The notes under the pieces: generated by a model
Databases searched by the model: none
What the model was told of the DNA's origin: nothing
What the model saw: the letters and a program-made list of their open reading frames with translations, nothing else
Translations under genes and position numbers: made by a program
DNA from: Blattabacterium cuenoti
Lineage (GTDB): Bacteria > Bacteroidota > Bacteroidia > Flavobacteriales > Blattabacteriaceae
Reading direction: 5' to 3'
DNA length: 64,000 nt
Assembly: GCF_014251655.1 (NCBI RefSeq)
Contig: NZ_CP059225.1
Span: 1 to 64,000 of the forward strand
In this document: positions 1 through 64,000 of the stretch, one piece after another
Layout: each line of letters starts with the position of its first letter
Position numbering within the stretch: the first letter of the stretch is position 1

Positions 1-1254
1 ATGGATAATGAAGCTTTAATAGATTCTTTTTCAGATTTTAAATATGAAAAAAATATAGATAGAGTTAGTCTTATGGCTATTTTAGAAGAATCAATACGAA
101 GTGTATTAAGAAAAAAATATGATTCATCTAAAAATTATGACATTATTGTAAATCCAGATCAAGGAGATTTAGAAATATGGAGGAATCGTATTGTAGTACT
201 AGATGGAAAAGTAAAGGATCCCAATAAAGAAATTGAATTATCTATAGCACGTAAGATAGAACCTGATTTTGAAATAGGAGAAGAAGTAACAGAAAAAGTA
301 GAGCTACGAACTTTGGGAAGAAGATCTATTTTATCTTTGAAACAAAATCTACTTTCAAAAATCAATGAATATGATAATACCAATGCTTATAAAAAATTTA
401 AAAATAAAGTAGGAGAAATAATGAATGTAGAAGTATATCATATTCTTGCAAAACAAATTATCATGAGAGATGAAGAACAAAATGAAATGGTTTTACCTAG
501 ACAAGAACAAATTCCAAGTGATTTTTTTAGAAAAGGAGATCCAGTTAAAGTTTTAGTAAAGAGAGTAGAATGGAGAGATAATAAACCTTTTGCTATTCTT
601 ACTAGAAAAGATGAATCTTTTTTAGAGGAACTTTTTAAGTTAGAAATACCAGAAGTTTCTGATGGTTTAATTACAGTAAAAAAAGTAGCACGTATTCCAG
701 GTGAAAAAGCTAAGGTTGCTGTAGAATCTTATGATGATCGTATTGATCCTGTTGGAGCTTGTGTAGGAATGAAAGGGTCTAGAATTCATCCTATTGTCAG
801 AGAATTAAGAAATGAAAATATAGATGTCATTAATTATACCTCTAACACTCAGTTATATATTACTAGAGCCATCAGTCCTGCTAAAGTTTCTATGATGGAA
901 GTAAACGAAGAATACAAATATGTTAACGTATATGTAAAACTAGAAGAGATTTCTAAAGCCATTGGAAAAGGAGGTCAAAACATAAAATTAGCTAGTCAAT
1001 TAACTGGATACAAAATACATATATTTAGAGATTTTCCTTATGAAGATGACGTTGAATTAATAGAATTTTCTGATGAAATAGATCCAAAAGTATTGGATAA
1101 ATTTCATAAAGTAGGTTTAAATACTGCAAAATCTGTTTTAAATTATAGAAGAAATGACTTAAGTAAACGTACTAATCTTGAAGAAAAAATAATCAATAAA
1201 GTAGTTTCCATATTAAAAAAAGAATTTGAAGAAGAATTAAATATAAATACATAA
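1..1254 (+). CDS. nusA: Transcription termination/antitermination factor NusA
   Basis: NusA binds RNA polymerase and nascent RNA and controls pausing, Rho-dependent termination and antitermination. The 417-residue product has the usual order: an N-terminal polymerase-binding domain (about 1-125), an S1 domain (about 135-200) and two KH domains (about 225-350). The block RIPGEKAKVAV followed by DPVGACVGMKGSRI is the family hallmark, and a second KH motif, AIGKGGQNIKLA, follows. The length fits Bacteroidota NusA, which lacks the extra acidic C-terminal repeats of the enterobacterial protein. The ATG at base 1 matches the expected start (MDNEALIDSFSDFK), so the gene is probably complete although the window begins exactly here. 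It is followed by infB after 29 bases, the conserved nusA-infB operon. Upstream rimP would lie outside the window. Confidence 0.96.
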   Translation: MDNEALIDSFSDFKYEKNIDRVSLMAILEESIRSVLRKKYDSSKNYDIIVNPDQGDLEIWRNRIVVLDGKVKDPNKEIELSIARKIEPDFEIGEEVTEKVELRTLGRRSILSLKQNLLSKINEYDNTNAYKKFKNKVGEIMNVEVYHILAKQIIMRDEEQNEMVLPRQEQIPSDFFRKGDPVKVLVKRVEWRDNKPFAILTRKDESFLEELFKLEIPEVSDGLITVKKVARIPGEKAKVAVESYDDRIDPVGACVGMKGSRIHPIVRELRNENIDVINYTSNTQLYITRAISPAKVSMMEVNEEYKYVNVYVKLEEISKAIGKGGQNIKLASQLTGYKIHIFRDFPYEDDVELIEFSDEIDPKVLDKFHKVGLNTAKSVLNYRRNDLSKRTNLEEKIINKVVSILKKEFEEELNINT

Positions 1255-1283
1255 TTATTTTATTTTTATTAATACATTCTTAT

Positions 1284-3872
1284 ATGACGGATAAAGATAA
1301 AATCAGATTAAAAACAGTATTAACCAAATTTAATATCTCTTTACAAAGAGTAGTTAATTTTTTACAAAAAAAAGGAATTAAAATAGAACATAATCCTAAT
1401 ACTAAAATAGAAAAAAAGGTCTATAAATTTATTATGAGAGAATTTAAAACTTATAAAGAAATCCGAGAAGAATCTGAAAAGGTTGTTTTGCAAAAAAGAA
1501 TGGAAAAAGAAAAAATAAAAGAAGAATTACTGAGATCAAAACATATTTATGCTACTAAAATTATACGTGATAAACCAGAAGAAGATTTAATTGAATTCAA
1601 AAAGATAGAAATAGAAAATAGTAAAAAATATGATAATCAAGAAGAAAAAAAAAATAAAAAATTAGAACAAAAAATAGAAAATAAACTTACAAAAAAACCT
1701 GAACATATTGATACTATTTATCATAAATTAGATGGAGTAATATTAACAGGAGATAGAATAGATTTATCTCAATTTGAAAAAAAGAGAGTAAAACAAGAAA
1801 ATCATATCAAAAAAAAACGAAAAAGAATTAAAAAAGAAATTATTGTTGATGAAATAAAAAATTTTCCTGTAGAAAAAAAACAAGATAAGGAAAAAGAACG
1901 TTTTTATTATGAAAAAAGAATAGAAAAATCAAAAGAAAAAAAATATTCTAAAAAACTAGAAATTACTGAAGAACAAATAGAAAAGCAGATCAAAGAAACT
2001 TTAGAAAAACTATCCTACAAAGGAATAAAATCAAAAGCTTCAAAAATTAGAAAAGAAAAACGTCAACAAAAAAAAGAAAAAAGACTTTTACAAAATGAAA
2101 TAGAACATGAGAATAAAGAAAAAGTATTAAAAATAGCTGAATTTACAACTGTAAATGAATTAGCATCTATGATGAAAGTAAACGCTACAGATGTTATTGT
2201 TTCTTGTATGTCTTTAGGAATTATGGTTACCATGAATCAAAGATTAGATGCTGAAATATTAACTTTAGTATCAGATGAGTTTGGATATAACGTAGAATTT
2301 ATCGGATTAGATTTAGAAGAAGCAATACAAGATGATAAAGATTTGGAAGAAAATTTACATCCTAGACCTCCAATCATTACTGTTATGGGCCATGTAGATC
2401 ATGGAAAAACATCTCTATTAGATTATATTAGAAATACTAATGTTATTGCTGGAGAAGCTGGGGGTATTACTCAACATATAGCGGCATATAGTGTAGAATG
2501 TTCTAATAATCAAAAAAGTATTACTTTTTTAGACACTCCGGGTCATGAAGCCTTCACTGCTATGCGAGCTAGAGGAGCTCAAATTACAGATATAGCAATT
2601 ATAGTTATTGCTGCAGATGATCAAGTAATGCCACAAACTAAAGAAGCTATTAGTCATGCTCAAGCAGCTAATGTTCCTATTATATTTGTGTTTAATAAAA
2701 TGGACAAATCAAATGCTAATCCTGATAAAATAAGAGAACAATTAGCAAATTTAAATATATTAGTAGAAGAATGGAGGGGAAAATATCCTACTCAAGAAAT
2801 ATCAGCAAAATTAGGAACTGGAATTCCCCAATTATTAGAAAAAGTACTGATAGTATCTGAATTATTAGATTTAAAAGCTAATCCTAATAAACCCGCTGTA
2901 GGAACTGTGATAGAAGCCTCTTTAGACAAAGGAAGAGGATACATAACAACCTTACTATTGCAAGGAGGAACATTAAAAGTTGGAGATTATGTATTGGCAG
3001 GAAGTCATCATGGAAAAGTTAAAAGTATTTTGGATGAAAGAGGAAAATCCATTCCATCAGCAGGACCTTCTAAACCTATTACTATATTAGGACTAAACGG
3101 AGCTCCTACTGCGGGAGATAAATTTAAAGTATTTATAGACGAAAAAGAAGCAAAACAATTGGCTTCTAGAAGAGAACAATTACAAAGAGAACAAAATATA
3201 CGTGCTCAAAAACATCTTACATTAGATGAAATAGGAAGACGTATTGCACTAGGAGATTTTAAAGAACTCAAAATTATTCTTAAAGGAGATGTAGATGGTT
3301 CAGTAGAGGCTATTACTGATGCACTTCAAAAATTATCTACAAATACTATCATGATAAATATTATTTATAAAGGAGTAGGTCAAATCACAGAATCTGATGT
3401 ATTATTGGCAAGTGCTTCCGATGCTATTATAATAGGATTCAATGTTCGTCCCAATATTGGAGCAAAAAACATAGAAAAAAAAGAAGATATAGAAATACGA
3501 ACTTATTCTATTATATACGATGTTATTAATGATATTCAAGAAGCTATCGATGGAATGCTTATTCCTGAAATAAGAGAAAAAATATTAGGAAATGCAGAGA
3601 TAAGAGAAATATTCAAAATTCCGAAAATAGGAACTATAGCTGGATGTATGGTCATAGAAGGAAAATTATCAAGACAAGCAAAAGTAAGATTAATACGAGA
3701 AGGAATTGTTATCCATAATGGAGAATTTACTTCTATGAAACGTTTTAAAGAAGATGTAAAAGAAGTTTATAAAGGATATGAATGTGGATTAAGCATAAAA
3801 AATTATCATAATCTAAGATCCGGAGATATTGTAGAGGTTTATGAAGAATTAGTTGAAAATAATAAAAACTGA
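1284..3872 (+). CDS. infB: Translation initiation factor IF-2
   Basis: IF-2 is the GTPase that places initiator tRNA on the small ribosomal subunit and promotes subunit joining. The 862-residue protein has a long Lys/Glu-rich, low-complexity N-terminal half (about 1-280), a short IF2_N-type region (about 285-340), then the G domain with G1 GHVDHGKT, G3 DTPGH and G4 NKMD, and the C-terminal beta-barrel and fMet-tRNA binding domains ending near KNYHNLRSGDIVEVYE. All GTPase motifs are intact. The N-terminus is compositionally extreme, as expected from A+T drift in this poorly conserved part. It sits between nusA and aspS on the same strand and ends 8 bases before the aspS start, so co-transcription with nusA is likely. 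Confidence 0.97.
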   Translation: MTDKDKIRLKTVLTKFNISLQRVVNFLQKKGIKIEHNPNTKIEKKVYKFIMREFKTYKEIREESEKVVLQKRMEKEKIKEELLRSKHIYATKIIRDKPEEDLIEFKKIEIENSKKYDNQEEKKNKKLEQKIENKLTKKPEHIDTIYHKLDGVILTGDRIDLSQFEKKRVKQENHIKKKRKRIKKEIIVDEIKNFPVEKKQDKEKERFYYEKRIEKSKEKKYSKKLEITEEQIEKQIKETLEKLSYKGIKSKASKIRKEKRQQKKEKRLLQNEIEHENKEKVLKIAEFTTVNELASMMKVNATDVIVSCMSLGIMVTMNQRLDAEILTLVSDEFGYNVEFIGLDLEEAIQDDKDLEENLHPRPPIITVMGHVDHGKTSLLDYIRNTNVIAGEAGGITQHIAAYSVECSNNQKSITFLDTPGHEAFTAMRARGAQITDIAIIVIAADDQVMPQTKEAISHAQAANVPIIFVFNKMDKSNANPDKIREQLANLNILVEEWRGKYPTQEISAKLGTGIPQLLEKVLIVSELLDLKANPNKPAVGTVIEASLDKGRGYITTLLLQGGTLKVGDYVLAGSHHGKVKSILDERGKSIPSAGPSKPITILGLNGAPTAGDKFKVFIDEKEAKQLASRREQLQREQNIRAQKHLTLDEIGRRIALGDFKELKIILKGDVDGSVEAITDALQKLSTNTIMINIIYKGVGQITESDVLLASASDAIIIGFNVRPNIGAKNIEKKEDIEIRTYSIIYDVINDIQEAIDGMLIPEIREKILGNAEIREIFKIPKIGTIAGCMVIEGKLSRQAKVRLIREGIVIHNGEFTSMKRFKEDVKEVYKGYECGLSIKNYHNLRSGDIVEVYEELVENNKN

Positions 3873-3880
3873 TAAATTTT

Positions 3881-5581
3881 ATGTATAGAACACATAATTG
3901 TGGAGAACTGTGTAAAAAAGATATTGGAAAAGAAGTTATTTTATCTGGATGGATTCAAAACATAAGAGATTTAGGATCTTTATTTTTTATAGATATTAGA
4001 GATTATTTTGGAATTACACAACTTATTTTTACAAAAAAAAAGAAAAATATTTTTTTAGAAAAAGAGTTTTTAATTAAAATCAAAGGAAAAGTAATAGAAA
4101 GATTATCTAAAAATTATAAGATTCCTACAGGAGAAATAGAAATTCTCGTATTTTCCATAGAAATATTAAACTCCTCTATTTCCATTCCTTTTAGCATAGA
4201 AAATGAAAAAGATGGAACTGAAAAAGTTAGAATGATGTATAGATACCTTGATATAAGAAGAAATACTATAAAAAATAATTTAATTATTCGTCATGATCTC
4301 ACTTTGGAAATACGAAATTTTCTTTCTAGAAATGGTTTTCTAGAAATAGAAACTCCTATACTTACAAATTATACTTCAGAGGGAGCTAGAAGTTTTGTTG
4401 TCCCGTCTAGAACACAAATCGGAAAATTTTATGCATTATCTCAATCTCCTCAATTATTTAAACAATTATTGATGATAGGTGGGATCGATAAGTATTTTCA
4501 AATAGTAAAATGTTTTAGAGATGAAGATCCTCGTTCTGATAGACAAATAGAGTTTACACAAATAGATTGTGAAATGTCTTTTGTAGAAAAAAATGATATA
4601 TTAATTTTTTTTGAAAATTTTATAAAACATTTATTTAATAAAATCAAAAATATTCAACTTGAACCTTTTCCTTCTATTTCTTATACAAATGCGATAAAAA
4701 TGTATGGAACGGATAAACCTGATCTTCGTTTGGATATGTCTTTTGTTGAACTAAATCATTTAGTGAAAGATATTAATTTTTTAAAAGACCAAGAATTGGT
4801 TATAGGAATAAAAGTCAAAGAATTTGTTCATGTAAATGATTTTTTAATCAAATTGAAAAAAGTAGAAAATAAAAATTTTTTATGGATTCATATACAAAAT
4901 AATAAAGAAGAAAAAAATTATATTTCTTCTAATCAAGATTTTAGTAAGGAAAATTTACTACTTTTTATCAAGTATTTTAAGGCTAGTCCTGGTGATTTAT
5001 TATTTATTTATTTCGGAAATAAAAAGGAAACAAGAGAAAAACTTAGAAAAATACGTTTTAAAATCGCTCATCATTTGAATTTAATCAATCCTAAACTTTT
5101 TAAACCATTATGGATTATAGATTCTCCTCTTTTTGAATGGGAAGAAAAATATAAAAGGTATAAATCAGTACATCATCCGTTTACTAGTCCAAAAGAAGAA
5201 GATATTCATTTATTATTAGAAGAAAAAGATCCAGGGACTATTCGGTCTCAATCTTTTGATTTAATTATCAATGGAATAGAGATTGGAAGTGGATCTATTC
5301 GAATTCATAATAAAAACGTACAAAATTTAGTATTTAAACATTTAGGATTATCAATAAAAGAAATAGAATCTCAATTTGGTTTTTTTATAAAAGCTTTAGA
5401 ATATGGAACTCCTCCTCATGGAGGAATAGCTTTTGGATTAGATAGATTAATTAATCTTTTGGAAGGGAATGATAACATCAAAAATTTCATAGCCTTTCCA
5501 AAAAATAATTATGGAAAAGATTTAATGATTAATGCTCCATCTTTTTTAAAAGATGAAAAATTAAATAAATTACATTTTTGA
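3881..5581 (+). CDS. aspS: Aspartyl-tRNA synthetase
   Basis: A class IIb synthetase that charges tRNA-Asp. The 566 residues show the N-terminal OB-fold anticodon-binding domain (MYRTHNCGEL to about 105), the catalytic core with motif 2 (FRDEDPRSDRQIEFTQID) and motif 3 (PPHGGIAFGLDRL), and the bacterial GAD insertion between them (about 270-400). It is slightly shorter than the roughly 580-590 residues usual for bacteria, the loss being mainly in the insertion. The start is the only ATG that leaves the OB fold whole. Its 3' end overlaps the convergent ppa gene by 12 bases. Whether the enzyme is discriminating or also charges tRNA-Asn cannot be decided from this window. Confidence 0.96.
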   Translation: MYRTHNCGELCKKDIGKEVILSGWIQNIRDLGSLFFIDIRDYFGITQLIFTKKKKNIFLEKEFLIKIKGKVIERLSKNYKIPTGEIEILVFSIEILNSSISIPFSIENEKDGTEKVRMMYRYLDIRRNTIKNNLIIRHDLTLEIRNFLSRNGFLEIETPILTNYTSEGARSFVVPSRTQIGKFYALSQSPQLFKQLLMIGGIDKYFQIVKCFRDEDPRSDRQIEFTQIDCEMSFVEKNDILIFFENFIKHLFNKIKNIQLEPFPSISYTNAIKMYGTDKPDLRLDMSFVELNHLVKDINFLKDQELVIGIKVKEFVHVNDFLIKLKKVENKNFLWIHIQNNKEEKNYISSNQDFSKENLLLFIKYFKASPGDLLFIYFGNKKETREKLRKIRFKIAHHLNLINPKLFKPLWIIDSPLFEWEEKYKRYKSVHHPFTSPKEEDIHLLLEEKDPGTIRSQSFDLIINGIEIGSGSIRIHNKNVQNLVFKHLGLSIKEIESQFGFFIKALEYGTPPHGGIAFGLDRLINLLEGNDNIKNFIAFPKNNYGKDLMINAPSFLKDEKLNKLHF

Positions 5582-6067
5582 TAAACAATTTTTATATCGT
5601 AAACAAGATTCTTGATATACTGATACAGCTTTTTTTTGATTTTTCCAATCTCCTATTTTTACTTTTTTGTTTTCTAAATCTTTATATACCATAAAAAAAT
5701 GTTCGATTTCTTTTTTAATATGTAATCCAATTTCGTCAATATTGTTTATAGTATTATAATTAGGGTCAGAAACTGGAACAGTCATCATTTTTTCATCTTT
5801 TCCTTTTTCATCTGTCATGAAAAAAATCCCAATAGGTTTTACTTTTATTAAACAACCTGGAATTGTAGGCTCAGTTAAAAAAACCAATACATCTAATGGA
5901 TCTCCATCCATAGAAAGTGTTTTTGGAATAAAACCATAATCTGTTGGATAACTCATAGGAGAATATAAAACTCGATCTAATCGAATAAGATTATTTTTTT
6001 TATCAAACTCATATTTATTTCTACTTCCTTTTGGTATTTCAATGAGTACATCAAAGTTTACTTCCAT
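5570..6067 (-). CDS. ppa: Inorganic pyrophosphatase (family I)
   Basis: A soluble Mg-dependent enzyme that hydrolyses pyrophosphate to orthophosphate and pulls biosynthetic reactions forward. The 165 residues contain the family I active-site residues: EIPKGSRNKYEFD near the N-terminus, the signature DGDPLDVLVF (about 55-64), and the metal-binding stretch around DEKGKDEK (about 86-93). The length is near the 175 residues typical of family I. It is second in a two-gene minus-strand unit: the E2 gene stops 4 bases upstream of its ATG. Its 3' end overlaps aspS by 12 bases tail to tail. Confidence 0.96.
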   Translation of the reverse strand: MEVNFDVLIEIPKGSRNKYEFDKKNNLIRLDRVLYSPMSYPTDYGFIPKTLSMDGDPLDVLVFLTEPTIPGCLIKVKPIGIFFMTDEKGKDEKMMTVPVSDPNYNTINNIDEIGLHIKKEIEHFFMVYKDLENKKVKIGDWKNQKKAVSVYQESCLRYKNCLSKM

Positions 6068-6071
6068 ATTT

Positions 6072-7283
6072 TTATATTATTGTTGTATAACAGTTAAATT
6101 TTTCTAGATATAAAGCTACTCTTTTTGCAAAACGACCACCTAATTCTCCATCTATAACACGATGATCATAAGAATGAGATAAATAAATTTTATGTCTGAT
6201 TCCTATTAAATCTCCTTTTGGGGTTTCTATAATTGATAATTTCTTTTGAATTAATCCTATAGCCATAATAGCAACTTGTGGTTGATGTATAATTGGAGTT
6301 CCAAAAAGATTACCAAAACTACCTATATTACTGATAGTATAGGTTCCACCTTTAGTTTCTTCAGGTTTTAATTGATTAGATTTAGCTCTTTTTATTAAAT
6401 CGTTGATAATTTTTATTAATCCTCCTAAATTGTAGGAATCTGCATGTTTAATTACTGGAACAATTAAATTACCGTTAGGTAAAGCTGTTGCTAATCCAAT
6501 ATGGATATTTTTCTTTCTTATTATGTTTGTTCCATTAATAGATATATTGATCATAGGAAGATCTTTTATCGCTTTCACTACGCATTCTACAAAAACGGAC
6601 ATTAAAGTCAGTTTTTCTCCCGTATTTTTTTGAAAAGTCTCTTTCATTTTTTCTCTCCATTCTACAACGTTTGTAACATCTGCTTCAACAAAAGAAGTTA
6701 CATGTGCAGATATATTTTTACTTTTAATCATATGTTCTGCAATGATTTTACGCATTCTATCCATTTCTACAATAACTTCTTCGTTTTCTTTATCATTGTT
6801 TTTTTCACATGATAAAAAAATATCATCATATTTAGGAGAAATTATTTTATTTTTTTTTATACTCTGAAGATAGTTTAATATATCTATTTTAGTAACTCTT
6901 CCTTTTCTTCCTGTACCTTCTATAGAGTTTAGTTCATAAATGCTAATCCCCTCTCTATGAGCAATAGTACGTACAAGAGGAGAAAAATATTTTTTATTTT
7001 CAGAAGAAAATATATAATTCTCTTTTATAGAAAAAATTTTTTCTTCCGTCTCTAAAATCGCTATTGATTTACCAATTTTAGCTATTTCATTAGTAGCTAA
7101 TAATTTCTTTTTTAAGATACCATTAACCGGAGAAGTAATTTCAGAATCTACTTTATCCGTGGCTATTTCTACTAAAACGTCTTCTTTTTTTATGGAATCT
7201 CCCTCTTTTTTTAACCAACGAATGATAGTAGCCTCAGCTATACCTTCACCCATGGCGGGGAGCCTTAAATTATACTCTTCCAT
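6072..7283 (-). CDS. 2-oxo acid dehydrogenase complex E2 (dihydrolipoyl acyltransferase)
   Basis: This is the acyltransferase core of a 2-oxo acid dehydrogenase complex. The 403 residues comprise one N-terminal lipoyl domain with the modifiable lysine in TDKVDSE (K44), a peripheral-subunit-binding domain (about 100-140, with GTGRKGRVTKID) and the C-terminal catalytic domain with SYDHRVIDGE (H374 and D378 of the HxxxDG motif). It is clearly different from the second E2 at 55883-57079, which pairs with SucA. The substrate is therefore most likely pyruvate or branched-chain oxo acids, but no E1 or E3 gene lies alongside to settle this. It precedes ppa on the same strand with a 4-base gap. Confidence 0.9.
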   Translation of the reverse strand: MEEYNLRLPAMGEGIAEATIIRWLKKEGDSIKKEDVLVEIATDKVDSEITSPVNGILKKKLLATNEIAKIGKSIAILETEEKIFSIKENYIFSSENKKYFSPLVRTIAHREGISIYELNSIEGTGRKGRVTKIDILNYLQSIKKNKIISPKYDDIFLSCEKNNDKENEEVIVEMDRMRKIIAEHMIKSKNISAHVTSFVEADVTNVVEWREKMKETFQKNTGEKLTLMSVFVECVVKAIKDLPMINISINGTNIIRKKNIHIGLATALPNGNLIVPVIKHADSYNLGGLIKIINDLIKRAKSNQLKPEETKGGTYTISNIGSFGNLFGTPIIHQPQVAIMAIGLIQKKLSIIETPKGDLIGIRHKIYLSHSYDHRVIDGELGGRFAKRVALYLEKFNCYTTII

Positions 7284-7298
7284 ATAGATTAATCGTTT

Positions 7299-7306
7299 TA
7301 TATTTG
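7299..7306 (+). promoter_or_regulatory. Possible -7 box (TATATTTG) upstream of the NAD(P)HX repair gene
   Basis: TATATTTG matches the Bacteroidota sigma-A -7 consensus TAnnTTTG. It lies 62 bases before the ATG at 7369, in the 85-base gap between the divergent E2 and NAD(P)HX genes. No clear TTG element is seen at the expected -33 distance, so this is only half a promoter and may be chance in such A+T-rich DNA. Confidence 0.3.
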
Positions 7307-7368
7307 CAAATTAGGGATCAGACTTCATACATAAAATAAAATCAAAAATAATAAATTCATTTTAAAAA

Positions 7369-8901
7369 ATGAAAATTCTTTCTTTAAATCAAATCAAAAA
7401 AATGGATCAATATTGTATTGATTACGAATCAATTTCTTCATTAAAATTAATGAAACGAGCAGCTAAAAGTTGTTTTAATTGGATTATAAATTATAAATAT
7501 TTTCAACTTAAAAAAGTTCCATTTATAGTATTAGCAGGAAATGGAAATAATGGAGGAGACGGACTTTATTTAGCTAAAATGTTATATTTATATGGAGAAA
7601 AAGTTTCTGTATACATAATTAATATTTCTAATCATTATTCAAATGAATTTTTAATCAATAAAGAGGAAATATTAAAACATAAAATAGGATTGAAAATTAT
7701 TTGTGAGAAAGATCAATTTCCTTGTTTAGATCCAAATAGTTACCTTATTGATGCTATTTTTGGTATAGGATTAAATAGAAATATAAATCAATATTGGAAA
7801 TCTTTTTTTCATTATATCAATAAAAATCAATTTAAATCAGTGATATCTATAGATATTCCTTCTGGACTTTTCATGGAAAAAAATCATGAAGATTTTAAGG
7901 GAATAATTAAAGCGAATCATACTTTAACTTTTCAAGTTCCTAAACTCCCTTTTTTTTTACCTACTTATGCTGATTATGTTGGAGAATGGTCTATATTAAA
8001 TATTGGATGGAAAGATCATTTCTTTCATAGAATACATACTAAAAAATTTTATATAGATAAAAGGTTTATTAATTCTATATATATATTATATAAAAGAAAT
8101 AAATTTTCTCATAAAGGGAATTATGGCCATGGAATGATTATAGGTGGTAGTTATGGTATGATGGGATCGGTTGTACTTTCTGCAACAGCAAGTCTTCGTA
8201 CTGGAATTGGAAAATTAAGTATTTATGTTCCATTTTGTGGATATGAAATCATACAAAATTCTATACCAGAAGCAATTGTTAAAACAGACAAATATAAAGA
8301 TTGGATTGGAAATATTATTGATGATATTGATCATATTAATGCAGTAGGAATAGGAATAGGAATGGGGAATCATCCAAAAACTGCATATGCTTTGGAATCT
8401 TTTTTTTTAAAAAAAAAAAAGATTCCAATGGTGATTGACGCAGACGCTATAAATATAATGTCCAATCATATCTATTTATTAGATTATCTTCCAGAAGGAA
8501 GTATTATTACTCCACATCCAAAAGAATTTTATAGATTATGTGGCCCATGGAAAAATGATTATAACAAATTGGAAATTTTAAAAAAAATATCTATAAAATA
8601 TAAAATATTTATTGTTTTAAAAGGCGCTCATACTGTAATTTCAACTCCTCATGGAGAATTATATTTTAATAGTACTGGAAATCCAGGGATAGCAACATCT
8701 GGTAGTGGAGACGTTCTTACCGGTATGATTCTAAGTTTTTTATCTCAAAAATATACTCCTAAAGAAGCCTGTATTATGGGAGTATATTTACATGGATTAT
8801 CAGGAGATATAGCTGTTTTATCAAAAAAATTAAGTAAAGAATCAATCATATCTCGTGATATTATCAATTATATAGGAAAAGCTTATCATGAAATAAAATA
8901 A
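7369..8901 (+). CDS. nnr: Bifunctional NAD(P)H-hydrate epimerase / ADP-dependent NAD(P)H-hydrate dehydratase
   Basis: This protein repairs hydrated, inactive NADH and NADPH: the N-terminal YjeF_N domain epimerises the R and S hydrates and the C-terminal kinase-like domain dehydrates the S form. The 510-residue protein keeps both parts. GNGNNGGDGL (about 57-66) marks the epimerase. TPHPKEF, VLKGAHT and the GNPGIATSGSGDVLTG block near 440-460 mark the dehydratase nucleotide-binding and catalytic region. The length is normal for the fused bacterial form. It is a single-gene unit, divergent from the E2 gene, and its 3' end overlaps lnt by 16 bases tail to tail. Retaining a metabolite-repair enzyme in a reduced genome fits a respiring symbiont. 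Confidence 0.94.
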   Translation: MKILSLNQIKKMDQYCIDYESISSLKLMKRAAKSCFNWIINYKYFQLKKVPFIVLAGNGNNGGDGLYLAKMLYLYGEKVSVYIINISNHYSNEFLINKEEILKHKIGLKIICEKDQFPCLDPNSYLIDAIFGIGLNRNINQYWKSFFHYINKNQFKSVISIDIPSGLFMEKNHEDFKGIIKANHTLTFQVPKLPFFLPTYADYVGEWSILNIGWKDHFFHRIHTKKFYIDKRFINSIYILYKRNKFSHKGNYGHGMIIGGSYGMMGSVVLSATASLRTGIGKLSIYVPFCGYEIIQNSIPEAIVKTDKYKDWIGNIIDDIDHINAVGIGIGMGNHPKTAYALESFFLKKKKIPMVIDADAINIMSNHIYLLDYLPEGSIITPHPKEFYRLCGPWKNDYNKLEILKKISIKYKIFIVLKGAHTVISTPHGELYFNSTGNPGIATSGSGDVLTGMILSFLSQKYTPKEACIMGVYLHGLSGDIAVLSKKLSKESIISRDIINYIGKAYHEIK

Positions 8902-10538
8902 ACTAACTGATATATGTTATATATTATTGTGTATAATAATATTATTATTAGGACTAATAAACTTATTTTAGCAATAAAATCTCCATGTTTTATATAAAAA
9001 GTATGATTTTTATTCAGATATATTTTTTGGTATAAAATCCCTTCCTTTCCATAAGGAATAGATGATGTGATATCTCCTTTTTCATTGATGAAACAAGAAA
9101 TACCTGTATTTGCAGATCTAGCTATCCACTTTCTATTTTCAATAGCTCTCAAACGCGCATAAAACATGTGTTGTTGATGGCCTTGAGTCTGTCCCCACCA
9201 TCCATCGTTAGTAATAATAATCATAAATTCAGCATTTTTTTTTCTAAAAAAATTAGAGACATATTCCCCAAAAACAGATTCATAACAAATAATCGGAGCT
9301 ATTTTGATTCCTGAAAAAGGATGATGAAAAACGGTAGGTTGATTTTGTTTTCCAAGTTCCATTACGGTTCCACCCAAATTCAGTAAAATATTTCCTAATA
9401 TAGGATAAAAAATCTTTTTATAGGGAAAAGTTTCTACCGCTGGTACTAACTTAGATTTATGATGATATTCTATATTTTTGTTAGTTCCTATTTGAATAAC
9501 TGAATTAAAAATATCTATCCATATTTTTGTATTCTTATTAGTAGAAACAGGTATTGAAGTTTTACTTATATTTTTTTTATATAAAGTAAATAATTCTATT
9601 CCTGTTATAAATACGGTTTTGGGTGATTTTTTTATCAGATAATTTTTAAAAATAGAGATGATTCTATTTTTACTTATATTTTTTATGGATATTTTGCTCG
9701 ATTTTCCAGGTAATGTAGTTTCAGGAGCTATTATGACTATGGATTTTAAAGATATTTTCTTATTTATTAGTTTTTTTAATTTTAAAATTAATTTTTGTGT
9801 TGATATACTATATTTTTGATTATATGGATCTATATTAGGTTGTAATATTAATACGTCTATAAATTTTTTATATTTTTCTCCTTCATATTTGAAATATATA
9901 ATATTAGAAACCAATATTAATAAAAAAATTTTTCCTATGTTAAGTAAAATTTTTTGATATAAAAAAAGTATTTTTCTATTCTTTTTGTATTTTATAATGG
10001 ATTCGGTGAATCCAATATTAACGATCCATATCCATAAAGTTCCTCCTAAAGTTCCAGTATATTCATACCATTGAATCCATTCTATACGATTGCAAAAACC
10101 ATTTCCTAAGTTTAACCATGGCCAAGATAATTCCCATTCTAAATGTATTTTTTCAAATAAAATCCATAAACAAACTAGAAATATATATCCTATATTTCTA
10201 CTTTTTACATATTTCTTTATCCATGAATAACATATAAAAACCATTGACATAAAAAAAGAATTCAGGAATACAGGAATTAAATAAGCTTCTATTGCAAAAG
10301 ATCCATTAGTTTGTTTTGTATAGGATAACCAACATGTAGAAATAGCATTCCATGTGAAAAAAGTAACAAAAGAAAGAAAAAAAATGTAAAAAAAAGAATG
10401 ATTTAAACTATTTTCCACATATAATAAAGGAACAAAAGCAATAAATAAAAAAAACGGATTACCATTAGTAGGCCATCCTAATCCTAATAAAATCCCTGAA
10501 AAAATACTGTAGATAAAAAATTGAATCTTTTTATTCAA
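8886..10538 (-). CDS. lnt: Apolipoprotein N-acyltransferase
   Basis: Lnt is the inner-membrane enzyme that adds the third acyl chain to lipoproteins. The open frame extends upstream to 10622, but that extension translates the 3' end of tmRNA. The protein therefore most plausibly starts at the TTG at 10538, giving 550 residues that begin NKKIQFFIYSIFSGILLGLGWP, as expected for the first membrane helix. There are about six N-terminal membrane segments, then a nitrilase-like periplasmic domain holding the E-K-C triad: E in APETTLPG, K in HHKSKLVP and C in PIICYES, then a last helix. The catalytic residues are intact. The start lies just 18 bases beyond the tmRNA 3' end, after a T14 run on the coding strand. 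Confidence 0.92.
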   Translation of the reverse strand: MNKKIQFFIYSIFSGILLGLGWPTNGNPFFLFIAFVPLLYVENSLNHSFFYIFFLSFVTFFTWNAISTCWLSYTKQTNGSFAIEAYLIPVFLNSFFMSMVFICYSWIKKYVKSRNIGYIFLVCLWILFEKIHLEWELSWPWLNLGNGFCNRIEWIQWYEYTGTLGGTLWIWIVNIGFTESIIKYKKNRKILFLYQKILLNIGKIFLLILVSNIIYFKYEGEKYKKFIDVLILQPNIDPYNQKYSISTQKLILKLKKLINKKISLKSIVIIAPETTLPGKSSKISIKNISKNRIISIFKNYLIKKSPKTVFITGIELFTLYKKNISKTSIPVSTNKNTKIWIDIFNSVIQIGTNKNIEYHHKSKLVPAVETFPYKKIFYPILGNILLNLGGTVMELGKQNQPTVFHHPFSGIKIAPIICYESVFGEYVSNFFRKKNAEFMIIITNDGWWGQTQGHQQHMFYARLRAIENRKWIARSANTGISCFINEKGDITSSIPYGKEGILYQKIYLNKNHTFYIKHGDFIAKISLLVLIIILLYTIIYNIYQLVYFIS

Positions 10539-10555
10539 ATTAAAAAAAAAAAAAA

Positions 10556-10959
10556 TGGAGCTGGCGGGGTTCGAACCCGCGTCCAAACAAGTAGTATAAA
10601 AAATTTCTACATATTTATCCAAAATAAATTTTATCCATTTTTATTTAAGTTTTGGATCTTAAATAAAAACTTAAGATTCAATATTTTTTCAGAAAACTTA
10701 AGAATCATTTGTTTTCTTATCCTTACTTAATATTAGTATTTCTATTAGAAATTGTAAGGATCAATTTCATAAGAAATATTTTGCTTCTGCATTTTTTTTG
10801 CAGATTAAGCTATTTTGAACACAAATTCATTAAGCAGCAAAAGCGTATTGTTTTTCGCCATTTGTAATTTGTAACGATTGATTAACGTGTAATACCTTAC
10901 GTAACACGATATGCTTTTTTTTATAACTTATTCTTGTTGTCAAATCCAAAATCAGCCCC
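10556..10959 (-). ncRNA. ssrA: Transfer-messenger RNA (tmRNA)
   Basis: tmRNA rescues stalled ribosomes by adding a degradation tag. The 5' end GGGGCTGATTTTGGATTTGAC (first base 10959) pairs with the 3' end CAGCTCC (10557-10563), and the T-arm GGTTCGAACCC precedes it. This is the tRNA-like domain. The tag reading frame at 10830-10859 gives GEKQYAFAA then TAA; one or two residues before it (N, T in frame) may also belong to the tag, depending on the resume codon. The length of about 404 nt is typical for a one-piece tmRNA with pseudoknots. CCA is not encoded; the discriminator A at 10556 is followed directly by fourteen T. It lies between rodA and lnt on the same strand. Confidence 0.95.
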
Positions 10960-10969
10960 AATGTTAATT

Positions 10970-10998
10970 AAAAATTTTCCTAAAATTAGGAAATTTTT
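10970..10998 (-). terminator. Possible intrinsic terminator after rodA
   Basis: An inverted repeat TTTCCTA / TAGGAAA (10976-10982 and 10987-10993) lies immediately downstream of the rodA stop codon. Read on the minus strand it forms a 7-bp stem with a 4-base loop, followed by ATTTTTAATT. This resembles a weak Rho-independent terminator that would end the mre-rodA transcript just before the 5' end of tmRNA at 10959. The stem is A+T-rich, so its strength is doubtful. Confidence 0.5.
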
Positions 10999-12234
10999 TC
11001 ATATTAAACTAATTTGATCAAATGCATCTATTCGTATAAATATAAATAATAAAATAGTAAAAGACCAAAGAGATGAACCTCCATAACTAAAAAAAGGTAA
11101 AACAATTCCTATTGTAGGAAATAACCCCATTACCATTCCTAAATTAATAATGAGATGAATAAAAATAATACTTCCAACTGAATATCCAAAAATTCTTCCA
11201 AAAATATCTTTTTGTCTTTCCGATAAAAAATAAATACGACTAATAAATAACAAATAAAATATTATGAATAGGATACTACCTATAAAACCCCATTCTTCTC
11301 CTACAGTACAAAATATATAATCAGTATGTTGTTCTGGAACAAATTTTCCTTTTGTTACCGTTCCTTTCTTATATCCTTTTCCAAAAAGTCTTCCAGAGCC
11401 AATAGCTGTCTTAGAATATAATAAATTATATCCTACATTATCTCTATATTTTCTATCAAATTCATTTTTAAATATAATATTGATTCTATCTTTATGATGT
11501 TGTTTCAATAATTTTTGAAAAATAAATGGAGAAAATATGGAAAAAATAGAAAAACCGATAAACAAAAATATATAAAAAAAGAAATCAAGAAATAATATGT
11601 TCTTCTTTACAAAAAAAAGAAAAGTTATAAATAAAAACAATATAACAATAAAAGGAGATACACTTAATGAAATAAAAAACAGAAAAATAGAAAATAAAAA
11701 ATAAAATATAAAATAAAAAGATAAACCTTCTCTATATAAAGTTAAAATGAAAGAAAAAAATACTATGGATGAACCTGGATCTGGCTGAAAAAATATTAGA
11801 GTAACAGGAAAAACTAATATAATAAATATATATAATAATGTTTTATTATTATTTTTTATATTATCTCGACTCAAAATATGAGCTATCATTAAAGATGTTG
11901 ATATCTTAGATAATTCAGAAGGTTGAAAACTAATAGGCCCGAAAACATACCAAGATTTGGAGCCATTTATATTTTTACCAAAAAAAAAGACTCCTATTAA
12001 TAGAAGTAAGGTTAACAAAAATAAAAAAGGAGTAAAAGATTTATAATGAATTGGTTTAAATAAAAAAACAAAAAATATAAAAATAAAACTTAATAAAATC
12101 CATATTAATTGTTTTTCTGCTTTTTCAGAAGAAACGGAATATAAATTTATATATCCAAAAAAAATAAAAAAAACATAAATGATTACAATCCACCAATCTA
12201 TATTTCTTAATAAGATTTTATTTCTTTTTATCAA
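10999..12234 (-). CDS. rodA: Peptidoglycan glycosyltransferase RodA (SEDS family)
   Basis: RodA polymerises glycan strands from lipid II during side-wall elongation, working with PBP2. The 411 residues form about ten membrane helices. SEDS signatures are present: the segment around FQPSELSKI (about 103-111), FFQPDPGSS (about 148-156), the extracellular loop with SGRLFGKGYKKGT and EQHTDYIF, and LPFFSYGGSS near the C-terminus. The length is slightly above the enterobacterial 370. It is the last gene of the minus-strand mreB-mreC-mreD-mrdA-rodA cluster and overlaps the end of mrdA by 17 bases, consistent with translational coupling. The gene order makes RodA much more likely than the divisome paralogue FtsW. 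Confidence 0.93.
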   Translation of the reverse strand: MIKRNKILLRNIDWWIVIIYVFFIFFGYINLYSVSSEKAEKQLIWILLSFIFIFFVFLFKPIHYKSFTPFLFLLTLLLLIGVFFFGKNINGSKSWYVFGPISFQPSELSKISTSLMIAHILSRDNIKNNNKTLLYIFIILVFPVTLIFFQPDPGSSIVFFSFILTLYREGLSFYFIFYFLFSIFLFFISLSVSPFIVILFLFITFLFFVKKNILFLDFFFYIFLFIGFSIFSIFSPFIFQKLLKQHHKDRINIIFKNEFDRKYRDNVGYNLLYSKTAIGSGRLFGKGYKKGTVTKGKFVPEQHTDYIFCTVGEEWGFIGSILFIIFYLLFISRIYFLSERQKDIFGRIFGYSVGSIIFIHLIINLGMVMGLFPTIGIVLPFFSYGGSSLWSFTILLFIFIRIDAFDQISLI

Positions 12235-14122
12235 AAGAATTTTTTGTATAAGAATTATTCAATTTTTTCATTTTTGCTATACGATCATATACATTTTGTA
12301 ATCCTGAGGTTAGAATTTTTTTTTCTAGACTTTTTCTATCCACATGATTTCTTATATATTTTTCTGCAATGAGACTAGCTATTGGACCAGCCCAACGAGA
12401 TCCGTATCCTCCATTTTCTATGATAACAGAAACGGCTATTTTAGGATTTTTTACTGGAGCAAATAATATAAAAATAGAATGATCAGGTAATGATATTATT
12501 TTTTTATTAACTTTAATAAAATTTTGAGAGGTACCTGTTTTTCCAGCCATTCTAATATCAAACGATTTAAAACTTTTTCCTGTTCCAATTATAAAAACTT
12601 TTTCCATTCCATTTATAATTAGATCAAAATATTTACTTTTTACTTTAGTATACTTAGCTTTAGTATAATTAGGATTACATATAGGTTGATGATTGATCCG
12701 TTTAACAATATGTGGAGTATAGAAAAAACCTTTGTTTGCTATAGCACAAACCATATTTGCTAACTGTATAGGAGTAACATTAATTTCTCCTTGCCCAATA
12801 CCATTGGAAATAATAGTTATAGCATTCCATTTTGTTATTCCATATTTTTTATTATAATAATCTCCAGAAGGAATTACTCCTTTTTCCCCTGTTGCTAAAT
12901 CATTATATAAATAATTACCAAATCCAAAACTTTTGATAATATCACTCCATTCATTTACTCCTTTAGTAAGATTTTTAGGATATTTTTCAATAACTCGTTT
13001 ATAAACTTGTGCAAAATAATTATTACAAGAAACAGCAACAGCTGTTTCTATTCCTATGGGTAATCCATGAATCCCAGAATGACAATGGATCCTTTTTTTT
13101 CCATATTTGAATCCTTTATAACATATAAAAGTCGTATTAATATCTACTACTCCCATTTGAAGACCAACTAATTCCGTTAATAATTTAAATGGAGAAGCTG
13201 GAGGATAACGAGCTTGTGTTGTTCTATCAAATAAAGGATTATCTATCGTATTTTTCATTAATTTTATAAATTCTTTAGATCGATTCATTCCTACAAATAG
13301 ATTAGGATTATTTATAGGACTAGACACTAAGGTTAGTATTTCTCCATTTTTAGGATCTATTGCAACTATCCCTCCTTTTTTTTGATACATTAATTGTTCT
13401 GCGTAATTTTGTAAATTCCAGTCAACAGTCAAAGAAATATCATTTCCTCTAATAGCTTTTATATCATTTTTACTATTATTATAACTCCCTATGATACATC
13501 CTTTTCTATTTCTTAACCAATATTTTATACCCTTTTTTCCTCTCAATATTTTTTCATAAGATTTTTCTACTCCAGCCCAACCAATAAAATCTCCTATTTG
13601 ATAATAATTAGATTCTTTCTTAATATCTTTTGGAGTTACTTCCCCTATATATCCTAAAATATTAGAAGAACTTTCTACTTTATAATCTCTAAGAGAACGT
13701 TTTGTCCAATCAAATCCTTTATATTTATAAAGTTTTTCTTGTATAGTAGCGAATTTCTCTTTTGAAATAAAAGGAAGAAAAACAGATGGTAAATATTTAG
13801 AATAAGCCGCGGCTTTTGATAATTTTTTATAAAAAGTATTTGTTGTAATTCCTACAAGATCACAAAATTCTATCATATTAAAACGTTCATCTACAAGGAT
13901 AGGAATTACTATTAATTCATAAATAGATTTATTAAAAACTAGTAATTTGTCATTTCTATCAAAAATAGATCCTCTTTCAGGTATAATAATTTCCTGTTTA
14001 ATAGAAGTATTAAAAGCATTAAGGATATACTTTTCCGTATAGATTTGTAGATAAAATAATCTAGCTATAAAAATGAGCCCTATAGTACCTAACAATAGGT
14101 AAAATCTATGTAATTTTCTCAA
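12218..14122 (-). CDS. mrdA: Penicillin-binding protein 2 (elongasome transpeptidase)
   Basis: This class B transpeptidase cross-links new peptidoglycan during elongation and partners RodA. The 634-residue protein has one N-terminal membrane helix (about 7-25), a PBP dimerisation domain (about 45-215) and a transpeptidase domain with all three catalytic motifs: S310-P-F-K313, S365-C-N and K528-T-G. A short imperfect repeat (TKAKYTKVKSKY, about 487-498) sits in a loop of the catalytic domain. It overlaps rodA by 17 bases downstream and mreD by 17 bases upstream, consistent with a tightly coupled operon. The length is within the usual 600-650 range. Confidence 0.95.
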   Translation of the reverse strand: MRKLHRFYLLLGTIGLIFIARLFYLQIYTEKYILNAFNTSIKQEIIIPERGSIFDRNDKLLVFNKSIYELIVIPILVDERFNMIEFCDLVGITTNTFYKKLSKAAAYSKYLPSVFLPFISKEKFATIQEKLYKYKGFDWTKRSLRDYKVESSSNILGYIGEVTPKDIKKESNYYQIGDFIGWAGVEKSYEKILRGKKGIKYWLRNRKGCIIGSYNNSKNDIKAIRGNDISLTVDWNLQNYAEQLMYQKKGGIVAIDPKNGEILTLVSSPINNPNLFVGMNRSKEFIKLMKNTIDNPLFDRTTQARYPPASPFKLLTELVGLQMGVVDINTTFICYKGFKYGKKRIHCHSGIHGLPIGIETAVAVSCNNYFAQVYKRVIEKYPKNLTKGVNEWSDIIKSFGFGNYLYNDLATGEKGVIPSGDYYNKKYGITKWNAITIISNGIGQGEINVTPIQLANMVCAIANKGFFYTPHIVKRINHQPICNPNYTKAKYTKVKSKYFDLIINGMEKVFIIGTGKSFKSFDIRMAGKTGTSQNFIKVNKKIISLPDHSIFILFAPVKNPKIAVSVIIENGGYGSRWAGPIASLIAEKYIRNHVDRKSLEKKILTSGLQNVYDRIAKMKKLNNSYTKNSFDKKK

Positions 14123-14633
14123 TGTTTCGTTTTTTTTTCAAAAAAAAATATACAATACATAAAATTGTTGTAAAAATACTATCAAATATTGTTCTTAATA
14201 AAAGAATGATACTAAAAGCAGTTCCCTTAAAAATTTTTAAGATTAATAAGGAAAAGTGATGTATCAATATCAATGAAAAAATATAAAATGTTTTTCTAAT
14301 AAAAGGTAATTCATCAATTGAGAAATCCTTTCTATTTATAATAAAACTTTTCCCATCAAAAAATTGTAATAGTTTTCGTCTTAAAAAAGCAGATAAAGTA
14401 GTGGAAAAAGCATGAATCCCTCCTGTATTTAAACAATTGTCTATAATATAACCAATAAAAAAAGATAAAAGTAAAAATAAAACATTATTTCCATTATATG
14501 GATATACTAATATAAAAAGGATGTATATATAAGAAAAACATCCTATAAAAGAAGGATTCAATATCGATATTTGAATTAAACAAAGAATAATAATATAAAA
14601 TATGGAAACAATAAAATATTTGACTAAATTCAT
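14106..14633 (-). CDS. mreD: Rod-shape-determining protein MreD (inferred)
   Basis: MreD is a small membrane protein of the elongasome. The sequence is poorly conserved, so the call rests on position between mreC and mrdA, on size (175 residues; MreD is about 160-175) and on topology of five or so hydrophobic helices. A recognisable local hint is the NTGGIHAFSTTLSAFLRR stretch around residues 69-87. The start codon overlaps the mreC stop by one base and the end overlaps mrdA by 17 bases. Function is inferred from synteny rather than from motifs. Confidence 0.8.
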   Translation of the reverse strand: MNLVKYFIVSIFYIIILCLIQISILNPSFIGCFSYIYILFILVYPYNGNNVLFLLLSFFIGYIIDNCLNTGGIHAFSTTLSAFLRRKLLQFFDGKSFIINRKDFSIDELPFIRKTFYIFSLILIHHFSLLILKIFKGTAFSIILLLRTIFDSIFTTILCIVYFFLKKKRNIEKIT

Positions 14634-15460
14634 TATTTATTTTCAACTTTATGAACATCTGTCCATTCTTTTTTTAATAAATTTTTAACTACATAAGCAT
14701 TTTCTATAGTAGAAAAATCAGCCATAAGTTTTACTTTTATAATATAATTAGCATGTGTTTCATCTAGTTGATAATAAGATACTATTCCAATAGGAATTCC
14801 TTCAGGAAAAGTTGCAGATTTTCCATCTGTTTCTACGATATCTCCTTTATGTATAATGGAATATCTGGGTATATCATATAAAACAACATGTTTATGATCT
14901 AATCCATTCCAACTTAGAATTCCAAAATATTTATTTTTTTTTAATCTAGCATTTACTTTAATTTTTGGATTTAAAAGAGAAATAGCGATGCTAAAATTTG
15001 GAGATGTTTTAATAATAATTCCTGCAATTCCATCGGATAATATAATTCCCATATCAGATTTTATTCCATCTGTACTTCCTTTATTAATAGTTATATAATT
15101 TTCTTGTTCATGAATGCTGTTATTTATAATTTTTACAGGGGTAAAAGTATATTGCTGTATATATTCAATATTTTCTTCTTTAAAATCTTTAGATATTTTT
15201 TTTATTTTATAAGATATTTGTGCATTTCGTAATTTTTGATTTTCATTTAATAGTCTTTTATTTTCAATTTCTAATAAAAAATAACTATGTAATCTAGAAA
15301 TAGTTTCATAAATTTTTCCAATCATAAAATTGGAAGATCCTGAATAAATATATTGTTGAAATTTTGAATTAGAAAAAGAAAGAAAAATAGCGAAACATTC
15401 TAATAGAAGGAAGAAAATCAAGAAACGCCATTTTAAAAAAAAATTGAAAAATTCACGCAT
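14633..15460 (-). CDS. mreC: Rod-shape-determining protein MreC
   Basis: MreC is a bitopic inner-membrane protein whose periplasmic part links cytoplasmic MreB to PBP2 and RodA. The 275 residues have one N-terminal membrane helix (about 10-29), a coiled-coil segment (about 50-85, rich in E, N, K, R) and a beta-rich C-terminal region with typical MreC phrases: TINKGSTDGIKSDMGII, GIAGIII and DGKSATFPEGIPIGIVS. Length and layout are standard. The gene lies 13 bases after mreB and shares a one-base overlap with mreD. No abnormal feature is seen. Confidence 0.93.
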   Translation of the reverse strand: MREFFNFFLKWRFLIFFLLLECFAIFLSFSNSKFQQYIYSGSSNFMIGKIYETISRLHSYFLLEIENKRLLNENQKLRNAQISYKIKKISKDFKEENIEYIQQYTFTPVKIINNSIHEQENYITINKGSTDGIKSDMGIILSDGIAGIIIKTSPNFSIAISLLNPKIKVNARLKKNKYFGILSWNGLDHKHVVLYDIPRYSIIHKGDIVETDGKSATFPEGIPIGIVSYYQLDETHANYIIKVKLMADFSTIENAYVVKNLLKKEWTDVHKVENK

Positions 15461-15473
15461 AAACTTTTTTTAC

Positions 15474-16514
15474 CTATTTCATTAAAAATGTAAATTTGTC
15501 AATGTTTTTTAAAGCGACTCCAGTTCCTTTAACTACAGCCCTTAAAGGGTCTTCTACTAAAGAAACGGGAAGGCCCGTTTTTTTAGATATTCTTTTATCT
15601 AAACCTCTTAAAAGAGAACCTCCACCTGCCATATAAATTCCTGTTTTATAAATATCTGCAGCAAGTTCTGGAGGAGTTCTTGAAAGAGTTTCCATTACAG
15701 CATCTTCAATCCGTAAAATTGATTTATCAAGAGCAGGAATAGTTTCTTTATAAGAAAGATTTATTTCTTTTGGTTTTCCTGTTGGAAGATCTCTTCCTTG
15801 TATATGAATATCCTCAGGAGGGTTTTCTAGAGATTCCATTGCAGATCCTATATCTATTTTGATTTTTTCCGCTGTTCTTTCTCCGATATAGAAGTTATAT
15901 TTAGAACGTAAAAAATATGCTATATCATTAGTAAAAACATCCCCGGCTATTTTTATAGATTTTTGACAAACTATTCCACCTAAAGCAATAACACCACATT
16001 CTGTAGTTCCTCCTCCTATATCAATGATCATGTTCCCTTCAGCTTTAGTTACTGAGATTCCAGATCCTATAGCAGCAGCCATAGGCTCTTCAATTAAATA
16101 TACTTCTTTAGCATTAAGATGTTGAGCAGAATCTTTTACTGCTCTTTTCTCTACTTCTGTAATTCCGGATGGAATGCAAATCACCATTGTCAATGATGGA
16201 GTAAAAAATTTATTATTTACACCTGGAATTTTATTGATGAATTCTCTGATCATAAGTTCTGCTACTTGGTAATCTGCAATAACTCCATCTTTTAATGGCT
16301 TGTATATTTTGATATTTTCATGTGTTTTTCCTTGCATTTTTTTAGCATCTTCTCCTACAGCTAATACTTTATTTGTCCTGACATCTATAGCTATTATTGA
16401 AGGTAAATCGACTATAACCTTATTATTATGCATGATAAGGGTATTAGCTGTTCCTAAATCTATAGCGATCTCTTGAGTAAAGATATTTTTCATAAAATCT
16501 ATTACTAATCCCAT
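15474..16514 (-). CDS. mreB: Rod-shape-determining protein MreB (bacterial actin)
   Basis: MreB forms membrane-bound filaments that orient cell-wall elongation. The 346 residues contain the actin-fold nucleotide motifs: phosphate 1 at AIDLGTANT (about 17-25), phosphate 2 at DIGGGTTECGV (about 165-175) and the adenosine motif AGGGSLLRGLD near the C-terminus. An in-frame ATG eight codons in (16493) is a second possible start, but the longer form resembles the short amphipathic N-terminus seen in related MreB proteins. It is the first gene of the minus-strand elongasome operon. The 91-base gap to the divergent folK gene should hold its promoter, though no clear TAnnTTTG box was found there. Confidence 0.96.
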   Translation of the reverse strand: MGLVIDFMKNIFTQEIAIDLGTANTLIMHNNKVIVDLPSIIAIDVRTNKVLAVGEDAKKMQGKTHENIKIYKPLKDGVIADYQVAELMIREFINKIPGVNNKFFTPSLTMVICIPSGITEVEKRAVKDSAQHLNAKEVYLIEEPMAAAIGSGISVTKAEGNMIIDIGGGTTECGVIALGGIVCQKSIKIAGDVFTNDIAYFLRSKYNFYIGERTAEKIKIDIGSAMESLENPPEDIHIQGRDLPTGKPKEINLSYKETIPALDKSILRIEDAVMETLSRTPPELAADIYKTGIYMAGGGSLLRGLDKRISKKTGLPVSLVEDPLRAVVKGTGVALKNIDKFTFLMK

Positions 16515-16605
16515 GAATATTTTTTTTTACAAGAATATATCCCTAAATTTAAAAATAAAATTACAGTTTTTCAGTATATTAAATGTTTCATAGAAATTTT
16601 TTCTT

Positions 16606-17109
16606 TTGAAGGAACATGATATTTTTTTATTACAAGGAAGTAACAAAGAAAATAGAAAAAAATATTTGGATGAATCTATAATTTTAATATCCAATAAAAT
16701 AGGAAAAATTATTAAAAAATCTTCATATTTTCAAAGTGAAGCTTGGAATATGAAGAATTCATCTTATTTTTATAATAGAGTTTTACATATAAAAACTGAT
16801 CATTCTCCTATTGATCTTTTAGAAAAAATATTTGATATAGAATATCTTATAGGAAGAAGAAGAGATTCCATAATAAAAAAAGAATATAAAAATAGAGAAA
16901 TAGATATAGATATTTTATTTTATGATCATATGATTATATGTAGTTCTACATTAACTATTCCACATCCTTTATTGCATTTACGAAAATTCGTTTTATTACC
17001 TATGTGTGAAATTAGTCCAAATCAAAATCATCCTATATTTAATTTGACTATTTTAGAAATATTAGGATCATGTATTGATAAGTCATATGTAAAAAAATTA
17101 GATTATTAA
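16606..17109 (+). CDS. folK: 2-amino-4-hydroxy-6-hydroxymethyldihydropteridine pyrophosphokinase (HPPK)
   Basis: HPPK transfers pyrophosphate from ATP to the pterin precursor in folate synthesis. The 167-residue protein has QGSNKENR near the N-terminus (the family LGSN element), the signature REIDIDILFYDH (about 104-115) with metal-binding aspartates, and IPHPLLHLRKFVLLPMCEI downstream. The start is a TTG at 16606. An ATG at 16583 is out of frame and meets an early stop, and no other in-frame ATG keeps the N-terminal strand. The length matches the family (about 160). It stands alone between mreB (divergent) and the LptD-like gene. Confidence 0.93.
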   Translation: MKEHDIFLLQGSNKENRKKYLDESIILISNKIGKIIKKSSYFQSEAWNMKNSSYFYNRVLHIKTDHSPIDLLEKIFDIEYLIGRRRDSIIKKEYKNREIDIDILFYDHMIICSSTLTIPHPLLHLRKFVLLPMCEISPNQNHPIFNLTILEILGSCIDKSYVKKLDY

Positions 17110-17133
17110 AATAGATTTTCATTCGTAAAAATT

Positions 17134-19335
17134 ATGAATTTTTTAATTTCTATTAATATTAGAATGATATTCTTTATTTTTTTATTCGTTTTTTATGTTT
17201 ATGCAAACGATAATAAAAAAAACGAAAATATTATCTTTCCTAATTTAGAAAATAAGTTATATAAAGATATTATAAAATATGATTCTAATATCCAAGAACA
17301 TAATATAGAAAAAGGGATTTCTTATTTAAAAGGAAAAGCTAACATAGAATATAATGATACAAAAATTAAAGCAGATTATATTGAATTTAATTGGAAAAGT
17401 GGAGATATACATGCTATTCAAAAAGAAAACCCTATTGTTGTAGAACAAGGAAATCATAAATATATTTCCAATAATATTTACGCAAATTTAAAAAGTAAAA
17501 AAATAGAAATCAAAAATTTTTATGTACAAGAAAAAGATTATATAATTATAGCCAATAATATTATAAAAAAAGATAATAATATAAGTTTACTAAAAAAAGT
17601 AACATACATATCGGATCCTTTTTTTATAAAAAAGAAAGATAATCATCCTGATTTCTACTTACAAACAGATTACATAAAATATTTTAATAATAATACTAGA
17701 AAGTATATTTTATCCGGACCAATTTTTTTTTATTGGTATCAAGTTCCTATGCCAATATTTTTTCCTTTTTTATTTATTCCTTTTAAAAAGCAACATAACG
17801 AAGTTTCTTACGGAATAATGTATCCAAAATTTGGAATCCAAAATAATAAAATTTATATAGAAAACATAGGATTTTTTTTTCCAATTTATGATTTTATTAA
17901 TTTCAAAATATTTGGTTCTATACATCATACTAATAAATGGAATTTAAAAACAAAAATAGAATATAAATTGAAATCATCTTATCATGGTTATTTTAACTAT
18001 CAATATACGGTAGAAAATAAATCCAATTATCAATTTCAATGGAAACACATACAAGATTTTAAATCCGGTTCTAAAATCAATTTTAATGCAAATATTAATT
18101 ATAATAAAAATATCTTATTTACTAATCATGAGAATGAAGATTTTTCATATATCCATATAAGAAAAAAATTTTCGAATTATTTATTATTTATGGATGCATA
18201 TATGATACAAGAAAATGATAATCATAAAGTAAAAACAAGATTTATAATTCCAGAGTTCATATTTCATATAAAGGATTCTACTTTTGGAGAAAACTATTTT
18301 TTACGTCATATAAAAACGGATAGCAAAGTATCTATTCATAATTTAATGGATTATTATTATCAAAAAATATCTTTTCAGACAATATTAAATCATCAGATGA
18401 ATATGTCTATTTATTTTCCTTTTTTTTATCCTTACGTAAAAATTGTACCAAAATTATTTTTAGAAGAATTTTATACATGGAAATATCTAGATTTTTATCC
18501 ATCTTTTTCAAGTTTTCATCAAATAGATTTTTCAACTGATATCATCATTATCCCTTTTTATGGGACTTTAAAATTAAAGAAAAATAGTATTTTTTTGGAA
18601 CATAAAATAGATCCTATGTTATCTTTTCATATAAGATATTTTCCTAATGTTTTTCATAATGTAAAAAGTCATTTAGAAAAAACAATAAATCTTATATTGA
18701 ATAATAATTTAGATATTCAATTCAATAAATATAAAACAATAAGAATTATTAAAAATTTAAAGACTTCCTTTATTATTAACCCTAGTTTTATCAAATGGAA
18801 CAATCTTTTGTTAAATGGAAAAATAGAACTATACAATGACTTGGAAGTCAGATATCAAGGAGAGATTAATTTTGAAAAAGAAAAAAAGATGCATCTCTCT
18901 TTTTATTGTAATTATAATTATGATACTAATTTTTTTCATGGAAAGAATAAATACAATAAAAAAGGAGAAAATCGTTATGATTATTTTTTTTTCGATAGAA
19001 AAAATTATGCAAAATATCCAATTCCGTTTAATTTAAAAATCGATTTTCAATCTAATTATATATATATCAACAAAAAAAAATCATTTGATACATTTTTATG
19101 TATCAATGGATCCATGAAAATTACAAAATATTGGAAAATTGATATTAATGTAAAATATGATTTATACAATAAAAAAATTATATTTTCTAATATTACTTGT
19201 TATAGAGATTTAAGGAGTTTCAAAATGAGTTTTAATTGGATTCCTATGAATAAATGGTCTTTTTTTATAGGAATTAAAGATAAAAATTTAAGTGATTATA
19301 TTCAATATAATGAAAAAAAATTAGATGACCGATGA
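17134..19335 (+). CDS. LptD-like outer-membrane assembly protein
   Basis: This is probably an LPS-assembly-type outer-membrane barrel. The 733-residue protein begins with a signal peptide (cut after about residue 25, FVFYVYAND), followed by an OstA/LptA-like beta-jellyroll (about 55-165; pattern KGKANIEYNDTKIKADYIEF, typical of OstA domains) and a long C-terminal half rich in aromatic alternating strands, as in an outer-membrane beta barrel. LPMPIFFPF-like wording (QVPMPIFFPFLFIPF) resembles the LptD plug-barrel junction. Its neighbours include an OstA-like gene and, further on, lptB. It is somewhat shorter than free-living Bacteroidota homologues (about 850-900), which is inference from family knowledge. 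Its stop overlaps the RidA start (ATGA). Confidence 0.8.
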   Translation: MNFLISINIRMIFFIFLFVFYVYANDNKKNENIIFPNLENKLYKDIIKYDSNIQEHNIEKGISYLKGKANIEYNDTKIKADYIEFNWKSGDIHAIQKENPIVVEQGNHKYISNNIYANLKSKKIEIKNFYVQEKDYIIIANNIIKKDNNISLLKKVTYISDPFFIKKKDNHPDFYLQTDYIKYFNNNTRKYILSGPIFFYWYQVPMPIFFPFLFIPFKKQHNEVSYGIMYPKFGIQNNKIYIENIGFFFPIYDFINFKIFGSIHHTNKWNLKTKIEYKLKSSYHGYFNYQYTVENKSNYQFQWKHIQDFKSGSKINFNANINYNKNILFTNHENEDFSYIHIRKKFSNYLLFMDAYMIQENDNHKVKTRFIIPEFIFHIKDSTFGENYFLRHIKTDSKVSIHNLMDYYYQKISFQTILNHQMNMSIYFPFFYPYVKIVPKLFLEEFYTWKYLDFYPSFSSFHQIDFSTDIIIIPFYGTLKLKKNSIFLEHKIDPMLSFHIRYFPNVFHNVKSHLEKTINLILNNNLDIQFNKYKTIRIIKNLKTSFIINPSFIKWNNLLLNGKIELYNDLEVRYQGEINFEKEKKMHLSFYCNYNYDTNFFHGKNKYNKKGENRYDYFFFDRKNYAKYPIPFNLKIDFQSNYIYINKKKSFDTFLCINGSMKITKYWKIDINVKYDLYNKKIIFSNITCYRDLRSFKMSFNWIPMNKWSFFIGIKDKNLSDYIQYNEKKLDDR

Positions 19336-19727
19336 AACCAAAAAAGTTTTTAATAGAAAAAATTCCATCTTATGGACCGTATAGTACATGTATTTTTGTA
19401 GAAAATTTTTTATTTGTTTCTGGACAAATAGCAAATATAGAAGTAGAATCTGAAACGAATAAATTGATTCGAAATTCCATAGAAATGGAAACAAATTATG
19501 TAATGAATAATTTAAAAATTATTCTTTTAGAAAATAAAATGGGATTTCAAGATGTTATTAAGACTTCTATTTTTGTAAAAAATATGAATGATTTCTCTAT
19601 AATAAATGAAGTTTATTCTAGGTTTTTCAATAAAGGAGATTATCCAGCCAGAGAAACTGTTCAGGTTTCAGGATTACCAAAAAGGGCTAATGTAGAAATA
19701 TCTTTAATAGCATACAAAAAAAAATAG
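19332..19727 (+). CDS. ridA: RidA/YjgF family enamine/imine deaminase
   Basis: RidA hydrolyses reactive 2-aminoacrylate and related enamines released by PLP enzymes. The 131-residue protein has the family signature PARETVQVSGLPKRANVEISLIA at the C-terminus, including the arginine of PARE and the glutamate of VEIS that bind substrate. It is a small cytoplasmic trimer in known members. The start codon overlaps the stop of the LptD-like gene by four bases (ATGA), implying coupling, and the OstA-like gene follows 10 bases later. Its position near a PLP-dependent aminotransferase (21420) is consistent with the detoxification role. Confidence 0.93.
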   Translation: MKPKKFLIEKIPSYGPYSTCIFVENFLFVSGQIANIEVESETNKLIRNSIEMETNYVMNNLKIILLENKMGFQDVIKTSIFVKNMNDFSIINEVYSRFFNKGDYPARETVQVSGLPKRANVEISLIAYKKK

Positions 19728-19737
19728 AATAAAAATT

Positions 19738-21402
19738 GTGAAATATTGTTTTTTATTTTTTTTTTTTTTTATTTTTCTTTATGAAGGATTTTCTTCTAAT
19801 TTTTATAAAAAAAAAATAAAGTTAATTCATGCTGATTGTATAGAAAAAAATAATAATGAAAATTCTTTTTTTTTAAGAGGAAATATTCATATAAAATATC
19901 ATAATTTACATCTATTTTGTGATAAAGCCATTTATAAAAATAATGAATTTTATGGCTCTGGAAACGTTCAATTACAATCAGGAAAAGAGAAAATCATTTC
20001 TAAAAATATATATGTGGGAAAATATTTTCATTATTTAAAATTATCTGGAAGAGTAAGGTTCAATCAAGGTAAAAAAAAATTAATAGCTGATACAATAAAT
20101 TATAATATTAGAAAAAAATTACTACAAGCTGTAGATAATGTAGTTCTATTTTTTGATAATGAAAACATAAAATTAACTACTAATATGTTAGAATATAATT
20201 TAGAAATAAAAAAAATTTTTTATAAAAATGGCGGAATTATTTATTACGATGAATATACTATATCTAGTAAAGAAGGTTATTTTTCTGAATCAGAAAAAAA
20301 GGCTGAATTAAAATATGGAATAAAATTGATGAGTAAAAATTATACTTTATATACAAAAACATTGGAATATTTATTTATAAAAAATCAAATAAATTTTGAT
20401 GATCCAATTCTTATAAGACAAAATAAAGATATAAATAATTTTTTATATGCTCAAAAAACACTATTTTTTCTTCATAGAAAGATATTTGTTTTTAAAAAAA
20501 ACATTAGTATTCATTATAATGGAAAAATTGTAAGAGGAAAAAATTTATTTTTTGATCAAAAAAAACAAAGTGGATTTCTTAGAGATATTTTTTTAGAAGA
20601 TTCTAATAAAAAATATTTATTGATGGGAGGATCTGTAAACTTTAATTTGAATCATGGTTTTTTTCTTTTAAAAGAAAATCCTAAAATCATAAAAATATTG
20701 AAAAAAGATTCAGTTATTATTGATTCAGATACTTTAAAAATAAATTTAAAAAAAAATTCTATACATTTAATTCAAGCATTTTCTGTTAAAATTTTTTTTC
20801 CAAATGAACAAATTCAAGGAAAATGCCAGATTTTTAATTTAGATTTTTCTAAAAATTATATTCAACTTGATGGAAATCCTATGTTTTGGTTTCAAAATAA
20901 GCAATTTTCCGGAAATTCTATTTCTATTCATTTTGAAGAAAAAAATTATTCAATAAAATATATAAATATTATAAAAAATGCTTCTTATATAGAAAGAATA
21001 AATTTACAAGAATTCAATCAAATAGAAGGACAAATAATGATTGGTTTTTTTAACCAAAAAAATACTTTGAAAAAAATTATAACTAAAGGAAATACTAAAA
21101 TCCTAATCTTTATTCCTACTTATAATGGAAAAAAATGGATTCATAAATCTTTTTGTGAAAACTTATATATAGATTGGAATGAAGAAAAAAATATAAAAAA
21201 GGTTTTTTTTACGGATAGATCCCATTCAGAATTAATTCCCGTAGATAAAGATACTCCCAAAAAATTTTTTTTTCTTCCTAAATTCTATTGGAAAGAAAAA
21301 GAAGAAACGCCCAACATAAATAAAATTTATAAAAAAATAGAAAAATACAGAATACAAAATCTATTAGAACAAAAAGAAATAAAAAAAATAATAAAAAAAT
21401 AG
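19738..21402 (+). CDS. OstA/LptA-like periplasmic protein
   Basis: This is a large OstA-family protein, probably part of lipopolysaccharide or lipooligosaccharide transport through the periplasm. The 554 residues start at a GTG followed by a hydrophobic signal segment (KYCFLFFFFFIFLYEGFSS). After that come repeated short beta strands of the OstA type: KIKLIHADCIEK, FFLRGNIHIKYHNLHLFCDKA, FYGSGNVQL, KKLIADTINYNI. No transmembrane helices follow. It is longer than enterobacterial LptA (about 185 residues), as is usual for Bacteroidota OstA-like proteins. The Lys/Ile-rich C-terminal tail has no clear domain. It is the third gene of a tight cluster (gaps of 10 and 17 bases) with RidA and a class III aminotransferase. 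Confidence 0.8.
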   Translation: MKYCFLFFFFFIFLYEGFSSNFYKKKIKLIHADCIEKNNNENSFFLRGNIHIKYHNLHLFCDKAIYKNNEFYGSGNVQLQSGKEKIISKNIYVGKYFHYLKLSGRVRFNQGKKKLIADTINYNIRKKLLQAVDNVVLFFDNENIKLTTNMLEYNLEIKKIFYKNGGIIYYDEYTISSKEGYFSESEKKAELKYGIKLMSKNYTLYTKTLEYLFIKNQINFDDPILIRQNKDINNFLYAQKTLFFLHRKIFVFKKNISIHYNGKIVRGKNLFFDQKKQSGFLRDIFLEDSNKKYLLMGGSVNFNLNHGFFLLKENPKIIKILKKDSVIIDSDTLKINLKKNSIHLIQAFSVKIFFPNEQIQGKCQIFNLDFSKNYIQLDGNPMFWFQNKQFSGNSISIHFEEKNYSIKYINIIKNASYIERINLQEFNQIEGQIMIGFFNQKNTLKKIITKGNTKILIFIPTYNGKKWIHKSFCENLYIDWNEEKNIKKVFFTDRSHSELIPVDKDTPKKFFFLPKFYWKEKEETPNINKIYKKIEKYRIQNLLEQKEIKKIIKK

Positions 21403-21419
21403 AACTAAATTCTTCTTTT

Positions 21420-22613
21420 ATGAAAGAAAAAGAATTAGAAAAGGACTTCCTTCAGTATCAAACTCAGGTTAACCCTTATCCTATGAAAATTATAGTGGAT
21501 TATGCTGATGGAAATTATATTTATGGAAAAGATGGTAAAAAATATTTGGATTTTGTATCAGGGGTCTCTGTCAATGTACTAGGACATGGAAATAAAAAAA
21601 TAAAAAAAGCCATAAAAAAACAAGTAGATAAATATCTACATACTATGGTGTATGGAGAATTTATACAAAGCCCTTGTGTTATGCTTTGTAAAAAAATATC
21701 GGAAAACACTCCATATCCACTGACTTCTACATATTTATTGAATTCAGGTACAGAAGCTGTAGAACTAGCCTTAAAAATAGCAAAATGTTATACTGAAAAA
21801 GAAAGAATAATATCTTGTAAATGGTCTTATCATGGTAGTACCCACGGATCATTGAGTATTATGGGATATGAAAATAAAAAGAGACCTTTTAGACCTTTAC
21901 TTCCTTTAGTAAAATTTATAACATTTAATCATATAGAAGATTTGATCTCTTCTATTACAGAAAAAACCGCTTGTGTAATTTTAGAAACCATTCCTTGTTC
22001 TTATGGAATTATATTACCGAATAATGATTTTTTAAAAAAAGTTAAAGACCAGTGTTATAAAAAAAAAGCTTTAATGATATTAGACGAAGTTCAAACTGGA
22101 TTTGGAAGAACAGGAAAACTTTTTGCTTTTGAACATTATGGGGTAATTCCTGACATTTTGGTCATGGGAAAAGGAATGGGAGGAGGAATGCCTATTAGCG
22201 GATTAATTTCATCCAAAGAAATTATGAAAACTTTTTTGGATTCCGTTCCTTTAGGACATTTAAGCACTTTTGGAGGAAATGCCGTATCGGCTTCAGCTTC
22301 TTTAGCTACTTTAGATCAACTTGTAAATTCTAATATAATGGAACAAGTATCTATGAAAGAAAAGTGGATTAGAAAATATTTAGTTCATGATAAAATAAAA
22401 AGTATTAATGGAAAAGGGCTCCTTTTATCTTTTGATCTAGAAAATCCAAATTTATCGGAAAAAGTATTCAAAAATTGTATAAAAAAAGGATTAATTTTAT
22501 TTCGTTTTCTATTTAATAGTCATGCTTTACGAATTTCTCCTTCATTAACTATTACAAAAAAAGAAATTCAAAAAGGATGTTCCATTATTGTTGAATGTTT
22601 AAATAAAATTTAA
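21420..22613 (+). CDS. Class III PLP-dependent aminotransferase (ArgD-like)
   Basis: This is a fold-type I aminotransferase of the acetylornithine/ornithine aminotransferase group. The 397 residues include the PLP-binding region NSGTEAVELALKIAK, the DEVQTGFGRTG segment with the aspartate that binds the pyridine nitrogen, and the Schiff-base lysine in DILVMGKGMGGGMP (about 253-266). It could be N-acetylornithine aminotransferase (argD) in arginine or lysine synthesis. However, the group is broad, and the OstA-like neighbour is the usual one for an uncharacterised flavobacterial paralogue, so the substrate is left open. All catalytic residues are present and the length is normal. Confidence 0.88.
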   Translation: MKEKELEKDFLQYQTQVNPYPMKIIVDYADGNYIYGKDGKKYLDFVSGVSVNVLGHGNKKIKKAIKKQVDKYLHTMVYGEFIQSPCVMLCKKISENTPYPLTSTYLLNSGTEAVELALKIAKCYTEKERIISCKWSYHGSTHGSLSIMGYENKKRPFRPLLPLVKFITFNHIEDLISSITEKTACVILETIPCSYGIILPNNDFLKKVKDQCYKKKALMILDEVQTGFGRTGKLFAFEHYGVIPDILVMGKGMGGGMPISGLISSKEIMKTFLDSVPLGHLSTFGGNAVSASASLATLDQLVNSNIMEQVSMKEKWIRKYLVHDKIKSINGKGLLLSFDLENPNLSEKVFKNCIKKGLILFRFLFNSHALRISPSLTITKKEIQKGCSIIVECLNKI

Positions 22614-22627
22614 AAAAAATAATGTAA

Positions 22628-23374
22628 TTGAGATTTTTCATAGAATTAGCTTATAATGGAAAATATTTCTATGGATGGCAAATACAAAAAAAAGTAAATA
22701 CCGTAGAGGAAAAATTGGAATACTGTTTATCCAAATTATTAAAAAAATCGATCAATGTAGTAGGAGCTGGTAGAACAGATAAAGGAGTGCATGCCAAACA
22801 AATGTTTGCACACTTCGATTATGAAAAGAAAATAAGTACTGATCTTATTAGGAGAATAAATATTTTCTTACCAAAATCTATTAAAATATATAGGATATTT
22901 CCGGTAAAAGAAAATATTCATGCAAGATTTCATGCTATTAAACGAACATACAAATATTACTTAATACGTGAAAAAGATCCTTTTTTAAAAGATTTTTCTT
23001 GGTATTGTTTTTATCCATTAAATATTGAAAAAATGAATGCGGCTTCCAGTAAATTAATGCAATATAAGGATTTTAGTTCTTTTTGTAAAAAAGGATTTTC
23101 TGAAATAGGAAAAAATAATATCTGTCAAATAAGTTATGCTTTTTGGTCGGTTCATAACAATATTTTATGTTTTACTATTGAATCCAATAGATTTCTAAGA
23201 TCTATGGTTAGATTTATTATTGGAACATTGATTGATGTAGGAAGAAATAAAATTAGTATTTGTGAATTCATAAAAATTATAGAATCCAAAAATTCTAATT
23301 TTTGTAGTCCAATAATTCCTGCACGTGGATTATTTCTTACAAAAATTACTTATCCAGAAGATATTATCCTATGA
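22628..23374 (+). CDS. truA: tRNA pseudouridine(38-40) synthase TruA
   Basis: TruA converts uridines 38-40 in the anticodon arm of tRNAs to pseudouridine. The 248-residue protein begins RFFIELAYNGKYFYGWQIQ, the family N-terminus, and has the catalytic aspartate in GAGRTDKGVHA (about 51-61). The start is a TTG at 22628; the nearby ATG is followed at once by a stop. The C-terminal RSMVRFIIGTL element is also present. It ends 5 bases before the ATG of the ABC exporter. Length is as expected. Confidence 0.95.
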   Translation: MRFFIELAYNGKYFYGWQIQKKVNTVEEKLEYCLSKLLKKSINVVGAGRTDKGVHAKQMFAHFDYEKKISTDLIRRINIFLPKSIKIYRIFPVKENIHARFHAIKRTYKYYLIREKDPFLKDFSWYCFYPLNIEKMNAASSKLMQYKDFSSFCKKGFSEIGKNNICQISYAFWSVHNNILCFTIESNRFLRSMVRFIIGTLIDVGRNKISICEFIKIIESKNSNFCSPIIPARGLFLTKITYPEDIIL

Positions 23375-23378
23375 AAAA

Positions 23379-25133
23379 ATGAAAAACAATTTGAAAAATA
23401 AAAAATCTTCTCTAAAACAACTTCTTAAAATTAGTTTGGATTATAAATTTATACTAGTATCAACAATCATTACTTCTATATTGATATCCTTCATTTCTGC
23501 TTATCGTCCTAAATTAATACAAAAAGCGATAGATTTTCATCTTATTTATAAAGATTTTTTTGGACTAAAAAATATATTAATGGTGATTGTTATACTTCTT
23601 TTTTTGGAAAGCATTTTTCATTTTATTTTATTGTATCTTTCTAATGTATTAGCTCAAAACGTTATCGAAAGAATTAGAATTCTTTTATTTAATAAACTAC
23701 TACATTTCAAAAATTCTTTTTTTAATAAAACTCCAATAGGAAAACTGGTTTCTTATTCTGTATCTGATATAGAAACTATAACTGTCATATTTAATGATGG
23801 AATATTACTTGTTTCAGGAGATGTTTTAAAAATTATCATGATTATAATTATGATGTATACTGTCCATCATCAATTATTTTTTATTGTTTTTTTTACAATT
23901 CCTTTTATGTATATCATTATACGATTCTTTCAAAAAACATTAAAAAAAACTTTTCGTGAAGAACGTATTCAAACATCTCTTTTAAATAGTTTTCTACAAG
24001 AAAATATTATAGGAATGTCTATTATTCAACTTTTTCATAAAGAAAAAGAAGAATATATAAAATTTAAGTCTATTAATAAAAAATTAATGAATGCTCATTT
24101 TAAAACCATTTTTTATTTTTCTGTTTTTTTTCCTATAGTAGAACTAGTTTCTGCAATAACTATAAGTATAGTTATTTTTTATGGAGGATTTCATGCAATT
24201 GAAAAAAGAAATATTCAACCAGGACAAATTATTGCTTTTATTTTTTTTATATATCTTCTTTTTCGTCCTATGCGACAAATAGCAGATAGATTTAATATTA
24301 TACAAAGAGGAATAGCAGGAATAGAACGTATATTTTCTATATTAAATAATTATGAGGATATTATTATTAATCAAGGAAACTTACGTTTAAAAAAATTAAG
24401 AGGACATATTGTATTTAACAATGTTCATTTTTCTTATCTTGAAAAAGAAACAGTATTAAATGGAATTTCTTTTGAAATTAATCCAGGAGAAAAAGTAGCT
24501 ATAGTAGGATCTACAGGTTCAGGAAAATCTACTATTACTCATTTAATTTCTAGATTGTATGAAATAAAAAAAGGGATCATTTATATTGATGGACATTCTA
24601 TTCAAGATATTGAACTTAATAATCTTAGATCTCATATAAGAGTTATTACACAAGATACTTTTTTGTTTAATGATTCTATTGTAAATAATGTTACTTTAGG
24701 AAATCCTTCGATAAGTATTGAACAAATAAAAAATATGGCACGAAAAATAGGAATCCATAGGTTTATAAAATCACTTCCTAATGGATATCAGTATATTGTA
24801 AAAGAACGAGGAGGTTTGCTTTCTCTTGGAGAAAAACAATTAATTTCATTTTTAAGAGTTCAAATGCATCCTTATTCTATACTTATATTAGATGAAGCTA
24901 CTACCTCTTTAAATAAAGAGTTAGAAAAAAGGATCTATCATGCTACAGATTTTTTAACTAAACATAAAACTTCTATTATTATTACTCATCGCATTTCGAC
25001 ATTAGAAAACGCAGATAAAATATTAGCAATTGATAAAGGATGTCTTGTAGAACAAGGCTCTCATGAACAATTAATTCAATTAAATGGTTATTATGCTGGT
25101 TTGTATAAAGAATCTTTTAGTAAAAAAAATTAA
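23379..25133 (+). CDS. ABC-type exporter, fused membrane and ATPase domains (MsbA/MdlB-like)
   Basis: This is a half-transporter that works as a dimer. The open frame runs back to 23325, but the ATG at 23379, just after the truA stop, gives a natural start and 584 residues. Six membrane helices (about 20-310) precede an ATPase domain with Walker A GSTGSGKST, signature LSLGEKQ, Walker B ILILDEAT and the switch histidine in IIITHRIS. The signature has E-K where GGQ-Q is common, but the LSxG core is kept. Possible cargo is lipid A or another lipid, given nearby envelope genes, but multidrug-type exporters look the same at this level. Confidence 0.88.
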   Translation: MKNNLKNKKSSLKQLLKISLDYKFILVSTIITSILISFISAYRPKLIQKAIDFHLIYKDFFGLKNILMVIVILLFLESIFHFILLYLSNVLAQNVIERIRILLFNKLLHFKNSFFNKTPIGKLVSYSVSDIETITVIFNDGILLVSGDVLKIIMIIIMMYTVHHQLFFIVFFTIPFMYIIIRFFQKTLKKTFREERIQTSLLNSFLQENIIGMSIIQLFHKEKEEYIKFKSINKKLMNAHFKTIFYFSVFFPIVELVSAITISIVIFYGGFHAIEKRNIQPGQIIAFIFFIYLLFRPMRQIADRFNIIQRGIAGIERIFSILNNYEDIIINQGNLRLKKLRGHIVFNNVHFSYLEKETVLNGISFEINPGEKVAIVGSTGSGKSTITHLISRLYEIKKGIIYIDGHSIQDIELNNLRSHIRVITQDTFLFNDSIVNNVTLGNPSISIEQIKNMARKIGIHRFIKSLPNGYQYIVKERGGLLSLGEKQLISFLRVQMHPYSILILDEATTSLNKELEKRIYHATDFLTKHKTSIIITHRISTLENADKILAIDKGCLVEQGSHEQLIQLNGYYAGLYKESFSKKN

Positions 25134-26362
25134 GTGCAATTAATTTTTACATAGGTTTTTTTTAATATTTTTTTTGCCCAATTTTTTATTTCATCTTCTT
25201 TTTTTACATTTATTACAAAATTTTTTAATCTTGTATAATCTTTTTCAAAAGAAATAGGATAAGAAGGAACTGTGTCTAATAATTTTACTATTACAAATAC
25301 TTCTTTATTATTCATAATTTCTTTATAAGGATTAGATATTTCTCCTTTTTTTAAAAAAAATAATATTTTTTTCATCTTTTCGGAAAGATGAGTTTCTTCA
25401 ATACAAATTTTATTCCGTACTATATAACTAAAAATTTTTTCATTATTATGATTAGACATGTTTTCTAAACATAATCTCTTTTTAATTATTCCTTTTCTAA
25501 TAGACTCTGCAAATAATTTTGTTTTTTCTAATTCATATTTTGTATATTTAGGTTTAATAAGTATATGTTTTATATCAATTGCATCTTTTCTTTTTTTTTC
25601 TAGTTTTATTAAATGAAACCCTAAATCTGTTTCAAAAGGTTCAGATATTTCTTCTTCTTTCAAAGAAGAAATAACATGTTTAAATTCTTTTGGTAAATCA
25701 TTGATTTTTATTCCTTTCATTAATCCACCATGTAATGCAGTTTTATTATCTTCTGATAATAAAATAGCTTGTGTAGAAAAATCTTCATCAGTATGTATTT
25801 CTTTTTTTATTTTTTTTAGGAAGTTAAGAACTTTATTTTTTTTCAATGAACTCCATTTTGGATAAAAAACTATATAAGAAATACATGTTTGTTTAGGAAC
25901 AAAAAGTATTTTGTTTTCATTTTTAAGAAAAAATTTTCTTACTTCTTCAGGGGTCACATCCACAGAATCCGTAATTTTTTTATGTAAAATTTCTATATAT
26001 TGTTGATTCTTAATAATTTCATTTAATTCTTGTAAAAATTCTTTTTTTTTAAACTGTGTTGTTATCAATTCTTCTTGATCGACATATTTTTTCTTCATTT
26101 CTGAAAAAAAAGATTGAATCCGTAATTGTAATTCTTGGTCACTTATTTGTATACTATTATCTTTTTTTGCATAATCAAGCATTAATTTCTGAATGAGAAA
26201 ATGATTGAAAGCATTACAATCATAATTTTTTATTTCAGAGTTTAAAATAATTTCATTTCCTACTACAGCAGCAATTCCTCCTAATTTATCTAACCCATAA
26301 GAAAAATAACTATATATTAATGTAGTAAATAAAAAAAAATAATAAAGACACTTTTTTATCAT
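25130..26362 (-). CDS. SurA-like periplasmic peptidyl-prolyl isomerase/chaperone
   Basis: This protein probably escorts outer-membrane proteins across the periplasm. The 410 residues start with a signal peptide (KKCLYYFFLFTTLIYSYFSYG), then a SurA_N-type helical chaperone domain (IAAVVGNEIILNSEI to about 150), and parvulin-like domains. The first parvulin end is seen in GGLMKGIKINDLPKEF and SEPFETDLGFHLIKLE. The next begins at DIKHILIKP and looks degenerate. The gene overlaps the end of the upstream exporter by four bases tail to tail and is a single-gene unit divergent from lptB. Whether isomerase activity remains cannot be judged. Confidence 0.87.
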   Translation of the reverse strand: MIKKCLYYFFLFTTLIYSYFSYGLDKLGGIAAVVGNEIILNSEIKNYDCNAFNHFLIQKLMLDYAKKDNSIQISDQELQLRIQSFFSEMKKKYVDQEELITTQFKKKEFLQELNEIIKNQQYIEILHKKITDSVDVTPEEVRKFFLKNENKILFVPKQTCISYIVFYPKWSSLKKNKVLNFLKKIKKEIHTDEDFSTQAILLSEDNKTALHGGLMKGIKINDLPKEFKHVISSLKEEEISEPFETDLGFHLIKLEKKRKDAIDIKHILIKPKYTKYELEKTKLFAESIRKGIIKKRLCLENMSNHNNEKIFSYIVRNKICIEETHLSEKMKKILFFLKKGEISNPYKEIMNNKEVFVIVKLLDTVPSYPISFEKDYTRLKNFVINVKKEDEIKNWAKKILKKTYVKINCT

Positions 26363-26416
26363 AGATATCCTAATATCAAAATAATATTAAAATATAAATA
26401 AATAATTGATAATATC

Positions 26417-27136
26417 ATGACTTTAACCGCTATAAATATGTACAAAAAATATAAAAATAAATATGTAGTAAAAAATGTTTCTTTCAAATTAAATCAGGGA
26501 GAAATAGTAGGATTAATTGGACCAAACGGCGCTGGAAAAACTACTTCTTTTTATATGATAGTAGGAATTATAAAACCAGATATGGGAAAAATATTTCTTC
26601 ATGAAGAAGATATTACAGAAAAACCTATGTACTTACGTGCTAGAAAAGGAATTGGATATTTATCACAAGAATCATCTATATTTAGAAAGTTGTCTGTAGA
26701 AGATAATATTTTATGCATATTAGAAATGCAAAAAAAGTTTTACAAAAACAGAAAAAAAATAACGGAAAAATTAATCGAGGAATTTGGATTACAAGATATA
26801 CGAAAAAATCGTGGAGATCTTCTTTCTGGGGGCGAAAGAAGAAGAACTGAAATTGCTAGATGTTTAGCCATAAATCCTAAATTTATTCTTTTAGATGAAC
26901 CTTTTTCTGGAATTGATCCAATTGCTATAGAAGACTTACAAAAAATTATTTTTTCTCTAAAAAAAAAAAATATAGGTATATTAATAACGGATCACAATGT
27001 ACAAGAAGTTTTTACAATAACAGATCGCATTTACTTAATGTTTGAAGGTCAAATTTTGAAACATGGAAGTAGTATAGAAATTATGCAAAATTCTATGGTA
27101 AAAAAAGTTTATCTAGGGAATCGGTTCTTCAAATAA
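26417..27136 (+). CDS. lptB: LPS export ABC transporter ATP-binding protein LptB
   Basis: LptB powers extraction of LPS from the inner membrane with LptF and LptG. The 239-residue ATPase has Walker A GPNGAGKTTS, signature LLSGGERRRTEIAR, and Walker B FILLDEPFSGIDP. The GERRR form of the signature and the overall length are characteristic of LptB rather than of general importers. No membrane partner is adjacent; thiamine pyrophosphokinase follows after 9 bases. It is divergent from the SurA-like gene. Together with the LptD-like and OstA-like genes upstream it indicates a working LPS or lipooligosaccharide export path. Confidence 0.9.
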   Translation: MTLTAINMYKKYKNKYVVKNVSFKLNQGEIVGLIGPNGAGKTTSFYMIVGIIKPDMGKIFLHEEDITEKPMYLRARKGIGYLSQESSIFRKLSVEDNILCILEMQKKFYKNRKKITEKLIEEFGLQDIRKNRGDLLSGGERRRTEIARCLAINPKFILLDEPFSGIDPIAIEDLQKIIFSLKKKNIGILITDHNVQEVFTITDRIYLMFEGQILKHGSSIEIMQNSMVKKVYLGNRFFK

Positions 27137-27145
27137 ATAAAAGAA

Positions 27146-27772
27146 ATGAATCATCGTTTTAAAGGACCAGAAATTGGATTGTTTCTTAATGGAGAAAAGA
27201 CTCCTTTTTTATGTAAAAAAATTTTTCTTTACGAAAAAATATTTGCTGTTGATGGAGCATTTTACTATTTGAATCAACATGGGATTTCAGTAGATTATAT
27301 TATTGGAGATTTTGATTCTCTTTTAAAAAAAGATTTTCCTAAAGAAAAAAATTTTTTAATCACTTGTGATCAAAAATATACCGATTTTGATAAAGCATTA
27401 AATATAATTTATGAAAAAGGATTTTTTAATATAAATGTTTGGGGAGGAAGTGGAAAAGAACAGGATCATTTTTTAGGAAATCTATCTGTAGCTTTAAAAT
27501 ATAAAAAAAAGTTATCTATTATCTTTCATGATCAATATCATACTTATTTTTTTTCTGAAAAAAAAACCTTTTTTCAGAAAAATAAGAAAAAAAAAATATC
27601 TTTATTTCCATTTCCTATAGTAGAAGGACTACAAACATATGGCTTAAAGTATCCCATCAATAATGGATTTTTAAAAATAGGTAAAAATATAGGGATAAGA
27701 AATGAAACTTGTGAAAAAAAAATAGAAATAATATACAAAAAAGGAGAATTATTAATATTTATAGAAAAATAA
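27146..27772 (+). CDS. thiN: Thiamine pyrophosphokinase
   Basis: This enzyme makes thiamine diphosphate from thiamine and ATP, the cofactor needed by the 2-oxo acid dehydrogenase E1 (SucA) in this window. The 208 residues show AVDGAFYYL, the metal-binding IGDFDSL (about 52-58), the DQKYTDFDKAL block and GGSGKEQDHFLGN, all conserved in the family. The C-terminal beta domain (about 140-208) keeps QTYGLKYPINNG. A perfect 14-bp-arm inverted repeat of low complexity lies inside the gene (27550-27582). It is 9 bases downstream of lptB. The symbol thiN is used for the bacterial monofunctional form. Confidence 0.92.
   Translation: MNHRFKGPEIGLFLNGEKTPFLCKKIFLYEKIFAVDGAFYYLNQHGISVDYIIGDFDSLLKKDFPKEKNFLITCDQKYTDFDKALNIIYEKGFFNINVWGGSGKEQDHFLGNLSVALKYKKKLSIIFHDQYHTYFFSEKKTFFQKNKKKKISLFPFPIVEGLQTYGLKYPINNGFLKIGKNIGIRNETCEKKIEIIYKKGELLIFIEK
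27550..27582. repeat. Inverted repeat inside thiN
   Basis: Two 14-base arms (27550-27563 and 27569-27582), each of the form T-run, CTG or CAG core, A-run, are perfect reverse complements around a 5-base loop (AAACC). The arms are mostly homopolymer, so chance in A+T-rich coding DNA is quite possible. An RNA hairpin could form within the message. Confidence 0.6.
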
Positions 27773-27806
27773 AATTTATAGAAAAAAACATAGATATTTT
27801 TTTTAT

Positions 27807-28733
27807 TTAAAATAATTTCAGTTTATTTATCATGTTGTTTATATGATTTGCAGATTTATTTAAAAGATTTTTTTCTTTTTTATTTAATTGTAATTCTATA
27901 ATTTTTTCTATTCCATTTTTTCCTAAAATAACTGGAACTCCTAAATATATATTTTTATAATTATATTCTCCGTTTAAAAAAACGGAACATGAAAAAATAC
28001 GTTTAGAATCTTTCAAAATAGCTTCCACCATTTCTACAATAGATGCTCCAGGAGCCATCCAAGCAGATGTTCCCAATAAATTTACTATTTCTTCTCCTCC
28101 TTTTTTTGTTTTTTCAATGATCCCATCGTTTTCTCTTTCTGAAAGAAATTCTTGTAGGGGAATTCCAGATATAGAAGTATATCTATATAAGGGAACCATA
28201 GAGTCTCCATGTCCTCCTAATAATAAAGTTTGTATATCATTAGGAGAAATTTTTAATTTTTTTGATAGAAAGTAGCGATATCTTATAGAATCTAATATTC
28301 CAGCCATTCCAATTATTCGAGAAGAATCGACTTTAGCGGTCATATAACTGACATATGTCATTACATCAAGTGGATTAGATACTATAATAAATTTAGATTT
28401 TGGAGAAAAATAAATAGATTTTTTAGTAACAGAATGAATAATTTTTTCGTTAATATTCAATAAATCATCACGACTTAATCCAGGCTTTCTAGTTATACCA
28501 CTAGTGATAATAATTATTTCTGAATTTTCAGATTTTGAATAATCACTAGTAGTCCCAACAACTTCAGTGTTCGAATGGATAATAGGCAACATTTGAGAAA
28601 TATCTAAGCTTTTACCTTCAGATAATTTTTCTTTAATATCTAACAAAACAATTTTTCTTACAATATCTTTTTGGGCTAATAAACTAGCACAAAATGCTCC
28701 TACGTTTCCAGATCCAATAATAGTAACTTTCAT
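27807..28733 (-). CDS. mdh: Malate dehydrogenase
   Basis: This NAD-dependent enzyme interconverts malate and oxaloacetate in the TCA cycle. The 308-residue protein is of the lactate-dehydrogenase-like bacterial type: the nucleotide-binding IIGSGNVGA at the N-terminus, the substrate-binding arginines in TRKPGLSRDDL (about 81-91) and R in SSRIIGMAGILD, and the catalytic histidine in LGGHGDSMVPL (about 173-183). It is monocistronic and divergent from gcvP across a 68-base gap. Combined with sucA, sucB and sucC it supports a partial or full TCA cycle in this organism. Confidence 0.95.
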   Translation of the reverse strand: MKVTIIGSGNVGAFCASLLAQKDIVRKIVLLDIKEKLSEGKSLDISQMLPIIHSNTEVVGTTSDYSKSENSEIIIITSGITRKPGLSRDDLLNINEKIIHSVTKKSIYFSPKSKFIIVSNPLDVMTYVSYMTAKVDSSRIIGMAGILDSIRYRYFLSKKLKISPNDIQTLLLGGHGDSMVPLYRYTSISGIPLQEFLSERENDGIIEKTKKGGEEIVNLLGTSAWMAPGASIVEMVEAILKDSKRIFSCSVFLNGEYNYKNIYLGVPVILGKNGIEKIIELQLNKKEKNLLNKSANHINNMINKLKLF

Positions 28734-28755
28734 GTTATTTTTTTACTTATTTATC

Positions 28756-28763
28756 TAAATTTG
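28756..28763 (+). promoter_or_regulatory. Possible -7 box (TAAATTTG) upstream of gcvP
   Basis: TAAATTTG fits the Bacteroidota -7 consensus TAnnTTTG and lies 38 bases before the gcvP ATG in the 68-base mdh-gcvP gap. No TTG is seen at the -33 distance, so support is partial. Confidence 0.35.
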
Positions 28764-28801
28764 TATCCATAAATATAAATAAAATACAATTTCTATTTTT
28801 T

Positions 28802-31714
28802 ATGAAAGAGAATTACGTAAGAAGAAATAAATTCTATTTTAGACATATAGGGCCATCTTCCGATGATATTCAAAAAATGTTGAAAGAATTAAAATGCTCT
28901 TCTATAAAAGATTTTATCATAAAAACTATTCCTGAAGAAATACGTTTTAAACAAAAACTAAACCTCCCCCATTCTATTTCTGAGTATAAATATTTAAATC
29001 ATATTCGTAAAATAAGTAAAAAAAACATGATTTATCGTTCTTATATAGGATTAGGATATAAAAATACTATCACTCCAAGTGTAATTCAAAGAAATATATT
29101 GGAAAATCCAAGTTGGTATACTCCCTATACTCCTTACCAATCAGAAATATCTCAAGGTCGTTTGGAAGCTTTGATTAATTTTCAAACGATGATTTCAGAT
29201 CTTACTGGTATGAAAATAAGTAATGCCTCTATGTTGGATGAATCTACTGCTTCAGCAGATGCTATGTTTATGATTTATCAAGAGAAAATAAAAAAACAAC
29301 AGATAAATAATGATTATTCTTTTTTTATTTCAGACGAAATATTTCCACAAACTTTTTCCGTTTTGAAAACCAGATGTTTTGGTTTAGGAATTCCTTTTAT
29401 TAGAGACTCTCATAAAAATTTATTGAAATATAATAATAAAAAAATATTTGGATTAATTATCTCTTATCCTTCTTGTTTAGGAGAAGTTTATGATTATAGA
29501 GAAACAATTGAATACGCAAAAAAAAAGAATATATCAGTAATAGTTTCTACAGATATTTTATCTTTATCTTTATTAAAACCTCCTGGAGAATGGGGAGTAG
29601 ATGTAGTTGTAGGATCTAGTCAATCTTTTGGGATCCCTATGGGATATGGAGGGCCACATGCCGCTTTTTTTTCTACACATGAAAAATATAAACGTTTTCT
29701 TCCTGGAAGAATTATTGGAATATCCATGGATAATAAAAGAAATAGGAAAGGATTTCGTATGTCTTTACAAACTAGAGAACAACACATAAAAAGAGAAAGA
29801 GCGACTTCTAACATTTGCACAGCCCAAGTACTACCTGCTATTATGGCTTCTATGTATGCTTTATATCATGGAAAAGAAGGATTAATAGAAATAGCAAAAT
29901 GTATTCATCAATCTACGAAGAAGTTAGAATGCCTATTAATTCAAAATATAAATTTTATTACTCAGATAAATACATTTTACTTCGATACCATCAGAATAAA
30001 AACAAATTTTTTAGATAAAATTAAAGAGGTAGCAGAAAGAAAAAAAACTAATTTTAGATATGTAGATAAAAAACATTTAACTATCACTTTGGATGAAACT
30101 ACATGTCATAAAGATTTATATCATATTTTATCTATATTTCATGAAGTTTATTATGGAAACAAACAAAAAAAAAATAAGTATAATTACAATCCGAAAATTA
30201 ATGAAGAAGAATATAAATTTCCTGGTTCTTTAAAAAGAACTTCTAACTTTTTAAATCATACAATTTTTCATAAGTTTCATTCAGAAACTGAATTAATGCG
30301 TTATATAAAACGATTAGAAAAAAAAGATCTTTCTTTAACCCATTCAATGATTCCACTTGGATCATGTACTATGAAATTGAATGCTTCTACGGAGTTATTC
30401 GCTTTGAGTCAACAAGAATGGAGAGATGTACACCCGTTTGCCCCTGATAAGCAAGCCATTGGATATCAATTTATGATTAAAAATTTAAAGAAATATTTAA
30501 AAGAAATCACTGGTTTTTCTGGAATTTCTTTACAACCTAATTCAGGAGCTCAAGGAGAATATGCTGGACTTATGGTTATAAAATCTTATCATTATTCGTT
30601 ACAAGAACATCAAAGATGTGTAGCATTAATTCCTTCTTCTTCTCACGGTACTAATCCTGCTTCAGCAATCATGGCAGGAATGAAAGTAATTCCCATAGCA
30701 ACAAAAGATAATGGATCTATTGATAGAAATGATTTGTTTAAAAAAGTAAAAGAAAATACAGATTTTTTATCTGTATTAATGATTACCTACCCTTCTACTC
30801 ATGGGGTATATGAAACACATATTAAAGAAATAATAGATATTATTCATGATAATGGAGGACAAGTTTACATGGATGGTGCAAATATGAATGCTCAAGTAGG
30901 GTTGATGAAACCATCTGATTTAGGTATTGATATTTGTCATCTAAATCTTCATAAAACTTTTGCTATTCCTCATGGAGGAGGTGGACCTGGAATGGGTCCT
31001 ATTTGCGTAGCTCCACATTTAAAATGTTTTCTTCCTAATCATCCTTTTCAAAAAAAGGAAACAATCAAAAGACAAGAAAAAAAGAAAATACAAGAACTAA
31101 CGATATCTTCTGCTCCTTATGGATCTTCTTTAATTTTAACTGTATCATATGCATATATACGTTTGTTAGGACCATATGGTCTTAAAAAATGTACAGAAAT
31201 ATCTATCCTCAACGCTAATTACATAAAAGAAAAATTAAAAAAATTTTATAATATATTATATGTGGGAAAAAATAATATGGTGGCACATGAATTCATTATA
31301 GATTGTAGAACTTTTAAATCTATAGGAATAGAAATTATAGATATAGCAAAAAGAATGATGGATTATGGATATCATGCTCCTACTATATCTTTTCCTGTAG
31401 AAGGATGTATGATGATAGAACCAACTGAAAGCGAATCTAAAGAAGAAATAGATCGTTTTATTGAAACACTAATCAATATACGAAAAGAAATTCAAGAAAT
31501 TGAAGATAAAAAATTTTCTGTAAAAGATAATGTTTTTAAAAATGCTCCACATGATATAAATATATTAACTAATAATGAATGGATTTTTCCTTATAGTAGA
31601 GAAAAAGCCGCATATCCATTATATTGGGTTAGATATAGAAAATTTTGGCCATCAATAAATCGTATTGATGATGGATATGGAGATCGAAATTTGATTTGCA
31701 CATGTGAAGTATAA
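28802..31714 (+). CDS. gcvP: Glycine dehydrogenase (decarboxylating), P protein
   Basis: The P protein decarboxylates glycine and passes the aminomethyl group to the lipoyl H protein. The 970-residue length is that of the fused single-chain form. The N-terminal half starts with FRHIGPSSDDI; the C-terminal half holds the PLP lysine in LHKTFAIPHGGGGPGMGP (about 718-735) and the GSCTMKLNAS element (about 521-530). The protein appears intact. The other parts of the cleavage system (gcvT, gcvH, lpd) are not in this window. In a nitrogen-recycling symbiont it would supply one-carbon units and ammonia from glycine; that role is inference. Confidence 0.97.
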   Translation: MKENYVRRNKFYFRHIGPSSDDIQKMLKELKCSSIKDFIIKTIPEEIRFKQKLNLPHSISEYKYLNHIRKISKKNMIYRSYIGLGYKNTITPSVIQRNILENPSWYTPYTPYQSEISQGRLEALINFQTMISDLTGMKISNASMLDESTASADAMFMIYQEKIKKQQINNDYSFFISDEIFPQTFSVLKTRCFGLGIPFIRDSHKNLLKYNNKKIFGLIISYPSCLGEVYDYRETIEYAKKKNISVIVSTDILSLSLLKPPGEWGVDVVVGSSQSFGIPMGYGGPHAAFFSTHEKYKRFLPGRIIGISMDNKRNRKGFRMSLQTREQHIKRERATSNICTAQVLPAIMASMYALYHGKEGLIEIAKCIHQSTKKLECLLIQNINFITQINTFYFDTIRIKTNFLDKIKEVAERKKTNFRYVDKKHLTITLDETTCHKDLYHILSIFHEVYYGNKQKKNKYNYNPKINEEEYKFPGSLKRTSNFLNHTIFHKFHSETELMRYIKRLEKKDLSLTHSMIPLGSCTMKLNASTELFALSQQEWRDVHPFAPDKQAIGYQFMIKNLKKYLKEITGFSGISLQPNSGAQGEYAGLMVIKSYHYSLQEHQRCVALIPSSSHGTNPASAIMAGMKVIPIATKDNGSIDRNDLFKKVKENTDFLSVLMITYPSTHGVYETHIKEIIDIIHDNGGQVYMDGANMNAQVGLMKPSDLGIDICHLNLHKTFAIPHGGGGPGMGPICVAPHLKCFLPNHPFQKKETIKRQEKKKIQELTISSAPYGSSLILTVSYAYIRLLGPYGLKKCTEISILNANYIKEKLKKFYNILYVGKNNMVAHEFIIDCRTFKSIGIEIIDIAKRMMDYGYHAPTISFPVEGCMMIEPTESESKEEIDRFIETLINIRKEIQEIEDKKFSVKDNVFKNAPHDINILTNNEWIFPYSREKAAYPLYWVRYRKFWPSINRIDDGYGDRNLICTCEV

Positions 31715-31720
31715 GTAAAA

Positions 31721-32752
31721 TTAAAAAATTTTAAATTTTGAATATGGGGTAACATGAATAGAATCAAATAATTTTTTTTTATATTTTAATAATCCTGTTA
31801 TAGCTACCATTGCTCCATTGTCTGTTGTATATTGATTTTTTGGAATAAAAATTTCCCATTTCTTGTTTTTTTCTGCAAAAGAAATAAATGTTTTTCTAAT
31901 TTCGTTATTAGAAGAAACACCTCCTGCTAATACGATTCTAAAAATATCAGTATTTATAGTTGCTTTTTGCACTTTTTCCAAAAGAATTTCTGCTACTATT
32001 TTCTGAATAGAAGCACATAAATCGGATAAATTTTCTTTTATGAAACATGGATTGTCTTTTGATTTTTTTTTAATAAATTGTAAAACATGGTTTTTAAATC
32101 CACTAAAGCTAAAATTTAATTTTTTTACATATGGTTTGGAAAAACCAAACTTTTTACAATTTCCATTTTTTGAAAAAAATTCTATCATAGGACCTCCAGG
32201 ATAATAAAATCCTAATTTTATAGCTATTTTATCTAAAACTTCGCCTACTGAATCATCTAAAGTACTTCCTAATATTTTCATTTGAAAAAAATCATTTACT
32301 TTTATTATTTGAGTATGTCCTCCACTTATTACTAAACTTAAAAATGGAAATTTTGGATAGTTATTATTTATATTAGCATTTTTTATAAAATGAGTCAATA
32401 TATGAGCCTGAATGTGATTTACAGTTAATAAAGGTTTTCCTAGACCCATTGATAATGATTTTGCAAAAGAAGTTCCTACTAATAAAGATCCTATTAATCC
32501 AGGTCCTAAAGTAAAAGATACTGCATCAATTTCATTTTGGTTAATTTTTGCGGTATGAATAGCTTTACGAACAGCTATTGGAAGATTTTTATCATGTAAT
32601 CTAGAAGCTAATTCAGGAACAACTCCTCCATATTTTTTATGAATTTCTTGATGAATGATAATATTTGATAATACATATCTATTTTTAATAATGGAAACGG
32701 CGGTTTCATCACATGATGATTCTATTCCAATAATGATTAGTTTTTTTTTCAT
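31721..32752 (-). CDS. tsaD: tRNA N6-adenosine threonylcarbamoyltransferase TsaD
   Basis: TsaD completes the t6A modification at position 37 of ANN-decoding tRNAs. The open frame extends to 32785, but the ATG at 32752 gives the standard N-terminus MKKKLIIIGIESSCDETA and avoids overlap with the divergent TamB-like gene, so 343 residues are chosen. The metal-binding histidines occur in NHIQAHILTH (HxxxH form with Gln-Ala in the middle). SGGHTQI and AGGVSSNNEIR, near the C-terminus, are ATPase-fold motifs of the family. It is a single-gene unit whose 3' end is 6 bases from the gcvP stop. Confidence 0.95.
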   Translation of the reverse strand: MKKKLIIIGIESSCDETAVSIIKNRYVLSNIIIHQEIHKKYGGVVPELASRLHDKNLPIAVRKAIHTAKINQNEIDAVSFTLGPGLIGSLLVGTSFAKSLSMGLGKPLLTVNHIQAHILTHFIKNANINNNYPKFPFLSLVISGGHTQIIKVNDFFQMKILGSTLDDSVGEVLDKIAIKLGFYYPGGPMIEFFSKNGNCKKFGFSKPYVKKLNFSFSGFKNHVLQFIKKKSKDNPCFIKENLSDLCASIQKIVAEILLEKVQKATINTDIFRIVLAGGVSSNNEIRKTFISFAEKNKKWEIFIPKNQYTTDNGAMVAITGLLKYKKKLFDSIHVTPYSKFKIF

Positions 32753-32777
32753 ATAAAAAATAACAATATATTTGAAA

Positions 32778-35700
32778 ATGAACAATGTTTTTTGGAAAAA
32801 ATTGTTTTTAAAAAAAACAAGAATATTTTTTCTATTTTTTGTATTAGGATTCGTTTTTTTTACTTTTTATTATAATCAAAAAAATATACAAGAAAAAACT
32901 TCAAAATTTTTTTTAAAAAAAATAAGATCTCATTTTGGTAAAAGAGTTTCTATAAAACATGCTACTATCAATTTTTTAAAAAAAGAACTCATTTTTTATG
33001 ATGTAAAAATTAGAGATCATCATCATTTTCCTTTTATTCGTTTATCTAAATGTAAAATATCTATTAATAATTTATTTTATTTTCTTTTTATAAATTCTGA
33101 ATATTTAAATATTCAAAATTGTTTCATCGAACATTCTTCTTTTTTTATAAAAAAATATTATAAAGAAAAAGATAATAATATCCTTTTTTTTATCAAGAAT
33201 GTTTTAGTCAATAAAAAATCTAATGGAATACGTAAAATAACTTGTTATAAATTAGTTATAAACCCGTCTAGTTTAACATTTAATAAAATAAATCATGTTT
33301 TTTTTACTCATATAAAAAATATTATTATTAATAATAAAAAAATAAAAGCTACTATTTGTTCTTTCCAAGATAAAAAAAATAAAAATTTTTTAATCAAAAA
33401 TTTATGTTGTGATTTAATATATTATTACTTTTCAAAAGTTGAATTTTATCATTGTTCTATTCAAACCTCTCATAGTTATTTAAAAGGATCTTTTACTTTT
33501 TACGATAAAAAGAATAAAAATTATCTTTTTGAAAAAGAAATTCAATGTAAAATTTTAAAAGGATCAGTATTAGGTTCAGATTTAGGAACTCTTATTTTCA
33601 ATAAATGGTCTTTTAAATCCTTCATTCAAGGTAACATCAATGGAAAATTCAATAATATAAATAAAAAATTCGTTCTTTCTAACATTTACATAAATGATTT
33701 ACAAGGAAATCAATTTTTTTCAAATAAAATTGACATTTTTTATGTAAAAAATAAATATGAAAAAATTAAATGTTATAAAACTTTTATTCGGTTAAATTAT
33801 TCTAAAATAAGAAAAATAATTTCATATAATAATTATAATTTATTTATGAATTTTATAAAAAAAAGGTTAAATAATCAATGGATAACATATGAAGGAAATT
33901 TAATTTTAAAAAAAAGAAATTTACAAGTAGAAGGTATAATTCATAATTATTTTATAAAAGCTAAAATATTAGCCTTCATTAATTTTTTGAATAACGATAT
34001 TCAATATACAGGTAAAATTTTCCTAAAAAAGAAATATCTTTATTTTTCTTTTAAAAAAAAGAATGTATTATCTATTGATATTAATAAATATTTTTCTACA
34101 AAAAAAAATGAAAATATTTTTATCAATTTTAAAGGAAATACGAAATGCATATCTACATCTCTATTTTTTTTCCCATATAAAATTAGTTTAGAAGGAAAAA
34201 TAGACGATACAAATTTTCATAAAATATCTATAAATATAAATAATACTACTAGTAGATATAATGAACCCATAATAAAAGCAATATTAATAAATAATCAATC
34301 CTTTAAGAAAATTGATATTAATATATATAATATGCTTATTGGTCACGTTCATGGATATTTTCAATGGAAATATTTGGTTAATATTATGAAAAGAATTTTT
34401 TTTCTAAAAAATTTTTGTCATAAACAGATCAAGTATATAAATTTTAATTTTTTAATTAAAAAATCCTTTTTCGATTTTTTAGAACATAAAAAACATAGAA
34501 ATATATTTTCTGATATTCAAATTTCAGGAAAAAAAGAAAATAATGTATTTAAAATGTTTGTTTTTACAAAATTAATTCGGTTCCATAAATTTTTTCTTGA
34601 AAAACCATTCATAATAATTAATTCCTCTTTAAAAAAGAAGGTTCATCTTTATATTGAAAAAATGATTTACAAAAATTTTTTTCAAAAAAAAATAGATATA
34701 TCTCTTTTAAATGAAGATAATTCCTACATGATAAACTCTAAATTTTTTTTAAAAACAAAAAAAGGATATCAAGAACAAATATTGAATTTAGTTTGTAAAA
34801 AAGACAGAAATTATTTCACTTTTTATCCTTTGTATTCTTCTAAATTTAATATCAATGAATATGATTGGAAAATTAATAATTTTGGAAAAATTAAAGTAGA
34901 TTTTATTCATCAAAAATATACCATTGATCATCTTATTTTTTATTCAGGAAAACAAAAAATTATTATTAATATAGATTTTATTAATAATAAAAATCAAATA
35001 TTTCAATTTTATCTGCAAAACGTACAGTTAAAAAAAATTTTTTTTAAAAAAAATTTGGATGGATTAATAAATGGAATCATTTCATGTAAATACATAAATA
35101 ATCAAATAGAACCAAATATACATATTGCAATAGAAAAATTATCAATTAACGATAATCCATTAGGAAATTTTTACGTTTATTCTTTTATTCAACAAAAAAA
35201 TAATTATAAAATTTATGGAATTTTAAAAAATAACTCTCATGAACTTGTAAAAGTAGATGGAAATATCAACAATAAATTACGAAATAAATCAAAACTGAAT
35301 TTTAAAATTCATATTAAAAATTTAAATATGGATAATTTTTCCTTTCTTTGGAAAAAAATGAATAGTGAAGTAAAAGGTATTATTACAGGAAATATACAGG
35401 TTTTTGGGAATTTATATGAGCCTAATTATTTTGGTAAATTAAAAATTACAAAATTTGGAATAAAAATCAATTCTACAAATACATATTATGAAATGACAAG
35501 TCCATTTTATATAAATATTTTTTCTAAATCCTGCACATTATCTCCTTCTTCTTTCATAGAAAAGAAATATCACACAAAAGGTTTTGTTCATGGATTCTTA
35601 TTACACAAAAACTTTTTGAAATGGGATTTGAATTTATCTATTCAAACAAAAAATTTACTTGTTTTAAACACGAATGATAAACAAAACCCTTTTTTGTTTG

Positions 35701-36497
35701 GAAAAATATTTATTTGTGGAAAAATTCAAATGACGAAAAAAGAAAATAAAATACATATTTGTATGAAAAATGGAAAAATATTGAATTTTTCTCATTTGTA
35801 TTTTAATCCTTTTGGATTAAAATTAAAACAAAAAGAAAAAGTCGTCAAAGAAAAAAATGATTTTTTGTTTGTAGATATTAAAACTAACATAAATAAAAAT
35901 ACTAAAGTATCAATCTTTTTAGATAAAGATTTAAAAAATTTTATTGAATTAAGAGGAGAAGGACCTCTATTTTTAAAAAAAACATCTAAAGAAAATATGA
36001 AAACTAGTGGAAAATATTTTGTTATCAGTGGATTATATCATTTTTCTAATCAAAAAAAAATACCAATTCTAAGATTAGAATTAGAGAAAGAATTTAAAAT
36101 AAAGCCAGGAGGATTTATTATTTGGAATAATAATTTTTATCAATCTAATGTACATGTAATTGCTTATGAGACTAAATATGTATCTAACGCTATTGAATAT
36201 ATCAAAAAAAAATACTCAAAAAGCAACTTTATATTTACGGAATTAAGAATGATTTTTTCTGGTAAAACACAAAAACCCGAAATCAATATCGAAATTTTAT
36301 TTCCTAAAAGTAATAAAGAAACTCAACAAAAATTATTAAATAAATTAAATTCTTTGGAGGAACAAACAATACAATTTTTTTCTGTTTTAATATTAGGTAA
36401 ATTTTTTATAAAAAGTAATTTTATAAAAAATTTGTTTTATGAAAGAACTATACGAAAAATAAGTAAAAACTTTATGAAAATAAATAAAAAATATTAA
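32778..36497 (+). CDS. TamB-like (DUF490/AsmA-type) envelope protein
   Basis: This is a very long periplasm-spanning protein probably involved in lipid transport or outer-membrane assembly. The ATG at 32778 gives 1239 residues; a TTG two codons upstream (32772) is an alternative. One N-terminal membrane anchor (about 8-30: RIFFLFFVLGFVFFTFYY) is followed by about 1000 residues of beta-rich, repetitive sequence and a C-terminal TamB/DUF490-like portion (KPGGFIIWNNN, FSGKTQKPEINIEILFPKS, and a final ILGKFF stretch). The rest has drifted towards Lys, Asn, Ile and Phe. No BamA/TamA partner is adjacent. The assignment rests on length, anchor and C-terminal pattern rather than on catalytic residues. 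Confidence 0.8.
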   Translation: MNNVFWKKLFLKKTRIFFLFFVLGFVFFTFYYNQKNIQEKTSKFFLKKIRSHFGKRVSIKHATINFLKKELIFYDVKIRDHHHFPFIRLSKCKISINNLFYFLFINSEYLNIQNCFIEHSSFFIKKYYKEKDNNILFFIKNVLVNKKSNGIRKITCYKLVINPSSLTFNKINHVFFTHIKNIIINNKKIKATICSFQDKKNKNFLIKNLCCDLIYYYFSKVEFYHCSIQTSHSYLKGSFTFYDKKNKNYLFEKEIQCKILKGSVLGSDLGTLIFNKWSFKSFIQGNINGKFNNINKKFVLSNIYINDLQGNQFFSNKIDIFYVKNKYEKIKCYKTFIRLNYSKIRKIISYNNYNLFMNFIKKRLNNQWITYEGNLILKKRNLQVEGIIHNYFIKAKILAFINFLNNDIQYTGKIFLKKKYLYFSFKKKNVLSIDINKYFSTKKNENIFINFKGNTKCISTSLFFFPYKISLEGKIDDTNFHKISININNTTSRYNEPIIKAILINNQSFKKIDINIYNMLIGHVHGYFQWKYLVNIMKRIFFLKNFCHKQIKYINFNFLIKKSFFDFLEHKKHRNIFSDIQISGKKENNVFKMFVFTKLIRFHKFFLEKPFIIINSSLKKKVHLYIEKMIYKNFFQKKIDISLLNEDNSYMINSKFFLKTKKGYQEQILNLVCKKDRNYFTFYPLYSSKFNINEYDWKINNFGKIKVDFIHQKYTIDHLIFYSGKQKIIINIDFINNKNQIFQFYLQNVQLKKIFFKKNLDGLINGIISCKYINNQIEPNIHIAIEKLSINDNPLGNFYVYSFIQQKNNYKIYGILKNNSHELVKVDGNINNKLRNKSKLNFKIHIKNLNMDNFSFLWKKMNSEVKGIITGNIQVFGNLYEPNYFGKLKITKFGIKINSTNTYYEMTSPFYINIFSKSCTLSPSSFIEKKYHTKGFVHGFLLHKNFLKWDLNLSIQTKNLLVLNTNDKQNPFLFGKIFICGKIQMTKKENKIHICMKNGKILNFSHLYFNPFGLKLKQKEKVVKEKNDFLFVDIKTNINKNTKVSIFLDKDLKNFIELRGEGPLFLKKTSKENMKTSGKYFVISGLYHFSNQKKIPILRLELEKEFKIKPGGFIIWNNNFYQSNVHVIAYETKYVSNAIEYIKKKYSKSNFIFTELRMIFSGKTQKPEINIEILFPKSNKETQQKLLNKLNSLEEQTIQFFSVLILGKFFIKSNFIKNLFYERTIRKISKNFMKINKKY

Positions 36498-36640
36498 TAA
36501 ATATTACTATCGTTTCTACAATAAATATTTTATAAAAGAAAACAGAAGAATCATATAAGGGGGAACATCCTTGATAAAATTATTATAAAAATATCTTGAT
36601 AAATAACAATCTATTTCTTAAAAAGAAAGTTTTGTATCTT

Positions 36641-36655
36641 GGTATTTTTAATACC
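36641..36655. promoter_or_regulatory. Perfect inverted repeat upstream of the Lrp/AsnC gene
   Basis: GGTATTTTTAATACC is a perfect 6-bp-arm palindrome with a 3-base centre, 37 bases before the ATG of the Lrp/AsnC regulator. Size and symmetry suit a dimeric helix-turn-helix operator, and Lrp-family regulators often control themselves. Binding is not demonstrated; an RNA hairpin is the alternative. Confidence 0.35.
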
Positions 36656-36691
36656 TTTATTCAAAAAAAATATAAGAAAAAATATAAAACA

Positions 36692-37207
36692 ATGATTCTA
36701 AGATATAATACAGACGAAATAGACAAGACTATTGTAAGAAAATTAAATATAAATGCTAGAACTCCATATACTGAAATAAGTAAACAAATAAGTAAAGAAA
36801 TAAAACCATTATCCGTTGGTACTGTTCATGTAAGAGTTAAAAAATTGGAAGATTCCGGGATTATTAAGGGTAGTACTTTGATTATTGGATATGAATCCTT
36901 AGGTTTTCATTTAATAGCATTTGTAGGAATATTATCAGATTCCCGTGAATCAAAATTAGTCAAAGAAGAATTAAAAAAAATTCCAAATATAGTACAATTA
37001 TACATTACTTCAGGAAAATACAATCTATTTTGTAGAATTATAGCAAGAGATCCTTTGGATGCTAGAGATGTTATTTCCAAAATTGGAGAAATAAAAGGGG
37101 TTCTTCGAACAGAATCTACTATTTGTTTAGAAGAAAGTATTAATGATGAGAATAGATTGTTATCTAATATATTACAAAAACATCAATCATCTTATAAAAA
37201 AATATGA
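36692..37207 (+). CDS. Lrp/AsnC family transcriptional regulator
   Basis: This is a feast/famine-type regulator that usually senses amino acids. The open frame starts at 36596, but the first 32 codons are low-complexity and unlike the family. The ATG at 36692 gives MILRYNTDEIDKTIVRKL, the normal start of the winged-helix domain, and 171 residues. The helix-turn-helix is at about 22-55 (YTEISKQI to VHVRVKKLEDSGII), and the RAM ligand-binding domain follows (about 75-160, with YITSGKYNLFCRI). It stands alone with a long 5' region (about 190 bases) containing an inverted repeat. It is the only transcriptional regulator in the window, which is notable in a reduced genome. Confidence 0.92.
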   Translation: MILRYNTDEIDKTIVRKLNINARTPYTEISKQISKEIKPLSVGTVHVRVKKLEDSGIIKGSTLIIGYESLGFHLIAFVGILSDSRESKLVKEELKKIPNIVQLYITSGKYNLFCRIIARDPLDARDVISKIGEIKGVLRTESTICLEESINDENRLLSNILQKHQSSYKKI

Positions 37208-37329
37208 CTATATAAAATACTGAAATTAAAAATATTGTTATTTTATCATTTTAGTCAGTATGATTCTTTTTCTTTAAAAAAATATCTCCTTCCTAAAAGA
37301 AAGATTGCAAAATTTTCAATTTTCAGATA

Positions 37330-39255
37330 ATGGCTAACTTCTTAAAGTTTCGTAAAAATATTGCAACTAAGATTTTAGTTATAATTATTATTGCAATTTT
37401 ATTATCAACATTTTTTTTTACAAAAAAAGATATTTTTAAATTTTTAAAAGAAAAAACTCAATCTTATGAAGATATACTACTTTCTCCATTGAGTTTTTTT
37501 GTGTCCAATAAATGTTATTTAGAAATAAATAAATTGAAAAAAAGGAAAAAAATTTTTTTCACGGAAAACAAAAAAAAAGATATAAAAAAAAAGATCAAAA
37601 AAATTTTTTTTCTAGTTCTTCAAATAAAAAGTACTGTATATAATAAAGACAGATATAATTTTATTATAAAAAAACAAAATAATTTCATTTTTTTTCAAAA
37701 AAATAAACAATGTATTTCTATTCCATTCAGAAATATCTATAATAAAATTAATAATATTCTAGAAAAACATTTTATAATAAATGATATTCGTACAAAAATT
37801 ATAAATACATTTTTTTTCAAAAAAATAATTTGTAAAAATTGTTTTTACAATCCTTATTCTATCGAATTTTTTTTCTATGTAAAAAGAAAAAATATTCCAA
37901 AAAAAAAAGGAAAAGAAATTATAATAAAAAGAAAAATCCAAACTTTATCCTATTCATATAAAAAAATACGAAAAAAAAATTATGTATTTTTTCTAGGTTA
38001 TTTTTTCATTATAATTATAATTTCTATCTTATTCATACTATATCTTTTTTATTTTCAAAATAAAATTTTTAAAAACAACAGAGAAATTAATTTCTTAATT
38101 AGTAATATATTACTGATATCAGTAATCACTATTATAATATTAAAATATAATTATAAAATATTATACATCATTCCTTTTTGTATTCTTCCTATAAGTATTC
38201 GTTCTTTTTTTAATTTCCATTTGAGCATAATTGTTCATATAATTACTATTCTATTATTATCTATAATTACACCAAACAGTTTTGAATTTACTTTTATTCA
38301 AATTATCACAGGTTTTCTAGTATTATTAACAAACAATAATATTTATAAAATGGAAACTCTTCTAATTTCTGTAATAAAAATAACCTTTACTTATATAGTA
38401 ACTTTCATCTCACTCACTCTAATTCGTGAAGAATCTTTAGAAAAAATTTCTTTACATACTTTTTATTTGTTTTTTTTTAGTGGAATTTTAACTTTATTAT
38501 TTGTTCGTCCACTAATATTTATTTTTGAAAAATTATTAAATATTACTTCAGATATTTCATTATTAGAGCTATCGGATACAAATACTCCTATATTAAGGTT
38601 ATTATCCAAAAAAGCTCCAGGAACTTTACAACATGTTTTAACAGTAGCAACTATTGCAGAAGAAGCAGCTGTTGCAATTGGAGCTAACTCTCTTTTAGTG
38701 AAAATAGGAGCTATTTATCATGATATAGGAAAAATAAAAAACTCTAAGTTTTTTATTGAAAATCAACATGATATAATAAACCCACACGAAAAATTAAGTC
38801 CAAAAGAAAGTGCAAAAATCATTTTAGAACATGTATCTATTGGAATTAAATTAGCCAAAAAATATCACTTACCTATTTCTATTACCGATTTTATACGAAC
38901 ACACCATGGAAATAGCCTCGTTCATTATTTTTATGAAAAACAAAAAGAAAAATGTGAAAGTATAAAAAAAATAGACCAGAAACAATTTCAATATTCTGGA
39001 CCTAAACCTTTTTCTAAAGAAACAGCCATTGTTATGATAGCAGATTCTATAGAAGCAGCTTCTAAAAGTATAAAAAATCCTTCTACTAAAGATTTAGAAA
39101 ACTTAGTGGAAAAAATTATTAATAAACAGAAAATAGAAAATCAATTTTCTAATACAGATATTACTTTAAAAGAAATAGAAAAAATTAAACAGGTTATCAA
39201 AAAAAAATTGATAAGTATTTATCATACGAGGATAGAATATCCCAATCATGGATAA
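37330..39255 (+). CDS. 7TM-HD family phosphodiesterase (PgpH/YqfF-like)
   Basis: This membrane protein has a C-terminal HD domain; characterised relatives (Listeria PgpH) hydrolyse cyclic di-AMP. The 641 residues have one N-terminal membrane helix (about 14-29), an extracytoplasmic segment rich in Lys and Ile (about 35-210, shorter than usual), about seven further helices (about 220-400) and the HD domain with LQHVLTVATIAEEAA, the metal-binding YHDIGKIKNSKFF and IRTHHGNSLVHYF. The metal-binding histidines and aspartate are intact. It is a single-gene unit before the tRNA cluster. No diadenylate cyclase gene is in the window, so the link to c-di-AMP is from family knowledge. Confidence 0.88.
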   Translation: MANFLKFRKNIATKILVIIIIAILLSTFFFTKKDIFKFLKEKTQSYEDILLSPLSFFVSNKCYLEINKLKKRKKIFFTENKKKDIKKKIKKIFFLVLQIKSTVYNKDRYNFIIKKQNNFIFFQKNKQCISIPFRNIYNKINNILEKHFIINDIRTKIINTFFFKKIICKNCFYNPYSIEFFFYVKRKNIPKKKGKEIIIKRKIQTLSYSYKKIRKKNYVFFLGYFFIIIIISILFILYLFYFQNKIFKNNREINFLISNILLISVITIIILKYNYKILYIIPFCILPISIRSFFNFHLSIIVHIITILLLSIITPNSFEFTFIQIITGFLVLLTNNNIYKMETLLISVIKITFTYIVTFISLTLIREESLEKISLHTFYLFFFSGILTLLFVRPLIFIFEKLLNITSDISLLELSDTNTPILRLLSKKAPGTLQHVLTVATIAEEAAVAIGANSLLVKIGAIYHDIGKIKNSKFFIENQHDIINPHEKLSPKESAKIILEHVSIGIKLAKKYHLPISITDFIRTHHGNSLVHYFYEKQKEKCESIKKIDQKQFQYSGPKPFSKETAIVMIADSIEAASKSIKNPSTKDLENLVEKIINKQKIENQFSNTDITLKEIEKIKQVIKKKLISIYHTRIEYPNHG

Positions 39256-39295
39256 ATTATTTGTTTATTTAACAGATCTACTTTAGATTTGTATG

Positions 39296-39385
39296 GGAGA
39301 ATTGCCGGAGTGGTTAACGGAACAGTTTGCTAAACTGTCGGTATATATAAAAAAAACCGCGTGGGTTCGAATCCCACATTCTCCG
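39296..39385 (+). tRNA. tRNA-Ser (GCU)
   Basis: The acceptor stem GGAGAAT (39296-39302) pairs with ATTCTCC (39378-39384), with discriminator G at 39385. The anticodon GCT is at 39329-39331 in a CAGTT/AACTG stem. A long variable arm (CGGT/ACCG stem) and the T-arm GTGGGTTCGAATCCCAC confirm a serine tRNA, reading AGC and AGU. CCA is not encoded in full. Only one base separates it from the next tRNA. Confidence 0.97.
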
Positions 39386-39386
39386 C

Positions 39387-39461
39387 CGGGGTATAGCGTA
39401 GTTTGGGTATCGCGCCTGGTTTGGGACCAGGAGATCGTAGGTTCAAATCCTGCTACCCCGA
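39387..39461 (+). tRNA. tRNA-Pro (UGG)
   Basis: The acceptor stem CGGGGTA (39387-39393) pairs with TACCCCG (39454-39460), with discriminator A at 39461. The anticodon stem CCTGG/CCAGG holds loop TTTGGGA with anticodon TGG at 39422-39424. The T-arm contains GGTTCAAATCC. CCA is not encoded. A single UGG-anticodon tRNA can serve all proline codons in small genomes. Confidence 0.97.
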
Positions 39462-39469
39462 TATCATGG

Positions 39470-39543
39470 GATCACGTGGCTCAAATGGATAGAGCAACTG
39501 CCTTCTAAGCAGTAGGTTACAGGTTCGAATCCTGTCGTGATCA
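39470..39543 (+). tRNA. tRNA-Arg (UCU)
   Basis: The acceptor stem GATCACG (39470-39476) pairs with CGTGATC (39536-39542), with discriminator A at 39543. The anticodon TCT (39504-39506) lies in an ACTGC/GCAGT stem, and the T-arm is CAGGTTCGAATCCTG. It reads AGA and AGG, the dominant arginine codons here. CCA is not encoded, and its last three bases overlap the stop codon of convergent clpP. Confidence 0.97.
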
Positions 39544-40221
39544 TTTCTTAGATATCTTTCCTTCTAAAACTTCATCTATCATTCCATATTCTTTAGCTTC
39601 TTGAGAAGTCATCCAATAATCTCTATCTGAATCTTTTTCTATTTTTTCTATGGATAATCCAGAATGTTTAGATATAATTTCGTAAAGTTCTCTTTTTAAT
39701 TTTAATATTTCACGAACCGTAATTTCAATATCTGAAGCTTGTCCTTGTGTTCCTCCAACAGGTTGATGAATCATAATTCTAGAATGTTTTAATGCAGATC
39801 TTTTCTTTTTTACACCAGAACAAAGTAAAACTGCGGCCATAGAAGCAGCCATCCCAGTACAAATTGTAGCTACATCAGGATCTACGATTTGCATCGTATC
39901 ATATATTCCTAGTCCTGCATAGACATCTCCTCCAGGAGAATTAATATATATTTGTATATCCTTCATAGAATCTACAGATTGTAAAAATAATAGTTGAGCT
40001 TGAACTATATTAGCAATTTGATCTTCGATAGAAGTTCCTAAAAAAATAACTCTATCCATCATTAATCGAGAAAAAACATCCATTTGAGCTACATTTAATT
40101 TTCTTTCTTCAACAATGTAAGGAGTCATAAATTTTATGTATTCATTAATTGTTAAAGTATTAATTCTCTTATGTTTAGTAGCATAAAGCATAAATTCTTC
40201 TGATCCTTTACGGTAATCCAT
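39541..40221 (-). CDS. clpP: ATP-dependent Clp protease proteolytic subunit ClpP
   Basis: ClpP is the tetradecameric serine protease used by ClpC and ClpX. The 226-residue protein keeps the catalytic triad: S127 in MAASMAA, H152 in IHQPVGG and D201 in SDRDYWM. A second ATG ten codons in (40191) would give a 216-residue form; the extra N-terminus may be a propeptide. The gene's TGA stop overlaps the 3' end of tRNA-Arg by three bases. It is monocistronic. A likely partner, clpC, starts at 63051 in this window. Confidence 0.96.
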   Translation of the reverse strand: MDYRKGSEEFMLYATKHKRINTLTINEYIKFMTPYIVEERKLNVAQMDVFSRLMMDRVIFLGTSIEDQIANIVQAQLLFLQSVDSMKDIQIYINSPGGDVYAGLGIYDTMQIVDPDVATICTGMAASMAAVLLCSGVKKKRSALKHSRIMIHQPVGGTQGQASDIEITVREILKLKRELYEIISKHSGLSIEKIEKDSDRDYWMTSQEAKEYGMIDEVLEGKISKK

Positions 40222-40348
40222 TTTTTTATGTTGAAAATTTTATTAAAGTTACTCATAATTCATTTTCTAATGAAAAATAGAAAAAAAAAGTTTATACATG
40301 CATAAAAAAATATAGAAATTAGAAAATTTATAATTTGAATAAAAAATA

Positions 40349-41812
40349 TTGAATTCATACAGAAAATTAGCAATACAAACAATTATATATTCTATAGGAT
40401 TCATCTTTCCAAAGATCATGAATTACGCTTTTTTAAAATTCTTTACCGTTTCTTTAAACAGAGAAGAATTTTCTATCTATACGGATATGTACGCATTATC
40501 TTTTTTGGTCATAGGATTTATTTCTTTTGGATTAGAAAATAGTTATTTTAGGTTTTTATATAAAAAAAATTATAATCAAGAAACTGTTTTTTCAACAGGT
40601 GTGATAATCCAATTATTGATTACTTCTTTTTTTTTTATTATTGCTATAAACTCCATAAAATACTTAGCTCCTATAGCAGGGTATCAGAATCATCAAGAAT
40701 ACTTTTTTATGTTTTTTTTAATTATATTTTTCGATACTATTTGTATTCTTCCTATGGCATGGCTTCGTGCACACGATAAACCTTTAAAATATGCTATAAT
40801 CAATGTAGTAAATATTTTAACACAATCATTTTTAATTATATATATGTTTTCCAATACACTTCATCTAAAAAAAACTTTTTTTTGTTCTATTTTAAATTGG
40901 ATAAGTTCTTTTACGGATAGAACAGGTTACATATTCTTTGCAAATATGATTTCATCTTTCATTAGTTTTTTTTTAGTACTTCCTATTCTTTTAAAAAAAG
41001 TAACTATAAAAAAATTCAATCAAATTCTTGCTAAAAGAATGTTAAATTATGGAATACCTATAATGTTTGGATCTATTGCTTTTTCTATCAATGAAAATTT
41101 AGATAAAATTTTGATTAAAAGATGGGGATCTGATGAAATTAATGGATCTTATTCTGCTTGTTATAAGATAGCCTCTTTTATGAGTTTATATATTAAAATT
41201 TTTAGGTTGGGAATAGAGCCTATTTTTTTTAAAAAATCTGAAGATTCAGATGCAAAATATTTTTATGAAGAAATCACTTATATGTTTATTCTTTTCGGGT
41301 TAATTTTTTATGTATTAATATGTGGAAACATAAGCATGTTTATAGATTTTTTTATTGATAAAAAATATCATATTGCAATATCTATTATTCCTATAATCAT
41401 GATGGGGAACCTATTATTAGGTATTTATACCAATTTATCTATTTTTTATAAAATTATAGATAAACCTATTATTGGTACTTATATATCTTTAGTAGGAGTA
41501 TTAATTACCTTTGTATTTAATATAATTTTTATTCTAATTCCTAACAGGAATTTTATGATTCCTGCATGGGGAACCCTTTCATCTTATGGATGCATGCTAA
41601 TAATTTTATACATTTGGGGAAAAAAATTTTTCTTTATATGTAAAGAAATAAAAAACATCATAATACATTTTTTGTTCGCACTATTTTTAGTATTTATAAT
41701 AATTGTAATAATAAAAAAAATGGAGTTTCGTTTATTTTTTCAATTTATGTATTTAATAATTGTTTTTATTTTAGAGAAAAAAAGATTGGTTAATTTAATC
41801 AAAAAAAAATAA
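40349..41812 (+). CDS. Polysaccharide/oligosaccharide flippase family membrane protein
   Basis: This is a predicted Wzx/MATE-like flippase. The 487-residue protein has about 12-14 hydrophobic helices and the start typical of the family (YRKLAIQTIIYSIGFIFPKIMNY). The start is a TTG at 40349. NYGIPIMFGSIAFSINENLDKILIKRW (about 231-257) is the conserved mid-protein charged segment. The cargo is unknown: an O-polysaccharide, a lipid-linked sugar or lipid II are all possible. The downstream dut and sugar nucleotidyltransferase genes follow with 5- and 13-base gaps, the usual flavobacterial order, which hints at surface-glycan synthesis. Confidence 0.82.
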   Translation: MNSYRKLAIQTIIYSIGFIFPKIMNYAFLKFFTVSLNREEFSIYTDMYALSFLVIGFISFGLENSYFRFLYKKNYNQETVFSTGVIIQLLITSFFFIIAINSIKYLAPIAGYQNHQEYFFMFFLIIFFDTICILPMAWLRAHDKPLKYAIINVVNILTQSFLIIYMFSNTLHLKKTFFCSILNWISSFTDRTGYIFFANMISSFISFFLVLPILLKKVTIKKFNQILAKRMLNYGIPIMFGSIAFSINENLDKILIKRWGSDEINGSYSACYKIASFMSLYIKIFRLGIEPIFFKKSEDSDAKYFYEEITYMFILFGLIFYVLICGNISMFIDFFIDKKYHIAISIIPIIMMGNLLLGIYTNLSIFYKIIDKPIIGTYISLVGVLITFVFNIIFILIPNRNFMIPAWGTLSSYGCMLIILYIWGKKFFFICKEIKNIIIHFLFALFLVFIIIVIIKKMEFRLFFQFMYLIIVFILEKKRLVNLIKKK

Positions 41813-41817
41813 ATTTT

Positions 41818-42162
41818 GTGTCAAAAACGTTAGTTGCTAATATCAAAAGATCTATTTCTATTAATTTTTTGGAAAGAAAGTTAGTATCAACAGATATTGT
41901 TGGTATGGATTTTTCTAAAAATATTAATCCTTATTTTTTGTTAAAAAAAAAATTAATCAAAGCTATTTGCATTATTTATATTGAAAAAAAAGAAATTAAA
42001 ATACTTGTAATAAACGTTTTTTTCAAAAACATGATAATTATGCCCAATGAAAAACTAGCAATTCTAAATATAATTAAAGAAACAAGAATAAAGTGGAAAA
42101 AATGCGCTTTTCTTAATAGAACTGAAAGAGGGGATAATAGTTTTGGAAGTAGTGGAATATGA
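41818..42162 (+). CDS. dut: dUTPase homologue with internal deletion (probably inactive)
   Basis: dUTPase removes dUTP and supplies dUMP for thymidylate synthesis. The 114-residue product begins at a GTG and aligns by eye with flavobacterial Dut (about 144 residues) at both ends: motif I-like GMDFSK at 29-34 and motif V-like RTERGDNSFGSSGI at 101-114. The centre is missing. After YIEKKE (about 54-59) the sequence jumps straight to IKILVIN, which corresponds to the strand after motif III, so motif II (RSGLA-type) and motif III (the uracil-binding hairpin with the catalytic Asp) are absent. The frame is open. Its position between the flippase and nucleotidyltransferase matches dut in related genomes. 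It is best read as a decaying gene or a remnant with another role. Confidence 0.75.
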   Translation: MSKTLVANIKRSISINFLERKLVSTDIVGMDFSKNINPYFLLKKKLIKAICIIYIEKKEIKILVINVFFKNMIIMPNEKLAILNIIKETRIKWKKCAFLNRTERGDNSFGSSGI

Positions 42163-42175
42163 TGACATCATGAAT

Positions 42176-43201
42176 ATGAAAATTATAATTCCTATGGCTG
42201 GAAAAGGGGAACGTTTACTTCCTCATACTTTAACTACTCCTAAACCATTCATTCCTATTGTAGGAAAAACAATTTTAAAAAGACTTTTGAAAAGTTTATC
42301 TAGAATTATTGAAATTTTTTCAATTCAAGAAGTTGTTTTTATTATAAGAAGTTTTGATAATGAGATTGAAAAACAATTGTTTAAATTAACTCATGATATA
42401 AAAGTCAATCCCATTATTTACTATCAAAAAACTCCACTTGGAACAGCAGATGCTTTATTAAAAGCAAAAGATTCTCTAATTGGAGAATCAATTATTATTG
42501 TTTTTTCCGATACTTTATTTTATAACAATACTCCTTTTGAGGAGGAAATTACTAATTCAATAGACAATAATATCATATGGACAAAAAAAGTTAATAATCC
42601 TCATCTTTTTGGAGTCGTAAAATGTGATTCTTCAGGATTAATTACTCATTTTATAGAAAAACCAAATAATTATGTCTCTAATCTAGCTATTATTGGTCTT
42701 TATTATTTCAAAAATAGTCTTTTATTAAGAAAAGAATTACAAGCTACTAATAACATAATAAAAAATGAACAAGAATATCAATTTACATATGTTTTAGAAA
42801 ATATGAGAAAAAAAGGAGTAAAATTTATTAGTAAGCAAGTTAAAGAATGGATGGATTTTGGAAACAAAAAAAGAACTATTTGTTCAAATTCAAAAATATT
42901 ATCTATAGAATCTAAATATTTAAAATTAATTCATAAAAAGGCAATCATAAAAAATAGTTTAATTATAAAACCTTGTTATATAGAAAAAAACACAAATATT
43001 GAAAACAGCATAATAGGACCTTATGTTTCAATAGGTAAACATTCAAAAATAAAAAATAGTCACATAGAACAATCAGTTATTCAAGATTATACGGAAATTC
43101 AATGCGCAAATTTAAATAATTCTATGATAGGAAATCATGTTTCTTATATAAAAAAAACAAAAGAAGTTAATTTTGGAGATTATTCCATTTTTAATGGATA
43201 A
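42176..43201 (+). CDS. Sugar-phosphate nucleotidyltransferase
   Basis: This enzyme activates a sugar 1-phosphate with an NTP to make a nucleotide sugar. The ATG at 42176 gives 341 residues starting MKIIIPMAGKGERLLPHTLT, the nucleotide-binding signature; an ATG two codons earlier (42170) is possible. TPKPFIPIVGK, the metal-binding aspartate in VFSDTLFY, and a C-terminal left-handed beta-helix-like tail with hexapeptide pattern (IENSIIGPYVSIGKHSKIKN) are visible. Glucose-1-phosphate thymidylyltransferase or mannose-1-phosphate guanylyltransferase are the nearest groups; the base and sugar cannot be told. It follows dut and precedes tatA. Confidence 0.87.
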   Translation: MKIIIPMAGKGERLLPHTLTTPKPFIPIVGKTILKRLLKSLSRIIEIFSIQEVVFIIRSFDNEIEKQLFKLTHDIKVNPIIYYQKTPLGTADALLKAKDSLIGESIIIVFSDTLFYNNTPFEEEITNSIDNNIIWTKKVNNPHLFGVVKCDSSGLITHFIEKPNNYVSNLAIIGLYYFKNSLLLRKELQATNNIIKNEQEYQFTYVLENMRKKGVKFISKQVKEWMDFGNKKRTICSNSKILSIESKYLKLIHKKAIIKNSLIIKPCYIEKNTNIENSIIGPYVSIGKHSKIKNSHIEQSVIQDYTEIQCANLNNSMIGNHVSYIKKTKEVNFGDYSIFNG

Positions 43202-43227
43202 AAATATAATAGAATCATAATTTTTGT

Positions 43228-43235
43228 TATATTTG
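43228..43235 (+). promoter_or_regulatory. Possible -7 box (TATATTTG) abutting the tatA start
   Basis: TATATTTG matches TAnnTTTG and ends only 3 bases before the tatA ATG at 43239. If used, the transcript would be leaderless or nearly so. No TTG is present at the -33 distance, so this may be chance. Confidence 0.25.
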
Positions 43236-43238
43236 TTT

Positions 43239-43442
43239 ATGAATTTTATTTCTTTTTTAATACTACTTGGAACTTTTGGAACCACAGAAATCGTGGTTAT
43301 TGTTATTCTTGCACTTTTGCTTTTTGGTGGTAAAAAAATACCAGAGTTGATGAGAGGATTAGGAACAGGACTGAAAGAATTTAAAAAAGCATCTGAAGAA
43401 AAAAATTCAGTATCCGAAGAATCTTCTGAAAAATCTGAATAA
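43239..43442 (+). CDS. tatA: Twin-arginine translocase subunit TatA/TatE family
   Basis: TatA forms the variable pore-like assembly of the Tat pathway for folded proteins. The ATG at 43239 gives 67 residues: a transmembrane helix (about 15-29, [15 protein letters not shown]), the FGGKKIPEL hinge that is the family hallmark, an amphipathic helix (about 34-50) and a short acidic tail. The length suits TatA rather than TatB. An upstream TTG in frame at 43224 is less likely. tatC is not in the window. The neighbour on the 3' side is a murein transglycosylase, as in other Flavobacteriales. Confidence 0.93.
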
Positions 43443-43529
43443 ACAATAACTTTAGACAAAGTTTCTCTCATTTTACGTATTTGTTTATTAGTACTTATTT
43501 TCTTTTCTAAAAACTTGAAAAAACTAATA

Positions 43530-44612
43530 ATGGAAACGATAAGAAAAATTATGTTCTTTATGCTCATTTTCAAAAGTTTGATAATTCAGTCTATATCAAA
43601 ATCATTTTGGGAACAAAAAAATGTCATTAACTTTCAAAAAAATATTTCCAGTCAAAAATTAGATTTAATCTATATAGAAAAATTATGGAAAAAAATGTTG
43701 GGAGGAAAAAAAAAATCTATGTATGGGAAAAAATTATATCATAAAAAAAACATTATTATTACTAATATAGATGAAGAAGAGTTAAAATTGAGATTACATT
43801 TTTTGAATCAAAAATCCCAAATAAAAATATTAAAATATAATACAATAGTACATGCTTCTATAGAAAGTTATCTTCGTATGAGTAGATATATAGAAAAAAT
43901 TATTTCATTGTCAGATTTTTACTTTCCTATGTTCGAAGAGAAACTTGAAAAATATAGACTTCCAAAAGAATTAAAATATTTAGCTATTGTAGAATCAAAT
44001 TTAAATCCTGTTATCACTTCCAAAGTAGGAGCACAAGGAATATGGCAATTTATGCCTGAAACTGGTAAAATATATGATCTTAATATCAATTATATTTATG
44101 ATGATAGAAATGATCCTGTAAAATCTACAGAAGCTGCTTGCCGTTATTTGAAATTTTTATATAAAAAAATAGGAAATTGGGAATTAGCATTAGCGGCTTA
44201 TAATGCTGGCCCTGGAACTGTGGATAAAATATTACAACATCATAATACAAATAAAAAAGACTTTTGGGTATTATGGGAATACTTTCCGAAAGAAACAAAA
44301 AATTATATTCCAAAATTTATTGCTATTAATTATATCATGAATTATTATAAAGAACATCATATTTCTGTATCTCGTTCTACTACTTACAAATATAATTATA
44401 AAGAAACATCATTAATTCCTATACAAGAAAAGATATCTTTAAAAGATTTTTCCTATAGATTAAACATTTCTTACCAAGATTTAATGTTTTTAAATCCACA
44501 ATATCTTGTAGATATTATTCCTTCTGGAAAGAATTTTTTTTTAAGATTACCAAAAAATAAAATTTTTCTTTTTAAAAAATTGAATTGTTTTTCAAAAAAA
44601 TATCATGAATAG
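43530..44612 (+). CDS. Membrane-bound lytic murein transglycosylase (MltD-like)
   Basis: This enzyme cleaves peptidoglycan glycan strands to give anhydro ends during wall turnover. The ATG at 43530 gives 360 residues; a TTG at 43515 is an alternative. A hydrophobic N-terminal signal (about 5-22) is followed by an SLT domain with the catalytic glutamate in IVESNLNP (E155), [10 protein letters not shown], and [13 protein letters not shown]. One LysM-like wall-binding domain is at the C-terminus (about 300-350, [17 protein letters not shown]). MltD in enterics has two or more LysM repeats, so this is a shortened form. It overlaps the recA start by eight bases. Confidence 0.92.
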
Positions 44613-45603
44613 AAACATGGAAAAAAAAAGAAAATCTTTGAAACTTGTATTAGAAAAAATGGATAAAATATATGGGAAAGGGACCGTTATGCAAATGGGA
44701 GATTCTTATATAGACGATTTAGAAATTATTTCTTCTGGATCTTTAAGTTTAGATATTGCTTTAGGTATTAAAGGATTTCCAAAAGGTCGTATTATTGAAA
44801 TATATGGTCCAGAATCTTCTGGAAAAACTACTTTAGCTTTACATGCAATAAGCCAATCTCAAAAATTAGGAGGTTTTTCCAGTTTTATTGATGCGGAACA
44901 TGCTTTTGATTGTATTTATGCCAAAAAAATAGGAGTAAATATAAAAGAATTAATAATATCTCAACCAGATAATGGAGAGCAAGCATTAGAAATTGTGGAT
45001 AATTTGATTAGATCTGGAATTATTGATATGATAGTAGTTGATTCCGTGGCGGCTTTAACTCCTAAGAGTGAAATAGATGGAGAAATGGGTGACTCTAAAA
45101 TAGGATTACAGGCTAGATTGATGTCTCAAGCTTTGAGAAAACTAACTTCTAGTATTGGAAAATCTAAAAGTATTTTAATCTTTATTAATCAATTAAGAGA
45201 AAAAATTGGAGTCTATGGAAACCCAGAAGTTACAACAGGAGGTAATGCCTTAAAATTTTATTCATCAATAAGATTAGACATTAGAAAAGGAAATATCATT
45301 AAAAATGGAGAAAAAATATTAGGAAATAGAACAAGAGTAAAAGTTGTTAAAAATAAGTTATCTCCTCCTTTTAAAATAGCTGAATTTGACATTGTATATG
45401 GAGAAGGTATTTCAAAAATAGGTGAAATTATAGATATAGGAGTAGACTTAGGGATTATTAAAAAAAATGGATCTTGGTTTAGTTATAAAGATCTAAAATT
45501 AGGACAGGGGAGGGATTCTGTAAAAGAATGCTTAAAAGAAAAAAAAAACATTATAAATGAAATACAAAAAAATATAATCCATCAATCTTTTCAAAAGAAG
45601 TAA
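44605..45603 (+). CDS. recA: Recombinase RecA
   Basis: RecA forms filaments on single-stranded DNA and drives homologous strand exchange. The 332 residues contain Walker [10 protein letters not shown] (about 68-76), the family stretch IDAEHAFD, and loop L2 with [15 protein letters not shown] and the following SIRLDIR. The C-terminal domain is present, but the usual long acidic tail is short and basic ([11 protein letters not shown]). The start at 44605 overlaps the transglycosylase by eight bases; an ATG at 44617 is equally good. Retention of recA is noteworthy because several other ancient insect symbionts have lost it. Confidence 0.97.
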
Positions 45604-45610
45604 ATATAAA

Positions 45611-46390
45611 ATGAAAATTACTTTTTTAGGAACTGGAAATTCTCAAGGAATTCCTATTATTGGTTCTAAACATCCAGTATGTTTATCTAAAAATCCAAAA
45701 GATCAAAGACTTAGAAGTTCTGTTTTAATCGAAAAAAAGAAGAAGTTTTTTTTGATTGATTGTGGCCCTGATTTCCGGTATCAAATGTTACGAAGTAATC
45801 ATACTAGATTAGATGGAATTCTTATAACACATGAACATTATGATCATATAGGAGGATTAGAGGATATAAGACCTATTAATGTCAATATGAATAATAGATC
45901 TATCCCTGTTTATGGATTACGTAGAGTTTTAGAAAATATAAAAAAAAGATTTTTCTATATTTTTTCATCAAATAGTAAAAAAAAAACCAATATAGCAAAT
46001 GTATCTATACATGAAATAGACCATTATAAAAATTTCTTTTTGTTAGAACATTTTAAAATTTTTCCTTTGTCTATATGGCATGGGGCTCTTTCTATTTTGG
46101 GGTTTCGTATAGATAATTTTGCATATATAACAGATGCAAATAATATTCCTATTAAAACAATTCAACAGTTAAAAAATTTAGATCTTCTAGTTTTAAATGT
46201 TTTAAGAAAAAAACCCAAACATCCTTCTCACTTTACCCTTTTTGAATCTTTGAACATTATTGATAAAATTTCTCCTAAAAAAACTTATTTAACACATATT
46301 AGCCATATGCTTGGATTTCACGAAAAAATTGAAAAAGAATTACCTAAAAATGTACATTTAGCTTATGATGGATTAACAATTAATCCATAA
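45611..46390 (+). CDS. MBL-fold metallo-hydrolase (PhnP-like)
   Basis: This is a metallo-beta-lactamase-fold hydrolase of unknown substrate. The 259-residue protein has GTGNSQGIP at the N-terminus and the metal ligand motif THEHYDHIGGLEDIR (about 74-88). Further ligands are at IWHG (about 155-158), TDAN and LTHISH near the C-terminus. The sequence resembles the phosphonate-type (PhnP) or RNase Z-like families, and the group is widespread in Bacteroidota. It lies 7 bases after recA and before a 20-bp palindrome preceding the cytochrome c biogenesis gene. No specific function can be claimed. Confidence 0.85.
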   Translation: MKITFLGTGNSQGIPIIGSKHPVCLSKNPKDQRLRSSVLIEKKKKFFLIDCGPDFRYQMLRSNHTRLDGILITHEHYDHIGGLEDIRPINVNMNNRSIPVYGLRRVLENIKKRFFYIFSSNSKKKTNIANVSIHEIDHYKNFFLLEHFKIFPLSIWHGALSILGFRIDNFAYITDANNIPIKTIQQLKNLDLLVLNVLRKKPKHPSHFTLFESLNIIDKISPKKTYLTHISHMLGFHEKIEKELPKNVHLAYDGLTINP

Positions 46391-46410
46391 ATATGTTTTT
46401 ATAAACATAT
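46391..46410. repeat. 20-bp perfect inverted repeat between MBL-fold gene and ccsBA
   Basis: ATATGTTT (46391-46398), TTAT, AAACATAT (46403-46410): perfect 8-bp arms with a 4-base loop, starting directly after the metallo-hydrolase stop codon and 15 bases before the ccsBA ATG. No T-run follows on the plus strand, so an attenuating hairpin or an operator is as likely as a terminator. Confidence 0.6.
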
Positions 46411-46425
46411 ACTGAAATTTATCAT

Positions 46426-49400
46426 ATGAAACCTTTAAAAAAGATTATTTCATTTATATTTTCCAATAAAATTACTTCTATTTTATTTATAATACTAGCA
46501 TTTTCAATGGCTATAGCAACTATTATAGAACAAAAATATTCCACTGATCTTGCAAAAATATTTGTTTATGAATCTACTTGGTTTGAGATGGTCATGTTAT
46601 TGATGATTATCAATTTAATAGGAAATATATGGAAATATAAGTTATGGAACTATAATAAATTTCCATTATTTATATTTCACGTATCTTTTGCATTTATTTT
46701 TATTGGGGGAATTTTTTCTAGATATTATAGTTTTGAAGGAATAATGTCTTTAAGAAAAGGAAATATTAATCAAAAAATTATTTCTAGAAAAAACTATATA
46801 AAATTAAAAATTCATCAAGGTATTTATACAAAAACTTACCATGATCCTTATATTCTTTCTTCTTATCATAAAAAATATGAAAGAAAGTTTATGTTTAAAG
46901 ATTATCCCTTGAACATAAAAATTATAGATTATATCCCATCGGCTAAAATTATTCTTACAAAAAAAGAACCCGTATATAAAATTATAAGAATTATTTCAAT
47001 AAGTAAAAAAGGAAGAATAGAACATTTTATCAAAGATAAAGATACAAAAAATATCAATGGAATTGTATTTTCATTAAATAAGAAAATTCCTTTTGGAATA
47101 CAGATTTTTGATAAAAAAAAGAAGATTTATATAAAATCTTCTTTCCCTACAGAATGCATTAATATGGGCAATAAGAAAAGAAATTTTTTATTAAAAAATA
47201 TTTCTAATATTTTAAAAGTAAAGAAATTATACCAAATAAAAATAGATCATAAAATTATACATTGGGTTATTCCTGAAGGAATAGTAAAAGGGAGATTAGA
47301 GTATATAGAATCACATAATCAAGAAAATCAAGATACCTTATTAAGTGCTATTACAGCGATAATATATTTTCAAAAAAAATCAAAATTGGTAACTTTTCTA
47401 GGGGGAAAAAATACAACAAAAATGAGTTCTCCTATATTATTTAATAAGGATTGTTTAATATCTATTGGATATGGATCTATATTTTTAAATCTTCCTTTTT
47501 TTTTACAATTAAATGAATTTCAAGTTAAACATTATCCAGGTTCTAATTTACCATCTTCCTTTGTAAGTAATGTTACACTTATAGATAAAAAAAAGAGAAA
47601 AAATTATTTTATTTCTATGAATAACATTTTAATTTATAAAGGGTATAGGTTTTTTCAATCGGGATACGATCCAGATGAGAAAGGGACCTATTTTTCTGTA
47701 AATAATGATTATTTAGGAACCTATTTTTCTTATATAGGTTACATTTTAATGAGTATAGGGATGGTAATGACTTTATTTTGGAAAGGAAGTAGATTCAGTT
47801 TTTTGAAAAAAAAATTGAAATATTTTTATAACAAAAATTTGTTATTACTATTTATATTTTTACTTATTATAAGTAAAAGTCACTTTTCTTTTGCTAAAAT
47901 ACATGAATTGCAAGAAATTCCTTTAGGAAATATTTCTGATGCGATTCATATTCCTAAAAAACATGGAGAAAAATTCGGACGTTTATTAATACAAGATCCT
48001 CAAGGAAGAATAAAACCGGTGAATACTATGGCTATTGAACTGCTTAGAAAAGTTCATAAAAAAAATAATTCTATAGGAAATATAGATGCTAACCAATGGT
48101 TTATATCCATTCATCAAGATAACATTTTTTGGTCAAAAGTTCCTTTTATTAAAGTTGATAAAAAAGGAGGATTAAAATTTTTAAATAGAATAAGATACAA
48201 TTCAGATTATTATGTTTCTTTAATAAATCTATATACTATAGATCAAAAAACATTAAAATTAAAATTTATTCTTCAAGAAGATTATGAAAAAGCTTTTTCT
48301 AAAGATCCTATGCAAAGAAATGAATATGATAAAGCAGTACTTAGACTGAGTGAACGAGTCGGAATTATTCATGAAATATTTCAGGGAAAATATCTACGTA
48401 TATTTCCTATACCAAATGATAGTAATCATACTTGGGAAAGTTGGATAGTATCAAATTCATATAGATTAAATCCTGAAGGATTTTCTATGTTTAACAATTA
48501 TCTAAAATCTTTATTCCTATCTCAAAGAGAAAAAAATTGGATGATTGCAGATGATGCAATAAATAAAATTCAATTATTTCAATTGAAACATGCTAAATCT
48601 ATTTTGCCTTCAAAAAATAAAATAAATATAGAAATCATTTATAATAAAATAAATATATTTTATATTCTATTTTTTTTATATGCTTTTTTAGGTATAATTA
48701 TTATTATTAACTCTTTTTTTATTCTTTTTTTCCAAAAAAAATACATGTATTTTTTTTCAAAGATATTTGTTTTAATTTTATTTTCTTTATTTATTTTTAA
48801 TTCTTTAGGTTTAATTTCAAGATGGTATATTTCTGGACATGCTCCATGGACTAATGGATACGAATCTGCTATTTTTATCAGTTGGTGTTTAATTGCTATA
48901 GGTTTTTTATTTTATAAAAATACTCTTATTCCAGGAATAACAAGTGTAATGGCATCTATTTTATTAATGATAGCGAATGGAAGTATAATGGATCCGGAAA
49001 TAACTAATTTATCTCCAGTATTAAAATCGAAATGGTTAATTATACATGTAGCAACAATAACGTCTAGTTATGGATTTTTTTTTACAGGATCTTTTTTAGG
49101 ATTTTTTGTTTTTATTTTGTATATCTTGCAAGCACGTTTTCATTCATATAGTAAAAGAATTCAAATTCATATGGAAAAATTAACTATTATTAATGAAATA
49201 TGTTTAACCATGGGCCTTTTTTTATTAACAATAGGAACTTTTTTAGGTTCTGTTTGGGCAAATAATAGTTGGGGACGTTATTGGAGTTGGGATCCAAAAG
49301 AAACCTGGGCTTTGATAAGTATTATGGTATATGCTTTTGTATTGCATATTAGATTAGTTGTACCTATAGGAAACATGTTTATATTTAATCTTTTTAGCTT

Positions 49401-49593
49401 ATTATCAATAAGTTCTATTATTATGACCTATTTTGGAGTCAATTATTATTTATCAGGATTACATTCTTATGCTAAAGGAGCTCCAATAACTATTCCTTAT
49501 TGGATATATTATAGTTTATTAATTCTAATTTGTCTATCTACTTTAGCCTATTATTCTAAATTTTATACATTACAAAAAAAAATAGATAAATAA
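46426..49593 (+). CDS. Cytochrome c biogenesis protein CcsBA (ResB-CcsA fusion)
   Basis: This is the system II cytochrome c synthetase, which exports haem and attaches it to apocytochromes c. The 1055 residues are a fusion. The N-terminal ResB-like part has helices near 10-30, 45-65, 77-95 and 430-450 with a large periplasmic region. A middle periplasmic portion (about 480-740) follows. The CcsA part (about 745-1050) has many helices, with the haem-binding WWD motif WANNSWGRYWSWDPKETW (about 945-962). Flanking histidines are kept. The giant fused form is usual in Bacteroidota and some Epsilonproteobacteria. It implies working c-type cytochromes and so aerobic or microaerobic respiration. Confidence 0.93.
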   Translation: MKPLKKIISFIFSNKITSILFIILAFSMAIATIIEQKYSTDLAKIFVYESTWFEMVMLLMIINLIGNIWKYKLWNYNKFPLFIFHVSFAFIFIGGIFSRYYSFEGIMSLRKGNINQKIISRKNYIKLKIHQGIYTKTYHDPYILSSYHKKYERKFMFKDYPLNIKIIDYIPSAKIILTKKEPVYKIIRIISISKKGRIEHFIKDKDTKNINGIVFSLNKKIPFGIQIFDKKKKIYIKSSFPTECINMGNKKRNFLLKNISNILKVKKLYQIKIDHKIIHWVIPEGIVKGRLEYIESHNQENQDTLLSAITAIIYFQKKSKLVTFLGGKNTTKMSSPILFNKDCLISIGYGSIFLNLPFFLQLNEFQVKHYPGSNLPSSFVSNVTLIDKKKRKNYFISMNNILIYKGYRFFQSGYDPDEKGTYFSVNNDYLGTYFSYIGYILMSIGMVMTLFWKGSRFSFLKKKLKYFYNKNLLLLFIFLLIISKSHFSFAKIHELQEIPLGNISDAIHIPKKHGEKFGRLLIQDPQGRIKPVNTMAIELLRKVHKKNNSIGNIDANQWFISIHQDNIFWSKVPFIKVDKKGGLKFLNRIRYNSDYYVSLINLYTIDQKTLKLKFILQEDYEKAFSKDPMQRNEYDKAVLRLSERVGIIHEIFQGKYLRIFPIPNDSNHTWESWIVSNSYRLNPEGFSMFNNYLKSLFLSQREKNWMIADDAINKIQLFQLKHAKSILPSKNKINIEIIYNKINIFYILFFLYAFLGIIIIINSFFILFFQKKYMYFFSKIFVLILFSLFIFNSLGLISRWYISGHAPWTNGYESAIFISWCLIAIGFLFYKNTLIPGITSVMASILLMIANGSIMDPEITNLSPVLKSKWLIIHVATITSSYGFFFTGSFLGFFVFILYILQARFHSYSKRIQIHMEKLTIINEICLTMGLFLLTIGTFLGSVWANNSWGRYWSWDPKETWALISIMVYAFVLHIRLVVPIGNMFIFNLFSLLSISSIIMTYFGVNYYLSGLHSYAKGAPITIPYWIYYSLLILICLSTLAYYSKFYTLQKKIDK

Positions 49594-49596
49594 ACA

Positions 49597-50403
49597 GTGA
49601 ATTTCTATTTCTTTTTTTTTAAAAAAAAAAAAAAACATTTGATAAAAAAAGAAAGTACTCTATTTAGAGATGCGTTTGGAAATTTACATTTTATAAAACG
49701 TTTCTTAATTTTTACTTTTGGGTGCATTTCTTATAATCGTTATAATGGATTCAGTCAATTACAATTGAAAGGAACAGAATTACTTAGAGATTTGCCAGAT
49801 AAAAAAGTTCTTTTTGTATCTAATCATCAAACTTATTTTGCAGATGTTTTTGCTATGTTTCATGTTTTTTGTAGCGTAAAAAATGGATTCATTAATAGCG
49901 TTAGAAACCCTATTTATCTTTTAAATCCAAAAGTAAATATATATTATGTAGCCGATAAAAAAACTATGAATAAAGGATTTTTAACAAAATTATTTACTTA
50001 CTCTGGGGGGATTACTGTTAACAGAATATGGAAAAAAATAGGAGACAATAAAATAGATAGATCCATATCCGAAATTGCTCGTATGGGAATAGCTTTGAAT
50101 GATGGGTGGTTGATTACTTTTCCACAGGGAACTACTCAAGCATTTGCACCTGGAAGAAGAGGAATCGTTCATGTTATTAGAAAATATAAACCAATTGTTG
50201 TTCCTATTGTAATAGATGGATTTCAAAAAGCTTATGATAAAGTAGGAATAAAAATAAAGAAAAAAGGAGTATTAAAAAAAATGAGATTTAAACAACCCAT
50301 TCAATTGGATTTAAAAAAAGATACTACTGATAATATTATGGAAAAAATAATGGATGCAATAGAACAATCCCCTAAATATTATAGAAAAAATAACTCATCA
50401 TAA
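49597..50403 (+). CDS. Lysophospholipid acyltransferase family protein (PlsC-like)
   Basis: This protein probably makes phosphatidic acid or remodels a related lipid. The 268-residue frame starts at GTG, but its N-terminus crosses a T9-A15 homopolymer (49612-49635) that encodes FFF then KKKKK. A TTG at 49639 just past it is an alternative start. Motif I appears as SNHQTYFADVF (about 75-85), which has H and D separated by five residues instead of four. Motif III is FPQGT (about 175-179), and a downstream IVPIVIDGF element resembles motif IV. The protein has one hydrophobic stretch. Function is inferred from these motifs. It lies between ccsBA and alaS with gaps of three and two bases. Confidence 0.82.
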   Translation: MNFYFFFFKKKKKHLIKKESTLFRDAFGNLHFIKRFLIFTFGCISYNRYNGFSQLQLKGTELLRDLPDKKVLFVSNHQTYFADVFAMFHVFCSVKNGFINSVRNPIYLLNPKVNIYYVADKKTMNKGFLTKLFTYSGGITVNRIWKKIGDNKIDRSISEIARMGIALNDGWLITFPQGTTQAFAPGRRGIVHVIRKYKPIVVPIVIDGFQKAYDKVGIKIKKKGVLKKMRFKQPIQLDLKKDTTDNIMEKIMDAIEQSPKYYRKNNSS

Positions 50404-50405
50404 TT

Positions 50406-53093
50406 ATGAAATCTAAATTGATAAGAAAGACTTTTCTAAGTTTTTTTAAAGAAAAAAAACATAGAATAATTTCTTCTTTTCCTATTTATTCCAAAAATGA
50501 TCCTACATTATTATTTGTTAATGCTGGAATGAATCCTTTTAAAGATTATTTTTTAGGATATGTAAAACCAAAATATTCAAGAATAGTAAATATACAAAAA
50601 TGTCTTAGAGTTACTGGAAAACATAATGATTTAGAAAATGTTGGATATGATAATTATCATCATACTATGTTTGAAATGTTGGGTAATTGGTCTTTTGGAG
50701 ATTATTCTAGAAAAGAAATAATAGAATGGACTTGGGAATTATTGGTAAAAGTATATAAAATTCCAAAAAAAAATATTTATGTATCTATTTTTATTGGAGA
50801 TAAAAAAGATTCCTTATCCATGGATAAGGAATCTTTCAAATATTGGAAAAATTTAATGGATGAAAATCATATACTTTTTTTTGGAAAAAAAGAAAATTTT
50901 TGGGAGATGGGGGCTACAGGTCCTTGTGGGCCTTGTACTGAAATACATATAGATTTACGTAATGAGAAAGATAAAAAAATATTATCTGGGAAATATCTTA
51001 TTAACAAGAATCATCCTAATGTTATAGAGATTTGGAATCTCGTTTTTATAGAATTTTTTCGAAAATTCGATGGAACATTAGAAATCCTTCCTATAAAACA
51101 TGTAGATACAGGAATGGGATTAGAGAGATTAACTATGGTATTGCAAGAAAAATTTTCTAGTTATGAAACTGACCTTTTTTATTCTATTATTCAAGATATA
51201 AAATCATATTTTGGAAATATTAATGAAAAAGATATTCATCAAAATATATCTATTAAAATTATAGCAGACCATTTAAGAGCCCTTGTTTTTTCTATTTCTG
51301 ATGGACAATTACCATCCAATAATGGAGCTGGTTATGTAATAAGAAAAATATTAAGAAGAGCCGTGATTTATGCTAATCGTTTTTTTTCTCAGACAATCCC
51401 TTTTATTTATCAACTTGTAGATTCTTTAATTATAGTAATGAAAGATATTTTTCCAGATTTAGAAAAAAATAAACAATATATACAAAATATTATTCAGGAA
51501 GAAGAAATTTCTTTTTTTAGAGTTATTGAAAAAGGAAGTCAAAAAATAAAACATATTATTACAAAAACTAAAAAGAAAAATGAAAATATTATTGATGGAA
51601 AAATAATTTTTCAACTATATGATACTTATGGATTTCCTATAGAATTATCTAAAATGTTAGTTGAAAAAAATAATTTATTAATTGATAATAAATTATTTCA
51701 AAAAAAATTATCAGAACAAAAAGAAAGATCTAGAAAAAAAATGGATTCAATTGTAAAAACAGATTGGATAAAAGTTCATGATCATCAATTTTATGAAAAT
51801 AATTTCGTAGGATATAATGTAATGGAATGTAATGATGTTTTGATATTGAAATATAGAAAAGTAGAAAATAAATTAGATAAAACTCATTATTATGAATTAG
51901 TTTTTTCTAAAACACCTTTTTATCCTGAAGGTGGAGGGCAGTTAGGAGATACAGGTCATATTAGGAATAATTTTGATGATATTTTTATTTTTAATACTAA
52001 AAAAGAAAATTCCGTAATTATACATTCTGTTAGAAAATTACCTTCGTCTGTTTTTCATTCTTTTAAAGCTATAATAAATGAAAATAGAAGAAAAGAAATT
52101 GAAAAAAATCATACTTCTACTCATTTATTGTATTTTGCATTAAAACAAATTCTAGGAAATCATATCCAACAGAAAGGTTCTTATATAGGAGATGATTATC
52201 TCAGATTTGATTTTTCTCATTATAAAAAAATAACTACGGAAGAATTACATAATATTGATAACTTAGTTCAAGAATTAATTTTTTCCGATATTTATTTGGA
52301 AGAAAAAAGATATTCTTCTTTGGAAGAAGCTAGAAAAGTATCTTCTTTTTTTCATAGTGAAACGTTTGAAGATAATAAGCAAGTAGTACGAGTAATTACT
52401 TTTGATAAATCTTCTGAATTGTGTATTGGAACACATGTTAAACATACTGGATTAATTCATGTTTTTAAAATTATATCGGAGTCTTCCATTTCTTATGGAA
52501 TACGGAGAATTAAAGCTATTACTTCAAAAAAAGCTATTTTATATTTAAAATCTATTGAAAATCAATATTTATCTATAAAAAAAGCGATGAATAATCCAGA
52601 ATCTCCGATAAAAAGTTTTTTTTTATTACAAAATTCTAATAAAAAATTAAAACAAGAAATATCCAAAATTTATTCATATAAGATAAAAACATTTAAAAAA
52701 AAGTATTTTTTGAAATCTATTCAACTTACATCTTCTATTAAATATATATGTGATATCGATTCATCACAAGAAATAGAATTGGATATAAATATTATAAAAA
52801 AAATAGTTCTTGATTTAAGGAATGAAATCTCTGATTTATTCCTTATTACAGGATTTAAAAAAAGTGGAAAAGCAGTTATTTTTATATCTATTTCAAATTC
52901 GGTTATCAACAATAAAAATATTCATGCTAATGAAATCATACGTCCTATGGCTTCTTATATATGTGGGAAATATTGGGGAAAATCATTTTTTTCTACAGCA
53001 ATAGGATCTAATATTGATGGTTTAAATTTAGTTTTAAAAGATATAATAAACATAAAAAATCGTTTAATGAAAAATAATTTGATAGATTTTTAA
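50406..53093 (+). CDS. alaS: Alanyl-tRNA synthetase
   Basis: A class II synthetase charging tRNA-Ala. The 895 residues include the catalytic domain (FVNAGMNPFKDYFLG near 33-47, YHHTMFEMLGNWSFGDY, the GPCGPCTEIH loop), the tRNA-recognition helices, the editing domain with zinc ligands HTSTHLLYF (HxxxH) and CIGTHVKHTG (CxxxH), and a C-terminal domain. The N-terminal domain contains a perfect 32-bp palindrome at 50805-50836, in the variable loop before WKNLMDE. The length is normal. The C-terminal end also carries a candidate promoter for sucA. Gaps to neighbours are small. Confidence 0.97.
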   Translation: MKSKLIRKTFLSFFKEKKHRIISSFPIYSKNDPTLLFVNAGMNPFKDYFLGYVKPKYSRIVNIQKCLRVTGKHNDLENVGYDNYHHTMFEMLGNWSFGDYSRKEIIEWTWELLVKVYKIPKKNIYVSIFIGDKKDSLSMDKESFKYWKNLMDENHILFFGKKENFWEMGATGPCGPCTEIHIDLRNEKDKKILSGKYLINKNHPNVIEIWNLVFIEFFRKFDGTLEILPIKHVDTGMGLERLTMVLQEKFSSYETDLFYSIIQDIKSYFGNINEKDIHQNISIKIIADHLRALVFSISDGQLPSNNGAGYVIRKILRRAVIYANRFFSQTIPFIYQLVDSLIIVMKDIFPDLEKNKQYIQNIIQEEEISFFRVIEKGSQKIKHIITKTKKKNENIIDGKIIFQLYDTYGFPIELSKMLVEKNNLLIDNKLFQKKLSEQKERSRKKMDSIVKTDWIKVHDHQFYENNFVGYNVMECNDVLILKYRKVENKLDKTHYYELVFSKTPFYPEGGGQLGDTGHIRNNFDDIFIFNTKKENSVIIHSVRKLPSSVFHSFKAIINENRRKEIEKNHTSTHLLYFALKQILGNHIQQKGSYIGDDYLRFDFSHYKKITTEELHNIDNLVQELIFSDIYLEEKRYSSLEEARKVSSFFHSETFEDNKQVVRVITFDKSSELCIGTHVKHTGLIHVFKIISESSISYGIRRIKAITSKKAILYLKSIENQYLSIKKAMNNPESPIKSFFLLQNSNKKLKQEISKIYSYKIKTFKKKYFLKSIQLTSSIKYICDIDSSQEIELDINIIKKIVLDLRNEISDLFLITGFKKSGKAVIFISISNSVINNKNIHANEIIRPMASYICGKYWGKSFFSTAIGSNIDGLNLVLKDIINIKNRLMKNNLIDF
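50805..50836. repeat. Perfect 32-bp palindrome inside alaS
   Basis: Bases 50805-50820 and 50821-50836 are exact reverse complements with no loop; the centre reads TTATCCATGGATAA. It lies in coding sequence and encodes residues around DSLSMDKES. Each 16-base arm contains mixed sequence (AAAGATTCC...), not just homopolymer, so it stands out from the background of chance A/T repeats. The message could fold into a strong hairpin here, or the repeat may have arisen by a templated copying error. Confidence 0.9.
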
Positions 53094-53107
53094 AATGTTT
53101 AAATTTG
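53078..53107 (+). promoter_or_regulatory. Candidate promoter for sucA (TTTG-N18-TAAATTTG)
   Basis: TTTG (53078-53081) and TAAATTTG (53100-53107) are separated by 18 bases, matching the Bacteroidota sigma-A arrangement TTTG then TAnnTTTG. The -33 part overlaps the end of alaS. The sucA ATG is at 53125, so transcription would start a few bases upstream of it. This is the most complete match to the consensus seen in the window. Confidence 0.5.
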
Positions 53108-53124
53108 AAAATAAAAAATAGTGT

Positions 53125-55854
53125 ATGAGTGATAGGTATTCTTTTCTAAATTCTTTTAAAGATATAGAATTTCTATACAATAAGTATAAGAATGATCCTA
53201 ATTCAATAGACTCCAGTTGGAGCGATTTTTTTCTTGGATTTGATTTTGGAGAAAATCAAAAAAAATATGAAAATTTAGAATTTCATGAAAAAAATTTCGA
53301 AAATATACATACAGAATTTTTAGTATATAATCTAATTTGTGCTTATAGAAAAAGAGGACATTTTTTCACAAAAACAAATCCTATACGAGAAAGAAAAAAA
53401 TATTTTCCATCCTTAGATTTAATAAATTTTGGATTATCTGAAAAACAATTAGATACTTATTTTGAATCTGGAAAATTAATTGGAATTGGAAAAAATTCGT
53501 TAAGAAATATAATTCACCATTTAAAAAATATTTATTGTGGATCTATAGGGATTGAATACATATATATCGAAAATCCTAGAAAAATTCAATGGATAGAAAA
53601 ATGGTTTCAAAAGAATAAATTACAACAATTTTCTTCGGATAAAAAGAAATTTTTTTTGAAAAAATTAAATGAAGCTATAGCTTTTGAAAAATTCGTTCAT
53701 ACTAAATTCGTAGGTCAAAAAAGATTTTCTATAGAAGGAAATGAATCAACTTTACCTGCTTTAGAAGAAATGATAGAATACTCTTCCAATAAATATTTAA
53801 CAGAAGATATTATAATTGGAATGTCGCATAGAGGTCGTTTAAATCTTCTTTCTAACTTTTTTAAAAAAGATTATTCTCAAATATTTAGTGAATTTCAAGG
53901 AAAAGAATATAAAGAAAAAACTTTTTCTGGAGATGTAAAATATCATTTAGGATTTTCTAAAATAAGAAGAACGAGTCTAGGTAGATATATCAGAATGAAT
54001 TTAGTACCTAACCCCTCCCATTTAGAATCCGTAAATGCTATTGTAGAAGGAATTACACGTGCAAAAATAGATACCATTTATAATCAGAATAGTAATTCTG
54101 AAAAAATAATTCCTATTTTAATTCATGGAGATGCTGCCTTATCCGGTCAAGGAATCGTATATGAAGTAATTCAACTATCTAAGTTAAAAGGATATCAAAC
54201 TGGAGGAACTATTCATATTGTAATTAATAATCAAATAGGATTCACTACAAATTACACAGAAGGACGTTCTAGTATATATTGTACAGATATAGCGAAAGTA
54301 GTACTTGCTCCAGTTTTACATGTTAATGCAGATGATGTAGAATCTGTTATTCGATCCATTCATTTTTCTGTAGATTTTAGAATGCGTTATCATGAAGATA
54401 TTTTTATAGATTTACTTGGATATAGAAAATATGGACATAATGAAGGAGATGAACCTAGATTTACTCAACCTTCCTTATACAAAGTTATTTCTCAACATAC
54501 AAATTCTTATAATTTATATAAAAATAAATTAGAAGAAGAAGGAATTATCAATAAAAAAGATATAGTATGTATGGAAAAAGAATATGAAAATATTCTTCAT
54601 GGAGGATATGATGAAGCGAAAAATATTAAATGGAATGTATTAAACTCTTTTTTGGAAGAAGAATGGAAAAATTTTCCTATAACATGTAGCAATAAAGAAA
54701 TTTTTCAAGAAGTAGATACAAAATTTCCAATCGATAAAATTATAAACATATCTAATATAATTTTTACTCTTCCAAAAGAAAAAAAATTCTTTCGAAAAAC
54801 GGAATCTCTTTTTCAACAAAGACTAAAAATGATTTCTAAAAAATTAGTAGATTGGAGTATGGCGGAATTATTAGCTTATGGAACTCTTTTATATGAAGGA
54901 ATTTGTATTCGTTTATCAGGAGAAGATGTAGCTAGAGGAACTTTTTCTCAAAGACATATTATTGTAAAAACAGAAGAAAAAGAAGAAGAAATAACTCTTC
55001 TAAATCATATAGGAAAAGGAAAAATTCAAATATACAATTCTCCTTTATCGGAATATGGGGTTTTAGGTTTCGATTATGGATATTCTATGTATTCTCCTTA
55101 TGTTTTAACTTTATGGGAGGCTCAATTTGGAGATTTTGGAAATGGGGCACAAATTATAATAGATCAATACGTTTCTTCAAGTGAAAATAAATGGAAAATT
55201 AGTAATGGAATTGTATTATTATTGCCTCATGGATATGAAGGACAAGGCCCTGAACATTCTTCAGCACGTATAGAACGTTATTTACAACTTTGTGCAAATA
55301 ATAATTTATTTGTAGTTAATTGTACTACTCCAGCTAATTTTTATCATCTTTTAAGAAGACAGATGAAATTGAAGTACCGTAAACCTCTTATAGTTTTTAC
55401 TCCTAAAAGTTTACTTAGAAATACAAAATGTGTATCTACAATCAAAGATCTTTCTCAAGGATGTTTTCAAGAAATATTGGATGATATTTCCACTATAAAT
55501 AGTGATGAAGTTACTAGATTAATTTTTTGTTCAGGAAAGATATATTATGAATTACTTCACAAAAAAAAAACTATTAAAAACGAAAATACAGCATTAATAC
55601 GTATAGAACAAATTTATCCATTAAAAATAGAAAAAGTTAAATATTTATTGGATAAGTATAAAAATAAAAGGGAAATTTTTTGGGTACAAGAAGAACCAGA
55701 AAATATGGGGTTATGGAGTTTTATTTTAAGAAAATTAGGAAATATTATATCATTCAGATTAATTGCTCCATCTGAAAGTTCAAGCCCATCTACAGGATCT
55801 TATCTAAATTTTTTAAAAATTCAAAATGAAATATTAGAAAAATCTTTTTTTTAA
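53125..55854 (+). CDS. sucA: 2-oxoglutarate dehydrogenase E1 component
   Basis: SucA is the thiamine-diphosphate-dependent decarboxylase of the 2-oxoglutarate dehydrogenase complex in the TCA cycle. The 909-residue protein has the N-terminal E2-binding motif with SSWSDFFLGFDF, the GMSHRGRLNLL and HGDAALSGQGIVYE blocks, the ThDP-binding NNQIGFTTN and DLLGYRKYGHNEGDEPRFTQP segments, and a transketolase-like C-terminal part with PHGYEGQGPEHSSAR. All are intact. sucB follows after 28 bases, giving the usual sucAB operon. A candidate promoter precedes the gene. Confidence 0.97.
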   Translation: MSDRYSFLNSFKDIEFLYNKYKNDPNSIDSSWSDFFLGFDFGENQKKYENLEFHEKNFENIHTEFLVYNLICAYRKRGHFFTKTNPIRERKKYFPSLDLINFGLSEKQLDTYFESGKLIGIGKNSLRNIIHHLKNIYCGSIGIEYIYIENPRKIQWIEKWFQKNKLQQFSSDKKKFFLKKLNEAIAFEKFVHTKFVGQKRFSIEGNESTLPALEEMIEYSSNKYLTEDIIIGMSHRGRLNLLSNFFKKDYSQIFSEFQGKEYKEKTFSGDVKYHLGFSKIRRTSLGRYIRMNLVPNPSHLESVNAIVEGITRAKIDTIYNQNSNSEKIIPILIHGDAALSGQGIVYEVIQLSKLKGYQTGGTIHIVINNQIGFTTNYTEGRSSIYCTDIAKVVLAPVLHVNADDVESVIRSIHFSVDFRMRYHEDIFIDLLGYRKYGHNEGDEPRFTQPSLYKVISQHTNSYNLYKNKLEEEGIINKKDIVCMEKEYENILHGGYDEAKNIKWNVLNSFLEEEWKNFPITCSNKEIFQEVDTKFPIDKIINISNIIFTLPKEKKFFRKTESLFQQRLKMISKKLVDWSMAELLAYGTLLYEGICIRLSGEDVARGTFSQRHIIVKTEEKEEEITLLNHIGKGKIQIYNSPLSEYGVLGFDYGYSMYSPYVLTLWEAQFGDFGNGAQIIIDQYVSSSENKWKISNGIVLLLPHGYEGQGPEHSSARIERYLQLCANNNLFVVNCTTPANFYHLLRRQMKLKYRKPLIVFTPKSLLRNTKCVSTIKDLSQGCFQEILDDISTINSDEVTRLIFCSGKIYYELLHKKKTIKNENTALIRIEQIYPLKIEKVKYLLDKYKNKREIFWVQEEPENMGLWSFILRKLGNIISFRLIAPSESSSPSTGSYLNFLKIQNEILEKSFF

Positions 55855-55882
55855 TTTGAATTAAATTTATTAAATAAATATT

Positions 55883-57079
55883 ATGATAATAGAGGTAAAA
55901 GTCCCTTCTCCAGGAGAATCAATTACAGAAGTAGAGGTATCTACATGGATTGTTAAAAATGGAGATTACGTTTTTAAAGGTCAAATAATAGCGGAAATAG
56001 ATTCAGATAAAGCTACTTTGGAAATTTCTGCAGAAGAAAATGGAGTCATAACCTTAATGAAAAAAAAAGGAGAAAAAATACGAGTTGGAGATATATTATG
56101 TATTATAGACACTTCTAAAAAAGAAAATAAAGTTACTGAAGTAAAAGAAAAAGAGGATAAAAATGATAATAATGAAGAAAAAGAAAATTATAAAAATATT
56201 AAAATTCCTTCTCCAGCTTCAAAAAAAATTTTAAAAGAAAAGAATATTTCTATTGAATCCATTCAAGGAACAGGAAAACATGGAAGAATTACCAAATCCG
56301 ATTGTATTAAAAATATATCTATGAGGAACCCCAATTCTACTATATATAGACCCAAAACAATAACAGTTCTTTCTTCTATAAGAAGAAGGATTTCTGAAAG
56401 ATTAGTTTCTATAAAAAATAAAACAGCAAGTCTTACTACATTTAATGAAGTTAATATGCAAGAAATTTTTCTTATCAGAAACAAATACAAAGAAACATTT
56501 AAAAAAAAACATGGAGTACATTTAGGTTTTATGTCTTTTTTTATACTTTCTTGTGTTAGAGCTTTACAACAATATCCAGATGTAAATGCTATGATTAGTG
56601 GAGAAGAAAAAATTAATTTTGAATATTATGATATTAGTATTGCTATATCTGGCCCTAAAGGGTTAATGGTCCCTATTATTAGAAATGTAGAACATTTATC
56701 ATTTCGTGGAATTGAACAAGAAATAAACAAATTATCTACACGTGTTCATAATGGAAGTATATCTATAGATGAAATGACAGGAGGAACTTTTACTATTACT
56801 AATGGAGGAGTTTTTGGCTCTATGTTATCTACTCCAATTATAAATCCACCACAAAGTGCTATTTTAGGAATGCATAAGATAATGGAAAGACCTATAGTGA
56901 TTGATAATTCGATTAAAATATGTCCTATGATGTATTTAGCTTTATCTTATGATCATAGAATTATTGACGGAAGAGAATCCGTTGGATTTTTAGTATCTGT
57001 AAAAGAATCTATAGAAAATCCGATAAAATTTTTGATGGAGGGATCTGAAAAAAATATTTCTAAAATATTAGAATTATAA
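55883..57079 (+). CDS. sucB: 2-oxoglutarate dehydrogenase E2 (dihydrolipoyl succinyltransferase)
   Basis: SucB forms the core of the 2-oxoglutarate dehydrogenase complex. The 398 residues comprise a lipoyl domain with DSDKATLE (lysine K43), a Lys/Glu-rich linker (about 77-100), a peripheral-subunit-binding domain (about 108-145, GTGKHGRITKSD) and the catalytic domain with YDHRIIDGRE (H358, D362). It is distinct from the E2 at 6072-7283. It lies 28 bases downstream of sucA. The E3 (lpd) gene is not in the window. Confidence 0.96.
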   Translation: MIIEVKVPSPGESITEVEVSTWIVKNGDYVFKGQIIAEIDSDKATLEISAEENGVITLMKKKGEKIRVGDILCIIDTSKKENKVTEVKEKEDKNDNNEEKENYKNIKIPSPASKKILKEKNISIESIQGTGKHGRITKSDCIKNISMRNPNSTIYRPKTITVLSSIRRRISERLVSIKNKTASLTTFNEVNMQEIFLIRNKYKETFKKKHGVHLGFMSFFILSCVRALQQYPDVNAMISGEEKINFEYYDISIAISGPKGLMVPIIRNVEHLSFRGIEQEINKLSTRVHNGSISIDEMTGGTFTITNGGVFGSMLSTPIINPPQSAILGMHKIMERPIVIDNSIKICPMMYLALSYDHRIIDGRESVGFLVSVKESIENPIKFLMEGSEKNISKILEL

Positions 57080-57103
57080 AATTAGAAAAAAAATTTTTTT
57101 GAT

Positions 57104-58210
57104 ATGAGAAAAATTTTATTCATTTTTTTTTCTTTTTTTGTTTTATCTAAAGGGATGAACAATGATAATATAAAAAATCATCTTTTTATAAAAAATTATG
57201 AAAAAAAATCTATTAATATAATTTTTATGTTACCTTTATTTTTGAATTCTATTTCAAAAGAAGGAGAAATTTATAACAGAAACAATGAATTGGGGAATCG
57301 TGCTTTTTCTTTTTATATCGGGGCTAAAGCTGCTTCGGATTTTTTTCTTTTAAAAAGAAAAGAAAAAGTTTATATTCAAGTATTTGATACTAAAAATGAA
57401 AAGATCAGAATAAAAAATTTTATACATTCATACAATTTTTCTAATATTCATGCTATTATAGGTCCTTTTTTTCGTTCTTCTTTGGAAGAAGTTGCTCAAA
57501 AAAATAAAAAAATACCTATTATTTCTCCATTTACATCTTCTGATTCTTTAAATTCATATACTAATGTAATACAAGCTGAAACAAAAGATACTTGTCTTGT
57601 AGAACCTATTTTAGAAAAAATAAGAATTATTTATAAAAAAGATAAAATAAATATTTTATATCTACTTGGAAAAGATCCATCTAAAAGAATTGTAAATTTT
57701 ATAAAAAAAAAATTATGGGATCTTGATTTTAAAATTTTTCATTTGAAAAAAAATTTTTGTCATTCAAATTTTATCGTAAAAAATATTCCTTTTTTTGTTG
57801 TTTTCTTGGGAGGAGATTCTTTTTTAGGAAAAAAATTTGTTGAATTTATTCAAAAAAATAAAAAAATAATTCCTTTTGGGATAGGATTTCATGATATTTA
57901 TTATAAAAAAATATCATTTTTAAAAAAATATAAATTTGTATTCACTACAAAATATCATTTTAATAGAAATGATAATAAAAAAATAAATATGTTTCATTTC
58001 TTAAAAAAAAAATTAGGAAATCATTTAAACAAATATCAATTGATTGGATTTGATTTAACTCTTGATATTCTAAATAAACTTGTTGAAAATAATAACCTAT
58101 TTGAAATAATAGATAAAAAAACTTTTTTAGGATTAGTAAGCAAGTATCAATACCATAAATATAATGAAGGAGGATACGTAAATAAAGGATTATGGATTAT
58201 TTGTTTATGA
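57104..58210 (+). CDS. Periplasmic-binding-protein-fold (type 1) protein, function unknown
   Basis: The 368-residue product has a short hydrophobic signal (about 3-17, KILFIFFSFFVLSKG) and a fold resembling the type 1 periplasmic binding proteins. INIIFMLPLFLN (about 38-49), FYIGAKAASDFF, and HAIIGPFFRSSLEEVA followed by KIPIISPFTSSDSL are typical of that fold. Related Bacteroidota proteins carry N-terminal LysM domains; none is seen here, so this may be a stripped form. No ABC permease or ATPase is adjacent, so a ligand-sensing or wall-associated role is as plausible as uptake. It follows sucB by 24 bases and overlaps the next convergent gene by six bases. Confidence 0.7.
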   Translation: MRKILFIFFSFFVLSKGMNNDNIKNHLFIKNYEKKSINIIFMLPLFLNSISKEGEIYNRNNELGNRAFSFYIGAKAASDFFLLKRKEKVYIQVFDTKNEKIRIKNFIHSYNFSNIHAIIGPFFRSSLEEVAQKNKKIPIISPFTSSDSLNSYTNVIQAETKDTCLVEPILEKIRIIYKKDKINILYLLGKDPSKRIVNFIKKKLWDLDFKIFHLKKNFCHSNFIVKNIPFFVVFLGGDSFLGKKFVEFIQKNKKIIPFGIGFHDIYYKKISFLKKYKFVFTTKYHFNRNDNKKINMFHFLKKKLGNHLNKYQLIGFDLTLDILNKLVENNNLFEIIDKKTFLGLVSKYQYHKYNEGGYVNKGLWIICL

Positions 58211-58756
58211 TCTTATAAAAGGATTCTGTCTATTTTTTCCAATATTCATTTTTTTCATTTGTATTTTTATGATTTGAATTTGATCATGCAACAATCCAAA
58301 AATATCAGTTTTTTTTGCTTCTAACAAAAGAAATTCGGCTTTTTTTTTATCTCCTTTTGATAAGGATGCTATTGCTAAATTTAATTTAGCAATAGCTATA
58401 TTTTGTTTAAATTTTAGTCCAAAATCTAAAGCTTTTTGCATATAATTTTCTGATTGAAATATGTCTTCTTCAGAATATAAAATTCCATTTAAAAAATAAT
58501 AATAAGCTATCTGATTTTTAGTAAGTTGTGTTTCAGGATTTCTAATGTATTTTAAATATTTTTTTAGTCCTTTCATATCTTTTTTTCGTATTTTAAAAAA
58601 AGCTAACAATAAAAATTCATTTTTAAAAATAAAAAATATAGGAATAAAACTAAATAAAACTAAAAGACATCCACATAAATAATTTTCATGAAAAAAGAAA
58701 AAAGTAGATGATAATAAAATTAAAAAAAATAATGTGATTTTATAAGATTTACTCAT
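58205..58756 (-). CDS. Small membrane protein with TPR-like region, function unknown
   Basis: The family is not recognised with confidence. The 183-residue protein has two adjacent membrane helices at the N-terminus (about 7-22 and 28-45, ending IFFIFKNEF), then a cytoplasmic helical region with tetratricopeptide-like spacing: YYYFLNGILYSEEDIFQSENYMQKAL and NLAIASLSKGDKKKAEFLLLEAKK. It is the last of a three-gene minus-strand unit with an esterase and a LolD-like ATPase, the same order found in other Flavobacteriales by general impression. Its ATG is 2 bases after the esterase stop. Confidence 0.6.
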   Translation of the reverse strand: MSKSYKITLFFLILLSSTFFFFHENYLCGCLLVLFSFIPIFFIFKNEFLLLAFFKIRKKDMKGLKKYLKYIRNPETQLTKNQIAYYYFLNGILYSEEDIFQSENYMQKALDFGLKFKQNIAIAKLNLAIASLSKGDKKKAEFLLLEAKKTDIFGLLHDQIQIIKIQMKKMNIGKNRQNPFIRS

Positions 58757-58758
58757 AA

Positions 58759-59424
58759 TTAATATATTTGTTTATTTTTTATCCAATTCATAAGATCTAT
58801 ATAATTTAATTTATTTAAAGTATGTCCAGATTCATATTCTTTATAATGTAAAGAAAGGATTCTATACTTTTGAAGAAATTTTAACCCTCTTTTTACCATA
58901 TCTATAGGAATAATTGTATCATATTTTCCATGAGATATAAAAAATTCTAAATCAGAATAAATGTTGGAATTTATTTTTTCTGGTAAAATATTTTTTTCTA
59001 AATATCCACTTAGAGCAATTACTTTTTTTATTTTATTGGGTTTTTTTAAAGCAATAGCGTAGCTAAGGATCGCTCCTTGACTAAAACCACATAACCATAC
59101 TTTATTTTTTTCTAATTTATATTCTTCGATAGCCTCATCTATAAAAAAAGATATTTGTTGAACAACTTTTCTAGCTTGCGAAATATTAATAAATTTTTCT
59201 TTATTGGAAAAATCAATATCATACCAAGAATATTTTTCTTTACCCATAGAATAAAATCCTTGAAGGCTAATTATGAAAAAATTTTTTGGTAGATCTTCTT
59301 GAAAAGAAAAAAGATCTTTCTCATTACTTCCATATCCATGGATCATTAAAAATAGATCATTTTCATTTCCATCAACAGGTTTTTTAATAATGTGTTTAAT
59401 AGAAAGTTTATTTGTTAATAACAT
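58759..59424 (-). CDS. Alpha/beta-hydrolase, phospholipase/carboxylesterase family
   Basis: This is a cytoplasmic serine esterase of the YtpA/YpfH-like carboxylesterase group. The 221 residues have the oxyanion region MIHGYGSNEKDLF (about 27-39), the nucleophile in CGFSQGAIL (about 110-118), and an aspartate and histidine late in the chain (SHGKYDTIIP and ESGHTLN), completing the Ser-Asp-His triad. The natural ester is unknown; phospholipids or short acyl esters are possible. It lies between a LolD-like ATPase and a small membrane protein, 8 and 2 bases away. Confidence 0.86.
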   Translation of the reverse strand: MLLTNKLSIKHIIKKPVDGNENDLFLMIHGYGSNEKDLFSFQEDLPKNFFIISLQGFYSMGKEKYSWYDIDFSNKEKFINISQARKVVQQISFFIDEAIEEYKLEKNKVWLCGFSQGAILSYAIALKKPNKIKKVIALSGYLEKNILPEKINSNIYSDLEFFISHGKYDTIIPIDMVKRGLKFLQKYRILSLHYKEYESGHTLNKLNYIDLMNWIKNKQIY

Positions 59425-59432
59425 AAAACATT

Positions 59433-60110
59433 TTATTTAATTTTTTTTATCATTCCATTTTTTATTTCGAATTTTTCATCTGCTCTATCTGCTAATTGTA
59501 GATTATGAGTAACAATTAAAAAAGTTTGTCTAAATTCATTTCTAAGAAATGAAAATAAGTTATGTAATTCTTCTGCATTTTTAGAATCCAGATTTCCAGA
59601 AGGTTCATCTGCAAAAATTATTTTAGGATTATTAATTAAAGCTCTTGCTACAGCTACTCTCTGTTTTTGTCCTCCAGATAATTCTTCCGGTTTATAATCT
59701 GCATATTTGAAAATATTTAATTCTTTTAATAAAATTTCAGCTTTTTTTTTTATATTATATTTTTTATCATTTTTACTAATAAAAGCAGGTAAACAAATAT
59801 TTTCTAATATAGTAAATTCAGAAAATAATTGAGGTGTTTGAAAAATAAAACCTATTATTTTATTTCTTATCATTGATAGTTTATCGTCTGATAAATATAA
59901 TACCTCTTCTTTATTTATTTTCAAAATAGTTTTGACTTTTTCTTTAAAAGTAGGTTTTTCCAACGTTCCTAGTATGTGTAACATAGTACTTTTTCCTGTT
60001 CCAGATTCTCCTAAAATACAGACTATATTTCCTTTTTTTACCAATAAATCTACTCCTTTTAGGATTTCGTCTTTTCCAAAAGATTTATAAATATTTTCAG
60101 CATGAATCAT
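59433..60110 (-). CDS. ABC transporter ATP-binding protein (LolD-like)
   Basis: This ATPase most resembles LolD, which drives release of lipoproteins from the inner membrane, or the related MacB/FtsE group. The 225-residue protein has Walker A LGESGTGKST (about 33-42), signature LSGGQKQRVAVARAL, Walker B IIFADEPSGNLD and the switch histidine in LIVTHNLQLA. No permease is adjacent, so assignment as LolD is from sequence type and from the presence of lnt. It is the first gene of its minus-strand group, divergent from sucC across a 116-base gap holding an inverted repeat. Confidence 0.82.
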   Translation of the reverse strand: MIHAENIYKSFGKDEILKGVDLLVKKGNIVCILGESGTGKSTMLHILGTLEKPTFKEKVKTILKINKEEVLYLSDDKLSMIRNKIIGFIFQTPQLFSEFTILENICLPAFISKNDKKYNIKKKAEILLKELNIFKYADYKPEELSGGQKQRVAVARALINNPKIIFADEPSGNLDSKNAEELHNLFSFLRNEFRQTFLIVTHNLQLADRADEKFEIKNGMIKKIK

Positions 60111-60166
60111 ATCCCCTTAAATTAAAAAAAAATTCTATGTATTATGAAAAAACTAAATAAAAAAAA

Positions 60167-60183
60167 CGTTTAAAAAATAAACG
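60167..60183. promoter_or_regulatory. Inverted repeat between the LolD-like gene and sucC
   Basis: CGTTTA (60167-60172), AAAAA, TAAACG (60178-60183): a perfect 6-bp-arm palindrome in the 116-base divergent gap, 43 bases before the sucC ATG and 57 before the LolD-like ATG. It could be an operator shared by both promoters. A TAAATTTA element close to the -7 consensus lies just downstream. Evidence is sequence symmetry only. Confidence 0.3.
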
Positions 60184-60226
60184 AATTTTAGTTTAAATTT
60201 ACTGATAAATAAAACTATTTTTTTCA

Positions 60227-61435
60227 ATGAATTTATATGAATACCAAGGGCGAGAAATATTAAGTTCTTTTTCCATTCAAATACCTAGTGGAGGAATAGC
60301 TTCTTCTCCAGAAGAAGCTGTACAAGTAGCAAAAATACTTTTTCAAAAAACTAGAAAAAAATCTTTAGTTATTAAAGCTCAAATACATGCTGGTGGTAGA
60401 GGAAAATCTGGTGGGATTCAAATAGCAAAAACTATAGATGAAGTTTATGAAAAATCTAAAAAAATTTTAGGAAAATTTCTTATAACTCCGCAAACTTCTA
60501 AAAAAGGAAAATTAGTTAGAAAAATATTATTATCTGAAGATATTTATTTTCCTGAATACAAATCTCCTAGAGAATATTATTTATCCATATTATTAAATCG
60601 TGATATAGAAAAAAATATAATAATTTATTCTAAAGAAGGAGGAGTTCATATAGAAGATCTTTCAAAAAAAAAACCGCATAAAATATATACGGAAGTAATA
60701 GATCCAATATTAGGAATTCAATTATTTCAAACTAGAAAAATTGGTTTTAATTTAGGAATATATGATGAATCCTTAAAAAATTTTAGTAAATTTTTAGTTT
60801 CTATTTATAAAGCTTATACAACTTATGATGCTTTATTATTAGAAATAAATCCTTTAATTATAACATTAAAAAAAGAAATTATACCAGTAGATATAAAAAT
60901 TATATTAGATGATAATGCTTTATTTAGACACCAAAAGTATGCTATTTTAAGTCATCAAGATGATGATATTAATCCTATTGAAAAAGAAGCTATTAAAGAA
61001 AAATTGAATTTTCTTAAATTGGAAGGAAATGTAGGATGCATGGTAAATGGAGCTGGATTAGCTATGGCTACTATGGATATGATTCAATCTTGTGGTGGAA
61101 AACCATCTAACTTTCTAGATATAGGAGGTTCTGCAGATAAAAAACGTGTAGAAAAAGCTTTTTCTCTTATATTAAAAGATAGATCTGTTCAAACAATATT
61201 AATAAATATATTTGGAGGAATAGTACGTTGTGATATGGTAGCAGAAGGAATAATTAATTCCTACTATAATAAAAACGATAGAGATATTAATAAACTACCG
61301 GTAGTCGTTCGTTTGCAAGGAACAAACAAAGAAAAAGCAAAAAAAATGCTTGAAAATAGTGCATTACCTATTTATTCTACTGATACCTTGAAAGAAGCAG
61401 CTGATAAGATTAAAGAAATTTTGCAGATCATATAA
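60227..61435 (+). CDS. sucC: Succinate-CoA ligase, beta subunit
   Basis: SucC is the nucleotide-binding subunit of succinyl-CoA synthetase, the TCA step after SucAB. The 402 residues start MNLYEYQGREIL, the ATP-grasp family start, with VIKAQIHAGGRGKSGGIQIA (about 46-65), the metal-binding EINPLI (about 206-211), GNVGCMVNGAGLAMATMD and FLDIGGSADKKRVEKAF near the C-terminus. The length is slightly above the usual 388. sucD is not adjacent. It opens a plus-strand series with dnaX 23 bases later. Confidence 0.96.
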   Translation: MNLYEYQGREILSSFSIQIPSGGIASSPEEAVQVAKILFQKTRKKSLVIKAQIHAGGRGKSGGIQIAKTIDEVYEKSKKILGKFLITPQTSKKGKLVRKILLSEDIYFPEYKSPREYYLSILLNRDIEKNIIIYSKEGGVHIEDLSKKKPHKIYTEVIDPILGIQLFQTRKIGFNLGIYDESLKNFSKFLVSIYKAYTTYDALLLEINPLIITLKKEIIPVDIKIILDDNALFRHQKYAILSHQDDDINPIEKEAIKEKLNFLKLEGNVGCMVNGAGLAMATMDMIQSCGGKPSNFLDIGGSADKKRVEKAFSLILKDRSVQTILINIFGGIVRCDMVAEGIINSYYNKNDRDINKLPVVVRLQGTNKEKAKKMLENSALPIYSTDTLKEAADKIKEILQII

Positions 61436-61458
61436 ATGTTTATTTTCAATAATTAATT

Positions 61459-62940
61459 ATGAATCATGTGTTTTTTGATCACATTATGTTATCTGATAAA
61501 TATAGACCTGTAAAATGGAAAGAAATAATAGGACAAAAAGAAATTATTATAAGTTTAAGAAAAGCTATACAAAAAAATAAATTATCTAGATTTTTATTTT
61601 TTTTTGGACCAAAAGGGGTTGGAAAAAATACATGTGCACATCTTTTAGCAAAAGAATTAAATTCTTTTTCAGATTCAGAATTAAAAAATTTTTCAAATAT
61701 ATTCGAAATTAATGGGATCTTTCATCATACTTCTTTGATCGATTTTTGTAAAATTATTAATCAATCTCGTTTTTTTCCTAAAAAAGGAAAATATAATATT
61801 CTTATTATAAGAGAGTTAAATATGTTTTCTTCCAAGCATTTTAATTATTTATTAAAATTTATAGAAGAAAAACATACACATATATTATTTATTTTTTGTG
61901 GAACAGAAGAAAAAAAAATACCAGAAATACTTTTATCACGTTGTCAAATATTTTATTTTCAAAGTATTTCTACGAAAGAAATTTTTTTTTATTTAAAAAT
62001 GATTGCTGAACAAGAACATATTTCCATAGAAAACGAATCTTTATTTCTCCTTTCCAAATATTCCGGAGGATCTATTGGTAAAGCTATTTTTATATTTGAT
62101 AGATTATTAAATAATAATAGAAATGTTATATCCAAAAATATGATTATGAAAAAATTAGGAATCATTGATGCAAAATTTTATTTTCAAATTATAGATCATA
62201 TTTTAAATGAAAAAATGTATAAAATATTCATTTTATTGGACAAAATATCTCAAGAAAAAATTAATTTTTATGATTTTATTATAGGATTTATTAAACATTT
62301 AAAAAATTTATTTTTATCTAAAAATATTGAAACAATTTCCATTTTAAAATTCGAAAAAAAAATAATAGAATATTATATTGAACAATCAAAAAAAACGTCT
62401 TATTTATTCTTAATAAATGCTTTGAATATATTTTTTTCTTTAGAAAACAAATTTCATTCTAGATTAACGATAGAAATATATTTCATTCAATTAGTATATT
62501 TTTTTTCTCTTGATAAAAATCATCATCATCAAAATAAACTAATGAAGATAGAAAACAATAAAGAATTTTTTATTTGTGAGAAAAATGAACAGATTCATTT
62601 CTTGCAAAAAAATTGGATAAATTTTATACAAAAATTTTCTGAAAAAATAAACGGAATTTATCTAGACTTTTTGAAAAGCGAAATCAAATTCCATATCATA
62701 AAGAATAAAATATTTTTTATGATTCCTTATAAGTTAGATAGCCAATATTTTTTATTAATTCAAACACATTTTGTAAAATACTTAAAACAAAAATTAAATA
62801 ATCCACATTTAGAATGGGAAATTATAAAAACAAAATCAAAAAAACATCCAATAGAAACATTCAATTTTTTATATCAAAAAAATAAATTAATAGAAACTTT
62901 AATAGAACGATTAGATTTAAAAATATCTTCTTCCACATAA
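61459..62940 (+). CDS. dnaX: DNA polymerase III gamma/tau subunit, degenerate ATPase
   Basis: DnaX is normally the ATPase motor of the clamp loader. The 493-residue frame has the family start (SDKYRPVKWKEIIGQKEI; ATG at 61459, or the ATG at 61486) and overall layout, but key positions differ from the norm. Walker A is GPKGVGKN (50-57) with Asn in place of Thr after the lysine. Walker B is ILIIREL with R118 where Asp is expected in IIDEVHMLS. The zinc module with four cysteines is missing (about 67-85). The sensor 2 site reads GSIGKA without the arginine of GSLRDA. The SRC arginine-finger motif (160-162) is kept. The C-terminal tau-like part is present. The frame is uninterrupted, so the protein is probably made, but ATPase activity is doubtful. 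Confidence 0.85.
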   Translation: MNHVFFDHIMLSDKYRPVKWKEIIGQKEIIISLRKAIQKNKLSRFLFFFGPKGVGKNTCAHLLAKELNSFSDSELKNFSNIFEINGIFHHTSLIDFCKIINQSRFFPKKGKYNILIIRELNMFSSKHFNYLLKFIEEKHTHILFIFCGTEEKKIPEILLSRCQIFYFQSISTKEIFFYLKMIAEQEHISIENESLFLLSKYSGGSIGKAIFIFDRLLNNNRNVISKNMIMKKLGIIDAKFYFQIIDHILNEKMYKIFILLDKISQEKINFYDFIIGFIKHLKNLFLSKNIETISILKFEKKIIEYYIEQSKKTSYLFLINALNIFFSLENKFHSRLTIEIYFIQLVYFFSLDKNHHHQNKLMKIENNKEFFICEKNEQIHFLQKNWINFIQKFSEKINGIYLDFLKSEIKFHIIKNKIFFMIPYKLDSQYFLLIQTHFVKYLKQKLNNPHLEWEIIKTKSKKHPIETFNFLYQKNKLIETLIERLDLKISSST

Positions 62941-63050
62941 CATTCCAAAACACAAAAATAAAAAAAACCTATTATATATAATATTTTTCATTTGTAGAAA
63001 TGAAAGAGATATTTTATCTTCTTTATAAACATTTTTAATGATTTTAATTT

Positions 63051-64000
63051 ATGATTTATCATTATTCGTCAAACAGTAGAAAAAAATTTTTTTTCTCTTC
63101 TACTTATTCCGATGAAGATATTGAAAATGATAGTTCTACTTCTTCTTATGGATCTGGTGGATCTGGAGGGAGTACAGGTTCTAGTTATTATTATGGAAGA
63201 TCCTCCATTAGAAGAAGCAAAACTCCTGTTTTAGATAATTTCGGAAGAGATCTAAATGCCATAGCTATGGAAGGAAAATTAGATCCTGTAGTAGGTAGAG
63301 ATCAAGAAGTAGAAAGACTATCTCAAATACTGAGTAGAAGAAAAAAAAATAATCCTTTACTCATAGGAGAACCAGGAGTTGGAAAATCAGCTATTGCTGA
63401 AGGATTAGCTTTACGTATTGTACAAAAAAAGGTTTCTAGAGTATTATATAATAAAAGAGTAGTTGTATTAGATTTGGCTAGTTTGGTAGCTGGAACTAAA
63501 TATAGAGGTCAATTTGAAGAAAGAATGAAATCTATTATAAATGAATCAGAAAAAAATGCAGGATTGATTCTTTTTATAGATGAAATTCACACTATGATTG
63601 GAGCAGGAGGAACTACAGGATCATTAGATGCTTCTAATATATTCAAACCTGCTTTAGCAAGAGGTAATATTCAATGCATAGGTGCTACGACATTAAACGA
63701 ATACAGACAATATATAGAAAAAGATGGAGCCTTAGAAAGAAGATTTCAAAAAATAATAGTACAAGCTTCTTCTGAAGAAGAAACTATAGAAATTCTAAAA
63801 AAAATAAAAGGAAAATATGAAACTCATCATAATGTTATTTATACAGAAGAAGCAATAAAAGCTTGTGTAAATCTTACTGTTCGATACATTGTAGATCGTT
63901 TTTTACCAGATAAAGCAATTGATGCATTAGATGAATCCGGATCTCGTGTTCATATAAAAAACATAAAAGTTCCACAAGAAATAGTTTTTTTAGAAAAAGA
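63051..64000 (+). CDS. clpC: ATP-dependent Clp protease ATP-binding subunit ClpC (5' part; N-domain absent)
   Basis: ClpC unfolds proteins and feeds them to ClpP. The gene runs off the window; 316 codons are visible. It begins with a Ser/Gly-rich linker (residues about 1-50), then [23 protein letters not shown], the D1 ATPase with Walker A GEPGVGKS (106-113), Walker [10 protein letters not shown] and the GATTLNEYR segment. The usual N-terminal double Clp_N domain (about 140 residues) that binds adaptors and substrates is not there. A TAA stands two codons before the ATG, and the preceding 110 bases contain nothing similar in any frame. The linker is the one that normally joins the N-domain to D1. 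The call of ClpC over ClpB rests on the linker and the [13 protein letters not shown] sequence. Confidence 0.88.

Follow-up and report, generated by a model that had tools for sequence, protein, structure and literature searches.

The dnaX gene of this genome of Blattabacterium, a symbiont of cockroaches, occupies positions 61459-62940 of the window, by which we mean the whole stretch of 64,000 nucleotides analysed here (positions 1-64000 of a single contig of 621,203 bases). It lies on the forward strand, is open throughout, as the earlier note had read it, and runs from an ATG to a stop codon, encoding 493 amino acids. The neighbouring genes are syntenic and on the same strand: sucC (60227..61435, +) upstream, which served as the control for our codon models and marks a clean deletion of dnaX in a relative (see below), and a gene for a ClpC-type ATPase downstream (63051..63998, +), which runs past the end of the window.

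The dnaX product and its altered motifs

The predicted protein shares sequence homology with DnaX over the AAA+ and collar regions. It matched the NCBIfam model dnaX_nterm at 3e-65 (220.8 bits, under the 250-bit cut-off), and a search of the PDB returned E. coli gamma/tau at 2.5e-30. An AlphaFold2 model gave a complete clamp-loader subunit with a mean pLDDT of 74, and this model matched E. coli gamma/tau best (Foldseek 4e-21, TM up to 0.79 by target length). As modelled, the protein has the three-domain fold of a clamp-loader subunit, of which the helical collar, domain III (residues 216-345, 62104..62493, +), is under purifying selection. A separate alpha/beta domain was predicted with moderate confidence at the C-terminus (residues 375-493, 62581..62937, +). 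This domain aligned with the C-terminus of DnaX from free-living Bacteroidota, and we propose below that it may bind the polymerase in the manner of tau. A profile comparison with the C-terminus of E. coli tau gave no match, and a search of solved structures with this domain gave no Foldseek match at E<=0.001, the best Z being about 5. Sequence and profile searches of the 621 kb, one-contig genome revealed no second dnaX.

The earlier note claimed that this intact gene no longer encodes the residues required for hydrolysing ATP. We aligned 46 Blattabacterium DnaX proteins that have the N-terminal part with DnaX from nine free-living Bacteroidota, two members of the sister genus and E. coli, and every substitution in the note was borne out. 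In the Walker A sequence GPKGVGKN (residues 50-57, 61606..61629, +), E. coli T52 corresponds to N57 (61627-61629). In the Walker B sequence ILIIREL (residues 114-120, 61798..61818, +), E. coli D126 corresponds to R118, with the adjacent catalytic glutamate retained as E119. The sensor-2 arginine, R215 in E. coli, is replaced by G207 in GSIGKA (residues 204-209, 62068..62085, +). The four cysteine positions of the zinc module are deleted or substituted (residues 68-80, 61660..61698, +). The protein also retains three residues that the note did not mention: the P-loop lysine K56, the sensor-1 threonine equivalent T149 (61903..61905, +), kept in half of the genus, and the arginine finger R161 of the SRC motif (S160 R161 C162, 61936..61944, +).

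The same pattern extends over the genus. The Mg-binding threonine was found in 0/46 Blattabacterium proteins (asparagine in 41, serine in 4 and histidine in 1) and the sensor-2 arginine likewise in none, while the Walker B aspartate remained in 1/46, the catalytic glutamate in 7/46 and the arginine finger in 27/46; of these three, the window protein keeps the latter two. The P-loop residues G45, G50 and K51 were retained in 46/46, including the genomes that lack dnaN. All reference DnaX proteins carried the canonical residue at the P-loop, Mg-threonine, Walker B, sensor-2 and arginine-finger positions. Because the same positions are altered genus-wide while the P-loop glycines and lysine are invariant, the motif changes exceed what chance would produce, and the invariance suggests that a nucleotide, or the structure of the P-loop itself, still matters. 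The zinc module is missing from Blattabacterium as a whole and also from the sister genus, whose DnaX is otherwise canonical and keeps its catalytic residues; the loss of zinc is therefore older than the catalytic loss and not tied to it. The alignment together with the predicted fold ruled out another location for these motifs within the protein.

Loader partners, polymerase and clamp in the genus

We searched 49 Blattabacterium genomes (0.51-0.64 Mb) for the other clamp-loader genes. The Pfam model PF13177 detects DnaX and HolB alike and was the basis of the search for delta'. It matched two or more proteins in most free-living relatives, and in Blattabacterium it matched DnaX and Clp-type ATPases. 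A HolB profile run against the 49 genomes likewise matched only DnaX and Clp-type ATPases. Two genomes of the sister genus (G064 and G177), 300 kb in size, encode a canonical DnaX together with HolB. The holA model TIGR01128 identified a real HolA in most free-living relatives (200-277 bits) and HolA in G064 as well; in Blattabacterium it matched DnaX and, over a short length, a 910-residue open reading frame. A profile made from Flavobacteriales HolA had matches in 0/49 Blattabacterium genomes at E<=1; its own run contained no positive genome, and the curated model, searched separately, serves as the control. In sum, the profile searches for a second dnaX, for holA and for holB, which the earlier note had proposed, found none of the three in any of the 49 genomes. 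The match of DnaX to the holA model raised the idea that DnaX had itself become delta-like, which we rejected because DnaX proteins of free-living bacteria match the model as well or better. In the sister genus, holA (G064:C1:328344-329215) appears as two overlapping matches in different frames, reflecting a frameshift or a split gene.

The polymerase, by contrast with these subunits, was found at once: DnaE scored far over the cut-off in 49/49 genomes, and its catalytic aspartate triad was invariant in the 46/46 sequences aligned. In all 18 free-living Flavobacteriales the internal beta-binding motif of DnaE (Q[VA]SLF, PPDLF, QLEMF and the like) stands at one place, and DnaE of the sister genus retains it as QSLF (G064). 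At the homologous place it was present in 0/46 Blattabacterium proteins, which have a short linker rich in lysine and asparagine instead. Scanning DnaE for a relocated clamp-binding motif yielded no conserved replacement; the isolated matches in G011 and G040 are not conserved. The two sister-genus genomes (G064, G177) lack both the end of DnaE, about 200 residues, and the C-terminal domain of DnaX, whereas Blattabacterium keeps both. The two genera are thus mirror images, the sister genus having intact catalytic residues in DnaX and having lost the C-termini of DnaX and DnaE.

The clamp itself, DnaN, was recognisable in 41/49 genomes. Its C-terminus reads ILIMS(T/I) or similar, compared with VVMPMRL, and several positions of the binding pocket are altered. 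Where the gene is present its omega is 0.15, indicating purifying selection and therefore that beta still does something; the dnaN loci (G000:C1:593718-594782 and those of the genus) are thus under selection in genomes with neither recognisable loader partners nor the alpha motif. The remaining eight genomes have cleanly deleted dnaN, with conserved neighbours on both sides. These eight form one clade in a DnaE and SucC tree (SH-aLRT 100), so a single deletion is the simplest history. In four of them (G010, G011, G023 and G039) dnaX has stayed open ever since, while DnaE and SucC accumulated 0.4-0.6 substitutions per site; with dnaN deleted there, DnaX in these cells cannot load DnaN. The reverse case is G024 (L051), in which dnaX is cleanly deleted between the end of sucC at 10209 and the start of clpC at 10417 and dnaN is present, showing that the two genes can be lost independently.

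Judged from its motifs and from the missing partners, DnaX of the window is very probably not a functional clamp-loader ATPase. The earlier note had offered three ways out of this difficulty. That another ATPase loads the clamp gained no support, holA and holB not being found, the alpha motif being lost and one clade having lost the clamp. Nor is a loader powered in a very different way the preferred reading; loss of canonical clamp loading explains the data better. The third, a pseudogene still open by chance, is taken up with the selection data.

Distribution of dnaX and selection on it

We extracted dnaX from all 49 genomes and found it intact and full-length in 41. It is absent from G024 and G029. 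Only the C-terminal half is left in G038, the N-terminal half being destroyed; the gene is split at homopolymer runs in G004, G022, G048 and G009, and G015 has a premature stop. With dnaX absent from two genomes and broken or split in six, whatever role DnaX retains is dispensable in places. In G004 (L038), G022 (L032) and G048 (L037) the split is caused by an A11 run near base 1070-1090, in the linker between the collar and the C-terminal domain, with a stop directly 3' of the run and both halves conserved. In relatives whose gene is in frame, the same linker holds A10, A11 or A16. The run is similar to the slippage site in Thermus dnaX; by that analogy, transcriptional slippage may rescue the three split genes.

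Codon models fitted by segment to 40 intact dnaX genes gave an omega of 0.15 for the RecA-like domain, 0.11 for the lid, 0.21 for the collar and 0.19 for the C-terminal domain. For the dnaN-less clade fitted alone the estimates were unstable because of saturation, two segments not converging under one model. The values from the 40 genes are roughly 1.4-2.5 times that of the control sucC (0.083). Fixing omega at 1 was rejected with a likelihood-ratio statistic (twice the log-likelihood difference) of 344-932. Pairwise dN/dS estimates for dnaX were higher than those of the models, as is expected of saturated, AT-rich genes; they were below 1 in nearly all pairs and above those of sucC in most. 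In simulations, once divergence passed about 0.05 substitutions per site, a neutral frame with the composition of dnaX almost never remained open. The dN/dS comparison that the earlier note called for therefore points to purifying selection and not to neutrality, and a pseudogene kept open by chance is not borne out by an omega of 0.11-0.21, by the likelihood ratios or by the simulated lifetime of the frame. dnaX is a constrained gene, less strictly so than the metabolic gene sucC.

A probable loss of clamp loading

AAA+ ATPase clamp loading is considered a nearly universal part of DNA replication in cells, and E. coli tau binds alpha through the C-terminal ends of both proteins. We are confident that canonical clamp loading has been lost in Blattabacterium. 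As for what DnaX does now, we lean towards a role as a scaffold for the polymerase. The C-termini of DnaX and DnaE are retained together in one genus and lost together in the other, which fits an interaction between them, although this is one comparison of two genera; it is from this joint retention and from the tau-alpha binding of E. coli that we infer polymerase scaffolding as the surviving function. On the reading that we favour by a modest degree, the whole genus would no longer load the beta clamp by means of ATP and DnaX would persist as a hydrolysis-dead polymerase scaffold. Its three-domain clamp-loader fold would hold a nucleotide, or no more than a rigid P-loop; the collar would mediate self-association, and the C-terminal domain would bind the C-terminal part of Pol III alpha in the way known for E. 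coli tau. Such a scaffold could stabilise or pair polymerases, and the chromosome would then be copied at low processivity, which a symbiont that grows slowly and has a small chromosome could bear. Several observations speak against a scaffold: the C-terminal domain has no match to tau, dnaN is under selection, the arginine finger is kept in many genomes and dnaX has been lost in some.

Part of this evidence fits another explanation, in which homo-oligomers of DnaX bind ATP and hold or open beta without hydrolysis, the clamp being tethered through DnaX and not through the alpha motif. The P-loop retained in 46/46 proteins, the arginine finger in 27/46 and the purifying selection on dnaN where it is present would all be accounted for, and in known loaders it is the binding of ATP, not its hydrolysis, that opens the clamp (PMC3331839). 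However, dnaX has stayed open in four genomes with dnaN deleted, no delta subunit is there to open the ring, and the Mg-binding threonine and aspartate and the sensor-2 arginine are all lost. We consider a residual handling of the clamp rather unlikely.

It is also conceivable that DnaX is functionless and on its way out, the apparent selection being residual or recent. The deletions in G024 and G029, the loss of the N-terminal half in G038, the split genes of G004, G022, G048 and G009, the premature stop in G015 and an omega 1.4-2.5 times that of sucC are what such slow decay would leave behind. This is hard to reconcile with a gene intact in 41/49 genomes across deep divergence, with its omega of 0.11-0.21, and with a neutral frame that closes by about 0.05 substitutions per site, and we regard it as improbable. 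Least credible by far is that highly divergent delta and delta' subunits or host-encoded proteins leave DnaX still powering a loader: homologues can hide in fast-evolving, AT-rich genomes, but the HolA profile made from relatives had matches in 0/49 genomes at E<=1 whereas DnaE was found at once, and with the alpha motif and the catalytic residues of DnaX lost, such partners would be of little use.

The favoured reading, a hydrolysis-dead scaffold, can be set against known systems. In bacterial loaders ATP is hydrolysed only by the three DnaX-type subunits; ATP binding suffices for opening the clamp, and hydrolysis ejects the loader (PMC3331839). Blattabacterium DnaX resembles these gamma/tau subunits in its homologous sequence, its predicted three-domain AAA+ fold, its P-loop, the SRC motif of the window protein and a C-terminal extension that can be aligned to DnaX of Bacteroidota. 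It differs from them in lacking the Mg-binding, Walker B, sensor-2 and zinc residues, in a genus where delta and delta' were not found and the alpha motif is gone. With the non-hydrolysing subunits, such as E. coli delta' and those of the RFC5 type, it shares the AAA+ clamp-loader fold, a degenerate active site and an SRC motif kept in many members; those subunits, however, share their complex with active ATPase subunits, and no active subunit was found in Blattabacterium.

Among symbionts, Carsonella is reported to have lost dnaN, holA, holB and dnaX altogether (PMC2175510); Uzinura is without dnaN and dnaX and Sulcia is listed without dnaX, while Walczuchella is reported to retain all subunits (PMC3971599). 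Earlier work on Blattabacterium did not find dnaN in strain Bge (PMC2768785) and described it as a pseudogene in the strain from Periplaneta japonica (PMC6039017). In the literature searched, where subscription papers were mostly out of reach, we found no description of dead DnaX motifs, missing delta subunits or a lost alpha motif in this genus. Like Carsonella, Uzinura and Sulcia, Blattabacterium replicates with DnaE and without a complete clamp-loading set. In those smaller genomes the genes are reported as simply absent, whereas in Blattabacterium a dead DnaX is conserved in most of the genus. The loss of clamp-loader genes from tiny genomes is thus known already; a conserved, dead DnaX in genomes of 0.6 Mb, of which the literature searched gave no description, adds a well-sampled variant to this trend.

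We put forward, tentatively and at a little short of even confidence, that a genus with 0.6 Mb genomes replicates without a working loader, one clade also doing without the clamp, and that its DnaX is a scaffold under selection that binds nucleotide but does not hydrolyse it, an intermediate preserved on the path towards replication with no loader at all, as in the tiniest genomes. In Blattabacterium the parts of the loader stand at different stages of loss while DnaX is still selected, so that the part DnaX plays in loading comes apart from its organising function. The genus also offers an order of events towards tiny symbiont genomes that replicate with little beyond DnaE.
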